From an uncultured Actinomycetes bacterium (GTDB lineage Bacteria; Actinomycetota; Acidimicrobiia; Acidimicrobiales; RAAP-2): 64,000 nt of DNA. Positions 1 to 64,000 of this stretch are shown here, piece by piece. Under the pieces are notes generated by a model. The model was not told the DNA's origin and did not search any database. It saw nothing but the letters and a program-made list of their open reading frames with translations. The position numbers and the translations under genes are program-made. The stretch lies in contig CAIORQ010000105.1 in assembly GCA_903860745.1 (NCBI GenBank), positions 1 through 64,000 on the forward strand. Direction: 5' to 3'. Every line of letters starts with the position of its first letter. Position 1 is the stretch's first letter.

Positions 1-228
1 CGGCCTTCTTGGCGGGAGCCTTCTTGGCTACGGCCTTCTTGGCGGGAGCCTTCTTGGCTACGGCCTTCTTGGCGGGAGCCTTCTTGGCTACGGCCTTCTT
101 GGCGGGAGCCTTCTTAGCAACGGCCTTCTTCGCCGGCGCCTTCTTAGCAACGGCCTTCTTGGCCGGGGCCTTCTTGGCGACTGCCTTCTTCGCAGGAGCC
201 TTCTTGGCTACGGCCTTCTTCGCGGCTG
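1..228. repeat. Tandem ~30-bp (2x15-bp) coding repeat encoding [10 protein letters not shown] pentapeptides
   Basis: GGCCTTCTTGGCGGGAGCCTTCTTGGCTAC unit repeated with increasing divergence from left to right. Confidence 0.9.
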
Positions 229-235
229 GTGCCAC
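1..235 (-). CDS. Lys/Ala-rich repeat protein (histone H1/HU-tail-like N-terminus), truncated by window edge
   Basis: Reverse strand reads [29 protein letters not shown]...; GTG start at 235-233 preceded by AAGGAGG and an in-frame TGA about 10 codons upstream; open to the window edge. Confidence 0.75.
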
Positions 236-402
236 TTTCCCTCCTTGGGTTTCAACGTTGAATCAAATTGGGACCTCGTGGCCACCACCTTGGTGGCCGC
301 GTTGTCGGTACCGCCTTGATCGACGTGTACTCGACCATGTGTCATCCAGCTTCTCAGCTGTACAACGACTGCTCGCAGTGCACGGCCATTTGCGAAGGGC
401 AC

Positions 403-432
403 CACGCATTCATTTTCAAAATGACCTGCGTG
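403..432. promoter_or_regulatory. 30-bp imperfect palindrome in divergent intergenic region
   Basis: CACGCA-T-TCATTTT-C-AAAATGA-CC-TGCGTG; outer 6-bp arms and inner 7-bp arms are perfectly complementary. Confidence 0.6.
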
Positions 433-515
433 TTCGTGTCCCCTCCGCAAAGGACACTTAAAGTCCACTCTCTTTAACACCTCATGTCAAGCATCCTCGA
501 CACATTTTCCAACCG

Positions 516-1823
516 TTGGTGTTCGTGACACTCGATCGTGGTCTCTATCTCGGACGTGCGCAACAACACGACGTATCGAGTGGTGCGCAACGTTCGACCC
601 TGGTGCTCGGTCCGAGTCGCAGTGGCAAGACGACGTCACTCATCATTCCGAACCTCTTGATGACCACGCGCTCCTCCATCACCACGTCGACGAAGGACGA
701 CGTCGTTCGCGCGATGAGTGGTGCGCGTCGCGACGGTTCGACCCTTCTCTTCGATCCCTCGGGCACGGTCGACACGCCCCCCGGCGTGCGACGCGTGGGC
801 TACTCGCCCCTGCGCCAAGCGTCGACCTGGGACGGTGCCGTGTTGGCCACCCGGAGCCTCGTGGACGTGGCCCGTCGTCAGCATCTCGACGCGGGCGAGT
901 CGCACTGGAACGAGCGCGCGGGCGCACTCGTCGCACCACTCCTGCACGGGGCCGCCCTCGGTGGCGAGACGCTGGGTCGCGTCGCCGGACGGGTCGACGC
1001 CCGCGACGCCACCGACCTTCTGAACACCCTCGCCATCAGGTACGGAGAGGCACACCCCTCCGTGGCGCTCCTGCGTGGCGTGCTGGCCACCGAGGAACGC
1101 GAGCGTTCCAGCATCTGGTCGACGGCCTCGGGTCTCTTCGCCGGGGTGCGCACCGACGCCGCGCGAGCGGCGGCCCGCGAGGCACCCCTCGACCTCGACG
1201 AGTTCCTCTCGGGCCCCCACCAGTTGCACGTCGTCTCTCCGTCGCGCTACCAGGCCGTCACCGTGCCGATGGTGGTCGGCATGATCGACGAAGTGGTGCA
1301 CGCGACCTACGACCGTCACCACGACGGGGCGCGGCTCCTCCTCGCCCTCGACGAACTCGCCAACGTCGCACCGCTGCCTCGCCTCGCGAGCATCGTGTCC
1401 GAAGGTGGCGGTCAAGGTGTGCTCACGCTCGCCTGCTTGCAGGACCTCAGCCAGGCGCGTAGTCGATGGGGACATCACGCCGACGGTTTCCTCTCGCTCT
1501 TCCCCACCACCGTCGTGCTGCCCGGCATCGCCGACCGCGCGACCCTCGAGATGATCCACCAGCTCGCCGGGCGCACGATGGTCCCCGCGCACCAGGTCCA
1601 GCACTCACGACGTGGACGCGCGCAGGGGTACTCCCAGTCGTGGATCGAGCGCGACGTGATGTCGGTCGGCGACGTCGCACAGGGACGAGACGGTTACGCC
1701 CTCGGTCTCACCGATCACAAGGAGTTGCGGTGGATCGAACTCACCCCGTCGTACGCCGACGAACGCTTCCGTCCTCATCTCGAGTGCGTCCAACCCTCGC
1801 GCGCACGCTCGCGCGAGCGCTGA
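516..1823 (+). CDS. VirD4/TraG-family type IV coupling-protein-like ATPase lacking an obvious N-terminal TM segment
   Basis: Walker A GPSRSGKT followed by SLIIPNLL; Walker B-like LLLALDELANVAPLP; TraG/TraD C-terminal motifs (GGGQGVLTLACLQDLSQARSRWG). Start TTG/GTG ambiguous. Confidence 0.8.
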   Translation: MVFVTLDRGLYLGRAQQHDVSSGAQRSTLVLGPSRSGKTTSLIIPNLLMTTRSSITTSTKDDVVRAMSGARRDGSTLLFDPSGTVDTPPGVRRVGYSPLRQASTWDGAVLATRSLVDVARRQHLDAGESHWNERAGALVAPLLHGAALGGETLGRVAGRVDARDATDLLNTLAIRYGEAHPSVALLRGVLATEERERSSIWSTASGLFAGVRTDAARAAAREAPLDLDEFLSGPHQLHVVSPSRYQAVTVPMVVGMIDEVVHATYDRHHDGARLLLALDELANVAPLPRLASIVSEGGGQGVLTLACLQDLSQARSRWGHHADGFLSLFPTTVVLPGIADRATLEMIHQLAGRTMVPAHQVQHSRRGRAQGYSQSWIERDVMSVGDVAQGRDGYALGLTDHKELRWIELTPSYADERFRPHLECVQPSRARSRER

Positions 1824-2851
1824 AGCCAGAGCTCGAGCTCGCCCGGCGCCAGCGGACGGGCGCCGAGCTCGCGCGTCAGGGAGTACATGCGCGCCTCGCG
1901 CACGCTCACGGTCCCCTCACGCACACCGCGCGACTCGCGCACTCCGGGGTAGAGGAGGTCGACCGCCGCGGTCACCTCACGCGCCTCGCGACCGAAGGGA
2001 GCCGCGTTGGCCCAGGCCTCGACCAGGTGTCGTCGCGCCACTGCGTCACGCCCCTCGAGGGACGACGCGAAGGCGTGCTCGTCGAGGCGCTCGGGCGCCC
2101 GCGTCGCCACGGGGACCACGCCGTGGGACTCGAAACGAGCGAGGTCGTCTTCCCAGGCACCACGGGCGTCCTCGCGCGACCAGTGGCGCTTCTGCCCGCG
2201 TTCGCCGTGGTGTCCGCCCCACAGGACCCGGTAGCCCTCGTCGAGGCCCGCCACGTGCTCGACACCCTCGAAGGAGCGCCACGGCCGATACGGCGTGGTG
2301 CGCGCCACTCGGGCGCGCAGCGAACTGCGGTAGAGGGCGTCGGCCGCGAGCGCGTGCGCGAACAGCGCTCGCGAGTCGAGCACGTTGACGGAACCCTGTG
2401 GTCGGGCGCCGACGAGCACGTGGTCGTGCAGGTGCGGCTCGCCGTGGCGATTGACGCCGTGGGTGAACGCGGCCACGTGGGCCCAGCGCCCCGGGAGGTC
2501 GCGGTCGACTCCCCCGCGGCGCTCGCGCACGACGAGCGCCCGATCCTCCAGGTACTCCAGGGCGTCGCCGACGGCCCGGCGATGGGCGTCCACCACGGCC
2601 GGGGCGTGTCGCTCGTCCAACGCCAGGAGCACCGACAGGGGCCGCGGGGCCGCGACGATGAGGTCGTAGCCGACGACCGCGGAGCGCTCGGAGCTGGTGA
2701 GGAGACGTTGGACGTCCTCGACGCGCTCGAGGTCTCCCCCTCCCCGGAGCCAGCGCTGGGCCGGACCATCGCGCAGGTCCTCCAGCTCCCGGGCCGGGTC
2801 CTGAGTGAGATAGGTGACGTCGCGGCTGCGTCGCACTTTCAGCGTCAGCAT
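1775..2851 (-). CDS. MobF/TrwC-type relaxase domain protein (358 aa, no helicase domain)
   Basis: MLTLKV... N-terminus, GYDLIVAAPRPLSVLLALD, 3-His motif HGEPHLHDHVLVG; ends directly after the relaxase domain. The ORF track start (3619) is an overlong artefact; ATG at 2851. Confidence 0.8.
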   Translation of the reverse strand: MLTLKVRRSRDVTYLTQDPARELEDLRDGPAQRWLRGGGDLERVEDVQRLLTSSERSAVVGYDLIVAAPRPLSVLLALDERHAPAVVDAHRRAVGDALEYLEDRALVVRERRGGVDRDLPGRWAHVAAFTHGVNRHGEPHLHDHVLVGARPQGSVNVLDSRALFAHALAADALYRSSLRARVARTTPYRPWRSFEGVEHVAGLDEGYRVLWGGHHGERGQKRHWSREDARGAWEDDLARFESHGVVPVATRAPERLDEHAFASSLEGRDAVARRHLVEAWANAAPFGREAREVTAAVDLLYPGVRESRGVREGTVSVREARMYSLTRELGARPLAPGELELWLQRSRERAREGWTHSR

Positions 2852-2880
2852 GGGGCCTCCTCGCGGGGCCCAACGGTCGC

Positions 2881-4830
2881 CTAGAGCTGTTCGAGGATCC
2901 GATCGGCCACGGCCCGACCGGCGCGGGCGTACTCCAGGGTGGCCACCACCGCTCCGGGCCCCGCGCGCAGCATGAGGTGGTCGAGGAAGTTGGTGTCGGA
3001 CACGTGGAAGCGCACGGCGTGACGCCCATCGGCCAGGGCGACCCACTGGGCTCCGGGCAAGGGCTCGAAGAGGTAGCGCGTGCGCCCCTCGACGACGACC
3101 ACCACTTCCGCACCCTCCTCGGCCACCGCCGTCAGCCAGTTCGCGACGGGGTCGGATCCACGCTGGTCGGTGACGGCCGACTTGGCCAGGACCGCGCCGA
3201 TGCGGTCCACCCGGAAGGTGCGCCAGTCGTTTCGCGTCAGGCAGTAGGCCCGCACGTAGGCGTGGCCGTTGAGGACCTTGACCTGCGAGGGTTCGATGCA
3301 ACGTTCCTCGGGGGTCTCGGCGGTACCCGTGAAGTAGGTGATCTTGAGTTGTTCGTGCTGCGTGACGGCCTCGTAGACCGTGGCGAGCAGGGGCTCGTCC
3401 TGAGGACGCTCGAGACGCATGAAGTGGCTCGTCACCTCCTCGATCTTGTCGATGGCCGAGAAGATGGCCGGGTCGTCGAAGAGCCGCGACGCCTCGCGCA
3501 GGGCCACGTTGAGTTCGAAGAGGTCGCGCCACATGAAGGCCGAGGGTTCGTCGTCCTCGGACAGGAACTCGGCGCGGTAGGTCGAGTCGTCGGTGTCCTC
3601 CTGGTCCCAGTCGTCGCACTCCTTGATGACGCGCGCCGGGAAGGACATCGCTCCGTCGAAGGCGTCGAGCATCGGCTCCATGGTCACCAGGCGTCCCATG
3701 ATGGACCGCACCAGGTCCTCGCTCATCGAGAAACGCGTGGCCAGCTCCGAGACCCGCAGCCCGTCCTCGGCGTTGTAGACCGCGTGCAGCAGTTGCAGGG
3801 TCTGACCGAGCACGTCACCGGCCGAGGCGGCGGGGAACTTGATGTCCGCAACGTCGGGGGTCTTGCCTCGATTGACGCGCCCCAGCCACTCGCGCAGGTC
3901 CTTGACGAGGGCCTTGGGGCTCACCAGTCGCAGCCGCTCGCCGCCCTCGAGGACGAAGCGCAAGGCCGCGTGGGGGCTGTCGAAGGTCAGCCCCACCTCG
4001 ACCCGGTCGTCCTTCTTGGTCGCCGCGATGGATCCGACGTACTGGCGCAACAGGAGATCCGCGTAGTCGCGATTGGTCTGCACCACGACGTCGATGGGCT
4101 TGGGGCTCTTCTGGTACTCGGGGCGCCAGGCCGAGGCCAACTCCAAGACGGCGTCGTCCACGCTGAAGTCCTCCGCCGAGACCACCGGCATCGAGGTCAT
4201 CCGCGAGAAGCGATATCCCTTGATGAGCCCCCCCTCGGTCTCGCGGGCCACCAGATAGGACATGCCGCGCTCGTGGAGGATCTGCAGGGGCTCCACCTCA
4301 CGACTCTTGCGCACGGAGGACTGGTAGTCGAAGCTGAGACGGCGACGTAGCTTGATCGCGCGGATGGCGGGCGTGAGAAAAGCGGAGGACTCGAGCCCGC
4401 CGTCGCCCGCGGGTCCGTCGTTGAAGACGCTGAAGGCCCCCGACTTGCCGAAGCCGCAGAATCCCAGCGCGGTGGCGACCACCCGGTACTCGGCGGGCGT
4501 GAAGTGCAGCGGGGGGGCGTAGCCGCTGCTGGGGTCGATGCGGTACGCGGTGAGGCCGTCGGCGCGCTCGACGGTCTCGATCTGAAAACCGAGGTCGCGG
4601 ATGCGGGCCTTGTCGCGCTCGAACTTCTGGCGCACCGCGGTCTCGTTGCCCAGGTAGGCGGGCACCTTCTTGGGCGACTTGGACGTCGCCGGGTACTCGT
4701 CGATGCGCAGATCGCGCACGATCTCTTCCTGGGTCAGGGGACGGCCGTCGGTGAAGGCGCGCTGCAGGAGCAGCACGAGGGCGACGATGCGCTCGCGGCT
4801 CGGCTCGGCACTGGGGCGTGACGTACTCAT
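2881..4830 (-). CDS. Tandem WYL-domain transcriptional regulator (fused PafB-PafC-like)
   Basis: 649 aa with two HTH/WYL-like halves (SRERIVALVLLLQRAF...; VLGQTLQLLHAVYNAEDGLRVSELATRF...). Confidence 0.8.
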   Translation of the reverse strand: MSTSRPSAEPSRERIVALVLLLQRAFTDGRPLTQEEIVRDLRIDEYPATSKSPKKVPAYLGNETAVRQKFERDKARIRDLGFQIETVERADGLTAYRIDPSSGYAPPLHFTPAEYRVVATALGFCGFGKSGAFSVFNDGPAGDGGLESSAFLTPAIRAIKLRRRLSFDYQSSVRKSREVEPLQILHERGMSYLVARETEGGLIKGYRFSRMTSMPVVSAEDFSVDDAVLELASAWRPEYQKSPKPIDVVVQTNRDYADLLLRQYVGSIAATKKDDRVEVGLTFDSPHAALRFVLEGGERLRLVSPKALVKDLREWLGRVNRGKTPDVADIKFPAASAGDVLGQTLQLLHAVYNAEDGLRVSELATRFSMSEDLVRSIMGRLVTMEPMLDAFDGAMSFPARVIKECDDWDQEDTDDSTYRAEFLSEDDEPSAFMWRDLFELNVALREASRLFDDPAIFSAIDKIEEVTSHFMRLERPQDEPLLATVYEAVTQHEQLKITYFTGTAETPEERCIEPSQVKVLNGHAYVRAYCLTRNDWRTFRVDRIGAVLAKSAVTDQRGSDPVANWLTAVAEEGAEVVVVVEGRTRYLFEPLPGAQWVALADGRHAVRFHVSDTNFLDHLMLRAGPGAVVATLEYARAGRAVADRILEQL

Positions 4831-4873
4831 GACTCACCTCTCTCATCGAGAAGGGTAGTGGGTGGCGCCGCCC

Positions 4874-5380
4874 TCACGCGAGGTCGGAGGACTCGTCGTC
4901 GCCCGCCGCGCGTCGCCAGGGACCCGAACGTCCCCCCGACTTCTCCCAGAGCGCCACCTGCTCGATGGTCATGGTCCGGTCCATGGACTTGCACATGTCG
5001 TAGATGGTCAACGCGGCGGTCGTCACCGACACCAGCGCCTCCATCTCCACTCCCGTACGGTCCACGGTGTCGACGCCGGCCTCGACCTCGATGTAGTTGT
5101 CGGCCAGGGTGAAGTTCACGTAGACGTTGCCCACGAGCACCGGGTGGGCCATCGGCAACAAGGTGGCGGCGGCCTTGGCGGCCTGGATTCCCGCCACGCG
5201 CGCGGTGGCGAGCACGTCGCCCTTGGCGGTGGCGTTGGCGGCGATCGCGGCGGTGGTCTCGGGGGCCATCACGACCCGGCAGCGCGCCAGGGCGCGACGC
5301 TGCGTGACCTCGGTCGGCCCGCGGTCTCGCGGGAATGTCCCACCCAGCGGTGAGGGGCGTAACTGGTGGAATTCGTCCAC
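4874..5380 (-). CDS. moaC: Cyclic pyranopterin monophosphate synthase MoaC
   Basis: KGDVLATARVAGIQAAK, RTGVEMEALVSVTTAALTIYDMCKSMD, EKSGGRSG motifs. Confidence 0.92.
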   Translation of the reverse strand: MDEFHQLRPSPLGGTFPRDRGPTEVTQRRALARCRVVMAPETTAAIAANATAKGDVLATARVAGIQAAKAAATLLPMAHPVLVGNVYVNFTLADNYIEVEAGVDTVDRTGVEMEALVSVTTAALTIYDMCKSMDRTMTIEQVALWEKSGGRSGPWRRAAGDDESSDLA

Positions 5381-5459
5381 CTGGTCATGCTATCGACCAC
5401 GGACACGGGGCCCGGACCGGGGACTAAACTGACCGGGTCCGACCAAGCAGAGAAGACCG

Positions 5460-5741
5460 ATGCCCACCTACGAATACGAGTGCCAGAGTTGCCACCAGCG
5501 GGTGGAGGCCGTGCAGAAGTTCACCGACGCGCCCTTGAGCGTCTGCGAAAGCTGTGGCGGGGACCTGCGCAAGGTCTTCTCGGGCGTCGGCATCGTCTTC
5601 AAGGGTTCGGGTTTCTACAAGACCGACTCGCGCGGCAAGTCCTCCGCCGCCACTCCCCCGGCCGCGAACGCGCCGGCCTCCTCGACGCCGGCGCCGTCCA
5701 CGTCGACCGCGCCCGCGGCCACCTCGTCGTCGGGCGACTAA
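5460..5741 (+). CDS. FmdB-family zinc ribbon protein
   Basis: MPTYEYECQSCHQRVEAVQKFTDAPLSVCESCGGDLRKVFSGVGIVFKGSGFYKTD. Confidence 0.92.
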   Translation: MPTYEYECQSCHQRVEAVQKFTDAPLSVCESCGGDLRKVFSGVGIVFKGSGFYKTDSRGKSSAATPPAANAPASSTPAPSTSTAPAATSSSGD

Positions 5742-7093
5742 CTCCCCGACAGGGTCACGCCGTCGACGGCCAGCGTCTGGCCCGCCGCCAGACCGGGTAG
5801 CCACTCCAGGTCGCGACCGACGTAGACGACGTCGAGCAGCATGCGTTGCAGGGTCGAGGCGATGGTGACCTCGCGGATCGGTTCGGCCAGCACCCCGTCG
5901 CGGATCATCAGTCCGGTGATCCCCACCGAGAAGTCGCCCGAGATGGGATTGACGCCCGAGTGCACTCCCGTGATCGATTCCACGAACACGCCCTGACCCA
6001 CGTGACGCAAGATCTCGTCCTGGTCGTAGTCGCCCGGCACCAGCTGCAGGGCGCGGCACCCCGCGGTCGGCGAACCCGACACTCCACCACGCACCGCGTT
6101 GCCGGTCGAGGCGGTGCCCGCCCGACGGGCCGACACGGTGTCGTAGACGAACCGGTCGAGCCGTCCTCGGGTGATGAGCTCGTTGCGACGCGAGGCGAGC
6201 CCCTCGGCGTCGAAGGGGCTGGCGGCGAAGTGGCGAGGGTCGGTGGGGTCGTCGATGAGGGTCACCAACTCCGAGGCCACCGTCTCAGTGAGACGCCCGG
6301 CGAAGAACGACCGTCCCCGCACCACGGCGTCGCCGCTCAGGGCGCTGCCCATGATCGACCACAGGGTCGCCGCGGTGCGCGGATCGAAGACCGCCACGCC
6401 CTTGGCGCTGGGGGGCTTCACCGCTCCCAGCATGCGCGTCGCGCGTCGGATCGCGTCGGCGGCCGCGCTCTCGAGAGAGAGTTCGCCCGGCGCGCGCCCC
6501 ACGGAGAGTCCCCAGCCGGTCTGGTCCTCGTCACCGGCGCTCGCGATGGCCTCGACCGAGACGTAGGCCCCCGAACGCTCCAGCCCCGCGGCGATACCCG
6601 TCGTGGTGACGATGGCCGCCTCGGAGAGGTAGTCCGAGTAGTCGGCCCCCTTCACCTGGCGGATGCGCGGGTCGCCCCCACGGACCAGGCGCTCGAGCTC
6701 GATGGCCATGGCCACCTTCTCGTCCATCGAGGTGGCCGCGACACCCGGGTCCACCAGGTCCATGGCCACCGCCGCCACCCCGTCGGGCCGGGCGAAGGCC
6801 ACGAACTCGTCCTCGGTGGCGAAGCGCGCATTGTCGCGCGCGTTGGCCAGCGCCTCGGCCACGGCCCCCTCGTCGAGCGATCCGGCGTAGGCCGTGCCCA
6901 CGCGGGCCCCCTGGGGGCCGTCCACGAGGATGCGGATGCCGATCTCGGCGGAGCTCGAGCTCGAGAGGTCCTCGACCTCGCCCTGGTAGGCCCGCACCTC
7001 GTTCTCGACGCCGCGCGCGAGGAAGACCTCCATCTCCTCGGCACCGGTGGCCCGCTCGAGCAGCGCGCGCGCCAGATCCAGCAGTTCGCTCAC
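5738..7093 (-). CDS. pmbA: TldD/PmbA family metalloprotease subunit (PmbA)
   Basis: PmbA-like sequence; GTG start overlaps the tldD stop (GTGA). The ORF track start at 7618 is overlong. Confidence 0.88.
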   Translation of the reverse strand: MSELLDLARALLERATGAEEMEVFLARGVENEVRAYQGEVEDLSSSSSAEIGIRILVDGPQGARVGTAYAGSLDEGAVAEALANARDNARFATEDEFVAFARPDGVAAVAMDLVDPGVAATSMDEKVAMAIELERLVRGGDPRIRQVKGADYSDYLSEAAIVTTTGIAAGLERSGAYVSVEAIASAGDEDQTGWGLSVGRAPGELSLESAAADAIRRATRMLGAVKPPSAKGVAVFDPRTAATLWSIMGSALSGDAVVRGRSFFAGRLTETVASELVTLIDDPTDPRHFAASPFDAEGLASRRNELITRGRLDRFVYDTVSARRAGTASTGNAVRGGVSGSPTAGCRALQLVPGDYDQDEILRHVGQGVFVESITGVHSGVNPISGDFSVGITGLMIRDGVLAEPIREVTIASTLQRMLLDVVYVGRDLEWLPGLAAGQTLAVDGVTLSGS

Positions 7094-8487
7094 GACGACG
7101 TCCCTCCGATGGTGATCCCGCTCAGGCGCATGGTGGCCTGGCCACACCCCACGGCCACCTGCTGGCCGTCCTTGCCGCAGGTGCCCGGCGTGGTCGAGAA
7201 GTCCGTGGCCACGGCGTCGACCCGTTTCAAGACCTCGGGCCCGTTGCCGATCAGGTTGCAGTCGCGCAGCGGCGTGGTGATCCGGCCGTTCTCGATCAGG
7301 AAGGCCGCGGTGGCGCCGAAGACGAAGTCCCCGGTGGCGGTGTTGACCTGGCCCCCGCCGAGTTGGGCCACGTAGACCCCGCGCGGGATCTGGGCCACGA
7401 TCTCGTCGGCGTCGGCGTCGCCCGCCAGGAGATAGGTGTTGGTCATGCGCACCATGGGCAGGTACTGGTAGCTCTGACGACGCCCGTTGCCCGAGGAGGC
7501 CCGCCCCTCCTTGCGCGCGCGCAGGTAGTCCCACATGTAATCGGTCAGCACGCCGTTCTCGATGAGGACGTTGCGCGCGCCGGGGCGACCCTCGTCGTCG
7601 ACGGCGAGGTAGCCCCATTCGCCCGTCATGGTGCCGTCGTCGACCAAGGTCACCAGCTCGCTGGCCACGCGCTGACCCACCTTGCCCGCGTAGACCGAGG
7701 CCTGCTTCATGATGGCGTCGGCCTCGAGGCCGTGACCACAGGCCTCGTGGAAGAGGATGCCCCCCGAGCCTCCGGCCAGCACCACCGGCAGGTCGCCCGA
7801 GGGCGCGGGGCGCGCCGAGAGCTTGGTCAGCGCCTGGTCGGCGGCGCCGCGGGCGGCGTCCTCGATCGCGTCAGGGGTGAGGAACTCGAAGCCCCGGGTG
7901 GCCGCCAACGGGCGGTACCCCGTCTGCATCCCGCCGTCGCCCACCGCCACGCAGGACACCGCGAAACGCGTGCGCACCTGGTCGTCGGCGGCGAAGACGC
8001 CCTCGGAGTTGGCGACGACGAAGCGGCGGGTCGAGTCCGACATCCCCACCTGGACCTGGCTGATGGCGTCGGCCCGCGAGCGCGCGACCTCGTCGGCGCG
8101 CATCATCAGCTCGATCTTCGCCGACTTGGCCACGCTGGCGGGCGGCACCTCGGCGCGCGAGGGGTGCTCACGCAGGGTCTCGAGCGCGACCTCGGCGACG
8201 CCGCCGCCACCGCCACGCGCGACCGCCGCGGCCGCCCGGGCCGCGGCCAGCAGGCCGGACTCGCTGAGGTCGGCGGTGTGCGCGAAGCCCGTGGTCTCGC
8301 CGACCACCACGCGCACGCCCGCCCCGCGCGAGCGCGACGAGCTCAACTCCTGGATGCGCCGTTGGTCGAGCGAGGCCGACTGCGCGGCACGGTCCTCGAC
8401 GAAGACCTCGGCGAAATCGGCGCCGCGGCCCATTGATTCATTCAGCACCCGCGCCAGGACGTCGGGCGCCACGAGAGTCTCAGACAT
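7090..8487 (-). CDS. tldD: TldD metalloprotease
   Basis: HEACGHGLEADAI zinc-binding motif; TldD-like along its length. Confidence 0.93.
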   Translation of the reverse strand: MSETLVAPDVLARVLNESMGRGADFAEVFVEDRAAQSASLDQRRIQELSSSRSRGAGVRVVVGETTGFAHTADLSESGLLAAARAAAAVARGGGGGVAEVALETLREHPSRAEVPPASVAKSAKIELMMRADEVARSRADAISQVQVGMSDSTRRFVVANSEGVFAADDQVRTRFAVSCVAVGDGGMQTGYRPLAATRGFEFLTPDAIEDAARGAADQALTKLSARPAPSGDLPVVLAGGSGGILFHEACGHGLEADAIMKQASVYAGKVGQRVASELVTLVDDGTMTGEWGYLAVDDEGRPGARNVLIENGVLTDYMWDYLRARKEGRASSGNGRRQSYQYLPMVRMTNTYLLAGDADADEIVAQIPRGVYVAQLGGGQVNTATGDFVFGATAAFLIENGRITTPLRDCNLIGNGPEVLKRVDAVATDFSTTPGTCGKDGQQVAVGCGQATMRLSGITIGGTSS

Positions 8488-8577
8488 GCTCTAGAGACTA
8501 CCGGCGCCCATTGGGGTTACACTCCGCTACGGGCCCCTTCGACGTACCGAAGTGGCGCATTCGTGGAAGAGGGCGTC

Positions 8578-9513
8578 ATGAAAATTGTCATCTTGAGCAT
8601 CGCGGTCATCGTGGTGCTCCTCGCCATCGTGTTCCTGGTCAAGGCGGTACGCGTCGTCCAGCAGGGCTACGTCGGCGTCGTCACGCGCTTCGGCGAGTTC
8701 AAGGCCATCCGCAACCCCGGGCTCACCTTCATCGTCCCCTTCATCGAGGTCATGAAGATCATCGACGTCCGCGAGACCCCGCGCACCGGGGACCGCCAAC
8801 AGGTCATCACCCGCGACAACGTGGCGGTCATCGTGAACGCCACCATCTTCTCCCAGGTGGTCGACGTGCGTCTGGCCCTCTTCACCAACTCCGACTACCT
8901 GGTCAGCACCGACAACCTCGCGCGCACCTCGGTGCGTGCGGTCTTCGGTTCGATCACCCTGGACGAGGCCTTCTCCCAGCGCGAGAGGATCGGCACGCTG
9001 CTGCAGACCCAGATGGAGGAGGCCACCGACAAGTGGGGCGTTCGCATCAACCGCGTCGAGGTCCTCGAGATCACTCCGCCCGAACAGATCCTCCAGGCCA
9101 TGGCCCTCCAGAAGCAGGCCGACCAGGAGAAGCGAGCGCGCATCCTCGAATCAGAGGGCGCCCAGATGTCGGCGGTCAACGTCGCCGACGGCCAGCGCCA
9201 GGCCGCCATCAAGGAGGCCGAGGGCGCCCAGCAGTCCGCCATCTTGCGCGCCGAGGGCCTGCGCCAGGCCACCATCCTCGAGGCCGAGGGTCGTGCCCAG
9301 GCGGTGGCGCTCGTCTACGCCGCCATCAAGGAGCAGGCGCCCGACCCGACCCTGGTGGCGATCCTGCAGCTCGACACCCTCGCGAAGTTCGCCGAGTCCG
9401 AGAACACCAAGCTCATCATCCCCGCCGAGAGCGCGGCGCTGCTGGGCGCCGCCCAGGCCCTGCGCAGCGTGATGGGCGACGTGCCCACCATGCCCGCCAC
9501 GCCGTCGTCGTAG
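8578..9513 (+). CDS. SPFH/Band-7 (stomatin-like) membrane protein
   Basis: N-terminal TM, VQQGYVGVVTRFGEF...NPGLTFIVPF, Ala/Glu-rich coiled coil. Confidence 0.92.
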   Translation: MKIVILSIAVIVVLLAIVFLVKAVRVVQQGYVGVVTRFGEFKAIRNPGLTFIVPFIEVMKIIDVRETPRTGDRQQVITRDNVAVIVNATIFSQVVDVRLALFTNSDYLVSTDNLARTSVRAVFGSITLDEAFSQRERIGTLLQTQMEEATDKWGVRINRVEVLEITPPEQILQAMALQKQADQEKRARILESEGAQMSAVNVADGQRQAAIKEAEGAQQSAILRAEGLRQATILEAEGRAQAVALVYAAIKEQAPDPTLVAILQLDTLAKFAESENTKLIIPAESAALLGAAQALRSVMGDVPTMPATPSS

Positions 9514-9514
9514 G

Positions 9515-9961
9515 TCAGTTCGACGGGTCCTTGCGCGGCTCGACCCACAGGGTCGTGCCGTAGGCCTTGGTGACCACCACCGGCGTGGCCACCGCCAGGT
9601 GCCCCGCGTCGGTCACGGCGCGCCAGGACTCTCCGCGGATCTTGACCCGACCGGGGTGGATCTCGTCGCCGACCTCGTCCTCGACGACGCCGTACTGACC
9701 GGTCAAGGAGGTGTGGATCGGATTGGCCAGGTCGCCCGCGGGGGGGTGCAGCTTCTTCATCGCCAACGGACGCAGGGTGGCCATGGTGATGGCGGTGACC
9801 AGGAGCCAGACGAGCGCCTGGAAGGGGAAGGAGACGCCCCCCAGGGCCACGACGAAGGCGACTCCCGCCCCGACGCCCACGAAGAGTGCGGCCAGCGCGT
9901 TGGTGTGCATCTCGGCCAGGGCGCTCAAGACGATGATCACTACCCAAAAGATGACGTCCAT
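9515..9961 (-). CDS. NfeD-like membrane protein
   Basis: TM segments plus OB-fold-like C-terminus (GQYGVVEDEVGDEIHPGRVKIRGESWRAV); convergent with the SPFH gene. Confidence 0.85.
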   Translation of the reverse strand: MDVIFWVVIIVLSALAEMHTNALAALFVGVGAGVAFVVALGGVSFPFQALVWLLVTAITMATLRPLAMKKLHPPAGDLANPIHTSLTGQYGVVEDEVGDEIHPGRVKIRGESWRAVTDAGHLAVATPVVVTKAYGTTLWVEPRKDPSN

Positions 9962-10086
9962 AGGGCGAAGTATAAGGTCCCTCCCGGTCCGACGCACTGG
10001 TCCAGGCAGCCGGGCCATGGCCGGCGCCGACTTAGGTCCCGCCATCGGTCGCCCCCCTGGCGAGGGCCCCCGGTAGGCTGACCCTT

Positions 10087-12009
10087 GTGATTTTGCCGTC
10101 CATCGAATCCCCCGCCGACCTGCAGGCGCTCTCCTACGCGCAACTCGACGAGCTCAGCGGCGAGATACGGGACTTCATCATCTCCACGGTCACCTCGACG
10201 GGCGGGCACCTGGGGTCGAACCTGGGCGTCGTCGAGTTGACCCTGGCCCTGCACCGGGTCTTTCGCTCCCCCGAGGACATCCTGCTCTTCGACACCGGGC
10301 ATCAGGCCTACGTCCACAAGCTCCTCACCGGCCGGCGCTACGGCTTCAAGGCCCTGCGCAAGCGAGGCGGTCTCTCGGGCTATCCGAACCGCACCGAGAG
10401 CCAGCACGACTGGATCGAGTCCTCGCACGCCTCCACGGCGCTGTCCTACGCCCACGGGCTCTCGGTCGCGCTCGAGGCGCGCCACGAACTCGTCGGCCAC
10501 GGCGGTCAGCGTCGGGTCGTCGCGGTGGTGGGCGACGGGTCCCTGACCGGGGGCATGGCCTACGAGGCCCTCAACAACCTCGGGGTGAGCGGCCAGCGCG
10601 TGGTCATCGTGCTCAACGACAACGGGCGCAGCTACGCCCCGACCATCTCGCGCCTCTCCACCTCGTTGACCACGCTGCGTCTCAACAAGACTTACCTGAC
10701 GCTGCGCCAGCGGATCCGCCGTCTGGTCCCGCGGCTGCCGCGCCTGGGCAAGGCCGCCTACCGCGGCATCGACGGCTTCACCTCGGTGGTGCGCGAGATG
10801 GTCACCCCCCACACCTTCTTCGAGACCCTCGGGGTGCGCTACATCGGCCCCGTCGACGGTCACAACGTCGAGGCGCTCGAGGCGACCCTGCGCAGCGCCG
10901 CCCAGTGGGACGGCCCCATCGTCGTGCACGCGATCACCGAGAAGGGCCGCGGCTACGAACCCGCCACCTCCGACACGCTGAAGATGCACGACTACAAGTT
11001 GCCCCCTCGTCTCAACGACGAGGACGTGCCGCCACTGTCGTTCACCCAGATCTTCTCCGAGGCGCTCATGACCGAGGCTCGCCGCGATTCGCGCATCGTG
11101 GCGATTACCGCCGCCATGGCGGGACCCACGGGCCTGCTGCCCTTCCAGGAGAAGTATCCGCGCCGCTTCTTCGACGTCGGCATCGCCGAGCAGCACGCCG
11201 TCACCGCGGCGGCCGGCATGGCCATGGGCGGGCTCAAGCCGGTGGTGGCCTTCTACTCGACCTTCTTCTCGCGCGCCTTCGACCAGGCCAATCTCGACGT
11301 CGGCCTGCTCGACCTGCCCGTGGTCTTCGTCTTCGACCGCGCCGGCATCACCGGCGACGACGGACCCTCGCACCACGGCGTGCTCGACATCGCGTTGTGC
11401 CTGGCCATCCCCTCCATGACGGTCTTCGCCCCCTCGAGCGCGAGCGAGATCCCGGTGATGCTCGCCTCCGCCCTCAGCCTGGACGGACCGAGCGCCCTGC
11501 GCTTCCCCAAGACCTCTCCTCGCCCCTTCGACGGACGCCACGGCGAGGGCCTGCACGCGCGGCGCATCCAGCGCGGTGACGGCTCGGTCTGCGTGCTCGC
11601 GGTCGGCAAGATGGCCGCCAGCGCCTACGAGGCGCTCTCGTTGATGGCCGACGCGGGGCGCGTCACCCTCTACGACGTGCGGGTCCTCCCCCCGGACCCC
11701 GAGATGATCAACGACGCCGTGGCCCACGAGCGCGTCATCACGATCGAGGACGGCACCCGCCACGGCGGGGCCGGGACCTTGATGGTCTCGGCGGTGCGCA
11801 GTCGCGCCCAGGAGCTCGGGCGGCCCTTCCCGACGACCCGCATCCTCGGGGTGCCACGCGTCTACCTCGAGCACCACCACCCCGACGCCCTCCTCGCCGA
11901 GATCGGCTTGGACCCCCAGGGCATCGCCAGCGCCATCGAACGACTGGTGCGCGACGAGGCGGAGTTCCCCCGCGACCTGCCCGAGTCACCGCGCCCGCAC
12001 TACCTGTGA
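10087..12009 (+). CDS. dxs: 1-deoxy-D-xylulose-5-phosphate synthase
   Basis: TGGHLGSNLGVVELTLALH, DTGHQAYVHKLLTGR, GDGSLTGGMAYEALNN motifs. Confidence 0.95.
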   Translation: MILPSIESPADLQALSYAQLDELSGEIRDFIISTVTSTGGHLGSNLGVVELTLALHRVFRSPEDILLFDTGHQAYVHKLLTGRRYGFKALRKRGGLSGYPNRTESQHDWIESSHASTALSYAHGLSVALEARHELVGHGGQRRVVAVVGDGSLTGGMAYEALNNLGVSGQRVVIVLNDNGRSYAPTISRLSTSLTTLRLNKTYLTLRQRIRRLVPRLPRLGKAAYRGIDGFTSVVREMVTPHTFFETLGVRYIGPVDGHNVEALEATLRSAAQWDGPIVVHAITEKGRGYEPATSDTLKMHDYKLPPRLNDEDVPPLSFTQIFSEALMTEARRDSRIVAITAAMAGPTGLLPFQEKYPRRFFDVGIAEQHAVTAAAGMAMGGLKPVVAFYSTFFSRAFDQANLDVGLLDLPVVFVFDRAGITGDDGPSHHGVLDIALCLAIPSMTVFAPSSASEIPVMLASALSLDGPSALRFPKTSPRPFDGRHGEGLHARRIQRGDGSVCVLAVGKMAASAYEALSLMADAGRVTLYDVRVLPPDPEMINDAVAHERVITIEDGTRHGGAGTLMVSAVRSRAQELGRPFPTTRILGVPRVYLEHHHPDALLAEIGLDPQGIASAIERLVRDEAEFPRDLPESPRPHYL

Positions 12010-12056
12010 AACGAGCGGGTGGTCACGGCCGGCGCCGCGCCTCCTACGATGAATCC

Positions 12057-12455
12057 ATGATCTACGAGGTCACCAAGACGGACGAGGAGTGGCGCGCCGA
12101 GCTCGCCCCGGAGCGCTTCGAGGTCCTGCGCCGAGCGGCCACCGAGGCCCCCTTCACGGGGTCGTTGCTCCACGTGGACACCGCGGGCGTCTTCAGCTGC
12201 GGGGGTTGCGGTCAGCACCTCTTCACCAGTGATCAGAAGTTCGACTCGGGCTGCGGATGGCCGAGCTTCGACGCCTGCGAACCCGGCTCGATCATCGAGC
12301 GCGAGGACAACTCGCTCCTGCGCCGGCGCACCGAGATCCTCTGCTCGCGCTGCGGAGGCCACCTGGGACACGTCTTCCCCGACGGGCCCACGCCCACCGG
12401 TCTGCGCTACTGCGTGAACTCCCTCGCCATCGACTTCTCCGACGCCAGCGAGTAG
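12057..12455 (+). CDS. msrB: Peptide methionine-(R)-S-oxide reductase MsrB
   Basis: Two CxxC zinc motifs (CGGCG, CSRCGGHLGHVFPDGP), GLRYCVNSLAIDF. Confidence 0.94.
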   Translation: MIYEVTKTDEEWRAELAPERFEVLRRAATEAPFTGSLLHVDTAGVFSCGGCGQHLFTSDQKFDSGCGWPSFDACEPGSIIEREDNSLLRRRTEILCSRCGGHLGHVFPDGPTPTGLRYCVNSLAIDFSDASE

Positions 12456-12465
12456 CCCTGGCGTC

Positions 12466-13320
12466 CTAGACGTCGAGGAAGCGCCGGATCGCGATCGCCG
12501 AGCCGACCGAGCCGATCACCACACCGACGACGAGCACCACGATGTTGGTGCCCCAGACCTTGGCGATGTCCAAGGTGTACTCATTGTGCAGGGGGTACCA
12601 GATGTGCAACGCCCACACCGCCGCCATCGCCACCGCCGAACCGAGGAGACCCTGGATGAATCCCTCGGTGATGAAGGGGACGCGGATGAACCAGTTCGTC
12701 GCACCGACCAGCTTCATCACCGAGACCTCGCGGCGTCGGGCGAAGATCGCCATGCGGATGGTGTTGAGGATCAGGACCGTGGCCGAGAGCAGCAGCACGC
12801 CGGCCAGGGCCAGGAAGACCACCTGCAGGATCCGGATGGTGTGGCTCATCTCGCGGATCTGCTGCACCGGCGCGGTCACCGTCAAGACACCCGGTTGGTG
12901 CAAGAAGGTGGAGATGACGGTCAGGGCGTCGGTCGGCACGGTGGGCGTGCAACGGAACGACGTCGGCATGTCGGCGACGTTGAGGACCTGGGCCTCGTTG
13001 GGCGGCAATTGCTTGACGGCCTCGGCGTAGTCCTGCTGCTTGGTCGTGTAGTAGCACGACTTCACGATGGGCATCTGGGCGAGTTGGTTCTTCACCGCCG
13101 CGATCTCCCCGTCGGAGGCCGTCGGTTGCAGCCACACGCGCACCTGGGTCCCGTTCTGCCAACTGGCGGTGGCCTGGGCCGCGCTCTGCTTCAAGAACAG
13201 CGCTCCGCCGACCAGTGACAGTGACACGGCGACGGTCAAGACGGCCGCCAGGGTCATCATGCGGTTGCGCCAGAGGTTGGAGAAGGTCTCCTTCAGGGCG
13301 TAGCTGAGGTAGACGCGCAT
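12466..13320 (-). CDS. ftsX: Cell division protein FtsX
   Basis: 4-TM FtsX-like protein directly downstream of ftsE with start/stop overlap. Confidence 0.93.
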   Translation of the reverse strand: MRVYLSYALKETFSNLWRNRMMTLAAVLTVAVSLSLVGGALFLKQSAAQATASWQNGTQVRVWLQPTASDGEIAAVKNQLAQMPIVKSCYYTTKQQDYAEAVKQLPPNEAQVLNVADMPTSFRCTPTVPTDALTVISTFLHQPGVLTVTAPVQQIREMSHTIRILQVVFLALAGVLLLSATVLILNTIRMAIFARRREVSVMKLVGATNWFIRVPFITEGFIQGLLGSAVAMAAVWALHIWYPLHNEYTLDIAKVWGTNIVVLVVGVVIGSVGSAIAIRRFLDV

Positions 13321-14018
13321 CAGCCGGCCAGCCCGTCTTCGACGCCGTAGACCCCGCGCACCTGGTCGCGGATCAACTCACCGCGGTCGAGCTCGATCAC
13401 GCGACGACGCATGCGGTCGACCAGGGCCTTGTCGTGGGTGGCCATGACGACGGTGGTGCCGGTGCGGTTGATCCGCTCGAGCAGGGCCATGATGGTCTCG
13501 GAGTTGGTCGGGTCCAGGTTGCCCGTGGGCTCGTCGGCCAACAAGATGAGCGGGCGGTTCACGAAGGCGCGCGCCACGGCGACGCGCTGCTGCTCGCCAC
13601 CGGAGAGCTCGCTGGGCAGGTTGTCGGCCTTGGCGCCGAGACCCACGAGCTCGAGGATCTGGGGCACCTGGCTCTCCACCGTGGAGTGGGGACGACCGAT
13701 CACCTCGAGGGCGAAGGCCACGTTCTCGAACACCGTCTTGTTGGGCAGCAGTCGAAAGTCCTGGAAGACGCATCCGATGTTGCGCCGCAGGTAGGGCACG
13801 CGCCACTTGGGCAGGCTGCCGATGTCGCGGCCCGCCTCGAGGATGCGACCGCGGTCGGGCAGCTCCTCGCGCAACAGCAGGCGCAAGAAGGTGGTCTTGC
13901 CCGAGCCCGACGCCCCCACCAGGAAGACGAACTCGCCCTTCTCGATGTCCAGCGAGATGTTGGTGAGGGCGGGAGTTCCGTTCTTGTAGGTCTTTGAGAC
14001 ATTCTCAAAGCGAATCAC
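13320..14018 (-). CDS. ftsE: Cell division ATP-binding protein FtsE
   Basis: [59 protein letters not shown]. Confidence 0.95.
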
Positions 14019-14143
14019 TCCGACACCTCCTCATTCGATCGGACGCGACCGGCACCGCCGCGCGTAGATGTGCGTCCATTCTACCGGCGGGTTCGTCGCC
14101 AACGGTGTCTCACGGCCTTGCAATCACTACCACGTGGAAGTTC

Positions 14144-15272
14144 TTATCCGCGCGAGCGCTGACGACGCAGCTCGGCCTCCATGAAGGCGTCGAGGTCGCC
14201 GTCGAGCACCGCGTCCACGTTGCCGGTCTCGTGATCGGTGCGGTGGTCCTTCACCAATTGGTAGGGCGCCTGCACGTAACTGCGGATCTGCGAGCCCCAG
14301 GCGTTGTCGCCGCGGTTGCCCGACAGGGCGTCGAGCTCGGCCTGGCGCTCCTCGCGCGCCCGCTCGGCGAGCTTGGCCGCGAGGATCTGCATCGCGCGCG
14401 CGCGGTTCTGGTGCTGGGAGCGCTCGTTCTGACAGCTCACCACGATCTTGGTCGGCAGGTGCGTGATGCGCACCGCCGAGTCCGTCTTGTTGATGTGCTG
14501 GCCGCCGGCGCCCGAGGACCGGTAGGTGTCGACGCGCAGGTCCTTCTCGTCGATCTCCACCTCGGAGTCCTCGGCGAGCAGCGGCGTGATCTCCATCGAG
14601 GCGAAGCTGGTCTGACGACGCGCCTGGGAGTCGAAGGGGCTGATGCGCACCAGGCGGTGCACCCCACGCTCGGCGCTGAGCCAGCCGTAGGCGAAGCGGC
14701 CCTTGACGATGAACGTCGCCGACAGCAGGCCGGCCTCGGAACCCTCGGTGGCCTCGTCGACCTCGACCGAGAAGCCCCGGCGCTCCGCCCAGCGGATGTA
14801 CATGCGCATCAGCATCTCGGTCCAGTCCTGGGCGTCGGTGCCGCCGGCGCCGGCGTGCAGCTCGACGATGGCGTCGCTCTCGTCGTAGGGGCCCGACAGC
14901 AGGCTCTGGGTCTCGAGTGTGTCGATCTCGCTGCCCAGGGCGGTGACCGACTCGGTCAGCTCGTCGAGCAGGGACCAGTCCGCCTCGCCAGAGCTCAACG
15001 CGTCGCGCGAGAAGTCCGCCAGGACGTCGGCGTCGTCCAGGCGCGCCCGCAAGGCGTCGAAGGCCTCGAGGTCGGCGCTGAGGCGGCCCAGCTCGGTCGT
15101 CACCTCGCGCGCGTGGTCCTGGTTGGACCAGAGGTCCGGGTCGGCCGCCACCTCGGTCAGCTCGTCGTGGCGCGCCCGACGTTCGTCGATCTTCAGGTAC
15201 TCGCGGGCCGCCGACCAGCGACCCTCGAGCTCCTCGAGGGCGCTGAGGGCTTCGCGCAGGGCGTTCTCCGCC

Positions 15273-15286
<14 letters not shown>
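14144..15286 (-). CDS. prfB: Peptide chain release factor 2
   Basis: GGQ motif (SSGAGGQHINKTDSAVRITH); continuous ORF without a frameshift site. Confidence 0.95.
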
Positions 15287-17975
<2,689 letters not shown>

Positions 17976-18220
17976 GACTTCACAACACTACTGGTCATCA
18001 GGTCTGGGTCAGATGGGCTGCGAGCGCTGACCTGGTCTTTGACCCCACACCCGCCTGGCCCCGGACGCGCCACTTTGGCACGCCGTGAACAGGACTTACA
18101 TCTAAACCGCGCCATGCTCAGCGTCTCTCAACGCCTTACGTGGGTCGTTTCGCCCGCGGCTGGCATCGACTTTCAACCACAGAACCGCTCGCAGCCCGAG
18201 GCCAGCATACCCCCGGGTCC

Positions 18221-19060
18221 CTAGTTCCCCGGGCGCAGCACGCTCACGACGGCGAAGCGCAACCCGAGCACCAGGGCCGCCAGGGGCACCAGGGCCCGGC
18301 GCAGCCCCCGGGCCGTGTGCCACTCGAAACGCAGCGCGCTGCGGTGGTGCGCCCAGGCCATGGAGCGCGTCGCCCGTTCGCGCGACAGTCCCTCGACGTG
18401 GGTGACGACCGCGTCGTCCACCGCGACCACCGACCAGCCACGCTGGCGCAGGTCCCAGCACAGGGTCATGTCCTCGGCGAACATGAAGTAGCGCTCGTCG
18501 AATCCGCCGACCTCCTCGAAGGCGCTGCGGCGGATCACGAAGCACGCCCCCGAGACCCAGTCGACACTGCCGTCGTCGTGGCGCGAACGGTAGCGGCGGG
18601 TCGCGGGATTGTTCGCCCACAGCGGCTCCAACAAGGCGTGCGCACCGGCCAGCCACATGTTGGGAAAGACCCGCTGCGAGGGGTAGACGCTCCCGTCGGG
18701 GCGACGGACCTGCGGTCCCACCAGCGCGACGCGCGCGTCAGCGTCGAGTGCCGCGACCATCGCGGCCAGGGCCCCGTGGTGCACCACCACGTCGGGGTTC
18801 GTGATCAACACGTACTCGTGGTCCACCACGCAGGCGACGCCACGGTTGGCCCCACGGCCGTATCCCAGGTTCACCCCGGGTTCCACCAGGGTGACGCCGC
18901 GGCCGTGCAGGACCTCACCCGCCGACCCCCGTTGACCGTTCTCGACCACCACGATGTCCTCGACGCCCTCGAGACGAATCGAGTCGACGCAGCCGGCCAG
19001 CGCAGCGCCGGCGTGGAAGTCCACGACGACCGCCGCCACGCGACGGGCGACGTCGCTCAC
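18221..19060 (-). CDS. Glycosyltransferase family 2 (rhamnosyltransferase/WbbL-like)
   Basis: NLGYGRGANRG, ITNPDVVVHHGALAAM, WVSGACFVIRRSAFEEVGGFDERYFMFAEDMTLCWDLRQRGW; GTG start overlaps the upstream stop. Confidence 0.87.
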   Translation of the reverse strand: MSDVARRVAAVVVDFHAGAALAGCVDSIRLEGVEDIVVVENGQRGSAGEVLHGRGVTLVEPGVNLGYGRGANRGVACVVDHEYVLITNPDVVVHHGALAAMVAALDADARVALVGPQVRRPDGSVYPSQRVFPNMWLAGAHALLEPLWANNPATRRYRSRHDDGSVDWVSGACFVIRRSAFEEVGGFDERYFMFAEDMTLCWDLRQRGWSVVAVDDAVVTHVEGLSRERATRSMAWAHHRSALRFEWHTARGLRRALVPLAALVLGLRFAVVSVLRPGN

Positions 19061-19980
19061 GGGGTCGCCCGCTGGGCCCGGTCGCGCACCAGACGCGCCA
19101 CGCCGTCGGTCCACTCGGGCATCGCGTGGAAGCGACTCCGCCACTTGGTGGTGTCGAGGTCGCTTCGTTCGGGCCGGTGCGCGAGCGGCGCCGGTGAGAG
19201 CTCGGCGGTGGTGATGGGCGTGGCGAAGTGGTCGCCGCGCCCGAGGAGACGCCCGACGTAGTCGGCGATGTCGTACCAGGTGGTCGTGCCGGTGTTGGCC
19301 ACGTGCCAGACGCCGCCCGGACGCGTGCGCGCCAGCGTGACGAGGGAGCGAGCCAGGTCACTGGCCACGGTCACGGTTCCGGTCTGGTCGTTCACGAAGC
19401 GCACCACGCCACCCGAGGTCGCTCGATCGGCGATGATGTGCACCACGTTCTTGCCGCGCACTCCCATCACCCACGAGGCGCGCACGATGGTGTCCTCGGG
19501 TCGGCACAGCAGTTCGCCGTCGCGCTTGGAGCTGCCGTAGACGCTCAGGGGGTTCGTGGGGTCGGTCTCGACGTAGGCACTCCCCTTGCGGCCGTCGTAG
19601 ACGTAGTCGGTCGAGACGGCGATGAGGTGCGCACCGGTCTCGTGCGCGGCGTCGGAGAGATTGCCGGTGCCCGTCGCGTTCACCGCGAAGCAGGTGGCCG
19701 CGTCGGTCTCGGCCTGGTCGACGGCCGTGTACGCCGCCAAGTGGATCACGACGTCGGGCCGCGTGGCGTGCAGCGCGGCGTTCACCGCATCGCGGTCGGT
19801 GATGTCGAGTTCGTGGTGCGTGAGGCCCAGGACCTCGAACTCGTCCTCCTCGATGGACAGGTCGTCGGGCGAGTACGTGGCGCTCGCCCCCGGCGGCAAC
19901 GCGCCCGCGAGGATGTCGACGAGATCGACCCCCACCTGTCCACCCGCGCCCGTCACCAGGACCCGTGTCGGTCGGTTCAT
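19057..19980 (-). CDS. rfbD: dTDP-4-dehydrorhamnose reductase
   Basis: GAGGQVG NAD-binding motif, AAYTAVDQAETD, STDYVYDG, PLSVYGSSKRDGE. Confidence 0.93.
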   Translation of the reverse strand: MNRPTRVLVTGAGGQVGVDLVDILAGALPPGASATYSPDDLSIEEDEFEVLGLTHHELDITDRDAVNAALHATRPDVVIHLAAYTAVDQAETDAATCFAVNATGTGNLSDAAHETGAHLIAVSTDYVYDGRKGSAYVETDPTNPLSVYGSSKRDGELLCRPEDTIVRASWVMGVRGKNVVHIIADRATSGGVVRFVNDQTGTVTVASDLARSLVTLARTRPGGVWHVANTGTTTWYDIADYVGRLLGRGDHFATPITTAELSPAPLAHRPERSDLDTTKWRSRFHAMPEWTDGVARLVRDRAQRATP

Positions 19981-20717
19981 CAGTCGTCCTCTTTCCTCAG
20001 GTGCACCACGTCGCCCGCGTGGAAACGACGCGTGGTCTCGCCCAGGTCGACCAGGATCGCCCCCTCGTCATCGACGTCGACGGCCACGCCGTAGAGCGGT
20101 CCCGACGCCAACTCCACGCGGACCCGCTGGCGCAACGTCGCCAGCGAACCACGGTACTCCTCGGCCAGGCGGGCGGCTCCCCCGGGGGTCTCCAGGGACT
20201 CGAGGTGACCCGCGAGGGATTCGAGGTAGGCGTCGAGGACCTCGTCGACGCCCAGGTCCACTCCCGTCGCCCGACGCACGGTGGTGGCCGAGGCGTAGGC
20301 CGGATCCACCTCGCTCAGGTTGACGCCGACTCCGATCACGAGACGAGGCGTGGGAGCGTCCACGAGCTCGGCGAGCACTCCCGCCACCTTGTCGTCACCG
20401 AAGAGGACGTCGTTGGGCCACTTGAGATCGGCTCGCACGCCAGTCAAGGTCTCGAGAGCGTCAACGAGCGACAGCGCCGCGGCGACCACCACCCACTGCG
20501 GCGCCACAGCCACCGGCGCATCCACGAGCACCGAGCACAGCAGCGAGGACCCCGCGGGGGCGTGCCACTCACGACCCAGGCGACCGCGGCCCTGGCTCTG
20601 CACGTCAGCGACCAATGCCGCGCGCGACGCCGCCCCCTCGCGCGCGCGACGAGCCAACTCGACGTTGGTCGAATCGACCTCGTCGAGGCGCTCGACAAAC
20701 CATTCCTTTCGACCCAT
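19980..20717 (-). CDS. birA: Biotin-[acetyl-CoA-carboxylase] ligase
   Basis: DSTNVELAR, QSQGRGRLGREWHAP, LKWPNDVLF, KVAGVLAEL. Confidence 0.93.
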   Translation of the reverse strand: MGRKEWFVERLDEVDSTNVELARRAREGAASRAALVADVQSQGRGRLGREWHAPAGSSLLCSVLVDAPVAVAPQWVVVAAALSLVDALETLTGVRADLKWPNDVLFGDDKVAGVLAELVDAPTPRLVIGVGVNLSEVDPAYASATTVRRATGVDLGVDEVLDAYLESLAGHLESLETPGGAARLAEEYRGSLATLRQRVRVELASGPLYGVAVDVDDEGAILVDLGETTRRFHAGDVVHLRKEDD

Positions 20718-20781
20718 CCTTTAAACATTAGGGTTCGGTGGCCCTGTGGTAAGAAAGGTACGCAAGCGTGCGGAGGATCCC

Positions 20782-22527
20782 GTGTTAAAGAAAGTACTCA
20801 TCGCCAATCGAGGCGAAATCGCCGTGCGCGTCATGCGAACCTGCCGGGAGATGGGCATCGCCACCGTGGCGGTCTATTCCGAGCTCGATCGCGACGCGCT
20901 CCACGTCCGACTGGCCGACGAGGCCTACGCCCTGGGTGGACAGACCGCCACCGAGAGCTACCTGAACACCGCCGCCATCTTGGACGTGATCGCTCGTTCG
21001 GGCGCCGACGGGGTCCACCCGGGCTACGGCTTCTTCTCGGAGAACACCGACTTCGCCCGCGCCATCACCGAGATGGGCGTCACCTTCATCGGTCCGCCGC
21101 CCTCGGCCATCGAGGTCATGGGCGACAAGATCTCCTCACGACTCGCCGCCGAGAAGGCCGGCGTGAACGGCGTCCCCGGACGAAGCCAGACCCTGGTCTC
21201 GCACCAGGAGGTCATCGACTTCGGCAACGAGTTCGGCTGGCCGGTCGCGATCAAGGCCGCCTACGGCGGCGGCGGACGCGGCATGAAGGTCGTCGAAAAG
21301 GCCGACGAGGCCGAGCCGGCCCTCGAGAGCGCCATGCGCGAGTCGCTGAACTACTTCGGCCGTTCCGAGTGCTACGTGGAGCGCTACCTCACCTGGCCGC
21401 GCCACATCGAGATGCAGATCCTCGCCGACACCCACGGCAACACCCTGTGGCTCGGCGAGCGCGACTGCTCCCCCCAACGCCGCCACCAGAAGCTGGTCGA
21501 GGAGTCACCGGCGGCGAACTTCCCCGACGAGGTGCGCCGGGCGATGGGCGAGGCCGCGGTGCGCGTCTCGGAGGCCTGCGGCTACGTCAACGCCGGAACC
21601 GTGGAGTTCATGTACCAAGACGGCGAGTTCTACTTCTTGGAGATGAACACGCGTCTGCAGGTCGAACACCCCATCACCGAATGGGTGACCGGTCTGGACC
21701 TCGTGGAGTGGCAGTTGCGCATCGCCTCGGGCGAGGAGTTGACCCTTCGTCAAGAGGACATCGAACACCACGGCCACGCCATCGAGGTGCGCATCAACGC
21801 CGAGGACGCGTCGGGCGGCAAGTTCGTCCCCTCGCCGGGCACGCTGACGCGCTTCGACCAACCGGCCGGCCCCGGGGTGCGCCTCGACGCCGGTTACGCG
21901 GCCGGCGACACGGTCTCGCAGTACTACGACAACCTCATCGCCAAGCTCGCCGTCTGGGCCCCCGACCGCGACCGCGCCCGTCGACGTCTCCTGCGCGCCA
22001 TCGAAGAGACCGTCATCGAGGGGGTGGCCACGACCCTGCCCGCCGACGTGATCATCTTGAGCGACGAGGCCTTCATCAACGGCACCCACTCGACCAACTG
22101 GGTCGAGAACACGCTCGACTTCTCGTCCATCGCGGCTCCCGCGCCCGCCGCGCCCGCCGACGCCGATCCCCTGGTGCGCAAGGACGTCACCGCCGAGGTC
22201 AACGGCCGGCGCGTCGCGGTGTCGCTGTGGATGCCCGAGTCCGACGACCCGCCGGCGCGATCGGGCAACACCAAGCCCAGGCGTCAGCACAGTTCGGGCG
22301 TGGCCAGTGCCGGATCGGGGACGGTCACCGCCCCCATGCAAGGCACCATCGTCAAGGTCAACGTCGAGGTCGGCCAGATCGTCGAGATCGGTGACACGAT
22401 CGTTATCCTCGAAGCCATGAAGATGGAGAACTCGGTGCGCGCCGAACGTGCGGGCACCCTCAGCGCCGTCAACGTCAGCGCGGGAGACTCCGTGGCGGCC
22501 GGCGACATCGTGGCGGTCATTGAGTGA
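20782..22527 (+). CDS. Acetyl/propionyl-CoA carboxylase alpha subunit (biotin carboxylase + BCCP)
   Basis: KKVLIANRGEIAVRVMRTCREMG, ATP-grasp AAYGGGGRGMKVV, C-terminal EAMKMEN biotinylation site; GTG start with GGAGG. Confidence 0.95.
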   Translation: MLKKVLIANRGEIAVRVMRTCREMGIATVAVYSELDRDALHVRLADEAYALGGQTATESYLNTAAILDVIARSGADGVHPGYGFFSENTDFARAITEMGVTFIGPPPSAIEVMGDKISSRLAAEKAGVNGVPGRSQTLVSHQEVIDFGNEFGWPVAIKAAYGGGGRGMKVVEKADEAEPALESAMRESLNYFGRSECYVERYLTWPRHIEMQILADTHGNTLWLGERDCSPQRRHQKLVEESPAANFPDEVRRAMGEAAVRVSEACGYVNAGTVEFMYQDGEFYFLEMNTRLQVEHPITEWVTGLDLVEWQLRIASGEELTLRQEDIEHHGHAIEVRINAEDASGGKFVPSPGTLTRFDQPAGPGVRLDAGYAAGDTVSQYYDNLIAKLAVWAPDRDRARRRLLRAIEETVIEGVATTLPADVIILSDEAFINGTHSTNWVENTLDFSSIAAPAPAAPADADPLVRKDVTAEVNGRRVAVSLWMPESDDPPARSGNTKPRRQHSSGVASAGSGTVTAPMQGTIVKVNVEVGQIVEIGDTIVILEAMKMENSVRAERAGTLSAVNVSAGDSVAAGDIVAVIE

Positions 22528-23678
22528 GCCTGAAGGCCGCGCAACGCGCCGTCGAGGACGTCGCGCCTGATCTCGTGGCCCTGAGCCACTTCGTCCACGC
22601 CCATCCCGAGATCGGCTACGAGGAGTTCGAGAGCGCCGAGGCCGTCGCCCGGGCGGCCGAAGCGGCGGGTTTCGTGGTGGAGCGCGCCGTCGCCGGTCGC
22701 GAGACCGCCTTTCGTGCCACCAAGGGCCACGGCGAGCTCGTCGTGGCCTACTGCGCCGAGTACGACGCCCTGCCCGACGTGGGACACGCCTGCGGACACA
22801 ACATCATCGCCGCCGCCTCCCTGGGCGCCGCCATCGGCCTCGCGGCCGTGGCCGACGAGATCGGCGTCACCGTGCAGCTACTGGGCACGCCGAGCGAAGA
22901 GGGCGGGGGCGGCAAGATCGACCTCATCAACGCCGGCTACTTCGACGGCGTGCACGCGGCGATGATGGTCCACCCCTGGCCCGACGAACGCCTCGACGCC
23001 ACCTGTCTGGCCGTGGACCACTTCGACGTCGTCTACGAGGGCAAGGAGGCCCACGCCTCGGCGGCCCCCTACGAGGGCATCAACGCGCTCGATGCGCTGA
23101 CCATCGCCCAGGTGGCGGTCGGTCTGTTGCGCCAGCAGCTGCACCCCGGTGACCAGGTCCACTCGATCATCGTCGAGGGCGGCGTCGCCGCCAACATCAT
23201 CCCGCGGCGGGCGGTGGGCCGCTACATGGCGCGTTCGGTCACCGCCGAACGACTCGCGGAGCTGCGCCAGCGACTGAACGCCTGCTTCGAGGCCGGGGCG
23301 CTCGCCACCGGCGCTCGCCTGTCGGTGAACGAGCTCGGCCAGCCCTTCTCGCACATGGAGACCGACCCCGATCTGCTGCGCCTCTACCGCCGCGCCGCCG
23401 AGGCGCGTGGTCGTCGTTTCGAGCGCGACGACGCGGGTGCGCCCAAGCCGACCATCTCGACCGACATGGCCAACGTCTCGCTCGTGGTGCCCTCGATCCA
23501 TCCGCTCCTGGCCATCCCCACCGACGGCGCCGTGAACCACCAGCCGGAGTTCACCGCCGCCTGCGTCACCCCCGAGGCCGACGCGGCGGTGATCGATGGC
23601 GCGGTGATGCTGGCGCACACCGCGATCGCGGCCGCCACCGACCCCGCTCTGCGGGCCCGACTACTGGAGCGCTCATGA
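22524..23678 (+). CDS. M20-family amidohydrolase/peptidase
   Basis: HAHPEIGYEEFES, CAEYDALPDVGHACGHN; start overlaps upstream stop. Confidence 0.92.
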   Translation: MSLKAAQRAVEDVAPDLVALSHFVHAHPEIGYEEFESAEAVARAAEAAGFVVERAVAGRETAFRATKGHGELVVAYCAEYDALPDVGHACGHNIIAAASLGAAIGLAAVADEIGVTVQLLGTPSEEGGGGKIDLINAGYFDGVHAAMMVHPWPDERLDATCLAVDHFDVVYEGKEAHASAAPYEGINALDALTIAQVAVGLLRQQLHPGDQVHSIIVEGGVAANIIPRRAVGRYMARSVTAERLAELRQRLNACFEAGALATGARLSVNELGQPFSHMETDPDLLRLYRRAAEARGRRFERDDAGAPKPTISTDMANVSLVVPSIHPLLAIPTDGAVNHQPEFTAACVTPEADAAVIDGAVMLAHTAIAAATDPALRARLLERS

Positions 23679-23968
23679 TCGTCGAACACGCCTGGCTCAG
23701 CATCACGACGGGCCGCGAGGACGAATTCTTCGACTCCATCACCAGCGTCTTTCCCCTCATCGAGGCGGCGCCGGGCTGCCACGGCGCCGAGATCCGCCGC
23801 CAGATCGAGGACCCGTCGATCTTCCTGCTCATGGTGCGCTGGGACAGCGTCGACGCCCACATGGCCTTTCGGGCATCCGATCCCTTCACCACCTGGCGGG
23901 CGCACACCATGCCCTTCTACGCGACCGCGGCCCAAGTCACCCACTTCTCCGAGGTCCTCTCGGGCTGA
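23675..23968 (+). CDS. Antibiotic biosynthesis monooxygenase (ABM) domain protein
   Basis: Short ferredoxin-like ABM fold sequence (VEHAWLSITTGREDEFFDSI...LLMVRWDSVDAHMAFRASDPF). Confidence 0.8.
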   Translation: MIVEHAWLSITTGREDEFFDSITSVFPLIEAAPGCHGAEIRRQIEDPSIFLLMVRWDSVDAHMAFRASDPFTTWRAHTMPFYATAAQVTHFSEVLSG

Positions 23969-23978
23969 CCAATCGATA

Positions 23979-24500
23979 TCAGTGCGTGATGACCACCGTG
24001 ATCGGTGCGGGCGTCGGCATCGAGGTGGCTCCCGGCAACAGGATCTGCGTGTGATAGGTGCCCGGGGGCAGGTCGGACATCTTGGGCGGGTTGCCGCATC
24101 GCGGAACGTTCTTGAGGCCGCAAGAGTCGTAGGTCGTGTAGACGAGGGCGTGCACCACGTGGACGCCCGGACCCAGTGTCCCGCTGCAGAACTCCGACGG
24201 CACAATCGGGGGATTGGTCACCCTCGCGTTGCCCAGCACCATCAGATAGTCCTGGTCTGGACATCCCGTCACCCGCACGCGGTGACCGGTCTTGTTGTCG
24301 ATGGTGAAGGTGGCCGGGATGGTCGAGCCCGCGCGCACCGTGGTGGCGGACAGGGCGATGGTCACGGTCCAGTCTGCGCTTGACGCACTGTGCGCCACGC
24401 CGCGCGGCGACGAGGTCACCGACGTCGAGCGAAGCGTCATCACCACCAGAGCGGCCGCCACGACGAGTGCCGCGATCTCGATGAGCCGTCTCCTGCGCAC
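23979..24500 (-). CDS. Hypothetical membrane-anchored/secreted protein
   Basis: N-terminal TM (RRRRLIEIAALVVAAALVVMTL) followed by an Ig-like extracellular region with Cys residues. Confidence 0.65.
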   Translation of the reverse strand: MRRRRLIEIAALVVAAALVVMTLRSTSVTSSPRGVAHSASSADWTVTIALSATTVRAGSTIPATFTIDNKTGHRVRVTGCPDQDYLMVLGNARVTNPPIVPSEFCSGTLGPGVHVVHALVYTTYDSCGLKNVPRCGNPPKMSDLPPGTYHTQILLPGATSMPTPAPITVVITH

Positions 24501-24587
24501 GTCGACCCTCCCAGTGACCAGCCCACTACCGGCACAGTTGAGTCATGTCCGAAGCGTGTCCAACCTTACCGGCGTCCGCTCGAGTCC

Positions 24588-26168
<1,581 letters not shown>

Positions 26169-26196
26169 GGGGCCAATGCTAGGTCTCCCCGCTCGC

Positions 26197-26212
26197 GACG
26201 TCCCTTGACGTC
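26197..26212. promoter_or_regulatory. GACGTC-N4-GACGTC dyad upstream of methylmalonyl-CoA mutase gene
   Basis: Perfect inverted repeat 29-44 bp upstream of the ATG at 26168. Confidence 0.35.
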
Positions 26213-26266
26213 ACGGGTCGAAAGTCAGGCCTGCCCGCTAGCGCAGCGATGTCCGCGAGGGACTGC

Positions 26267-27430
26267 TCAGGCTAAGACCGCGTGGGGCATGCACAGGTCG
26301 TCGTACTCGGCGATCTGGATGGGGCCGGCGTCCTCGCCGCAGGCGGGGCATTGGGGGTCGCGTCGCACCTTGAAGGTCCGAAAGCTCTGGTCGAGCGAGT
26401 CGTAGGTCAAGAGTCGCCCGATCAGCGGCTCACCGAGGTCCAAGAGGAGCTTGATGGTCTCGATGGCCTGGATGGACCCGACGATGCCCGGCAGCACGCC
26501 GAGCACGCCCGCCTCGGCGCAACTGGGCGCCAGCTCGGCGGGCGGCGGCTCGGGGATCATGCAGCGGTAGCACGGACCCACGTAGGGGGCGAAGACCGTC
26601 ACCTGGCCCTCGAAGCGGAAGATCGAGCCGTGCACCACGGGGATCTTCTTCAACAGCGCGGCGTCGTTGACGAGGTAGCGCGTCGGGAAGTTGTCGGTGC
26701 CGTCCACGATGACGTCGTAGCCGTCGATGATGTCCAGGATGTTGTCGGCGCCCAGGCGCGTGTCGTAGGTGATGACCTCGAGGTCGGGATTCATCGCCGT
26801 CAAGGTGAGCTTGGCGCTGTCCACCTTGCGCATCCCCACGCGGTCGAGGTTGTGCAGGATCTGGCGCTGCAGGTTCGAGGAGTCCACGACGTCCATGTCG
26901 ATGATGCCCAGCGTCCCCACGCCCGCCGCCGCGAGGTACAAGGCGGCCGGCGAGCCCAGCCCGCCCGCGCCCAGCAACAGGACCCTAGAGTCCAGGAGCT
27001 TCATCTGGCCCTTCTCGCCCACCTCGGGCAGGAGCAGGTGACGCTGGTAGCGGTTGCGCTGGTCGGTGTTGAGGGTCTGGGGGGTCTTCCAGGGCAGGCC
27101 CTCGTCCTTCCACTTGTTGAAGCCGCCGATCACCGAGACGACGTCGGAGTAGCCCAGGTCCTGGAGGGTCTTGGTGGCGAAGGCCGAGCGCACGCCGCCC
27201 GCGCAGTACACCGCCACCGGGGTCGTCTTGTCCACGATGCGGCCCTCGACCGAGAACTCGAGGTTGCCGCGCGGGATGTGCACCGCTCCGGGCACGGCGC
27301 CCTGGGCGTACTCGTCGGGCTCGCGCACGTCGAGCAGGGTGTAGTGGCCGAAGTCCGCCGCGACCTCGTGGGGGTCGACCTCACGGATCTCCGCCTTGGC
27401 GGCGTTGAGTAGGTCACGGGGTGATGACAC
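26267..27430 (-). CDS. Rhodanese-ThiF/MoeB fusion (MoeZ-like with rhodanese at the N-terminus)
   Basis: Rhodanese (LLDVREPDEYAQGAVPGAVHIPRGNL, YCAGGVRSA) precedes the ThiF/MoeB domain (RYQRHLLLPEVGEKGQMKLL, GAGGLGSPAALYLAAAGVG); GTG start with AAGGAG. Confidence 0.92.
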   Translation of the reverse strand: MSSPRDLLNAAKAEIREVDPHEVAADFGHYTLLDVREPDEYAQGAVPGAVHIPRGNLEFSVEGRIVDKTTPVAVYCAGGVRSAFATKTLQDLGYSDVVSVIGGFNKWKDEGLPWKTPQTLNTDQRNRYQRHLLLPEVGEKGQMKLLDSRVLLLGAGGLGSPAALYLAAAGVGTLGIIDMDVVDSSNLQRQILHNLDRVGMRKVDSAKLTLTAMNPDLEVITYDTRLGADNILDIIDGYDVIVDGTDNFPTRYLVNDAALLKKIPVVHGSIFRFEGQVTVFAPYVGPCYRCMIPEPPPAELAPSCAEAGVLGVLPGIVGSIQAIETIKLLLDLGEPLIGRLLTYDSLDQSFRTFKVRRDPQCPACGEDAGPIQIAEYDDLCMPHAVLA

Positions 27431-27501
27431 GGTCGCTCCTTCGTTCCGGCTAAAGGTTAGTGGATTGGTCAACATTCGACGACAGTCCCCTGCTAAACCC
27501 T

Positions 27502-28119
27502 ATGCACATGGAACTCAGCGACCTCCTGGCTCGGCGGCGCATGACCCGGTCCTTCCGGGGCGACCCCGTGGACCAGGATCTCCTGGACGGACTCTGCGCC
27601 CAATCGCTGCGCGCACCCACCGCCGGCAACAGCGCCGGCGTGCGCATGACCACCGTGGCCGCCTCGCAGGTCGCGGACTACTTCCGCGTGGCCACCGACA
27701 CCGCGTGGCGAGAGGCGAGCCCGCGCTGGACCGGACTCTCGCGCGCCGGTGCCGCGGTCGTGGTCACGTCGCGTCCCGCGGACTACCTCGAGCGCTACGC
27801 CGAGGACGACAAGGCGTCCTCGGGCCTCGGCGAACCCGACGCCTGGCGGGTCCCTTACTGGCACGCCGACGCGGCGATGGCCACGATGGCCCTGCTGTTG
27901 TTGATCGAGGAGCGCGGTCTGGGCGCCGCGATGTGGGGGAACTTCCGTCACGAGGACCAGGTCCTCGCCTTCATCGGGGCGCCCGACGAGGCGCTCTTCG
28001 CCACCGTCTTGGTGGGCGTCCCCGACGGGGACGACCGCCCCTCGGCGTCACTGCGGCGCCGCGTCCCCTCGCGGCGCGAGCGGGTGCGCCGGATCCCGGG
28101 CGACCTAGCGAAGGGCTGA
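27502..28119 (+). CDS. Nitroreductase family protein
   Basis: RRRMTRSFRGDPVDQDLLDGL...SLRAPTAGNSAGVRM. Confidence 0.88.
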   Translation: MHMELSDLLARRRMTRSFRGDPVDQDLLDGLCAQSLRAPTAGNSAGVRMTTVAASQVADYFRVATDTAWREASPRWTGLSRAGAAVVVTSRPADYLERYAEDDKASSGLGEPDAWRVPYWHADAAMATMALLLLIEERGLGAAMWGNFRHEDQVLAFIGAPDEALFATVLVGVPDGDDRPSASLRRRVPSRRERVRRIPGDLAKG

Positions 28120-29013
28120 GGCGACGACCTGTTCGACGTCGGAGGAGGTGAAGGAGAAGCCCGACTCGAGCAGGGAGCGCGGTACGACGCGCTGAGAGGT
28201 CAAGACGGTGCTGTCCGCCAGTTCGCGACCCAGGGCCAGGCGCAACGCGGCGCTGGGGACCCGCGCGAGGGCGGGCCGGTGCAGGGCGCGGGCGAGGGCG
28301 CGGGTCATCTCGCGATTGGTGCAGGGTTCGGGGGCGCAGACGTTGAAGGTCCCGCTGCGACGCCCGTCGATCAACCAGAGCACGGCGGCCACGTAGTCCC
28401 CCAAGGAGACCGGACCCGTCCACTGGCGACCGTTGCCGATCACGCCACCGAGACCACCGCGAAACAGCGGCACCAACCGCTCGAGGACGCCGCCGCCCGG
28501 TCCCAGGACGATGCCGGTGCGGATCACGGCCAGTTGGCCCCCGCTGCGGGCGTAGGGCGCCGCGGCGTCCTCCCAGGCCACGCAGACCTCGGCGAGGTAG
28601 TCCTCGCCCGGTGCCGCGGTCTCGTCGAGCACCTCGTCACCGCGGTTGCCGTAATACCCCACGGCCGAGGAGCTGAGCAAGAAGCCCCCACCCGACGACA
28701 GCGTGGCCAGTGACGCGACCAGCAGCGACGTGGCCGCCGTGCGCGACTCCTTGACGCTCGCACGGTACGAAGGGGTCCAGCGGTGACCGGCCACGCTCAC
28801 CCCCGCCAGGTTCACCACCGCGTCCAGACCGCCGACCGACTTCAGGTCGGCCTCGTCGACCAGTCCCCGCGCGGGGTCCCAACGGACCCTCAGGCCCCCC
28901 ACGGCCGGGGAATCCGGACGCACGAAGCGCACGACCTCGTCACCTCGCGCGCCCAGGGCGCCACAGAGCGCCGCCCCGAGGAAGCCGGTGGATCCGGTGA
29001 CGCCGACGCGCAT
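28105..29013 (-). CDS. TIGR01777-family NAD-dependent epimerase
   Basis: RVGVTGSTGFLGAALCGAL, VVNLAGVSVAGHRWTPSYR, RTGIVLGPGGGVLERL, NVCAPEP. Confidence 0.9.
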   Translation of the reverse strand: MRVGVTGSTGFLGAALCGALGARGDEVVRFVRPDSPAVGGLRVRWDPARGLVDEADLKSVGGLDAVVNLAGVSVAGHRWTPSYRASVKESRTAATSLLVASLATLSSGGGFLLSSSAVGYYGNRGDEVLDETAAPGEDYLAEVCVAWEDAAAPYARSGGQLAVIRTGIVLGPGGGVLERLVPLFRGGLGGVIGNGRQWTGPVSLGDYVAAVLWLIDGRRSGTFNVCAPEPCTNREMTRALARALHRPALARVPSAALRLALGRELADSTVLTSQRVVPRSLLESGFSFTSSDVEQVVASALR

Positions 29014-30530
29014 CAGACGTCGACTGCCGCGACGTCGGCGGCGTTGGCGACGACCTGCTCGAGGAACTCGACCAGGGCGCGTGCGCCGAAGGCGGTGGCC
29101 CCCTTGGTGACGTAGCCGCGCGTCGCGTCGGCGCGGCCCGGTCCCGCGATGTCCAGATGGGCCCACGGGCGCCCGTCGACGAAGCGCTGCAGCAGCAGCG
29201 CCGCCGAGATGGCGCCCGCCGTCGAGGGCTTGCCGACGTTCTGCATGTCGGCGACGCTGGACTGGATGTGCTTCTCGTAGCGCGGCTCGAGCGGCAGACG
29301 CCACAGGGGCTCTCCGCTGCGCCGGCTCGCCTCGTCGATCATCTCGGCGAGCTCGTCGGTCGAGGCGAAGAAGGCGCCGACCTCGTCACCCAGCGCGACG
29401 CGTTGCGCCCCGGTCAGGGTCGCCACGTCGACGATGGCGTCGGGATTGGCCTCCACCGCCAGGGACAGGCCGTCGGCCAGGATGAGTCGACCCTCCGCGT
29501 CGGTGTTGAGGACCTCGATGGTCATCCCGTTGCGGATGGTCAGCACGTCGCCGGGCTTGAGCGCCCGGTCCCCGGACAGGTTCTCGGTCATCGGCGCGAT
29601 GGCGGTCACCCGCACCGCCAGGCCGAGGCGGGCCACGATCGACAACACGGCCATCACGATGGCCGCGCCGGACATGTCGGTCTTCATCGCCATCATGCCG
29701 TCGCCGCTCTTGATCGAGAGGCCACCGGAGTCGAAGGTGACGCCCTTGCCGACCAGGGCCACGTGGGCGACCGCCCCCTCGGGCTGGTAGATGGCGTAGA
29801 CGAGGCGCGTCGGCTGGGCCGATCCGGCCCCCACGCCCAACAGACCGCCGAGGCGCTCGTCGCGGATCTTGGACTCGGTCCAGATCTCGACCTTCACCGA
29901 GTCGTCGGCGCCGAGCCGTTCGGCCACGCGCTTGGCCATCTCCTTGGGCGCCAGCTCGCCCGCGGGCGTGTCGATAAGGCGTTTGGCCCAGTTCACCGCG
30001 TCGGCCACCACCACGCCACGACGCACACCCTCGGCGACGTCGTCGTGGTCGGCCACGCTGGGCAGCGGCACGCCCAGGGGGACGACCTCGAGGCGACGGT
30101 CCTCGTCGGGCTTCTTGTAGTCGTAGGAGGCGAGCAAGGCGCCCTCCACGAGGGCCTGGGCGGCCTCCGCCGGGAACTCGATCGCGTCGGTGGGCAACAA
30201 GAAGGAGACCAGGTCGCCGTGGGCGCACTGCGCCGCACTCGCGCCAGCGAGACGGAAGCTCTCGGGGTGGTTGTAGGACGAGCCCAGGCTCACCAGGACC
30301 AACGACGCCCGGTCCGGCGAGGACCACGACAGGCTCGAGCCGGGCGTCTCGCTGAGCCCGCGCTGCGCACACCACTCGGCGTCGAGGCTCCGGGCCAGCT
30401 CGTGTCCGCACAGGGACGCGGGGATGGCCTCGGCGATCAGCACCCCGTCCTCGTCGAAGATGACGGGCACCACCACCGTGGTCGCCGGGGCGAGGTCGTC
30501 GACGGTGACGACGCGCGCTTCCTTGATCAT
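29013..30530 (-). CDS. pepA: Leucyl aminopeptidase (M17)
   Basis: NTDAEGRL signature, VGKGVTFDSGGLSIK, MKTDMSGAA. Confidence 0.94.
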   Translation of the reverse strand: MIKEARVVTVDDLAPATTVVVPVIFDEDGVLIAEAIPASLCGHELARSLDAEWCAQRGLSETPGSSLSWSSPDRASLVLVSLGSSYNHPESFRLAGASAAQCAHGDLVSFLLPTDAIEFPAEAAQALVEGALLASYDYKKPDEDRRLEVVPLGVPLPSVADHDDVAEGVRRGVVVADAVNWAKRLIDTPAGELAPKEMAKRVAERLGADDSVKVEIWTESKIRDERLGGLLGVGAGSAQPTRLVYAIYQPEGAVAHVALVGKGVTFDSGGLSIKSGDGMMAMKTDMSGAAIVMAVLSIVARLGLAVRVTAIAPMTENLSGDRALKPGDVLTIRNGMTIEVLNTDAEGRLILADGLSLAVEANPDAIVDVATLTGAQRVALGDEVGAFFASTDELAEMIDEASRRSGEPLWRLPLEPRYEKHIQSSVADMQNVGKPSTAGAISAALLLQRFVDGRPWAHLDIAGPGRADATRGYVTKGATAFGARALVEFLEQVVANAADVAAVDV

Positions 30531-31081
30531 GATTCCTCCTTGGTCATACCGCGGGCGGTGCGATGCGCCGGGCCTTCGGCCACGCGCGCGAGCGTCCAGA
30601 CGAGGTCGCTCAGTCGATTCAGATAGGGCACGACGAGGGACTCCTCGACGTCCCAGGTCACCGCGGTGCGCTCGGCGCGGCGCACCACGGTGCGCGCCAC
30701 GTCCAGGGCGGCCGAGAGCTGGTTCTCGCCGGGCACCACGAACTCGGTGGGCATCTCCACGGTGGCGTTGGCGGCGTCGATCTGCGCCTCGAGGGCCTCG
30801 ATCATCGACGCCGACACGCGCGTGCGTCCGACCTCGAGCTTCTCGCGGTTCTCGAGCTTGGTGGCCACCTCGGCCATCAAGATCCACAGGTCTCGTTCGA
30901 GGCCCGCGATCTGGCGGTTCATCGGGTCGTCCGCGGCGCACAGCGAACGCGCCCACCCCAGCGCGGCCTGGGCCTCGTCGACCGCCCCGTTGAGTTCGAT
31001 GGCCTCGGAGTCCTTGTCGGCTCGTCCGCCGAAGAGCAGTCCGGTGGTGCCGTCGTCGCCCTTGCGCGTGTAGATCTTCAC
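30527..31081 (-). CDS. Cob(I)alamin adenosyltransferase, PduO type
   Basis: KIYTRKGDDGTTGLLFGGR, GAVDEAQAALG, RTVVRRAER; GTG start at 31081. Confidence 0.92.
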   Translation of the reverse strand: MKIYTRKGDDGTTGLLFGGRADKDSEAIELNGAVDEAQAALGWARSLCAADDPMNRQIAGLERDLWILMAEVATKLENREKLEVGRTRVSASMIEALEAQIDAANATVEMPTEFVVPGENQLSAALDVARTVVRRAERTAVTWDVEESLVVPYLNRLSDLVWTLARVAEGPAHRTARGMTKEES

Positions 31082-31130
31082 GACCTCAGCGTAGTGACTG
31101 GCGTCCGGGCCCAACTAGCCTGAGTAGCCA

Positions 31131-34640
<3,510 letters not shown>

Positions 34641-34652
34641 CCCGGCCACGCA

Positions 34653-35114
34653 CTAGAACTGCGGACGCCGGTCCAGGTGCATCATGCGCTCAGGGTGCGC
34701 CAGGGGCGTGAAGCCGACCCGGGCGTAGACCTCGTGGGCGTCTCGCGTGCCCAGCATCATGCGTCGCACCCCGCGCGCGGCCCAGTGATCGACGACCCCC
34801 TCCACCATCCAGGTGCCGAGCCCGCGCCCGCGATGCCCGGCGTCGACGAAGACGTCGCAGATCCAGCCGAAGGTGACCCCGTCGGTGATCATGCGCGCGC
34901 AGGCCACCGTCGCGCCCGTCGCGTCGAGCACCCCGTAGGGGTGCGACTCGGCGAAGGAGCGCGCCACGTCCGCCTCGCTGCGACCGGCCGTCCAGTAGGC
35001 CTCGTCGAGGAGCCACCGGGTCACGGTCTCGAGCGAGAGCCGCGAACGGTCCCCGGTCAGGACGTAGCCGTCGCGGCGGCGCTCCTCGAAGTCGTCGTCC
35101 ATCGCCGTCGCCAC
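34653..35114 (-). CDS. GNAT-family N-acetyltransferase
   Basis: DVFVDAGHRGRGLGTWMVEGVVDHW; VYARVGFTPL. Confidence 0.88.
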   Translation of the reverse strand: MATAMDDDFEERRRDGYVLTGDRSRLSLETVTRWLLDEAYWTAGRSEADVARSFAESHPYGVLDATGATVACARMITDGVTFGWICDVFVDAGHRGRGLGTWMVEGVVDHWAARGVRRMMLGTRDAHEVYARVGFTPLAHPERMMHLDRRPQF

Positions 35115-35124
35115 CGCGGTGGGG

Positions 35125-35409
35125 CTACTCCGTGGTGTCGACGATCAGCACCGAGCAGAGTCGCCGTTCGGCCAGCAGCGCGGGATCGGCGGTCGGCGAC
35201 GTCGGCGACGGTGGGGTCGAGGTCGCCGGGGGCGGGACTAGCCGCCCGACCGGGCCCTGCGCCACCGGGGTGCCGCACTCGGCGCAGAAGGGCTTACCGA
35301 CGACGAGCTCGGAACCGCAGTGGGCGCAGCGGGCCACCAGGGCGGCCCCGCAGTTCGCACAGAATGGTTTGCCGTCAGGCGTTTCCCCGTGGCACGTCGC
35401 ACAAATCAT
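35125..35409 (-). CDS. Double zinc-ribbon protein, apparent N-terminal stump of a zinc-ribbon/nucleotidyl cyclase
   Basis: MICATCHGETPDGKPFCANCGAALVARCAHCGSELVVGKPFCAECGTPV ... LLAERRLCSVLIVDTTE-stop. Confidence 0.7.
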   Translation of the reverse strand: MICATCHGETPDGKPFCANCGAALVARCAHCGSELVVGKPFCAECGTPVAQGPVGRLVPPPATSTPPSPTSPTADPALLAERRLCSVLIVDTTE

Positions 35410-35478
35410 GGCCCCTCCACTCGGTTCTGCGCATCTTAGGCGGACGATGCCAAGAAGTGGAGAAGTTCTTGGGTCGAT

Positions 35479-37104
35479 CTAGCGACGAGTCGGCAACGAC
35501 AGCGGCGTCGCGTCGCTCAGGGCCTCGCGGGCGTGGTAGCTCGAGCGGGTCAGGGGTGAGGACTGCACGTGCGCCAGGCCCGCGCGCCGACCCCGTGCCG
35601 CGAGGTCGTCGAACTCGGCGGGCTCCCAGTAGCGCGCGACCGGCAGGTGCTTGGCGGTGGGACGCAAGTACTGGCCGATCGTGGCGATGGACACGCCGAC
35701 GGCCGCCAGGTCCACCAGGACCTCCTCGACCTCGTCGGCGGTCTCGCCCAACCCCACCATCATCCCGGACTTGACGGTCAGCCCCGCCCTCGCCGATCGG
35801 GCGAGCACCGTCAGGGAGCGGTGGTAGGCCGCGCTGGGGCGCACGGCGCGCTGCAGGCGCGCCACGGTCTCCACGTTGTGGTTGAGGACGTCAGGGCGCG
35901 CGTCGATGATCAGCTGCAGGGCCTCGGGGTCGCCCTTGAGGTCGCTGATGAGGACCTCGATGTCGGTCTCGGGCGAGCGCTCGCGCACCGCGGCGATGGT
36001 GTCGGCGATGGCGCCGGCCCCTCCGTCGGCCAGGTCGTCACGGGCCACGCAGGTGATGACCGCGTGACGCAGCTTGAGGCGCACGACGGCCTCGGCGACG
36101 CGCGCGGGTTCGCTGGGGTCCAGGGTCAGGGGCTTGCGGGTGTCGATGAGGCAGAAGCCGCAGGCCCGGGTGCAGCGCTCACCGTTGACCATGAAGGTCG
36201 CGGTACCGCTCTCCCAGCACTCGAAGATGTTGGGGCAGCCCGCCTCCTCGCACACCGTGACCAGGCGCAGGTCCTCGGTCAGGGTGCGCAGGCTCTGGTA
36301 CTCGGCGCCCATGTGGGCCTCGATGCGCAGCCACTCGGGCTTGCGGGTGTTGATCGCCAGCCCCTCGTCGGGGTTGACGCCGGCCTTGCGAAGGCGTCGG
36401 ATCATGGGTCGCTCGTCGGACATCGTCGAAGGGGAGCGGTCCACGCGCGCGACGCGCTCCTCGCCGCCGAGCCGTCGGGCCAGCTCCTCGCCCAGGCGCT
36501 CCTCGACCTCGACCTCGCTGACGTCGAGCCCCAGCGAGCGCATCGACCCCACGGGGTGGTCGGGGATGCCGCAGGGCACGATGGCGGCGAAGCGGCTCAT
36601 GTCGGTCTCGACGTTCAGGGCGACGCCGTGCAGGGTGCGACGCTCGCCTCGGGCGTTGCGCACGGTGCGCACGCCCACCGCGGCGATCTTGTGCGGCTCG
36701 CTGTCGAGGCGGGCCCAGACCCCGGGGTAGCCCTCGAAGCGTCCCACCCGACCCAGCACGCCCTCGGGGTCGAAGGCCACGACGGTCGCGATGACCGCGT
36801 CCTCCATCATCGTCACGTGGAGTCGGCCCGACGAGGGATCGTCGCGCACCGTCACCACCGGCCAGGCCACCGCCTGGCCCGGGCCGTGGTAGGTCACGTC
36901 ACCGCCACGGTCCGTGGTGACGACGTCGGCGTCCAGCGACTCCGCCGGGACCAGGAAGTGCTCCTCCTTGGCGTGGACGCCGCGCGTATAGGTCGGGGGG
37001 TGCTCGAAGAGCAGGAGGTAGTCGTCGCTCGACTCGAGCAGCGCGCGCTGGAGGTCGTCGGCCTCGGCGAAACTCACGCGTCCGAGGTGGCGACGACGCA
37101 ACAT
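35479..37104 (-). CDS. Octanoyltransferase-lipoyl synthase fusion (LipB-LipA)
   Basis: LipB motifs RGGDVTYHGPGQ, KIAAVGVR, PCGIPDHPVGS; then LipA motifs CEEAGCPNIFECW and CTRACGFCLID in the same continuous 541-aa ORF. Confidence 0.93.
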   Translation of the reverse strand: MLRRRHLGRVSFAEADDLQRALLESSDDYLLLFEHPPTYTRGVHAKEEHFLVPAESLDADVVTTDRGGDVTYHGPGQAVAWPVVTVRDDPSSGRLHVTMMEDAVIATVVAFDPEGVLGRVGRFEGYPGVWARLDSEPHKIAAVGVRTVRNARGERRTLHGVALNVETDMSRFAAIVPCGIPDHPVGSMRSLGLDVSEVEVEERLGEELARRLGGEERVARVDRSPSTMSDERPMIRRLRKAGVNPDEGLAINTRKPEWLRIEAHMGAEYQSLRTLTEDLRLVTVCEEAGCPNIFECWESGTATFMVNGERCTRACGFCLIDTRKPLTLDPSEPARVAEAVVRLKLRHAVITCVARDDLADGGAGAIADTIAAVRERSPETDIEVLISDLKGDPEALQLIIDARPDVLNHNVETVARLQRAVRPSAAYHRSLTVLARSARAGLTVKSGMMVGLGETADEVEEVLVDLAAVGVSIATIGQYLRPTAKHLPVARYWEPAEFDDLAARGRRAGLAHVQSSPLTRSSYHAREALSDATPLSLPTRR

Positions 37105-38279
37105 CAGCGTTCGGCGTCCACGTCGAGCCCGGCCAGCAGCTCGCCCACCCGCTCGAGGTAGGCCGTCGCTGCGCCGGCGTCACAGACCCGGTGGTCGAAG
37201 CTCAGTCCGACGATGACCCGACGTCCGACCTCGACACCGTAGCGACCGTCGCGCTCGACGACCACGGGCACCCGACGCACCGCCCCGATGCTCAGGACCG
37301 CCACTTCGGGCTGGATGATGATGGGCTGGCTCACCAGGGTGCGCGCACTCGTCGCGGCGGCGACGGTGAAGGTCCCGCCCATGAGGTCGTCGGCGTTCAA
37401 CTGGCGAGAGGCCAGACGCCCGTCGAGTTCGGCGGTGCGTCGCGCCAGGGCCCGCAGGGTCAGCCCCGCGGCGGCGTGCACGACGGGGACCAGCATGCCG
37501 TCGTCGTCGACGTGGCGAGTGAAGCCCACCGAGATGGTCCGGTGCACGGTCAACTGGTCGTTGAGGTAGGTCGCGTTGAGGTACTCGAACTCGGCGAGGG
37601 CCCGCACCGCGGCGATGGTCACCACCGTCTCGTCGGAGATGGCGTAACCCTCGCGAGTCTCACGCCCGAGGGCGTCGAGCTCGTCGAAGACGCTCGCGTC
37701 GAGCTCCAGGGCCACGAAGCCGTGCGGAGCGGTGAGCACCGACACGCTCATGTGCTGGCCCATGCGACGACGCCCGTTGGAGAGGGCGACGACGACCTCC
37801 TCGGTGGGTCCCTGCGCGACGGCGCGCTCGGCGTCGCGCCGAGTGATCGCTCCGCCCGCACCCGTGCCGGTCACCGACGCGGCGTCGACTCCACCGTCGG
37901 AGAGGATCCGCCGCACGACCGGTGAGACGACCACCCCGGGCGCTGGCGACGACGCCGGGGCGCCCAGGGCGGACGGGGCGGGCGCGGGGACCGTGACGGG
38001 GGTCGACGGAGTCGGGGACGAGGTCGAAGCCGTCGAGGCCGTGGCGCTCTCGTCGATGACGGCCACGCGCGCGCCGGTCTGGACCGTGTCGCCCTCCTCG
38101 GCCAGGATCTGCACGAGCACGCCCGCGGCCGGCGACGGCATCTCGGAGTCGACCTTGTCCGTCGAGACCTCGAAGAGAGGTTCGTCGCGCGCGACCGCCT
38201 CACCCACCGACTTGAACCAGCGGGTGATGATGCCTTCGGTGACCGATTCACCCAGCGAGGGAAGGGTGACGTCAGCCAA
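37104..38279 (-). CDS. 2-oxoacid dehydrogenase E2 (dihydrolipoyl acyltransferase)
   Basis: Lipoyl domain (TDKVDSEMPSPAAG), linker, catalytic domain SFDHRVCDAG; probable TTG start at 38279. Confidence 0.92.
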   Translation of the reverse strand: MADVTLPSLGESVTEGIITRWFKSVGEAVARDEPLFEVSTDKVDSEMPSPAAGVLVQILAEEGDTVQTGARVAVIDESATASTASTSSPTPSTPVTVPAPAPSALGAPASSPAPGVVVSPVVRRILSDGGVDAASVTGTGAGGAITRRDAERAVAQGPTEEVVVALSNGRRRMGQHMSVSVLTAPHGFVALELDASVFDELDALGRETREGYAISDETVVTIAAVRALAEFEYLNATYLNDQLTVHRTISVGFTRHVDDDGMLVPVVHAAAGLTLRALARRTAELDGRLASRQLNADDLMGGTFTVAAATSARTLVSQPIIIQPEVAVLSIGAVRRVPVVVERDGRYGVEVGRRVIVGLSFDHRVCDAGAATAYLERVGELLAGLDVDAER

Positions 38280-39702
38280 CGTGGATGCCTCGACCGGCGA
38301 GCGCGAGCAGCGTCTCACCGAAGGTCTCCGACAAGGAGGGGTGGGGCTGGATCAGCGCGGCGGCCTCCTCGGCCGTCGCCTCCCAGTTGACCGCGTAGTA
38401 GCCCGCGCCCAACTGCTCGGTGACCCAGGGTCCGGCCATGTGCACGCCCAGGATCTGTCCGGCGGTGCCGTCGGCGCGCTTCTCGGCGATGATCTTGACG
38501 ACGCCGTCGGTGTCGCCGATGATCTGCGCGCGGCTGTTGCCGCCGAAGGGGTCCTTCTTCACCACGACCTCGTAGCCGCGCTCCTTGGCGGCCGCCTCGG
38601 TCAGGCCGCAGAAGGCGACCTCGGGGTTGGAGTAGATCGCCCAGGGGACCCGGTCGTAGTCGACGGGGACCACGGGCTCGCCCAGGATGGACTTGATCGC
38701 CACGACCGCCTCGGCGAAGCCGACGTGGGCGAGCTGGGGCGTTCCCGCGACCACGTCGCCGACCGCGAAGACGTTGGGGTTCGCGGTGCGCATGTAGCCG
38801 TCGGCCACCACGAAGCCGCGCTCGTTCACTTCGACGCCGGTGCCCTCGCCGAGGAGTCCCTCGGTGCGCGGGCTGCGCCCGACCGAGACGACGACCATCT
38901 CGACCGCGACGTCCTCGGCGCCGTCCATGTGGACCGCGGTCCCCTTCTTGCCCGGGGTGTGACCAGTGATCTTGACGCCGGTCTGGATCTCGATGCCGCG
39001 CTTCTTGAAGGCGCGCGCCACCACCGAGGCGACTTCGGTGTCGCAGCCCGCCAGGATCGAGGGCAGACCCTCGAGGATGGTGACCTTGGTGCCCATGTCG
39101 GCCAGCATCGAGGCGAACTCGCAGCCGATGGCGCCGCCACCGATGACCGCGGCCGTGGCCGGCAGCTTGGTAAGGTCCAAGAACTCGTCGGAGGTGAGGA
39201 CGTACTTGGCGTCGACCTCGAAGCCCGGCAACGTGCGCGGGACCGAACCGGCGGCGATGATCACGTTCGTCCCCTGGGCGACCACGCCGGCGTCGGCTCC
39301 GTCGAGCACGGTGACGCTCTGGTTGGCGTCGAGGCGACCGGTCCCCTCGAAGACGGTGACCTTGCGACCCTTGAGGAGCCCGCTCACTCCCTTGTGGAGG
39401 CGGTCGACGATCTCGTTCTTGCGAGCCTGGGACACCGCGAAATCGACCTCGACGCCCTTGGTGGTGATGCCGAAGGCGCTCGAGTGCTCCAGCGTGCGGC
39501 GCACGTGGGCCGTCTCGAGGAACTCCTTGGCCGGGACGCAACCACGGTGCAGGCAGGTGCCTCCGACCTTGTCACGCTCGATCAGCGCGATGTTGAGTCC
39601 GGCCGCCGCACCGTAGAGAGCGGCGGCGTAGCCCCCGGGTCCTCCTCCGATTACCACCACATCGAAATTCTGGACCTCGTTAGCCACGGTGTTTCCCTTC
39701 AC
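38272..39702 (-). CDS. lpd: Dihydrolipoyl dehydrogenase
   Basis: FDVVVIGGGPGGYAAALYGA, GGTCLHRGCVPAK, C-terminal HPHPSLSETFGE-like (IQPHPSLSETFGE). Confidence 0.95.
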   Translation of the reverse strand: MKGNTVANEVQNFDVVVIGGGPGGYAAALYGAAAGLNIALIERDKVGGTCLHRGCVPAKEFLETAHVRRTLEHSSAFGITTKGVEVDFAVSQARKNEIVDRLHKGVSGLLKGRKVTVFEGTGRLDANQSVTVLDGADAGVVAQGTNVIIAAGSVPRTLPGFEVDAKYVLTSDEFLDLTKLPATAAVIGGGAIGCEFASMLADMGTKVTILEGLPSILAGCDTEVASVVARAFKKRGIEIQTGVKITGHTPGKKGTAVHMDGAEDVAVEMVVVSVGRSPRTEGLLGEGTGVEVNERGFVVADGYMRTANPNVFAVGDVVAGTPQLAHVGFAEAVVAIKSILGEPVVPVDYDRVPWAIYSNPEVAFCGLTEAAAKERGYEVVVKKDPFGGNSRAQIIGDTDGVVKIIAEKRADGTAGQILGVHMAGPWVTEQLGAGYYAVNWEATAEEAAALIQPHPSLSETFGETLLALAGRGIHVG

Positions 39703-39758
39703 AGAATCGGTGTTGTCCCCCGCGCAATCCTAATGACTCGCGCCCGGGGCGAACACTC

Positions 39759-40202
39759 TCAATCGATCGAGCGGCGTCCGCGTTGCCGGTCGGCCGCCTC
39801 GGTGGCGAGCGCGTCGACGAGGTCGTTCATCGGATCGCCCGAGTGACCCTTGACCCAGGAGAAGTGCACCTCGCGACCCGAGTGCAGCACGAGGGGGATC
39901 AGCACCTCCCAGAGATCCCGGTTGGCCACCGGTTGGCCCTGGGAGTTCTTCCACCCGCGTCGCAGCCACCCCGCGTGCCACTTGTCGTGAAAACATTTCA
40001 CGACGTAGGTCGAGTCGCTGACGATGTGGACGTTCCCCTCAGGGTGCGCGCGCAGCGCCTCGATGACCGCGGTGACCTCCATGCGCTGGTTCGTGGTGTG
40101 CGCCTCCGCACCGCTGGCGAAGGAGTCGGAGCTCTCGGCCCAGGCCCATCCGCCGGGACCGGGATTACCTCGACAGGAGCCGTCGGTGTTGATCCGCCTC
40201 AC
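39759..40202 (-). CDS. rnhA: Ribonuclease HI
   Basis: NTDGSCRGNPGPGGWAW, NQRMEVTAVIEAL, DSTYVVKCFH, WVKGHSGDPMNDLVDALA. Confidence 0.94.
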   Translation of the reverse strand: MRRINTDGSCRGNPGPGGWAWAESSDSFASGAEAHTTNQRMEVTAVIEALRAHPEGNVHIVSDSTYVVKCFHDKWHAGWLRRGWKNSQGQPVANRDLWEVLIPLVLHSGREVHFSWVKGHSGDPMNDLVDALATEAADRQRGRRSID

Positions 40203-40657
40203 GGGTGACGGGTGACCCAGGAATCGGGGTCGTCGATGAACCGCGTGACCGACACGGGGAAGTCCCCGCGCAGCACCTGACCCAGGGTCACGTGTTCGAG
40301 CACCTCGCGCAGGGCCGCGCGCACCGCGACCCAGACGTCGCGCAGATGCGTGGCTTCGCCCTCGTAGTGCAGCGTCTCGGGGCGCATGCCCCGCACCCCG
40401 GCCAGGGGACCCGAGACCACCCGCAAGATATCGGCGATCTGGATGTCGTCGGCGCTGCGCGCCAGACGGAAGCCGCCGTCGGGACCCCGCTGGGAGGTCA
40501 CCAGACCTCCCCGGCGCAGGTCGGACATGATCGCGCCGAGGAACTTCGAGGGGAGGTCCTGCTCCTGGGCGAGGTGCTCGGCGCTGATCGAGGAGTCACT
40601 GGCCGCCAGCGTCAGCAACGCCCGGATGGCGTACTCGGCTTTGGCGGGAATCTGCAT
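40199..40657 (-). CDS. Rrf2-family transcriptional regulator lacking the IscR Fe-S cysteines
   Basis: MQIPAKAEYAIRALLTLA...GLVTSQRGPDGGFRLAR; no Cys in the usual cluster region. Confidence 0.88.
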   Translation of the reverse strand: MQIPAKAEYAIRALLTLAASDSSISAEHLAQEQDLPSKFLGAIMSDLRRGGLVTSQRGPDGGFRLARSADDIQIADILRVVSGPLAGVRGMRPETLHYEGEATHLRDVWVAVRAALREVLEHVTLGQVLRGDFPVSVTRFIDDPDSWVTRHP

Positions 40658-40780
40658 CCCCCCATTCTGCCCCATGGACCCGCTCGGAGGGAACACCGTT
40701 CCTGACGAGCATCCCTGCGGTCCTGACGAGCTTCCGCGACCCCATCCCCACGCGGTGGCGTCGCCGAGGGGCCGAGGGTC

Positions 40781-41527
40781 TCAGCGGTGGCGGTCCAGCC
40801 AACCGAGCAGCGTGGCGACCATGCGCGGATCGGCCCGCAGCTGGTGGCCCGCTCCCTGGATGATGCGCAGCTCGCAGCGACCGTCGGCGGCGTTGACCAA
40901 GGAACGGGCGTCGGCCACCGGGATCTCCATGTCGTCGGATCCGTGTCCGATGAGGAGACGTCGCGGCGGGATCTTCGCGATGGAACCCAGGGCGTCGATC
41001 GTCACGACGTCGGCGCGCAGCTCTTCGGGGCCCAGCAACTCACCGGGGTCGCCCACGACGCCCGCCACCTGCACCGCGTGGTGGAACTCCTCGGCGTCAC
41101 CGCACCACTGGTCCAGGTCGGCCGGCGCCGCGAAGGTCGCCACGCCGCGAATGCGGTCGTCCTGGGCGGCGACGTGCAGCGCCAGCGCCCCCCCGAAACC
41201 GAAACCGGCCAGGGAGATGCGCACGTCGCCCTGGGCGACGCGGTCGATGATGGTCATCAGGTCGGCCTTCCACGTGGAGGCGCAGAAGGTCCCGGTGCTC
41301 GATCCCACCCCCGAGAGGGTCCCGGTGGCCACGAGCCACCCGGACTCGTTCGCCAGGTGCTCGGCGAGCTCGGGTAGCAGTCCGGCGGCCTGGCGGCCCA
41401 TGCCCATGGCCCGGGGCAGTCCGTGCACGAGGACCAGGATGTGGCTGGCCAGCGGTCGGCTGTCGGAGTGCGCGACGCGCAGGTCCAGCACGGAGGTCCC
41501 CGAGGTGAGCTGCTCGTGTTCGATCAT
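40781..41527 (-). CDS. Alpha/beta hydrolase
   Basis: LVLVHGLPRAMG, LAGFGFGGALALHVA, GHGSDDMEIPVADA, GAGHQL. Confidence 0.82.
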   Translation of the reverse strand: MIEHEQLTSGTSVLDLRVAHSDSRPLASHILVLVHGLPRAMGMGRQAAGLLPELAEHLANESGWLVATGTLSGVGSSTGTFCASTWKADLMTIIDRVAQGDVRISLAGFGFGGALALHVAAQDDRIRGVATFAAPADLDQWCGDAEEFHHAVQVAGVVGDPGELLGPEELRADVVTIDALGSIAKIPPRRLLIGHGSDDMEIPVADARSLVNAADGRCELRIIQGAGHQLRADPRMVATLLGWLDRHR

Positions 41528-41582
41528 GGTTCGTCCATGGTAGGGCGTGGCGCCCCCGGGGCCGCTCTGGCACACTGGGGCC

Positions 41583-42200
41583 ATGAAGAACGTCGCCCTG
41601 GTGTGGTCCAACGCGGCGGCCGAGGTGCACCGCTTCGTCGTCGGACCCGTCGACAACAACGTCTACGTGGTGCGCTGCCGCCGTAGCGGCGTGGCCGCCT
41701 TGATCGACGCGGCCAACGAGCACGAGCGGCTCCTCGAGGTGTCGAGGCGTCTGGGGGTGGCCACGGTGCTCGAGACCCACGGTCACTGGGACCACATCGG
41801 CGCGGTGGCCGAGGTGCGCGAGGCCGGCATCGGCGTCTGGGTACGTGCCGAGGACGCGGGACTGCTGCCCGGTTACGACCACCTGCTCGACGACGACATC
41901 GACATCGCCGTGGGCGACCTGCGTCTGCGCACCGTGCACACGCCGGGCCACACGCCCGGGTCCATCTGCTTCGCCCTGGTGGACACCCCGGTGCTCTTCA
42001 GCGGCGACACGCTGTTCCCCGGGGGGCCGGGGGCCACCAGCTTCGAGGGCGGGGACTTCCCCACCATCATCGCCAGCATCGAGGAGCGCCTGTTTCGCCG
42101 CTTCGACGCCGAGACCATCGTGTGGCCGGGTCACGGCGCCGCCACCACGATCGGCGTCGAGCGTCCCCACCTCGACGAGTGGGTCGAGCGCGGCTGGTAG
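41583..42200 (+). CDS. MBL-fold metallohydrolase (glyoxalase II-like)
   Basis: THGHWDHIG, TPGHTPGSICF, SGDTLFPGGPG, WPGHG. Confidence 0.92.
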   Translation: MKNVALVWSNAAAEVHRFVVGPVDNNVYVVRCRRSGVAALIDAANEHERLLEVSRRLGVATVLETHGHWDHIGAVAEVREAGIGVWVRAEDAGLLPGYDHLLDDDIDIAVGDLRLRTVHTPGHTPGSICFALVDTPVLFSGDTLFPGGPGATSFEGGDFPTIIASIEERLFRRFDAETIVWPGHGAATTIGVERPHLDEWVERGW

Positions 42201-42235
42201 GAACGGTTTCGGGCCTGCCCCGGTAGGCTGAGGCC

Positions 42236-42994
42236 GTGACTTCCCCCCTACTGGAACTGCGGAACCTCCACGCCCAGGCCGACGGCGCCGACATCCTGCG
42301 CGGCGTCGACCTGGTGGTCGGCGAGGGCGAGGTCCACGCCCTCATGGGCCCCAACGGGGCCGGCAAGTCGACCCTGGCCAACGTCATCATGGGGCACCCG
42401 GGCTACCAGGTCACCGAGGGATCCGTGCTCTTTCGCGGCGAGGACATCACCGCCTGGGCGCCCGACGCGCGAGCGCGCGCCGGGGTCTTCCTGGCCTTCC
42501 AGTACCCCGAGGCCATCTCGGGCGTGTCCGTCGTGCAATTCCTGCGCCAGGCGATCGCCGCGCGCAAGGGCCTCGACGAGTTGAGCGTGCTCGAGGTACG
42601 CCTGGACCTGATGGAGTGGATGGACCGCTTGGGCATGGACCCCGCCTTCGCCGAGCGCCACCTCAACGAGGGCTTCTCCGGTGGTGAGCGCAAGCGCAAC
42701 GAGGTGCTGCAGATGGCGCTGCTGGCCCCCGCCCTCGCCCTGCTCGACGAGACGGACTCCGGCCTCGACATCGACGCGCTGCGCATCGTGGCGCGCGGCG
42801 TGCGCACCGTGCGCGACGAGCACCCCGAGATGGGCGTGCTCGTGGTGACCCACTACGTCAAGCTCCTCGAGGAGATCCGCCCCGACCGCGTGCACGTCCT
42901 GATCGACGGACGCATCGAGGTCTCGGGCGACGCCTCGCTGGCCCAGAGCATCGAGGAGCACGGCTACGACGGGCTGCGCCCGGTGGGCCTGTGA
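42236..42994 (+). CDS. sufC: SUF Fe-S assembly ATPase SufC (copy 1)
   Basis: HALMGPNGAGKSTLANVIMGHPGY, FLAFQYPEAISGV, GFSGGERKRNEVLQ, LDETDSGLDIDAL. Confidence 0.93.
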   Translation: MTSPLLELRNLHAQADGADILRGVDLVVGEGEVHALMGPNGAGKSTLANVIMGHPGYQVTEGSVLFRGEDITAWAPDARARAGVFLAFQYPEAISGVSVVQFLRQAIAARKGLDELSVLEVRLDLMEWMDRLGMDPAFAERHLNEGFSGGERKRNEVLQMALLAPALALLDETDSGLDIDALRIVARGVRTVRDEHPEMGVLVVTHYVKLLEEIRPDRVHVLIDGRIEVSGDASLAQSIEEHGYDGLRPVGL

Positions 42995-44226
42995 CGCGCT
43001 TCGACGCCCGGCGGGTCCGCGCAGACATCCCCCTGCTGACGCGCGAGATCAACGGGCGCCCGATCACCTACCTCGACTCCGGCGCCTCGTCGCTGACCCC
43101 GCGCTGCGTCATCGAGGCGATAGACCGCTACTACGAGCTGCACCACGCCAACGTGCACCGCGGGGTCTACCAGACGGCCAACGAGGCCACCGCCATCTAC
43201 GAGAACGCCCGCGCCGCGACGGCGCGCTTCCTCAACGCCCCCGGCGGCTCCGACGAGATCGTCTTCACCAAGAACGCGACGGAGTCCTTCAACCTCCTGG
43301 CCCACTCCTGGGGCGGGAGCTTCCTCGAACCCGGCGACGTGGTGCTGGTCAGCGAGATGGAGCACCACGCGAACATCGTGCCGTGGTTCCAACTGCGCGA
43401 GCGCCTCGGCATCGAGGTGCGCTTCATCCCGGTCACCGACGACTTCCGCCTCGACCTCAGTGACGTCGAGGGTCTCCTGCGCGGCGTCAAACTGGTCTCG
43501 GTCACCGGCATGTCCAACGTGCTGGGCACCATCAACCCCGTCAAGGAGCTCGCGGCCATCGCCCACGCGAACGGCGCGCTCATCGCGGTGGATGGCGCGC
43601 AGTCGGTGGCCCACCTGCCCACCGACCTCGTCGACCTCGACGTCGACTTCATGATCTTCTCCGCCCACAAGATGCTCGGCCCCACCGGCCTGGGGATCCT
43701 CTGGGCCCGCGCCGAGCTGCTCGCCGCCATGGCGCCCTTCCTGGGCGGCGGCGGCATGATCAAGGACGTGAGCGTCGAGGGCTTCTCCCCCGCCACCGGC
43801 CCCTCGAAGTTCGAAGCCGGTACTCCCCCCATCGCGCAGACCGCGGGACTCGGCGCCGCCCTTCGCTACCTCGAGGGACTGGGCATGGCCAACATCGCCG
43901 CCCACGAGCACGACCTCACCGGTGACGCCCTCACCCGCCTGGAGCTCGAGTTCGGCGGGCGCGTGCGCGTCATCGGCCCCGCGGACACCCGCGAGCGCGG
44001 TGGCGTCATCTCCCTCGACGTCGATGGGGTCCACCCCCACGACGTCGCCCAGGTCCTCGACCAGTTCGGCGTCTGCGTGCGGCCGGGGCACCACTGCGCC
44101 AAGCCGCTGATGAAGCGCTTCGGCCTGTCGGCGACGGCGCGCGCCTCCTTCGGTCCCTACTCGCTGGTGCGCGACACCGACGTGCTCTTAGAGGCCCTGA
44201 GCCACGCCGTGGAGATGTTCGGATAA
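42991..44226 (+). CDS. sufS: SufS-type cysteine desulfurase
   Basis: YLDSGASSLTP, ATESFNLLAHSWG, MEHHANIVPW, FSAHKMLGPTGLG, RPGHHCAKPLM. Confidence 0.95.
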   Translation: MTRFDARRVRADIPLLTREINGRPITYLDSGASSLTPRCVIEAIDRYYELHHANVHRGVYQTANEATAIYENARAATARFLNAPGGSDEIVFTKNATESFNLLAHSWGGSFLEPGDVVLVSEMEHHANIVPWFQLRERLGIEVRFIPVTDDFRLDLSDVEGLLRGVKLVSVTGMSNVLGTINPVKELAAIAHANGALIAVDGAQSVAHLPTDLVDLDVDFMIFSAHKMLGPTGLGILWARAELLAAMAPFLGGGGMIKDVSVEGFSPATGPSKFEAGTPPIAQTAGLGAALRYLEGLGMANIAAHEHDLTGDALTRLELEFGGRVRVIGPADTRERGGVISLDVDGVHPHDVAQVLDQFGVCVRPGHHCAKPLMKRFGLSATARASFGPYSLVRDTDVLLEALSHAVEMFG

Positions 44227-44228
44227 CC

Positions 44229-44705
44229 GTGGCCGGCCTCGACGACCTCTATCGCGAGATCATCCTCGACCACTACCGATCGCCGCGCAACCGCGGCGAG
44301 CTCGCGCCCCCCGCTCACCGCACCGAGGGTTTCAACCCGCTCTGCGGCGACGAGATCGTGGTCTACATCGACGTCGACGTCGACAACGGCGTCCTGCGCG
44401 ACATCAAGCTCACCGGACACGGCTGCTCCATCTCCCAGTCCTCCTCCTCACTGATGAGCGCGGCCGTCAAGGGCAAGACCCTCGCTCAGGTGCGCGAGAC
44501 CATCGCCACCTTCAAGCAGCTGATGACGGTGCACGAGTCCCAGCTCGACGCCGAGGGCGGATCGGCACCCAGCGTGGACGCCGACCTGCGACGACTCGGC
44601 GAACTGGCCGCGCTCGCGGGCGTGGTCAAGTTCCCCGTGCGCATCAAGTGCGCCACCCTGGCCTGGAACACGCTGGCCCAGGCGCTCGACGAGACCTCGG
44701 CCTAG
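44229..44705 (+). CDS. sufU: SufU Fe-S assembly/sulfur-transfer protein
   Basis: DHYRSPRNRG, NPLCGDEIVVYIDVD, GHGCSISQSSSSLM, RIKCATLAW. Confidence 0.93.
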   Translation: MAGLDDLYREIILDHYRSPRNRGELAPPAHRTEGFNPLCGDEIVVYIDVDVDNGVLRDIKLTGHGCSISQSSSSLMSAAVKGKTLAQVRETIATFKQLMTVHESQLDAEGGSAPSVDADLRRLGELAALAGVVKFPVRIKCATLAWNTLAQALDETSA

Positions 44706-44715
44706 CGGCCGCGGG

Positions 44716-46083
44716 TCACGGGTTGCAGGGGTAGGGATCGAAGAACTGGTCGCCCTCGGGCGGCGCCGTGGTGGTGGTCGTGGGCGCCGTCGAACTCGAG
44801 GCCGCCAGGTTCACGAGGAAGTGGCCCGCGGGGATGTGCACCGCCGCGGCCGTCTTCGCGGTCGTGGTCGTCGTGGGCGGGTTCCAACTCGGCGTGTCAC
44901 CTGCTGAGTCGATGGGCGGCGGGTTCGTGGGCTTGAGCAGCTGGGTGCCGAAGATCGAGAAGAGCATCTTCTGCATCGCCGGCTCCTGGACGAAGAGGAT
45001 CGAGCCCAAGCCCCCATAGGATCCAGGCGCCGTGGGCAGGGTGTCGGTCTGGAGGTTGGCGACGTCGATGTTGTGGAACTTCTCGGCCAGGCCGATCATC
45101 TCGCCGGCCGAGAAGTTGGAGTCCACCGCGATACCCGAGGTCAACTTCGAGACGAAGGAGGCGAGGGTCAGGGGGTTGTAGGTGCGCTTGGCCTTGTCGA
45201 TCATTGCCTTCAGGAACTCGTTCTGGCGATAGATGCGCCCGTAGTCGCTGGTAACGTCGGTCCACCACTGTCCGTGTTCGTACCACTGGTAGTGGCGGCT
45301 GCGCACCAGCTCAAGGGCGGTCCGGTTGGTCACCAGTTGACAGCCCGCGTGGGTGATATTCAGTGCGGAGTAGGTGTCCTTGGCCGGGTAGGGGAAGTCC
45401 ATGTAGACCCCGCCGATGGCGTCGGTGGCGTTGATGACCCCGAGGAAGCTCACCACCACCGTGTGGGCGATGGTGATGCCGAAGTTGGCCGTGATGGTCT
45501 GGGCCAGAAGAGCAGGACCGTTGCCGAAGTTGACGTTGATGCGATTGAACTTGCCGTAGAGGCCCTGATTGGCCAGCAAGGTGGTCATCGTGTCGCGGGG
45601 TATGGACAGAACGGTGATGGTCCCCTTGCCCGGGTCCACGTGCAGGATCTTGACCACGTCACTGTGTTGGTACCCCGTCGCCCCCGAAGAAGCGCCCGTC
45701 TGGTTGGCCAGCCATCCCGTCAGGCCCGCGCGCGAGTCCGAGCCGATCTCGAGGATGTTGAAGGGCTGGTTGCCGATGCGCAGAACCTCGCCGGGGACAT
45801 TGACACGCTTGATGTGGTTCAGCTGGTAGTAGGCGTAGAAGTAGCCGCCACCCAGGACCAGGGCGATGACCACGACGACCGAGACGCCGGAGATCCACCA
45901 GCCCCTGTGACGGCGCCACCCGGTGCGCGCGGCCTTGGGCAGCTTGTTCTTGTGCTTGACGCCGGCCTTCTCGTCGATCGCCGCGCCCAGGGCGGCCAGG
46001 CGGTGCGAGTTCGCGATGCCGCCGGCGTGGGGTGCCGTACGCCGCGTACGACGGCGCGCGTCGTCAGAGGGTCCTGATGGCAT
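44716..46083 (-). CDS. LytR-CpsA-Psr (LCP) family protein
   Basis: TM segment, NILEIGSDSRAGL, ITVLSIPRDTMTTL, INVNFGNGPALLAQTI, ALELVRSRHYQWYEHG. Confidence 0.9.
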   Translation of the reverse strand: MPSGPSDDARRRTRRTAPHAGGIANSHRLAALGAAIDEKAGVKHKNKLPKAARTGWRRHRGWWISGVSVVVVIALVLGGGYFYAYYQLNHIKRVNVPGEVLRIGNQPFNILEIGSDSRAGLTGWLANQTGASSGATGYQHSDVVKILHVDPGKGTITVLSIPRDTMTTLLANQGLYGKFNRINVNFGNGPALLAQTITANFGITIAHTVVVSFLGVINATDAIGGVYMDFPYPAKDTYSALNITHAGCQLVTNRTALELVRSRHYQWYEHGQWWTDVTSDYGRIYRQNEFLKAMIDKAKRTYNPLTLASFVSKLTSGIAVDSNFSAGEMIGLAEKFHNIDVANLQTDTLPTAPGSYGGLGSILFVQEPAMQKMLFSIFGTQLLKPTNPPPIDSAGDTPSWNPPTTTTTAKTAAAVHIPAGHFLVNLAASSSTAPTTTTTAPPEGDQFFDPYPCNP

Positions 46084-46121
46084 TGGGAAATCCTACCAGC
46101 GGAACTTAAGAATTCCCTGTA

Positions 46122-46844
46122 CTAGAGCCCAATTCGGAAGGGCTCGTAACCGTCCTTCTCCAGGATCTCCGCCATCTCCGGGCCTCCCGTGGCGACGACC
46201 CGACCGTCGGTGACCACGTGGATCTTCGTCGCCGTGAGCTCGTGCAGCAGTCGGCGGAAGTGGGTGATGGCCAGTACGCCACAGCCCCACTCGGTGGTGG
46301 TCTCCTGGAGGCGGCGCGCCACCGCGCCGAGCGCGTCGACGTCGAGGCCCGAGTCGATCTCGTCGAGCATGGCGAACTTGGGCCGCAGCACGGCGAGCTG
46401 CACCATCTCGGCGCGCTTGCGCTCGCCCCCCGAGAGGTCGACGTTGACGAAGCGCTCCAGCACCTCGGGGCGCAGTTCGACGCGCCGCGCCTCCTCGGCC
46501 ATGAGCTCGGCGAGCCCCTCGCGGGGCGCCCCCGCGGCCGCCAGGAGGTCGACCGGTCGCACGCCGGGCACCTCCATCGGATGCTGGAGGGCCAGGAAGA
46601 GTCCGTGTCGCGTGCGCTCGGTCGGCGAGAGCTCCAACAGCTCCACGCCGTCGATGCGCGCCGAACCCGCGGTCACGCGATAGCCGGGGTGTCCGGCGAG
46701 CGCGTGGGCCAGGGTCGACTTGCCCGAGCCGTTGGGCCCCATGATGACGTGCACCTCGCCCGAGGACATGGCCAGGTCGAAGCCCTTGAGGACCTCCTTG
46801 CCCGCCACCTCGACGCGCAGCCCTTGGATCGTCAGCGTGCTCAA
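46122..46844 (-). CDS. sufC: SUF Fe-S assembly ATPase SufC (copy 2)
   Basis: HVIMGPNGSGKSTLAHALAGHPGY, FLALQHPMEVPGV, DLSGGERKRAEMVQ, LDEIDSGLDVDALG; probable TTG start overlapping the upstream stop. Confidence 0.92.
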   Translation of the reverse strand: MSTLTIQGLRVEVAGKEVLKGFDLAMSSGEVHVIMGPNGSGKSTLAHALAGHPGYRVTAGSARIDGVELLELSPTERTRHGLFLALQHPMEVPGVRPVDLLAAAGAPREGLAELMAEEARRVELRPEVLERFVNVDLSGGERKRAEMVQLAVLRPKFAMLDEIDSGLDVDALGAVARRLQETTTEWGCGVLAITHFRRLLHELTATKIHVVTDGRVVATGGPEMAEILEKDGYEPFRIGL

Positions 46845-47155
46845 CTCACCACCACCTGGAGTCGTCCGCCGTCCACGAGCACGTCGTAGCGGGCGACGGG
46901 GCGCGTCGCCGGGAACGACGTGGGGTGGCCGTCTTTGAGGTTGAACATCGCGCCGTGGCGCGCGCACTCGATCTCGCAACTGTCGACCTCGACCTCGCCG
47001 AGGGCCAGGGAGAAGTCCTCGTGGCTGCAGCGGTCGTCGAGCACGTAGACGTCGTCGTCGATGCGCACCACCACGAGCACCCGGTCGCCGCGGCGCACCT
47101 GGACGGCCTGGCCGTGCACGTAGTCCTCGAGGACGCCGATGTCGTAGGTCGTCAC
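46841..47155 (-). CDS. Rieske-type [2Fe-2S] ferredoxin
   Basis: CSHEDFSLALGEVEVDSCEIECARHGAMFNLKDG; GTG start overlaps the sufD stop. Confidence 0.9.
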   Translation of the reverse strand: MTTYDIGVLEDYVHGQAVQVRRGDRVLVVVRIDDDVYVLDDRCSHEDFSLALGEVEVDSCEIECARHGAMFNLKDGHPTSFPATRPVARYDVLVDGGRLQVVVS

Positions 47156-48372
47156 GCTCTCACCGTGGCCAGTCGTCCCAGGGTCGAGCCCAGGTCGTCC
47201 TCGACCACCGCCGCGAGCTCGCGCGGCAGGGTGGCGAGCATCTCGTAGAAGAAACCCTGGATCATGAGTCGCTCGGCGTCGGGGCGGGTGACGCCGCGCG
47301 ACTCCAGGTACCAGCGCTGCAGCTCGTCGAGCGGTCCCACGCTCGAGGCGTGGGCGCACATGACGTCGTTCTCGCGGATGTCGAGGTTGGGCACCGAGTC
47401 GGCGTGCGCGTGGGGCGAGAGCAGCAGGTTGTGGTTGGTCTGGCGGGCGTCGGTGCGCTTGGCGCCCTTCTCGATCTCGATGAGTCCGGTGTAGACCGAG
47501 CGCGCGGTGTCGGCCACGGCACCCTTGGACAGCAGCGTCGAACGGGTCCGGCCGACCTTGTGGAACTGACGGGTGCGAAAGTCGTGGACCTGGTCGCCGA
47601 AGCCCAGGAAGGTGGTCCGCAACTCGTTCTCCGCGCCGGTGCCCAGGAACTCCGCGTCGTTGCGCGAGCGGTTGTAGTGCGCGCCCACCGAGATGACCGA
47701 CTGGTGCAGGCGCGCGCCGCGGCCCAGTCGACCCGTCGAGCGCGCGATGTGCCAGGCGCTGGTGTGCAGGCGCTGATAGGAGCTCACCACCAGGTAGGCG
47801 TCGTCGCCGACGTCGAACTCGGTCAGGGGAACGACCAGGGAGTCCGCACCCCCGTCGAGGAACTCCACGACCGAGGCCCGCGAGCCACGGGCCGACACGA
47901 CGCGCAACTGGGGGAAGGAGGCGCCGGCCGTGATCGTGTTCACCACGAGGATCGGCTCGTCGACGCTGACGCCGTCGGCCACCCGCAGGGTGACCGTCGT
48001 CGGATGCAGGGCGCAGTTGAGCTGGGCGAAGGCGTCGGAGTCGTAGTGCGCCGACCAGTCCGACTCCTCGGCGGTGACGCTGACGCCGGCGAGTTCGCCG
48101 CTCACCTCGGCCAGCTCGCCGTCGATCATGGTCACCACCAGGCCGGCGTGCTGCGCCAGGGAGCGCGCGAGCGCCGAAGGTGCGCTCGCGTCGGCCCGCG
48201 TCGCCAGCGCGAAGCGGTCGAGGTCGAGGTCCCCCAAGGGCGCGTAGCGCCACACCTCGTCCGACGTGGTCGGCAGACCCAGGGTCGTGAAAGCCCGCCA
48301 GGCGTCGCGCCGGTCGCTCGAGGCGTCACGGTCGTCGAGCAGGGAGAGGGCGGAATCGGCGAAGGAGGTCAT
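47152..48372 (-). CDS. sufD: SufD
   Basis: DARQTNHNLLLSPHAHADSVPNLDIRENDVMCAHASSVGPLDE, RLMIQGFFYEML. Confidence 0.92.
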   Translation of the reverse strand: MTSFADSALSLLDDRDASSDRRDAWRAFTTLGLPTTSDEVWRYAPLGDLDLDRFALATRADASAPSALARSLAQHAGLVVTMIDGELAEVSGELAGVSVTAEESDWSAHYDSDAFAQLNCALHPTTVTLRVADGVSVDEPILVVNTITAGASFPQLRVVSARGSRASVVEFLDGGADSLVVPLTEFDVGDDAYLVVSSYQRLHTSAWHIARSTGRLGRGARLHQSVISVGAHYNRSRNDAEFLGTGAENELRTTFLGFGDQVHDFRTRQFHKVGRTRSTLLSKGAVADTARSVYTGLIEIEKGAKRTDARQTNHNLLLSPHAHADSVPNLDIRENDVMCAHASSVGPLDELQRWYLESRGVTRPDAERLMIQGFFYEMLATLPRELAAVVEDDLGSTLGRLATVRA

Positions 48373-48420
48373 AACTGGGGGCTTGGGCAGTGTACTGGTC
48401 GGGTGAGTTCGCCCGGGCGC

Positions 48421-48777
48421 TCAGCGGCGCCAGAACTTCCATCCGCGCCGCTGCTTCCTCTCCATCTCCTCGAGCACGCGGCGGCGCTCCTCGAAGAGTT
48501 CGGGGGCCACCGCGTCGATGATGTCGCTGGCGGCGTTGAGGACGTCGCGGCGATCCTCGACGGGCACGTCGGGCGCCGGAGGTTCTTCGACGTTGGGGCG
48601 TCGCGCCAGGGAGCCGTGCGCCCAGCCGACGTCGGCGAAGCGCCGCTCGTAGGTGATGCAGTCCTCGGGACAGCTCCAGGGCTGGTCGGGCGCGTTGCCG
48701 AGGACGCAGAATCGCGCGACTTCACCAGAGGCGTAGGTACGGCTCTGGAAGTGCTTGCATTCCTCGCGCATTCCCAT
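48421..48777 (-). CDS. Small conserved-looking 4-Cys protein between sufB and sufD
   Basis: EECKHFQSRTYASGEVARFCVLGNAPDQPWSCPEDCITYERRFADVGW. Confidence 0.75.
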   Translation of the reverse strand: MGMREECKHFQSRTYASGEVARFCVLGNAPDQPWSCPEDCITYERRFADVGWAHGSLARRPNVEEPPAPDVPVEDRRDVLNAASDIIDAVAPELFEERRRVLEEMERKQRRGWKFWRR

Positions 48778-48837
48778 GTCGTCTCCATTGTGTCACGCTC
48801 GCTACGACCGGACCGGGGCGCCGCGGCGCCCAAAGTC

Positions 48838-50238
48838 CTAACCGATCGAACCCTCCATCTGCAGCTCGATCAGGCGCGACCACTCCACGGCGTACTCCAT
48901 CGGCAGGGTGCGCGTGACGGGCTCGATGAAGCCGTTGACGATCATGCCCATGGCCTGGCTCTCGGTCAGCCCGCGGCTCATAAGGTAGAACAGCTGGTCG
49001 TCGCCGATCTTCGAGACCGTGGCCTCGTGGCCGATGGAGGCGTCGCGCTCCCCGACCTCCATGTAGGGCTTGGTCTCGGAGGTCGAGAACTCGTCGAGCA
49101 GCAGGGCGTCGCAGCGCACGAAGCTCTTGGCGCCGGTGGCCCCCTCCTCGACCTTCACCAGACCGCGGTAGGTGGTGAGCCCGCCGTCCTTGGAGATGGA
49201 CTTCGAGACGATGGTCGAGGTGGTCTCGGGCGCGCAGTGCACCATCTTGGCGCCGGCGTCTTGGATCTGACCGGGTCCGGCGTAGGCCACCGAGAGGACC
49301 TCGCCCGAGGCCTTGGGGCCCATCAGGTAGACGCTCGGGTACTTCATCGTCAGACGCGAACCGATGTTCCCGTCGATCCACTCGACGTGAGCCTCCTCCT
49401 CGGCGCGGGCGCGCTTGGTGACGAGGTTGTAGACGTTGTTGGACCAGTTCTGGATCGTGGTGTAGGTGATGCGCGCGCCCTTGAGGGCCACGAGCTCCAC
49501 CACGGCCGAGTGCAGGGAGTCGGTCGAGTACACCGGCGCCGAGCAGCCCTCCACGTAGTGGACCTGGCTACCCTCGTCGGCGATGATCAAGGTGCGCTCG
49601 AACTGGCCCATGTTCTCGGTGTTGATGCGGAAGTAGGCCTGCAGGGGCTGGTCCACCTTGACGCCCGGCGGCACGTAGATGAACGACCCCCCGCTCCACA
49701 CCGCCGAGTTGAGCGCGGCGAACTTGTTGTCGTTCGGGGGGATGACCGTGCCGAAGTACTTGCGCACGAGGTCGGGGTACTCGCGCACCGCGGTGTCCAT
49801 GTCGCAGAACAGCACGCCGAGGCGTTCGAGGTCCTCACGGTTGCGGTGGAAGACCACCTCGGACTCGTACTGCGCGGTGACCCCGGCGAGGTACTTGCGC
49901 TCGGCCTCGGGGATGCCCAGGCGCTCGTAGGTGTTCTTGATGGCGTCGGGCAGGTCCTCCCAACGCTCCACCCGGTTCTCGGTGGGCTTGATGTAGTAGT
50001 AGATGTCGTTGAAGTCGAGGTCGGGCATGCGTGTCGCGAACCACTCCAGCATCGGTTTCTTCTCGAAGCGCTTGAGCGCATTGAGACGGAAGTCCAGCAT
50101 CCAGGGCTCCTCGCTCTTGATGCCCGACATCTCGCGGACGATGGCCTCGTTGATCCCCTTCTTGGGTTTGAAGACCGGGATCTGGTCGTCGGACCAGCCC
50201 AACTGGTATCTGCTGAAATCCAGGTTGTCGACGGTCAT
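48838..50238 (-). CDS. sufB: SufB
   Basis: [65 protein letters not shown]. Confidence 0.95.
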
Positions 50239-50329
50239 CGGCCCTCCGAGAGATTTGTCCTACGGCCATAGTAGTAACTGGCAGCACCACCATGACCGTC
50301 CCGGTGGCAGGTTCTGGCAGAGTTGAGGG

Positions 50330-52504
50330 ATGCCGACCGCCCCCCGTGTCCCCCAACGCCCCTTCGAGATTACCCGTCACGGCGACACCCGCGTCGACCC
50401 CTACCACTGGCTGCGCGACCGCGACGACGACGCGGTCCTCGCCCACCTCCTCGCCGAGAACGCCTACCTCGCCGAGCAGCTGGGCTACCTGGCGCCCCTC
50501 GAGAGCGAGCTCTTCGAGGAGATCAAGGCCCGCATCGAGGAGACCGACATCTCGGTGCCGGTGCGCCGCGGCGGCTGGTGGTACTACGAACGCACCCGCG
50601 AGGGCCTCAACTACCCCATCAGCTGCCGCCTGGCGGTGGGTCCCGACGCCGTCGGGCCACCCGTGATCGACCCCGACGTCGAGATCGAGGGGGAGCAGGT
50701 GATCCTCGACGAGAACCTCGAGGCCGAGGGTCACGACTTCTTGTCCGTCGGCGTGCTGGCGGTGAGCCCCGATGACTCCTGGGTCTGCGTCGGAGTGGAC
50801 TTCGAGGGCGACGAACGCCACCGCGTCACGGTGCGGCCCCTGGCGGGCCAGGCTCCCCTCGACGACGAGCTCGAGGACGTCTACTACGGATTCGCCTGGG
50901 CCGGCGACAGCCGCCACTTCTTCTACACCCGCGTCGACGAGGCCATGCGGCCCTGGCAGTTGTGGCGTCACGAGATCGGCACGCCGGCCGGCCGGGACGT
51001 GCTCATCTTGTCCGAGGAGGACGCGCAGTACAACGTGTCGGTGGGCCGCAGTCGTGACGACGAGGTGATCCTCGTGGCGATCTCCTCGTCCACCACCTCG
51101 GAGTACTACTACCTCGACGCGAACCAGCCGAGGGGCGAGTTCACCCTGCTCGAGGGGCGCCGTCAGGACATCGAGTACGGCGTCGAACACCTGCGTGACG
51201 CCCAGGGTCGACGCTGGTGGCTCAAGATCACCAACGAGGACGCGACCGACTTCCGCCTCCTCGCGCGCCCGGTCGAGGACGCCGGGTCCCCGTGGCGCGA
51301 ACTCGTCGCCCATCGTCCCGGACGGCGGCTCGACGGGGTGGACGCCTTCTCGAACTTCCTGGCGATCTCCGAGCGGGTGGACGGCTGCGCCGCCGTCGCC
51401 ATCGTGACCCTGCTCGAGGGCGAGGACCCCTTCGGCGACCTGGTGCAGCGCATGCGCCTCGTCGACGGCGGTCCCGCGCCCACGACCGTGTCGCTGTCGG
51501 CCAACGCCATGTACGAGACCGGGAACCTGCGCGTGTCGATCACCTCGATGGTGACGCCGCGGCTGGTGGCCGACGTCGACGTCGTCAGCGGCGAGGTCAC
51601 GGTCCTCAAGCAGCAACGCGTCCTGGGGGGCTACGACGCCAGCCGTTACGTCACCGGCCGGCTCTGGGTGACGGCCAGCGACGGTGTGCGGGTGCCCGTC
51701 TCGGTGGTGGCGCGCCGCGACCGGGTGCGGGTGAACGACGACGGCAGCCTCGAGCCGGTGGCGCCCTCGCCCCTCCTGCTCTACGGCTACGGCAGCTACG
51801 AGATCTCCATCGACCCGGGCTTCTCCTCCCTGCGACTGTCGCTGCTCGACCGGGGCGTCGTCTTCGCCATCGCCCACGTCCGCGGCGGTGGCGAGATGGG
51901 GCGCTCCTGGTACGAGATGGGGCGTCTGGCCCAGAAACCCACCACCTTCTCGGACTTCGTGCGGGTGGCGCGCCACCTCGTCGAGACCGGATGGACGACG
52001 CCCGAGCGTCTGTGCGCCCGCGGCGGATCGGCCGGCGGACTGCTGATGGGCGCGGTGATGAACCTCGCCCCGGAGCTCTTTCGCTGCGTCGTGGCCGAGG
52101 TGCCCTTCGTCGACGTCGTCACCACCATGCTCGACGAGACCCTCCCGCTCACCGTGGGCGAGTGGGAGGAGTGGGGAAATCCCGAGGCCAGCGCCACGGC
52201 CTATCGGACGATGAAGTCCTACTCCCCCTACGACCACGTGAGCGCCACCAACGACGACGGCTCTCCTCGGGTCTACCCCCACCTCTTCGCCGCCGGGGGG
52301 CTCAACGACTCACGAGTCGGCTTCTGGGAGCCGGCCAAGTGGGTCCTGAAGCTTCGCGACGCCAACCCGGCGAACGTCGCCTACCTCAAGACCGAGATGG
52401 GTGCCGGCCACGGCGGCCCCTCGGGCCGCTACGACGCCTGGCGCGACGAGGCCCAGATCCTCGCCTTCGTCCTTCACGAACTCGGCGCCACGACCCTCGA
52501 ATAG
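50330..52504 (+). CDS. S9 prolyl oligopeptidase family (oligopeptidase B-like)
   Basis: DPYHWLRDRDDDAVLAHL, ARGGSAGGLLMGAVMN, GHGGPSGRYDAWRDEA. Confidence 0.93.
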   Translation: MPTAPRVPQRPFEITRHGDTRVDPYHWLRDRDDDAVLAHLLAENAYLAEQLGYLAPLESELFEEIKARIEETDISVPVRRGGWWYYERTREGLNYPISCRLAVGPDAVGPPVIDPDVEIEGEQVILDENLEAEGHDFLSVGVLAVSPDDSWVCVGVDFEGDERHRVTVRPLAGQAPLDDELEDVYYGFAWAGDSRHFFYTRVDEAMRPWQLWRHEIGTPAGRDVLILSEEDAQYNVSVGRSRDDEVILVAISSSTTSEYYYLDANQPRGEFTLLEGRRQDIEYGVEHLRDAQGRRWWLKITNEDATDFRLLARPVEDAGSPWRELVAHRPGRRLDGVDAFSNFLAISERVDGCAAVAIVTLLEGEDPFGDLVQRMRLVDGGPAPTTVSLSANAMYETGNLRVSITSMVTPRLVADVDVVSGEVTVLKQQRVLGGYDASRYVTGRLWVTASDGVRVPVSVVARRDRVRVNDDGSLEPVAPSPLLLYGYGSYEISIDPGFSSLRLSLLDRGVVFAIAHVRGGGEMGRSWYEMGRLAQKPTTFSDFVRVARHLVETGWTTPERLCARGGSAGGLLMGAVMNLAPELFRCVVAEVPFVDVVTTMLDETLPLTVGEWEEWGNPEASATAYRTMKSYSPYDHVSATNDDGSPRVYPHLFAAGGLNDSRVGFWEPAKWVLKLRDANPANVAYLKTEMGAGHGGPSGRYDAWRDEAQILAFVLHELGATTLE

Positions 52505-52947
52505 GTGGCGAGGGCCCCCAAGGAGTGGGTCGTCGGATGGTGAGCAGCGTGCAGGAGGGCCACGAGCAGGGCCAGCACCGCGACGACGATCACCACCACC
52601 CACCAGATCCGACGGCGCAGTCGCGGGAGCGGGGAATGGCGCATCGACCGATTGAGCGCCCACTGGTCGGAGTGGCGCAGGTGCACCGGCGGCGTCTCCG
52701 GCGCCGGCGGGCTGTTCTCGCCGAAGACGAGGTCGGTGTCGGGATCGAGGCGGGGCAGTCGAACGGGGTGGGTCGTGGGCGCCTCGGTGCCGTCGAGGAT
52801 GCGAAAGCCCCGCGAGGGCTGATAGGGCGAGGGCGGCAGGGTCGGGCGCACGTCACGGCGGCGGGGCCCCGCGAGGCGGCCGCGCAGCAGGAAGGCGAGT
52901 ACGAGTGCGACCAGGACGACACCTCCGGCGACCTTGATCACCATCAT
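52474..52947 (-). CDS. Hypothetical membrane protein
   Basis: Two TM-like segments; overlaps the 3' end of the S9 gene. Confidence 0.6.
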   Translation of the reverse strand: MMVIKVAGGVVLVALVLAFLLRGRLAGPRRRDVRPTLPPSPYQPSRGFRILDGTEAPTTHPVRLPRLDPDTDLVFGENSPPAPETPPVHLRHSDQWALNRSMRHSPLPRLRRRIWWVVVIVVAVLALLVALLHAAHHPTTHSLGALATYSRVVAPSS

Positions 52948-53010
52948 GCGTCGCCGCCTCTCTGCACTGACCCTCCCGCCTCGTTCGTCAGCGTAGCCAA
53001 GCGGGCCCGC

Positions 53011-53484
53011 TCAGGCGAGCTCGCCGAAGCCCCCGCGGAAATAGACGAGAGGGTGCGCGTGGCGCGCGTGGGCGAAGCTCACCTCGACCGTGCAGACGTC
53101 GTGGTCCCCGTGGGTGGTGATCCCCGTGATCCGCCCCTCGAGATGCGCGAGGGCGCCCGCGAGTAGGGGCGAACCTCCGGGCGCGGCGTCCCAGGGCACC
53201 TGGGCGAACTTGTCGATCCCCGAGGTCGCGAAGAGTCGGGCCAGAGGCTCCTGCTCGGCGGCGAGGACGTTCACCGCGACGAGCGCCGACTGTCGAACAC
53301 GCTCCCAGGACCTCCCCGACGACGTCGCCGCGAAGAGCACCATGGGCGGCTCGAGCGAGAGGGAGCCGAAGGTCTGACAGGTGAAGCCGGCGGGTCCCTC
53401 GGCGGTGGCGGCGGTGACGATCACGAGCCCGGTGACGAAGTGGCCCAGGACCTCCTTGAAGTGCGACGGGTCGGGAGCGCTCAC
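53011..53484 (-). CDS. Flavin reductase-like domain protein
   Basis: FKEVLGHFVTGLVIVTAATAEGPAGFTCQTFGSLSLEPPMVLF. Confidence 0.9.
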   Translation of the reverse strand: MSAPDPSHFKEVLGHFVTGLVIVTAATAEGPAGFTCQTFGSLSLEPPMVLFAATSSGRSWERVRQSALVAVNVLAAEQEPLARLFATSGIDKFAQVPWDAAPGGSPLLAGALAHLEGRITGITTHGDHDVCTVEVSFAHARHAHPLVYFRGGFGELA

Positions 53485-53493
53485 GAGGGAACC

Positions 53494-54408
53494 CTACCGG
53501 GACGGGCGCCGCGCGGTGCCCAGGACCAGGCGCGACCCCAGGACGCTCACGAGACCCTCGCCCACCAGGCCCTCTAAGAGGCGCTCGAGGCGCGCCGCGT
53601 CGACGTCACCGAGTTCGCGGTGCAGGTCACCTCGGGTGCGCGCAGCCTCCTCCAGGAGGCGCAGCAACCGACCACGGATCTGGCGGTCCGAACCGGCGAA
53701 GGAGCCCTGGGGGCGCGACACCGCGGCCGAACGCGGTGCGGGGTCCTCTCCCCCGTCGCGCCGCCACCGGCAGCACCGGGCGACCGGGCAGGTGCCGCAG
53801 CGCGGCGTGGCCGTGCAGAACTGCGCCCCCAGGTCGAGCAGGGACTGGTTGAACGCCGCCGCCCCGCGGCGCGGCAGCAGGGCCGCGGCCAGGTCGCGGG
53901 CCTCACGCGGGGTCAGGGCGCGGTTGGCCAGGGCTCGCGCCAGGACCCGCCCGACGTTGGTGTCGAGGACGGCGACGCGCTCGCCGAAGGCGAAGCTGGC
54001 CACCGCGTGAGCGGTGTAGCTCCCCACGCCGGGCAGGGCCAGCAGGTCCGGCACCGACGACGGCACGCGGCCCTCGTGGCGTTCGACCATCAGCCGAGCG
54101 GCGTCGTGCAGGGCCTTGGCGCGGCGCGGGTAGCCCAGTCCTCGCCAGGCGCGCAGCACCTCGTCGAGACCGGCCCCGGCGCAGGCCGCCGGCGTCGGGA
54201 AGAGGTCCAAGAAGCGCCGCCACGGCTCGAGCACCCGGGCCGTCGAGGTCTGTTGCAACATGACCTCGGCGACGTAGACCGCCCAGGGGTCGCCCACGCC
54301 AATCCAGGGCAGGTCGCGACGTAGTCGCCCACGCGCCCTCACCAGCGCGGGCCGCAGGGTGGAGACGGCGACTTCGAGGTCAGCGTCGAGGCGGACGCCC
54401 GGTGTCAC
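53494..54408 (-). CDS. mutY: A/G-specific adenine glycosylase (short, no NUDIX-like C-terminal domain)
   Basis: EVMLQQTSTARV, LPGVGSYTAHAVASFAFGERVAVLDTNVGRVL, 4Fe-4S C-x6-C-x2-C-x5-C (CTATPRCGTCPVARCC). Confidence 0.88.
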   Translation of the reverse strand: MTPGVRLDADLEVAVSTLRPALVRARGRLRRDLPWIGVGDPWAVYVAEVMLQQTSTARVLEPWRRFLDLFPTPAACAGAGLDEVLRAWRGLGYPRRAKALHDAARLMVERHEGRVPSSVPDLLALPGVGSYTAHAVASFAFGERVAVLDTNVGRVLARALANRALTPREARDLAAALLPRRGAAAFNQSLLDLGAQFCTATPRCGTCPVARCCRWRRDGGEDPAPRSAAVSRPQGSFAGSDRQIRGRLLRLLEEAARTRGDLHRELGDVDAARLERLLEGLVGEGLVSVLGSRLVLGTARRPSR

Positions 54409-54415
54409 GCCGGCG

Positions 54416-54847
54416 CTACAAGAGGGCGGTCAGCGGACGGGTCGTGAACGAGACGGTGCTGCCCGTCAAGGACTCGCCGTCGATGACCAGTCGCCACGTG
54501 TAGCGCGAGTCCGGCGCCAGGGGCAGCGGCGGAAAGTTCACCGCGATCGGCACGTCCACTGGAGTGCCCGCGGGCAGACCTTCGGGGGTGGGGATCGTGA
54601 AGTCGTTGCGAACCTCGATGGTCTGCACGCCCTCGGGCGTCTCGAACTGCACGAGGTGCCCGTCGGCGTCCTCGAGGAACAACTCCCAGTGATGGGCCTG
54701 TTCGAACTCGTGGGGCTCGACCTCGACCTTGATGGCGATGGCCGACGGGACCGGGTCCGGACCACTGATGGACCAGCCACCCCCGAGGATGTAGAGCTTG
54801 CCGTCGGCAATCTGGGCGGCGTCGGCGAGCAACATCGTGATGTTCAT
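54416..54847 (-). CDS. Conserved hypothetical (DUF6941-like)
   Basis: MNITMLLADAAQIADGKLYILGGGWSISGPDPVPSAIAIKVEV. Confidence 0.7.
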   Translation of the reverse strand: MNITMLLADAAQIADGKLYILGGGWSISGPDPVPSAIAIKVEVEPHEFEQAHHWELFLEDADGHLVQFETPEGVQTIEVRNDFTIPTPEGLPAGTPVDVPIAVNFPPLPLAPDSRYTWRLVIDGESLTGSTVSFTTRPLTALL

Positions 54848-54996
54848 GCTGCCAGCCTAGACAATGCCCACGAAGCCCACGACCGGCGGCGTCGACGGGA
54901 GAGTGGTGGAAATTTCTATACTCTTATCAGGTATTTAATACGATTATTATCGCCGCGCGGGGCGACGGCGCACGTCTGCGCGGTAGCCTTGCAACC

Positions 54997-56112
54997 GTGA
55001 CTCACGTCGAGCGTCTCGCGCGCCCTTCGACGCTTCGACTCGCGAGCGGACCCCAAAGGTCCCGGTGGATACTCACCACGTTCGTCGCACTGGCGGTGTC
55101 CTCGGGCGCCGTCATAGCCCAGTCGCACCCGGCCGGCGCCACCAACGTCGCCGCGGAGAAGCAGCAGGCCCAGGACCTCTACAAGCAGATCCAGCGCGTC
55201 GGCGCCCAGGTGCAGTTCCTCGGCCAGAAGTACGACCTCGCCCACCTCAAGCTCGACCAGATCAGGAACACGATCGCCAACACCAAGGCCATCGTCGCGG
55301 GCATCCAGGGCAAGGTGCTCTCCGACGACGCCCAACTCAAGTCCGACGCCATCTACGCCTACGTCAACGGCGGGTCGGCGGCGTCGAACAACCCCCTCTT
55401 CACGACCGACGCCAACGCAGTGGGCTCCACGAGCGTCTACAACCAGGTCGCCGAGGGCAACATCGGCTCGGTGATCGCCACCTTGAAGACCAACCGGGTC
55501 GAACTCACCCAGGAGCGCGGCATCCTGGCCGCCGAGGAGGCGGCGGCCCAGGCCAACGCCAACGCCGCCCTGGCGACCTACCGCCAGTACCTCACGCTCC
55601 AGGCGAAGATCGAGCAGGCCCGTTCCCAGGTCGAGGGCCAGATCTCGGCCTACTACAACGCCATCCAGGCGGCCGCCAACGCCGCCTCCGCCCGGGCGGT
55701 GACCACGGCCATCGCCAACCCCTCGCCCTCCAGCGGCGCCGCCCCCGGACCCGATCCCCTGGGCGAGGCGGCCGTGCGCGCCGCCGAGCAGTACCTGGGC
55801 GTCCCCTACGTCTGGGGCGGCGCTTCGAGGTACGGCGTGGACTGTTCGGGCCTCGTGATGCTGGCCTACGACGCCGTCGGCGTCTACCTTCCGCACTACT
55901 CCGGGGATCAGTTCGACGACACCGAACGAGTGCCCCTCTACGACATCCAGCCCGGTGACCTCCTCTTCTACGGCTACAACGGCGACGAGCACGTGGCCAT
56001 GTACGTCGGCGGCGGCATGATGATCGAGGCGCCCGAGACCGGCTACACCGTGCACATCACGCCCATCCGCCTGGGCTGGGGCTTCGCGGGGATCGGTCGC
56101 GTGCGCGCCTAG
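54997..56112 (+). CDS. NlpC/P60 family peptidoglycan hydrolase with coiled-coil N-terminus
   Basis: Signal peptide, coiled coil, YLGVPYVWGGASRYGVDCSGLVMLAYD ... DEHVAMYVGGGMMIEAP. Confidence 0.93.
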   Translation: MTHVERLARPSTLRLASGPQRSRWILTTFVALAVSSGAVIAQSHPAGATNVAAEKQQAQDLYKQIQRVGAQVQFLGQKYDLAHLKLDQIRNTIANTKAIVAGIQGKVLSDDAQLKSDAIYAYVNGGSAASNNPLFTTDANAVGSTSVYNQVAEGNIGSVIATLKTNRVELTQERGILAAEEAAAQANANAALATYRQYLTLQAKIEQARSQVEGQISAYYNAIQAAANAASARAVTTAIANPSPSSGAAPGPDPLGEAAVRAAEQYLGVPYVWGGASRYGVDCSGLVMLAYDAVGVYLPHYSGDQFDDTERVPLYDIQPGDLLFYGYNGDEHVAMYVGGGMMIEAPETGYTVHITPIRLGWGFAGIGRVRA

Positions 56113-56114
56113 CG

Positions 56115-56888
56115 ATGTCGGGCGTCCCCACCTCGGTGCACCTCGGCCCGCTCGTCTTTCACCTCTACGGACTGGGACTCGGGGTCGCCGCCTACGTCAC
56201 CTTCCTCTACTGCGAGCGACGCCTGCGCCGCCACGGTGTCGACGTCGCGCGCTTCGGCCGCTACGCCGCCGCGCTCATCGTGGCCGGACTCGTCGGAGCG
56301 AGAGCGGCCAACATCGCCACCAACTGGTCGTACTACGCGGGGCATCCCGGACGGTGGATCGCGGTGTGGCAAGGCGGTCTGGCCAGTTTCGGGGGCATCG
56401 CCCTGGCCCTGCCGGTGGGCGTCGTGCTGCAGCGCCGCTGGTGGCCCGCGACGGGGCTCGCCACCTTCTGCGACGCCGTGGTGCCCGCCCTCGTCGCGGG
56501 CTGGGCCCTGGGACGGGTGCTGGGACCGCAGTTCATGGTCAACGGCGGCGGTCACGCGACCACCTCCTGGTTCGGCCTGCACTACCACGGCCAGGTCGGC
56601 AAGCGGGTGCCGGTACCCCTGATCCAGGGGGCCGAGGACGCGGCCCTGTGGCTGGCGCTGTTGCACCTCGAGGCCAGGCGGACGCTGCGCGCCGCGGGTC
56701 AGCTCTCGGCGGTCGCGATGTTCGTCTGGGGACTCGTGCGCGCGTACGACGAGCACTGGCTCTTGGGCGAGGAGTCCCACAGCGGCTCCGTCGGCGTCCA
56801 GCTGGCGGGGCTGGCCCTCGCGCTCGGCGGCGTCCTTGTGTGGTGGCGCGTGCGCCGACACGACGGGCTGCGCACGGCGTCAGACTAG
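56115..56888 (+). CDS. Prolipoprotein diacylglyceryl transferase-like membrane protein
   Basis: GARAANIATNWSYY...IAVWQGGLASFGG and LGRVLGPQFM resemble Lgt motifs; multiple TM. Confidence 0.75.
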   Translation: MSGVPTSVHLGPLVFHLYGLGLGVAAYVTFLYCERRLRRHGVDVARFGRYAAALIVAGLVGARAANIATNWSYYAGHPGRWIAVWQGGLASFGGIALALPVGVVLQRRWWPATGLATFCDAVVPALVAGWALGRVLGPQFMVNGGGHATTSWFGLHYHGQVGKRVPVPLIQGAEDAALWLALLHLEARRTLRAAGQLSAVAMFVWGLVRAYDEHWLLGEESHSGSVGVQLAGLALALGGVLVWWRVRRHDGLRTASD

Positions 56889-57904
56889 AAGAGCGAGTTC
56901 CACTCCTCGTCGCTCAACACACCGAGACGGATGACCTCCGTGTCGCCGGACACGGTGTTGCGCGCGTCGTCGACGTAGGAGACGTGGTCCAGGCCGAGAC
57001 GTCGCCAGGGCGAGAAGACCCGACGGGTCGGCGACGGGTTCGAATAGATCCCTCGCACCAAGAGGCCCTGCTCGGAGGCCGCAATCACCACGGCCGGTCG
57101 AACCTTGGACTGCTGCTCGGGCGCGGCGGGGTCGACGGCGTCGAAGGGCACCTCGGTGGTCACGACCGAACCGGCCAGGGGGTGGGCGACGTCGTAGAGC
57201 GCGGCTTCGGCCGGCGTGAGCGAGGCCGAGCGACGGGTGACCTCGAGGTGCGCCGACGGACTCGGCGCGGGGGGGACGGGGGCAGGGACGACGGGCCTCT
57301 TCTTCTCCACCTTCACCTTGGGTCCGTGGGCGGCCTTCGCCTTGGCGGCCTGGGCCTGCTTGCGGGCCTTCTCCTGCTCGCGGCGCAGTCGGCGCTGCTC
57401 GCGCACCGACTCGTCCACCACCTTGGGGGAGAGCAGGGAGGCCTGGCCGATCGTGATCTCGATCTCGGGCAGGGCGAGGGCCTCGTCCTCGCCGAGGAGA
57501 CGCCGGCAGTGCGGCGCCGCCGGGAACTCGTTGCCGATGGCGAAACCCAGGACCGCGACGACCTGGTCGTCGTTCAACTCCGCACCACGCAACGAGGCCA
57601 CCGCCTCGCTCAACTGCTCGTAGGTGGGGGTCTCGCTGTGCTCTCCCAGGGCCTCGATGACCTTGTCGAGGGGCTCCATGGCCAACAGCTCCAGCAGGCC
57701 CGACACGGCGTCGATGGGCGCACCCGCCGCGAAGGCGCCCACGTCACGCTTCTTCTGCAGGTTCCGCAGGGGTAGGGCCACGACCGCGCTGACCTTCGCC
57801 CCCTGGAACTGCAAGGAGTCCACGACCGCCATCACGGCGTCGGGATCGAGCTTGGCGATGGTGCGACGCATCACGTCGTGGGGGCTGGCGGTCAGTGCGG
57901 TCAT
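56885..57904 (-). CDS. Hypothetical protein with PemK/MazF-like C-terminal region
   Basis: Helical N-terminus, charged Lys/Ala and Pro linker, C-terminus SVVTTEVPFDAV...SKVRPAVVIAASEQGLLVRGIYSNP. Confidence 0.6.
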   Translation of the reverse strand: MTALTASPHDVMRRTIAKLDPDAVMAVVDSLQFQGAKVSAVVALPLRNLQKKRDVGAFAAGAPIDAVSGLLELLAMEPLDKVIEALGEHSETPTYEQLSEAVASLRGAELNDDQVVAVLGFAIGNEFPAAPHCRRLLGEDEALALPEIEITIGQASLLSPKVVDESVREQRRLRREQEKARKQAQAAKAKAAHGPKVKVEKKRPVVPAPVPPAPSPSAHLEVTRRSASLTPAEAALYDVAHPLAGSVVTTEVPFDAVDPAAPEQQSKVRPAVVIAASEQGLLVRGIYSNPSPTRRVFSPWRRLGLDHVSYVDDARNTVSGDTEVIRLGVLSDEEWNSLF

Positions 57905-58093
57905 GGGTTCCTACTTCGAATGGCTGGAGCGACGAGGCCACGGGGAACCTCGTCTCGACGAGGAGCCGCCACGGCGGCCCCGGGTACCCGTCCACTGTAC
58001 CGAGGTGCGCGCCAGACCTCGAAACCGGCCACCGACCGGTCGCCGGAAACTCGTCGATACGGGCCGCCGTGTCCCTGGGAGGGAAGTTCCGAC

Positions 58094-58642
58094 GTGACCG
58101 GACCACTCGAAGCTCCCGGGTGGCACGATGACTCACTGCGTAGTTCCCCGCCATTCGGTGGTGGCCGATGGCCCATCAGGTGGCTCGGGGCGCGACGTCA
58201 CCCTGCCGCTCGCGGGCGTCATCGGCTCGTCCAGACCATCGTCAGGGTGTACGACTCGCCGGTGGTGGCCGCGGGTCCCGGACGTATCCTCGCGGTGGCC
58301 CTCGCCGTCGGTATCGGCGTGAGGGTCGCGCGACGACGAGCCTCCCTCGTCCACGTCGTCTGGCTGGCGGCGCTCGCCTTGACCCTGCGCTGCGTCGTCG
58401 AACCCGTGATGGTCCCCTTCTACCTTCTTCCGGGCACGCTGCTGATGACGGTCACGAGCGCGGCGTTGGACCGGTCCCGTCTCCTCGTGACGACGTCCGC
58501 CCTGGCGGCGGTCAACGTGATGAGTTTCTGGCACACCGGGGAGTGGACCTACTACCTGATCATGATGACGCTGCTGGTCATCGCCCTGCTCGCCTCCCGT
58601 CCCGGCGTCACCACGCGCCCCGCACCCGACACCCCACGGTGA
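58094..58642 (+). CDS. Hypothetical membrane protein, possible fragment of a larger polytopic protein
   Basis: Hydrophobic C-terminal ~130 aa; GTG preceded by GGGAGG; shares the frame of ORF 57878..58642. Confidence 0.45.
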   Translation: MTGPLEAPGWHDDSLRSSPPFGGGRWPIRWLGARRHPAARGRHRLVQTIVRVYDSPVVAAGPGRILAVALAVGIGVRVARRRASLVHVVWLAALALTLRCVVEPVMVPFYLLPGTLLMTVTSAALDRSRLLVTTSALAAVNVMSFWHTGEWTYYLIMMTLLVIALLASRPGVTTRPAPDTPR

Positions 58643-58762
58643 CACATGTTGTCAGCCGGAGCGATGGCGCGAAGGCCCGCGACATCGCCAGAGGCGACCC
58701 ACGACCCGAGCGCCACACCGGGAGAGCGCCGCGGACCCAGCGTCGCGATCCCCTAACGATAC

Positions 58763-58781
58763 AATCATTGATACAATGATT
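58763..58781. promoter_or_regulatory. Perfect 8-bp dyad AATCATTG-ATA-CAATGATT with overlapping direct repeat GATACAAT x2
   Basis: Immediately upstream of/overlapping the start of the GntR gene; contains two TACAAT -10-like hexamers. Confidence 0.65.
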
Positions 58782-58784
58782 CCT

Positions 58785-59180
58785 ATGGATTTCGTTCGTA
58801 CGGACTCTTCGGCCGAAGTGCCGCCCTTCGAGCAGGTTCGTCGTCAGTTGGCCGACGCCATCGAATCAGGAAGGCTCAAGCCCCGGGACCAGCTGCCGAC
58901 GGTTCGAAAGCTCGCGGCGGACCTCGGTCTGGCCGCGAACACGGTGGCGAGGGCGTACCGGGAGTTGGAACTGGTGGGCGTCATCGAGACCCGAGGTCGC
59001 CACGGGAGTTTCGTGGCCGGTTCACTCTCGCCCCACAAGGCCGCGGGTGCGCGGCTGGCGGCCGACGTGGTCCAACGAATGCGGGACCTCGGTATGGGCG
59101 ACGCCGAGATGTTGGCGATCCTGCGCGACGCGGTCGAGAGCCATTCGCGCAACCCTCACCCGACCCCGCGTCGCTCCTGA
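58785..59180 (+). CDS. Small GntR-family (YtrA-like) transcriptional regulator
   Basis: PPFEQVRRQLADAIESGRLKPRDQLPTVRKLAADLGLAANTVARAYRELELVGVIETRGRHGSFV; alternative ATG at 58776. Confidence 0.9.
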   Translation: MDFVRTDSSAEVPPFEQVRRQLADAIESGRLKPRDQLPTVRKLAADLGLAANTVARAYRELELVGVIETRGRHGSFVAGSLSPHKAAGARLAADVVQRMRDLGMGDAEMLAILRDAVESHSRNPHPTPRRS

Positions 59181-59319
59181 GCCCTTCGCCGCCCGCGTCG
59201 CCGGACGGATCGTTTCCCTTTCGCGACGTCGCCAAATCCCACAATCAGGGCTGATACATTGACAAGCCAGTGCGCCATCCACCCACGAGGTGGCCCGACG
59301 ACAATGAAGGAGGCCCATC

Positions 59320-60993
59320 ATGGGTGGACCTGTCTCTCGGCACGCTTCGCGACGCGGCGTTCATCGCCTGCCTCGAGGAGTGGTCGTCCTCTTGGCCACC
59401 CTCAGCCTGACCGCTGTCGGACTCTCCGGGGTGGGCGCCACGCTGGCGACATCGGCGGGGGCGACGCCGAGCATCTCATCCCTCACCCTCCCGACGACCG
59501 GACTGAATCCCGCGTCGGCTGACTCCACCGTCAACGTCAGGGACATCTCCTGCGCCTCTTCGACCGTCTGCGTCGCGACGGGCGACTACCTGGTCGCCAC
59601 CCCCGCCGTCGGATACGACGGCTTCGTCGCCACCGGCGTCTCGACGGCGGGCCGATGGCAGTGGACGATGAGCAGTCTGTCGACCTCGAGCTTGACCCCC
59701 TCACCGGGACCGTCGTTCCCCATTACCTACCCCTTCGCCATCTCCTGCCCCTCGACCACTGACTGCGTCGTCACCGGTCAGTACATCGACGACAACACCG
59801 GCTACGACGGCTTCTACGCCGCGGGGACGCTCAACGGCGCCACGTGGACGTGGGCGCTGAGCACCATGCCCACCACGGCGCTCTCCCCGGCTTCGGCGTC
59901 GCTGCCCCTCGTCTACCCCCAGGGCATCTCGTGCCCCACGACCAGCAGTTGCGTCGCCACCGGCTACTACCGCGACGCCGCCGGGCGCGAGGACGGCTTC
60001 GCCGCCGCCGGATCGCTGAGCGGCGGCACCTGGACGTGGAGCTCGTCCACCCTGTCCACGGCCACGATGGCGAACGGCACGGCCAGCAACTACGTGGAAC
60101 CCGCGGCGGTCACCTGCCCCTCGGCGACGAGCTGTCTCGCCACGGGTCAGTACCACAGCAACTACGGCTACACCTTCTCCTTCTACGCCACCGGCGCCCT
60201 CGTCGGCGCCAACTGGGACTGGACGCTGTCCACCCTGCCCACCACCGGACTCAGTCCGGCGATGAACTCCAACACCGAAGTCCTGACCTACGCCGTCTCG
60301 TGTCCGTCGACGTCCTCGTGCCTGGTCGCGGGGCAGTACTACGCCACCGACTCGGGTTTCTACGGCTTCGTCGACGCCGGCGCCCTCGCGGCGGGCACCT
60401 GGACCTGGTCGGCCTCCACGCTGAGCGTCACCGGGCTGAGTCCGGCCTCCAATGCAACGGCCTACGTCATCCCCTCCTCGCTGTCGTGCCCCTCGACGAG
60501 CGACTGCGTCGTGTCGGGGTCTTACACCGACACCTCGGGCGACTACGAGGGCTTCTACGCCCAGGGGAACCTGAGCGCCAGCGCGTGGTCGTGGACGTCG
60601 AGTTCGGTGGACACGACGGCCCTCAGCCCCGTCTCGAAGCCCGCCAGCTTCACCGGTGACTTCAGCGCCGAGGTCTCGTGCCCGTCGCCCGCCCGCTGCA
60701 TCGTGACCGGGTCCTACGCCGACGCTTCGAGCCACACCGACGGCTACGAGTCCCAGCTCGTCTTCCTCCCGGCCGCCTCCGCGCCGTCGGTCACGAATCT
60801 CCCCGCGACCGCCACCGCCGGCGACAGGTTCACCGCCGTCGTGGCCACCGACGGCGACGGCGTGGTCAGCCTGAGCACGACGACGCCGAGCGTCTGCGGG
60901 GTGTCGGGCCTGGATGTGACCTTCCTCACCAGTGGCACCTGCACCCTGGTCGCCAGTGTCGGCGACGGTTCCACCTACGCGGGGGCGACGTGA
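59320..60993 (+). CDS. Secreted repeat protein (predicted seven-bladed beta-propeller plus Ig-like domain), ends at in-frame TGA
   Basis: AAGGAGG RBS, signal peptide, seven ~60-65 aa repeats of type (I/V)SCPSTxxCVxTGxYxxxxGYxGFxAxGxLxxxxWxW. Confidence 0.85.
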   Translation: MGGPVSRHASRRGVHRLPRGVVVLLATLSLTAVGLSGVGATLATSAGATPSISSLTLPTTGLNPASADSTVNVRDISCASSTVCVATGDYLVATPAVGYDGFVATGVSTAGRWQWTMSSLSTSSLTPSPGPSFPITYPFAISCPSTTDCVVTGQYIDDNTGYDGFYAAGTLNGATWTWALSTMPTTALSPASASLPLVYPQGISCPTTSSCVATGYYRDAAGREDGFAAAGSLSGGTWTWSSSTLSTATMANGTASNYVEPAAVTCPSATSCLATGQYHSNYGYTFSFYATGALVGANWDWTLSTLPTTGLSPAMNSNTEVLTYAVSCPSTSSCLVAGQYYATDSGFYGFVDAGALAAGTWTWSASTLSVTGLSPASNATAYVIPSSLSCPSTSDCVVSGSYTDTSGDYEGFYAQGNLSASAWSWTSSSVDTTALSPVSKPASFTGDFSAEVSCPSPARCIVTGSYADASSHTDGYESQLVFLPAASAPSVTNLPATATAGDRFTAVVATDGDGVVSLSTTTPSVCGVSGLDVTFLTSGTCTLVASVGDGSTYAGAT

Positions 60994-61557
60994 ACCGCAC
61001 AGAGCCTCTCGGTCACTGCGGTCACCACCACCACGATCCCCATCGGCACGCACGCGACCCAGTCGAAACTGGTGGTCTCAACCAGGAAGGACAGTTACTC
61101 CCTTCACGCGGTGGTCACCCTCTCCACCTCGGGTGGTTCAGGGTCGGGGAAGGTGACCTTCCGGCTGGTCCACGGTCGATGCACACTCAAGAGCAACAAG
61201 CTCAGTGCCAAGGCCGCGAGCGCCTGCAGCGTCGTGGCGACCAAGGCGGGTACCTCGAAGTACAAGTCCCGCTCGTCCAACGCGGACACCTTCTTCTTCG
61301 GCTTCGTCGCCCAGTCCCCGTTGACCTTGAAGGTCTCGAGCACCGTCAACAAGACTTCGGCCAAGGTCGCGCTCTCCACGACGGGCGGTTCGGGCAAGGG
61401 CGCGATCAGCTACACGGTGATCGGGACGCACTGCGTCCTCTCGCGCACGACCCTTCACGCAACCGCCGCGACGACGTGCGTGGTGTCGGCCACCAAAGCC
61501 TGGAACGGCACCTTCTTGCCCGCATCGTCGAAGCCGGTCTCGGTCAGGTTCTCCTAG
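60994..61557 (+). other. In-frame continuation of the preceding secreted protein after TGA (two ~80-aa Ser/Thr/Lys-rich domains)
   Basis: Same reading frame; reads TAQSLSVTAVTTTTIPIGTHATQSKLVVSTRKDSYSLHAVVTLSTSGGSGSGKV... to stop at 61557. Confidence 0.7.
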
Positions 61558-61834
61558 TCCCTCCGCGCCCGCGAGTTCGAAGGATCCACCGACACCGATG
61601 CGCGACGCGGTGCCTGGCCTTCGCGTCGGCGAGGACGAGACGTCCTTCGCAGCGCAGTAGGTTGGTGCGAGGACGGCCCGCGATGATGCGGGGACGAGGA
61701 ACACTGAGCGTGGTCAGCATCGAGGACCGGTGGTCCCAACCGTTGTAGGTGTCCTGACCTCTCTGCCCTGTCCGGACGGGGCCGCACGCGACGTGGCCTT
61801 GGTGCGACACTCCGTGTCGCCATTCGGCTGCGTC

Positions 61835-62977
61835 CTACTTCAGCAAGTGTTTGGCGACGACCACGCGTTGGATCTGGTTGGTTCCCTCGTAGATCTGGGT
61901 GATCTTCGCGTCGCGCATGAAGCGCTCAACCGGGAAGTCCTTGGTGAAGCCGTAGCCGCCCAGGAGCTGCACGGCGTCGGTGGTGACGCTCATCGCCGTG
62001 TCGGACGCGAAGGACTTCGCGGCCGCTCCGAGGTAGTTCAGGTTGCGGTCGGGGTCCCCGGCGTCGATCGTCGCGCAGGCCGCGTAGACGAGGGTCCGCG
62101 AGGCCTCGGTTCGGATCGCCATGTCGGCCAGCATGAAACGCAAGCCCTGCAAACTTGAGATCGGCGCGCCGAAGGCCTTGCGCTGGGTCATGTAGCCCGC
62201 GGCGTAGTCGATGGCCGCCTGGGAGATCCCAACGGCCTGGGCGCCGATGGTCGGACGCGAACGGTCGAGGGTGTGCATGGCGATGCGGAAACCCTCCCCC
62301 TCCTCGCCGACCCGGTGTGAGAGCGGCACGCGCACGTTCTCGAAGACCACCTCGCCCGTGGGCGAGGCGCGCAGTCCGAGCTTGTCCTCGTGCTTGGGGA
62401 ACTGCACCCCCCACTCCTTCTCCACGAGGAAGCAGGTGATGCCGTGGCTCTTGGCCGTCGGGTCGGTGCTGGCGAAGACGGTGTAGGTGTCCGACACGCC
62501 GGCGTTGGTGATCCAGTACTTCGAGCCGTTCAAGATGTACTCGTCGCCCACGCGCTCGGCGCGCGTGCGCATCGCCGCCACGTCGGAACCGGCGTCGGCC
62601 TCCGAGAGGCAGTAGCTGGCCTGGTGGGTGCCCGCCGCGATGCGCGGCAGGTAGGTCGACTTGAGCTCCTCGGAGCCGAAGTTCATGATCGGCAGCATGC
62701 CGAGCTTGGAGATCAGCCAGGTCACCGAGATCGACGCACAGCCCCTGGCCAGTTCCTCGGCCACGACGGCCTGGGTCACCATGTCCGCCCCGACCCCTCC
62801 GTAGGCCTCGGGGACCCACAGGGCCGGTAGGTCGAAGTCGACGCAGGCGTCCCAGCTGTCCTGGGGGAAGACCTGCTCGCGGTCGTAGCGCGCGGCGTGG
62901 GGCGCGATGCGCTCGTCGACGAAGGTCTTGAGGACGTCTCGAAAGGCCCGTTGTTCCTCGGTCAAGATGAAGGACAT
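61835..62977 (-). CDS. Acyl-CoA dehydrogenase
   Basis: YCLSEADAGSDVAAMRTRAERVGDEYILNGSKYWITNAG, QLLGGYGFTKDFPVERFMRDAKITQIYEGTNQIQR. Confidence 0.95.
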   Translation of the reverse strand: MSFILTEEQRAFRDVLKTFVDERIAPHAARYDREQVFPQDSWDACVDFDLPALWVPEAYGGVGADMVTQAVVAEELARGCASISVTWLISKLGMLPIMNFGSEELKSTYLPRIAAGTHQASYCLSEADAGSDVAAMRTRAERVGDEYILNGSKYWITNAGVSDTYTVFASTDPTAKSHGITCFLVEKEWGVQFPKHEDKLGLRASPTGEVVFENVRVPLSHRVGEEGEGFRIAMHTLDRSRPTIGAQAVGISQAAIDYAAGYMTQRKAFGAPISSLQGLRFMLADMAIRTEASRTLVYAACATIDAGDPDRNLNYLGAAAKSFASDTAMSVTTDAVQLLGGYGFTKDFPVERFMRDAKITQIYEGTNQIQRVVVAKHLLK

Positions 62978-62998
62978 GCGGGCTCCTCGTTGAGTCGG

Positions 62999-63382
62999 TT
63001 AGGTGTTGGGGAAGAGGTCATCCTCGCTCACGGCGTCGACGAAGCGGCGCTGGGCGACGTAACTGTGCGCGAGACCGGCGAAGTCCGCGGTGGGCTCACC
63101 GTGGTTCTCGCCCAGCCCGAAGTGTTCGAGTGCGGCGCGCACGTCATGGATCGTCGGACCCCGGCCCGCGATGCTGGCGCGCTTGGCGGCCACCAGGGCG
63201 ATGCCCACGACCAGGTCGTGGTGCTCGACGCCCTCGACGTGCAGGTCGGCGCAGGCCCGCTCGGCCAGGGCCAGGGCGAAGCCCTCGCCGGGCGCGTTCG
63301 TGCCGGTCATGGCCGCCTTCGAGGCGTGACGGAGCAGTCCGGGCTTCTTGGCGCGTCCGATGGTCGGGGTGGCGGTCGCCAT
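62999..63382 (-). CDS. Hypothetical protein
   Basis: ATG at 63382; 127 aa with coherent composition (MATATPTIGRAKKPGLLRHASKAAMTGTNAPGEGFALALAERAC...). Confidence 0.6.
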   Translation of the reverse strand: MATATPTIGRAKKPGLLRHASKAAMTGTNAPGEGFALALAERACADLHVEGVEHHDLVVGIALVAAKRASIAGRGPTIHDVRAALEHFGLGENHGEPTADFAGLAHSYVAQRRFVDAVSEDDLFPNT

Positions 63383-63460
63383 GGTGGGACGGACCTCACC
63401 ACTGCGCGACACCGGGAAATAGGTGGGTTGTGTCACGTTTCGACACTAGCCCTTGGCGGG

Positions 63461-64000
63461 TCAGACCCTGGTCAGCCAAGCCTCGTACTGGGCCAGCTCG
63501 CCGCGCACGGCCTGGAAGTAGGTCGACTGGATCGCCTTGGTGATCGGGCCGGGGCCACCCTCGCCCACCACGCGCTCGTCCACCGAGTAGATCGGCACCA
63601 CTTCGGCGGCCGTGCCGGTCAAGAAGGCCTCCTCGGCGATGTAGAGGTCGTCGCGGCGCAGGGCCTCGAAGCTCACCTTGTAGCCCAGGTCGTGGGCGAT
63701 GGTGATCACCGAGTGCTGGGTGATGCCGTGCAGCGCGCCGGCCTCCGAGGGCGGGGGCGTCACGACGCGGCCACCGCGCACGAGGAAGAGGTTCTCGCCG
63801 GTGCACTCCGAGATGCGTCCGTCGGGGCCGAGCATGATGGCCTCGTCGTAGCCGGACTTGATGGCCTCGACCTTGGCCAGGGTGGAGTTCACGTAGCCGC
63901 CGACCGTCTTGGACGAGGTGGGCATGGCGTTGGGCGCGTGGCGCACCCACGACGAGACCTTCATTCGCACGCCGTTCTCGATGCCGTGGTCACCCAGGTA
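63461..64000 (-). CDS. ilvE: Branched-chain amino acid aminotransferase, truncated at window edge
   Basis: NSTLAKVEAIKSGYDEAIMLGPDGRISECTGENLFLVRGG, EAFLTGTAAEVVPI. Confidence 0.92.
   Translation of the reverse strand, partial: YLGDHGIENGVRMKVSSWVRHAPNAMPTSSKTVGGYVNSTLAKVEAIKSGYDEAIMLGPDGRISECTGENLFLVRGGRVVTPPPSEAGALHGITQHSVITIAHDLGYKVSFEALRRDDLYIAEEAFLTGTAAEVVPIYSVDERVVGEGGPGPITKAIQSTYFQAVRGELAQYEAWLTRV

Follow-up and report, generated by a model that had tools for sequence, protein, structure and literature searches.

The two genes described here encode a small MobF/TrwC-type relaxase (REL) and a VirD4/TraG-type ATPase that lacks a transmembrane (TM) segment. Sequence comparison makes it reasonably probable that they supply the relaxosome half of a 'domesticated' conjugation apparatus, one owned by the chromosome and inherited vertically. 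Such an apparatus would probably export single-stranded chromosomal DNA, and it may perhaps be tied to DNA damage. The component families are already known. The machine itself appears to be part of the inherited chromosome in a large group of actinobacteria from soil, peat and acid water. More tentatively, and somewhat short of an even chance, at least 19 family-level groups would own an inherited chromosomal conjugation machine (relaxase, coupling ATPases and T4SS) that is wired to the PafBC ssDNA sensor and dedicated to chromosomal DNA exchange for repair or recombination, not to the spread of an element.

The relaxase-ATPase pair and its chromosomal locus

The window, meaning the whole stretch of 64,000 nucleotides that was analyzed, belongs to a source genome of 2.13 Mb in 110 contigs and opens at the start of contig C105 (G000:C105:1). 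Because the window starts at the contig end, within the Lys/Ala repeat itself, its left flank is truncated inside the Lys/Ala-repeat gene, and relatives supply the remainder. The features of the locus are as follows.

2-235, minus strand: Lys/Ala-repeat (histone H1-like) gene, of which the contig end leaves only the 5′ part; GTG start at 235, divergent from the ATPase gene
307-390 (within 231-494), minus strand: structured RNA hairpin of 84 nt, lying in the likely leader of the Lys/Ala-repeat gene
516-1823, plus strand: TM-less VirD4/TraG-type ATPase, 435 aa, TTG start
1775-1823, both strands: convergent 3′ overlap of REL and the ATPase gene, 49 bp, conserved, coding for Arg/Ser-rich tails on each strand
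1775-2851, minus strand: REL, a mini MobF/TrwC relaxase of 358 aa with an ATG start, consisting of the relaxase domain and a short Arg-rich tail
2881-4830, minus strand: PafBC-like WYL regulator, a fused PafB-PafC, upstream of REL and co-oriented with it across a 29-bp gap

The earlier note had described the first of the two proteins as a 358-aa MobF/TrwC relaxase domain protein with a characteristic His motif, and the profile searches bear this out. REL matched Pfam TrwC at 1.3e-27 (97.6 bits; cut-off 25), a PDB profile search returned TrwC at 4e-21, and the NCBIfam MobF score fell under its cut-off (87 vs 100 bits). The AlphaFold2 model (mean pLDDT 87) predicts an HUH/MobF fold, and its top Foldseek matches in the PDB were the TraI relaxase of pKM101 and TrwC, with E values of about 1e-9. 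The active-site motif reads H131 ... H140-L-H142-D-H144; all four histidines were kept in 75/75 REL sequences and Y14 in 74 of them, so that a three-histidine metal site and an N-terminal catalytic Tyr are predicted. The second N-terminal Tyr of MobF is absent, its position being taken by E22-L23 (E22 in 74/75), and the Pfam profile search found no helicase domain in REL of this genus, as the earlier note had also stated for the TrwC-type helicase. Arg makes up 32% of the last 20 residues versus 13% of the body. Because the overlapping ATPase frame may force part of this Arg-richness, the tail can be proposed as a secretion signal only with caution. In one genus genome (G110; L222, G110:C1:67109-67753), an in-frame TAG lies within the REL match, reflecting either decay or a sequencing error.

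The second protein matched Pfam T4SS-DNA_transf (5e-20) and TraG-D_C (4e-17), in agreement with its original assignment as a VirD4/TraG-like ATPase, and is predicted to be a RecA-like motor with a TraG-D C-terminal domain. Its Walker A motif, placed by the earlier note about 33 residues from the start, begins at residue 32; alternative GTG starts at 519 or 525 are equally possible. The hydropathy maximum in a 19-residue window was only 1.23, which indicates that the protein has no TM segment, in line with the earlier claim that none precedes the motif, and the copies in other families likewise had no N-terminal TM. The convergent arrangement with a 49-bp 3′ overlap proved to be real and conserved: across loci the overlap had a mode of 49 bp and was mostly 40-73 bp, with the phase unchanged.

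REL and the ATPase were each found in all 37 genomes of the genus (37/37); contig ends truncate some of the copies. A scan of public genomes gave 348 relatives of the ATPase, and the best 80 of these were used for locus comparison; most of these are MAGs under the names Acidimicrobiaceae, Acidimicrobiales or Actinomycetes, with palsa, bog and fen as frequent sources. Together with the window this made 81 loci, of which 77 had both genes, convergent in every case (77/77), and in the four loci without REL the contig ends at the ATPase. The usual order in relatives is opp transporter genes, RNase HII, CofC-like, Lys/Ala-repeat gene, ATPase, REL, PafBC-like, MoaC, FmdB and TldD/E, in which some neighbor names are presumptive assignments from protein sequence. 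The flanks, described before as housekeeping genes, are in fixed order, and the pair occupied one position with the same flanks in the genus genomes examined. For REL, dN/dS mostly lay at 0.08-0.31, and for the ATPase at 0.04-0.19; a near-identical pair, with too few substitutions to be informative, was the exception. Both genes are judged to be intact and under purifying selection across the genus. This genus-wide presence, together with synteny and dN/dS, rules out a recent insertion or decay of the pair. A plasmid origin of exactly these two genes was also considered and rejected: no plasmid record covers 80% of REL, and full-length matches to the ATPase had about 33% identity at best.

A conserved third partner had been sought, and one lies immediately upstream of REL, with the T4SS described below as a more distant one. 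The PafBC-like protein, presumably a DNA-damage regulator, had PafBC (6sj9) as its top PDB match (E 3e-12) and is the sole WYL-domain protein of the source genome. The distance from the PafBC stop to the REL start is 24-35 bp in nearly all loci, and the pairwise distances of REL, the ATPase and PafBC correlate (Spearman 0.81-0.88). The mycobacterial PafBC homologue is switched on by ssDNA. Since REL lies downstream of pafBC, it is probably co-expressed with the DNA-damage response or feeds back on it. The mycobacterial PafBC promoter motif TTGTCRGTG-N8/9-TANNNT had no match at the REL/ATPase locus. Across the window, TTGTCRGTG with at most one mismatch occurred at 46 scattered sites versus 22 in shuffles, and 0/100 shuffles reached as high a count.

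The intergenic hairpin at 307-390 is a new structured RNA. Fourteen of its 20 pairs are compensated and 95.8% of cells are paired, a level of covariation that 0/500 shuffles reached and that slid controls fell far below. It is present in one copy per genus genome and was restricted to the genus in a search of 198 genomes; searches for an Rfam family or a tRNA in the conserved intergenic region gave nothing convincing. The region may be a cis site such as oriT. A leader RNA is favored because the G-U pairs lie on the minus strand, a promoter-like TTGACA is found upstream and a ribosome site downstream, and no copy of the RNA turned up in other families that possess the system. In relatives the Lys/Ala-repeat gene itself is flanked by the CofC-like gene and the ATPase gene; the sister genus (L185) has it too.

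The T4SS operon and the distribution of the system

As the earlier note had it, the 64 kb hold no T4SS genes: profiles built for this analysis found none of these families within the window. Its description of a module 'without other conjugation genes' stands for the window, but it does not hold for the genome, in which a second ATPase match led to a T4SS operon at a second fixed locus.

L029:6224-11002, contig C64 of the same genome: five-gene T4SS operon
Contig C64: VirB2-like protein, DUF6112, 94 aa, pilin-like, with TrbC and T4SS_pilin below cut-off
Contig C64: VirB6-like polytopic protein, 373 aa, assigned by fold only
Contig C64: SCO6880-family protein, 346 aa
Contig C64: VirB4-like ATPase, 390 aa
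Contig C64: VirD4-like ATPase, 387 aa, a paralogue of the ATPase in the window

VirB4, VirD4, a VirB2-like pilin and a VirB6-like channel protein therefore occur together in the operon; the VirB6-like model is only fair (pLDDT 68), with VirB6 of R388 as its top PDB matches (E 7e-3). No VirB3, VirB8 or cell-wall hydrolase was recognized in the operon of this genus. In relatives its position is fixed, between SerS-PhoPR and a ROK kinase, and it is unlinked to the REL/ATPase pair. The VirD4 orthologue of the operon was found in 30/37 genus genomes and VirB4 in three of the other seven; in four of the 37 draft genomes (G001, G004, G025 and G026) the T4SS locus was not found. By gene content and position, the T4SS parts appear to be chromosomal and vertically inherited, as in Ced/Ted-like domesticated systems.

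Among 198 genomes of the order, the ATPase type, defined by a best E < 1e-80, occurs in at least 19 family-level groups, and one VirD4-type paralogue is also present in the majority of genomes that carry it. In a phylum-wide sample the type was confined to the order, save for one weaker match. VirB4 was present in 37/37 genomes with the ATPase versus 4/19 without it (p = 2e-10; 5e-7 with each family counted once), and a TrwC relaxase was present in all 20 ATPase-bearing genomes tested. This co-occurrence of a T4SS with the pair over about 19 families supports the option, raised in the earlier note, of a domesticated mobilization module or DNA transfer system. In 16 of the 19 families with the ATPase, REL shares its strand with PafBC at a distance of between tens of bp and a few kb; this linkage was seen in 0/10 TrwC loci from genomes without the ATPase.

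The convergent REL-ATPase order recurs in several families (L185, L054, L182, L187, L194 and L189). REL length ranges from 358 to about 1060 aa across families, and the relaxases of some other families, such as those of L053 and L182, have a helicase region. In family f16 (L082:6779-9208, L223) a relaxase divergently adjoins the T4SS operon. One member of this family, G105, has a second, full-length relaxase elsewhere. The relaxase tree was considered as proof of one descent across families and rejected; its deep branches lack resolution and the PafBC-linked relaxases are not one clade, so that descent across families rests on gene order.

All of the parts (REL, the ATPase, PafBC and the PhoPR-T4SS locus) are present in the cultured REPRESENTATIVE Acidimicrobium ferrooxidans (G068; L177, L207, L208), whose genome is a single replicon of 2,158,157 bp (PMC3035218). 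The PhoPR-T4SS locus lies near 205-212 kb, REL near 581 kb, PafBC some 7 kb beyond REL, and the ATPase near 610 kb. A word search of the genome paper gave no mention of conjugation or secretion (PMC3035218). Flagellar genes (FlgK/FlgL-like) follow the T4SS of A. ferrooxidans, and L082 likewise has genes of this kind close to its T4SS. Because this organism is a sequenced type strain with all parts, the model can be tested.

Proposed mechanism and alternative explanations

In the proposed conjugation apparatus, REL would nick chromosomal DNA and, through Y14, become covalently bound to it. The soluble ATPase would then pass the REL-DNA complex to the VirB2/VirB6/VirB4 channel, either by itself or together with the VirD4 paralogue encoded in the T4SS operon, and the Arg-rich C-terminus of REL may be used in this step. 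Single-stranded chromosomal DNA would be exported to sister cells, in which the recipient would use it for repair or recombination. No oriT was found.

The alternative that survives best, which we nevertheless consider unlikely, is a role in DNA repair or replication without transfer, in which element-derived REL and ATPase would act on chromosomal DNA (nicking, unwinding, restart) under the control of PafBC and independently of the T4SS. The short distance between pafBC and a helicase-free REL, the missing membrane anchor of the ATPase, and the separation of the pair from the T4SS locus in the genus are all consistent with such a role. It is harder to reconcile with the occurrence of VirB4 in every ATPase-bearing genome tested, with an ATPase of the TraG translocase type that carries the TraG-D C-terminal domain, and with the relaxase that stands beside the T4SS operon in f16.

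Less likely still is a secretory T4SS that releases proteins, or DNA into the medium or a biofilm, with the REL-ATPase pair as a helper or unrelated. Many T4SSs secrete effectors, and the chromosomal T4SSs of Patescibacteria, mostly without relaxases, have been interpreted as repurposed (PMC12102498). A relaxase would be superfluous for the secretion of effectors, so the TrwC relaxase in all ATPase-bearing genomes tested counts against secretion, as do the catalytic residues kept in REL of the genus.

An ancient fixed integrative element, still selfish and occasionally mobilizing plasmids or itself, is quite improbable. All parts are homologous to those of conjugative elements, some genomes additionally carry separate full-length MobF relaxases, and the per-codon coding scores of REL and the ATPase are below those of their neighbors. 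Integrating elements have ends and move. Here, the position is invariant within the genus and flanked by housekeeping genes, the parts are spread over two or three loci, and the distances track those of PafBC. A decaying remnant of an inserted plasmid or ICE, suggested by the presence of just two genes in the window and by the short REL, and akin to the residue of an integrated element offered in the earlier note, is scarcely tenable and is refuted for the genus by the 37/37 presence in the same locus with the same neighbors, the conserved active site, and dN/dS far below 1.

Comparison with known systems

REL shares the HUH fold, the three-histidine motif, the N-terminal Tyr and Asp63 with the MobF relaxases TrwC (R388) and TraI (F, pKM101). 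It differs from them in its length of 358 aa, in having no helicase and one N-terminal Tyr (Y14) of the two, and in being chromosomal and operon-like with pafBC. Similarly, the ATPase has the Walker A/B motifs and TraG-D C-terminal domain of the VirD4/TraG coupling proteins (CD1115 family, IncP TraG), but not their N-terminal membrane domain, and a second VirD4 paralogue is found in the T4SS operon.

The system resembles the T4SS-type ICEs of Actinobacteria in its VirD4, AAA_10 VirB4 and TrwC relaxase (PMC3218068), yet it has no element boundaries and no variable position, and its parts are at separate housekeeping loci. The Patescibacteria T4SS is likewise chromosomal, lineage-wide and of the monoderm type, but mostly relaxase-less (PMC12102498), whereas relaxase and T4SS co-occur here. 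Mycobacterial distributive conjugal transfer is a known case of the chromosomal DNA exchange in an actinobacterium that is proposed here; it depends on type VII secretion (PMC9905601), in contrast to this T4SS and relaxase. In the literature consulted, mostly without subscription journals, no description was found of a system that is chromosomal, vertical, dispersed, relaxase-bearing and pafBC-linked, and priority is therefore unproven.

In bacteria, conjugation systems are described as the property of mobile elements, whereas domesticated systems are known from archaea (PMC9905601). A chromosomally inherited bacterial machine would thus be unusual, and a relaxase-bearing, vertically inherited one, if confirmed, would show that a conjugation system can belong fully to the cell. 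Such a system would also provide a mechanism of gene flow for the Acidimicrobiales, which are abundant and for the most part uncultured, and would connect the sensing of DNA damage by PafBC with DNA exchange. A close parallel is the archaeal Ced/Ted DNA import, a chromosomal domesticated T4SS with VirB4, VirB6 and VirB2 counterparts and a possible link to DNA damage, for which no relaxase is known (PMC9905601). The present system differs in being bacterial, in having a relaxase and coupling ATPases, and in its probable export of DNA as opposed to import; it would in effect be the bacterial counterpart of Ced/Ted with a true relaxase.
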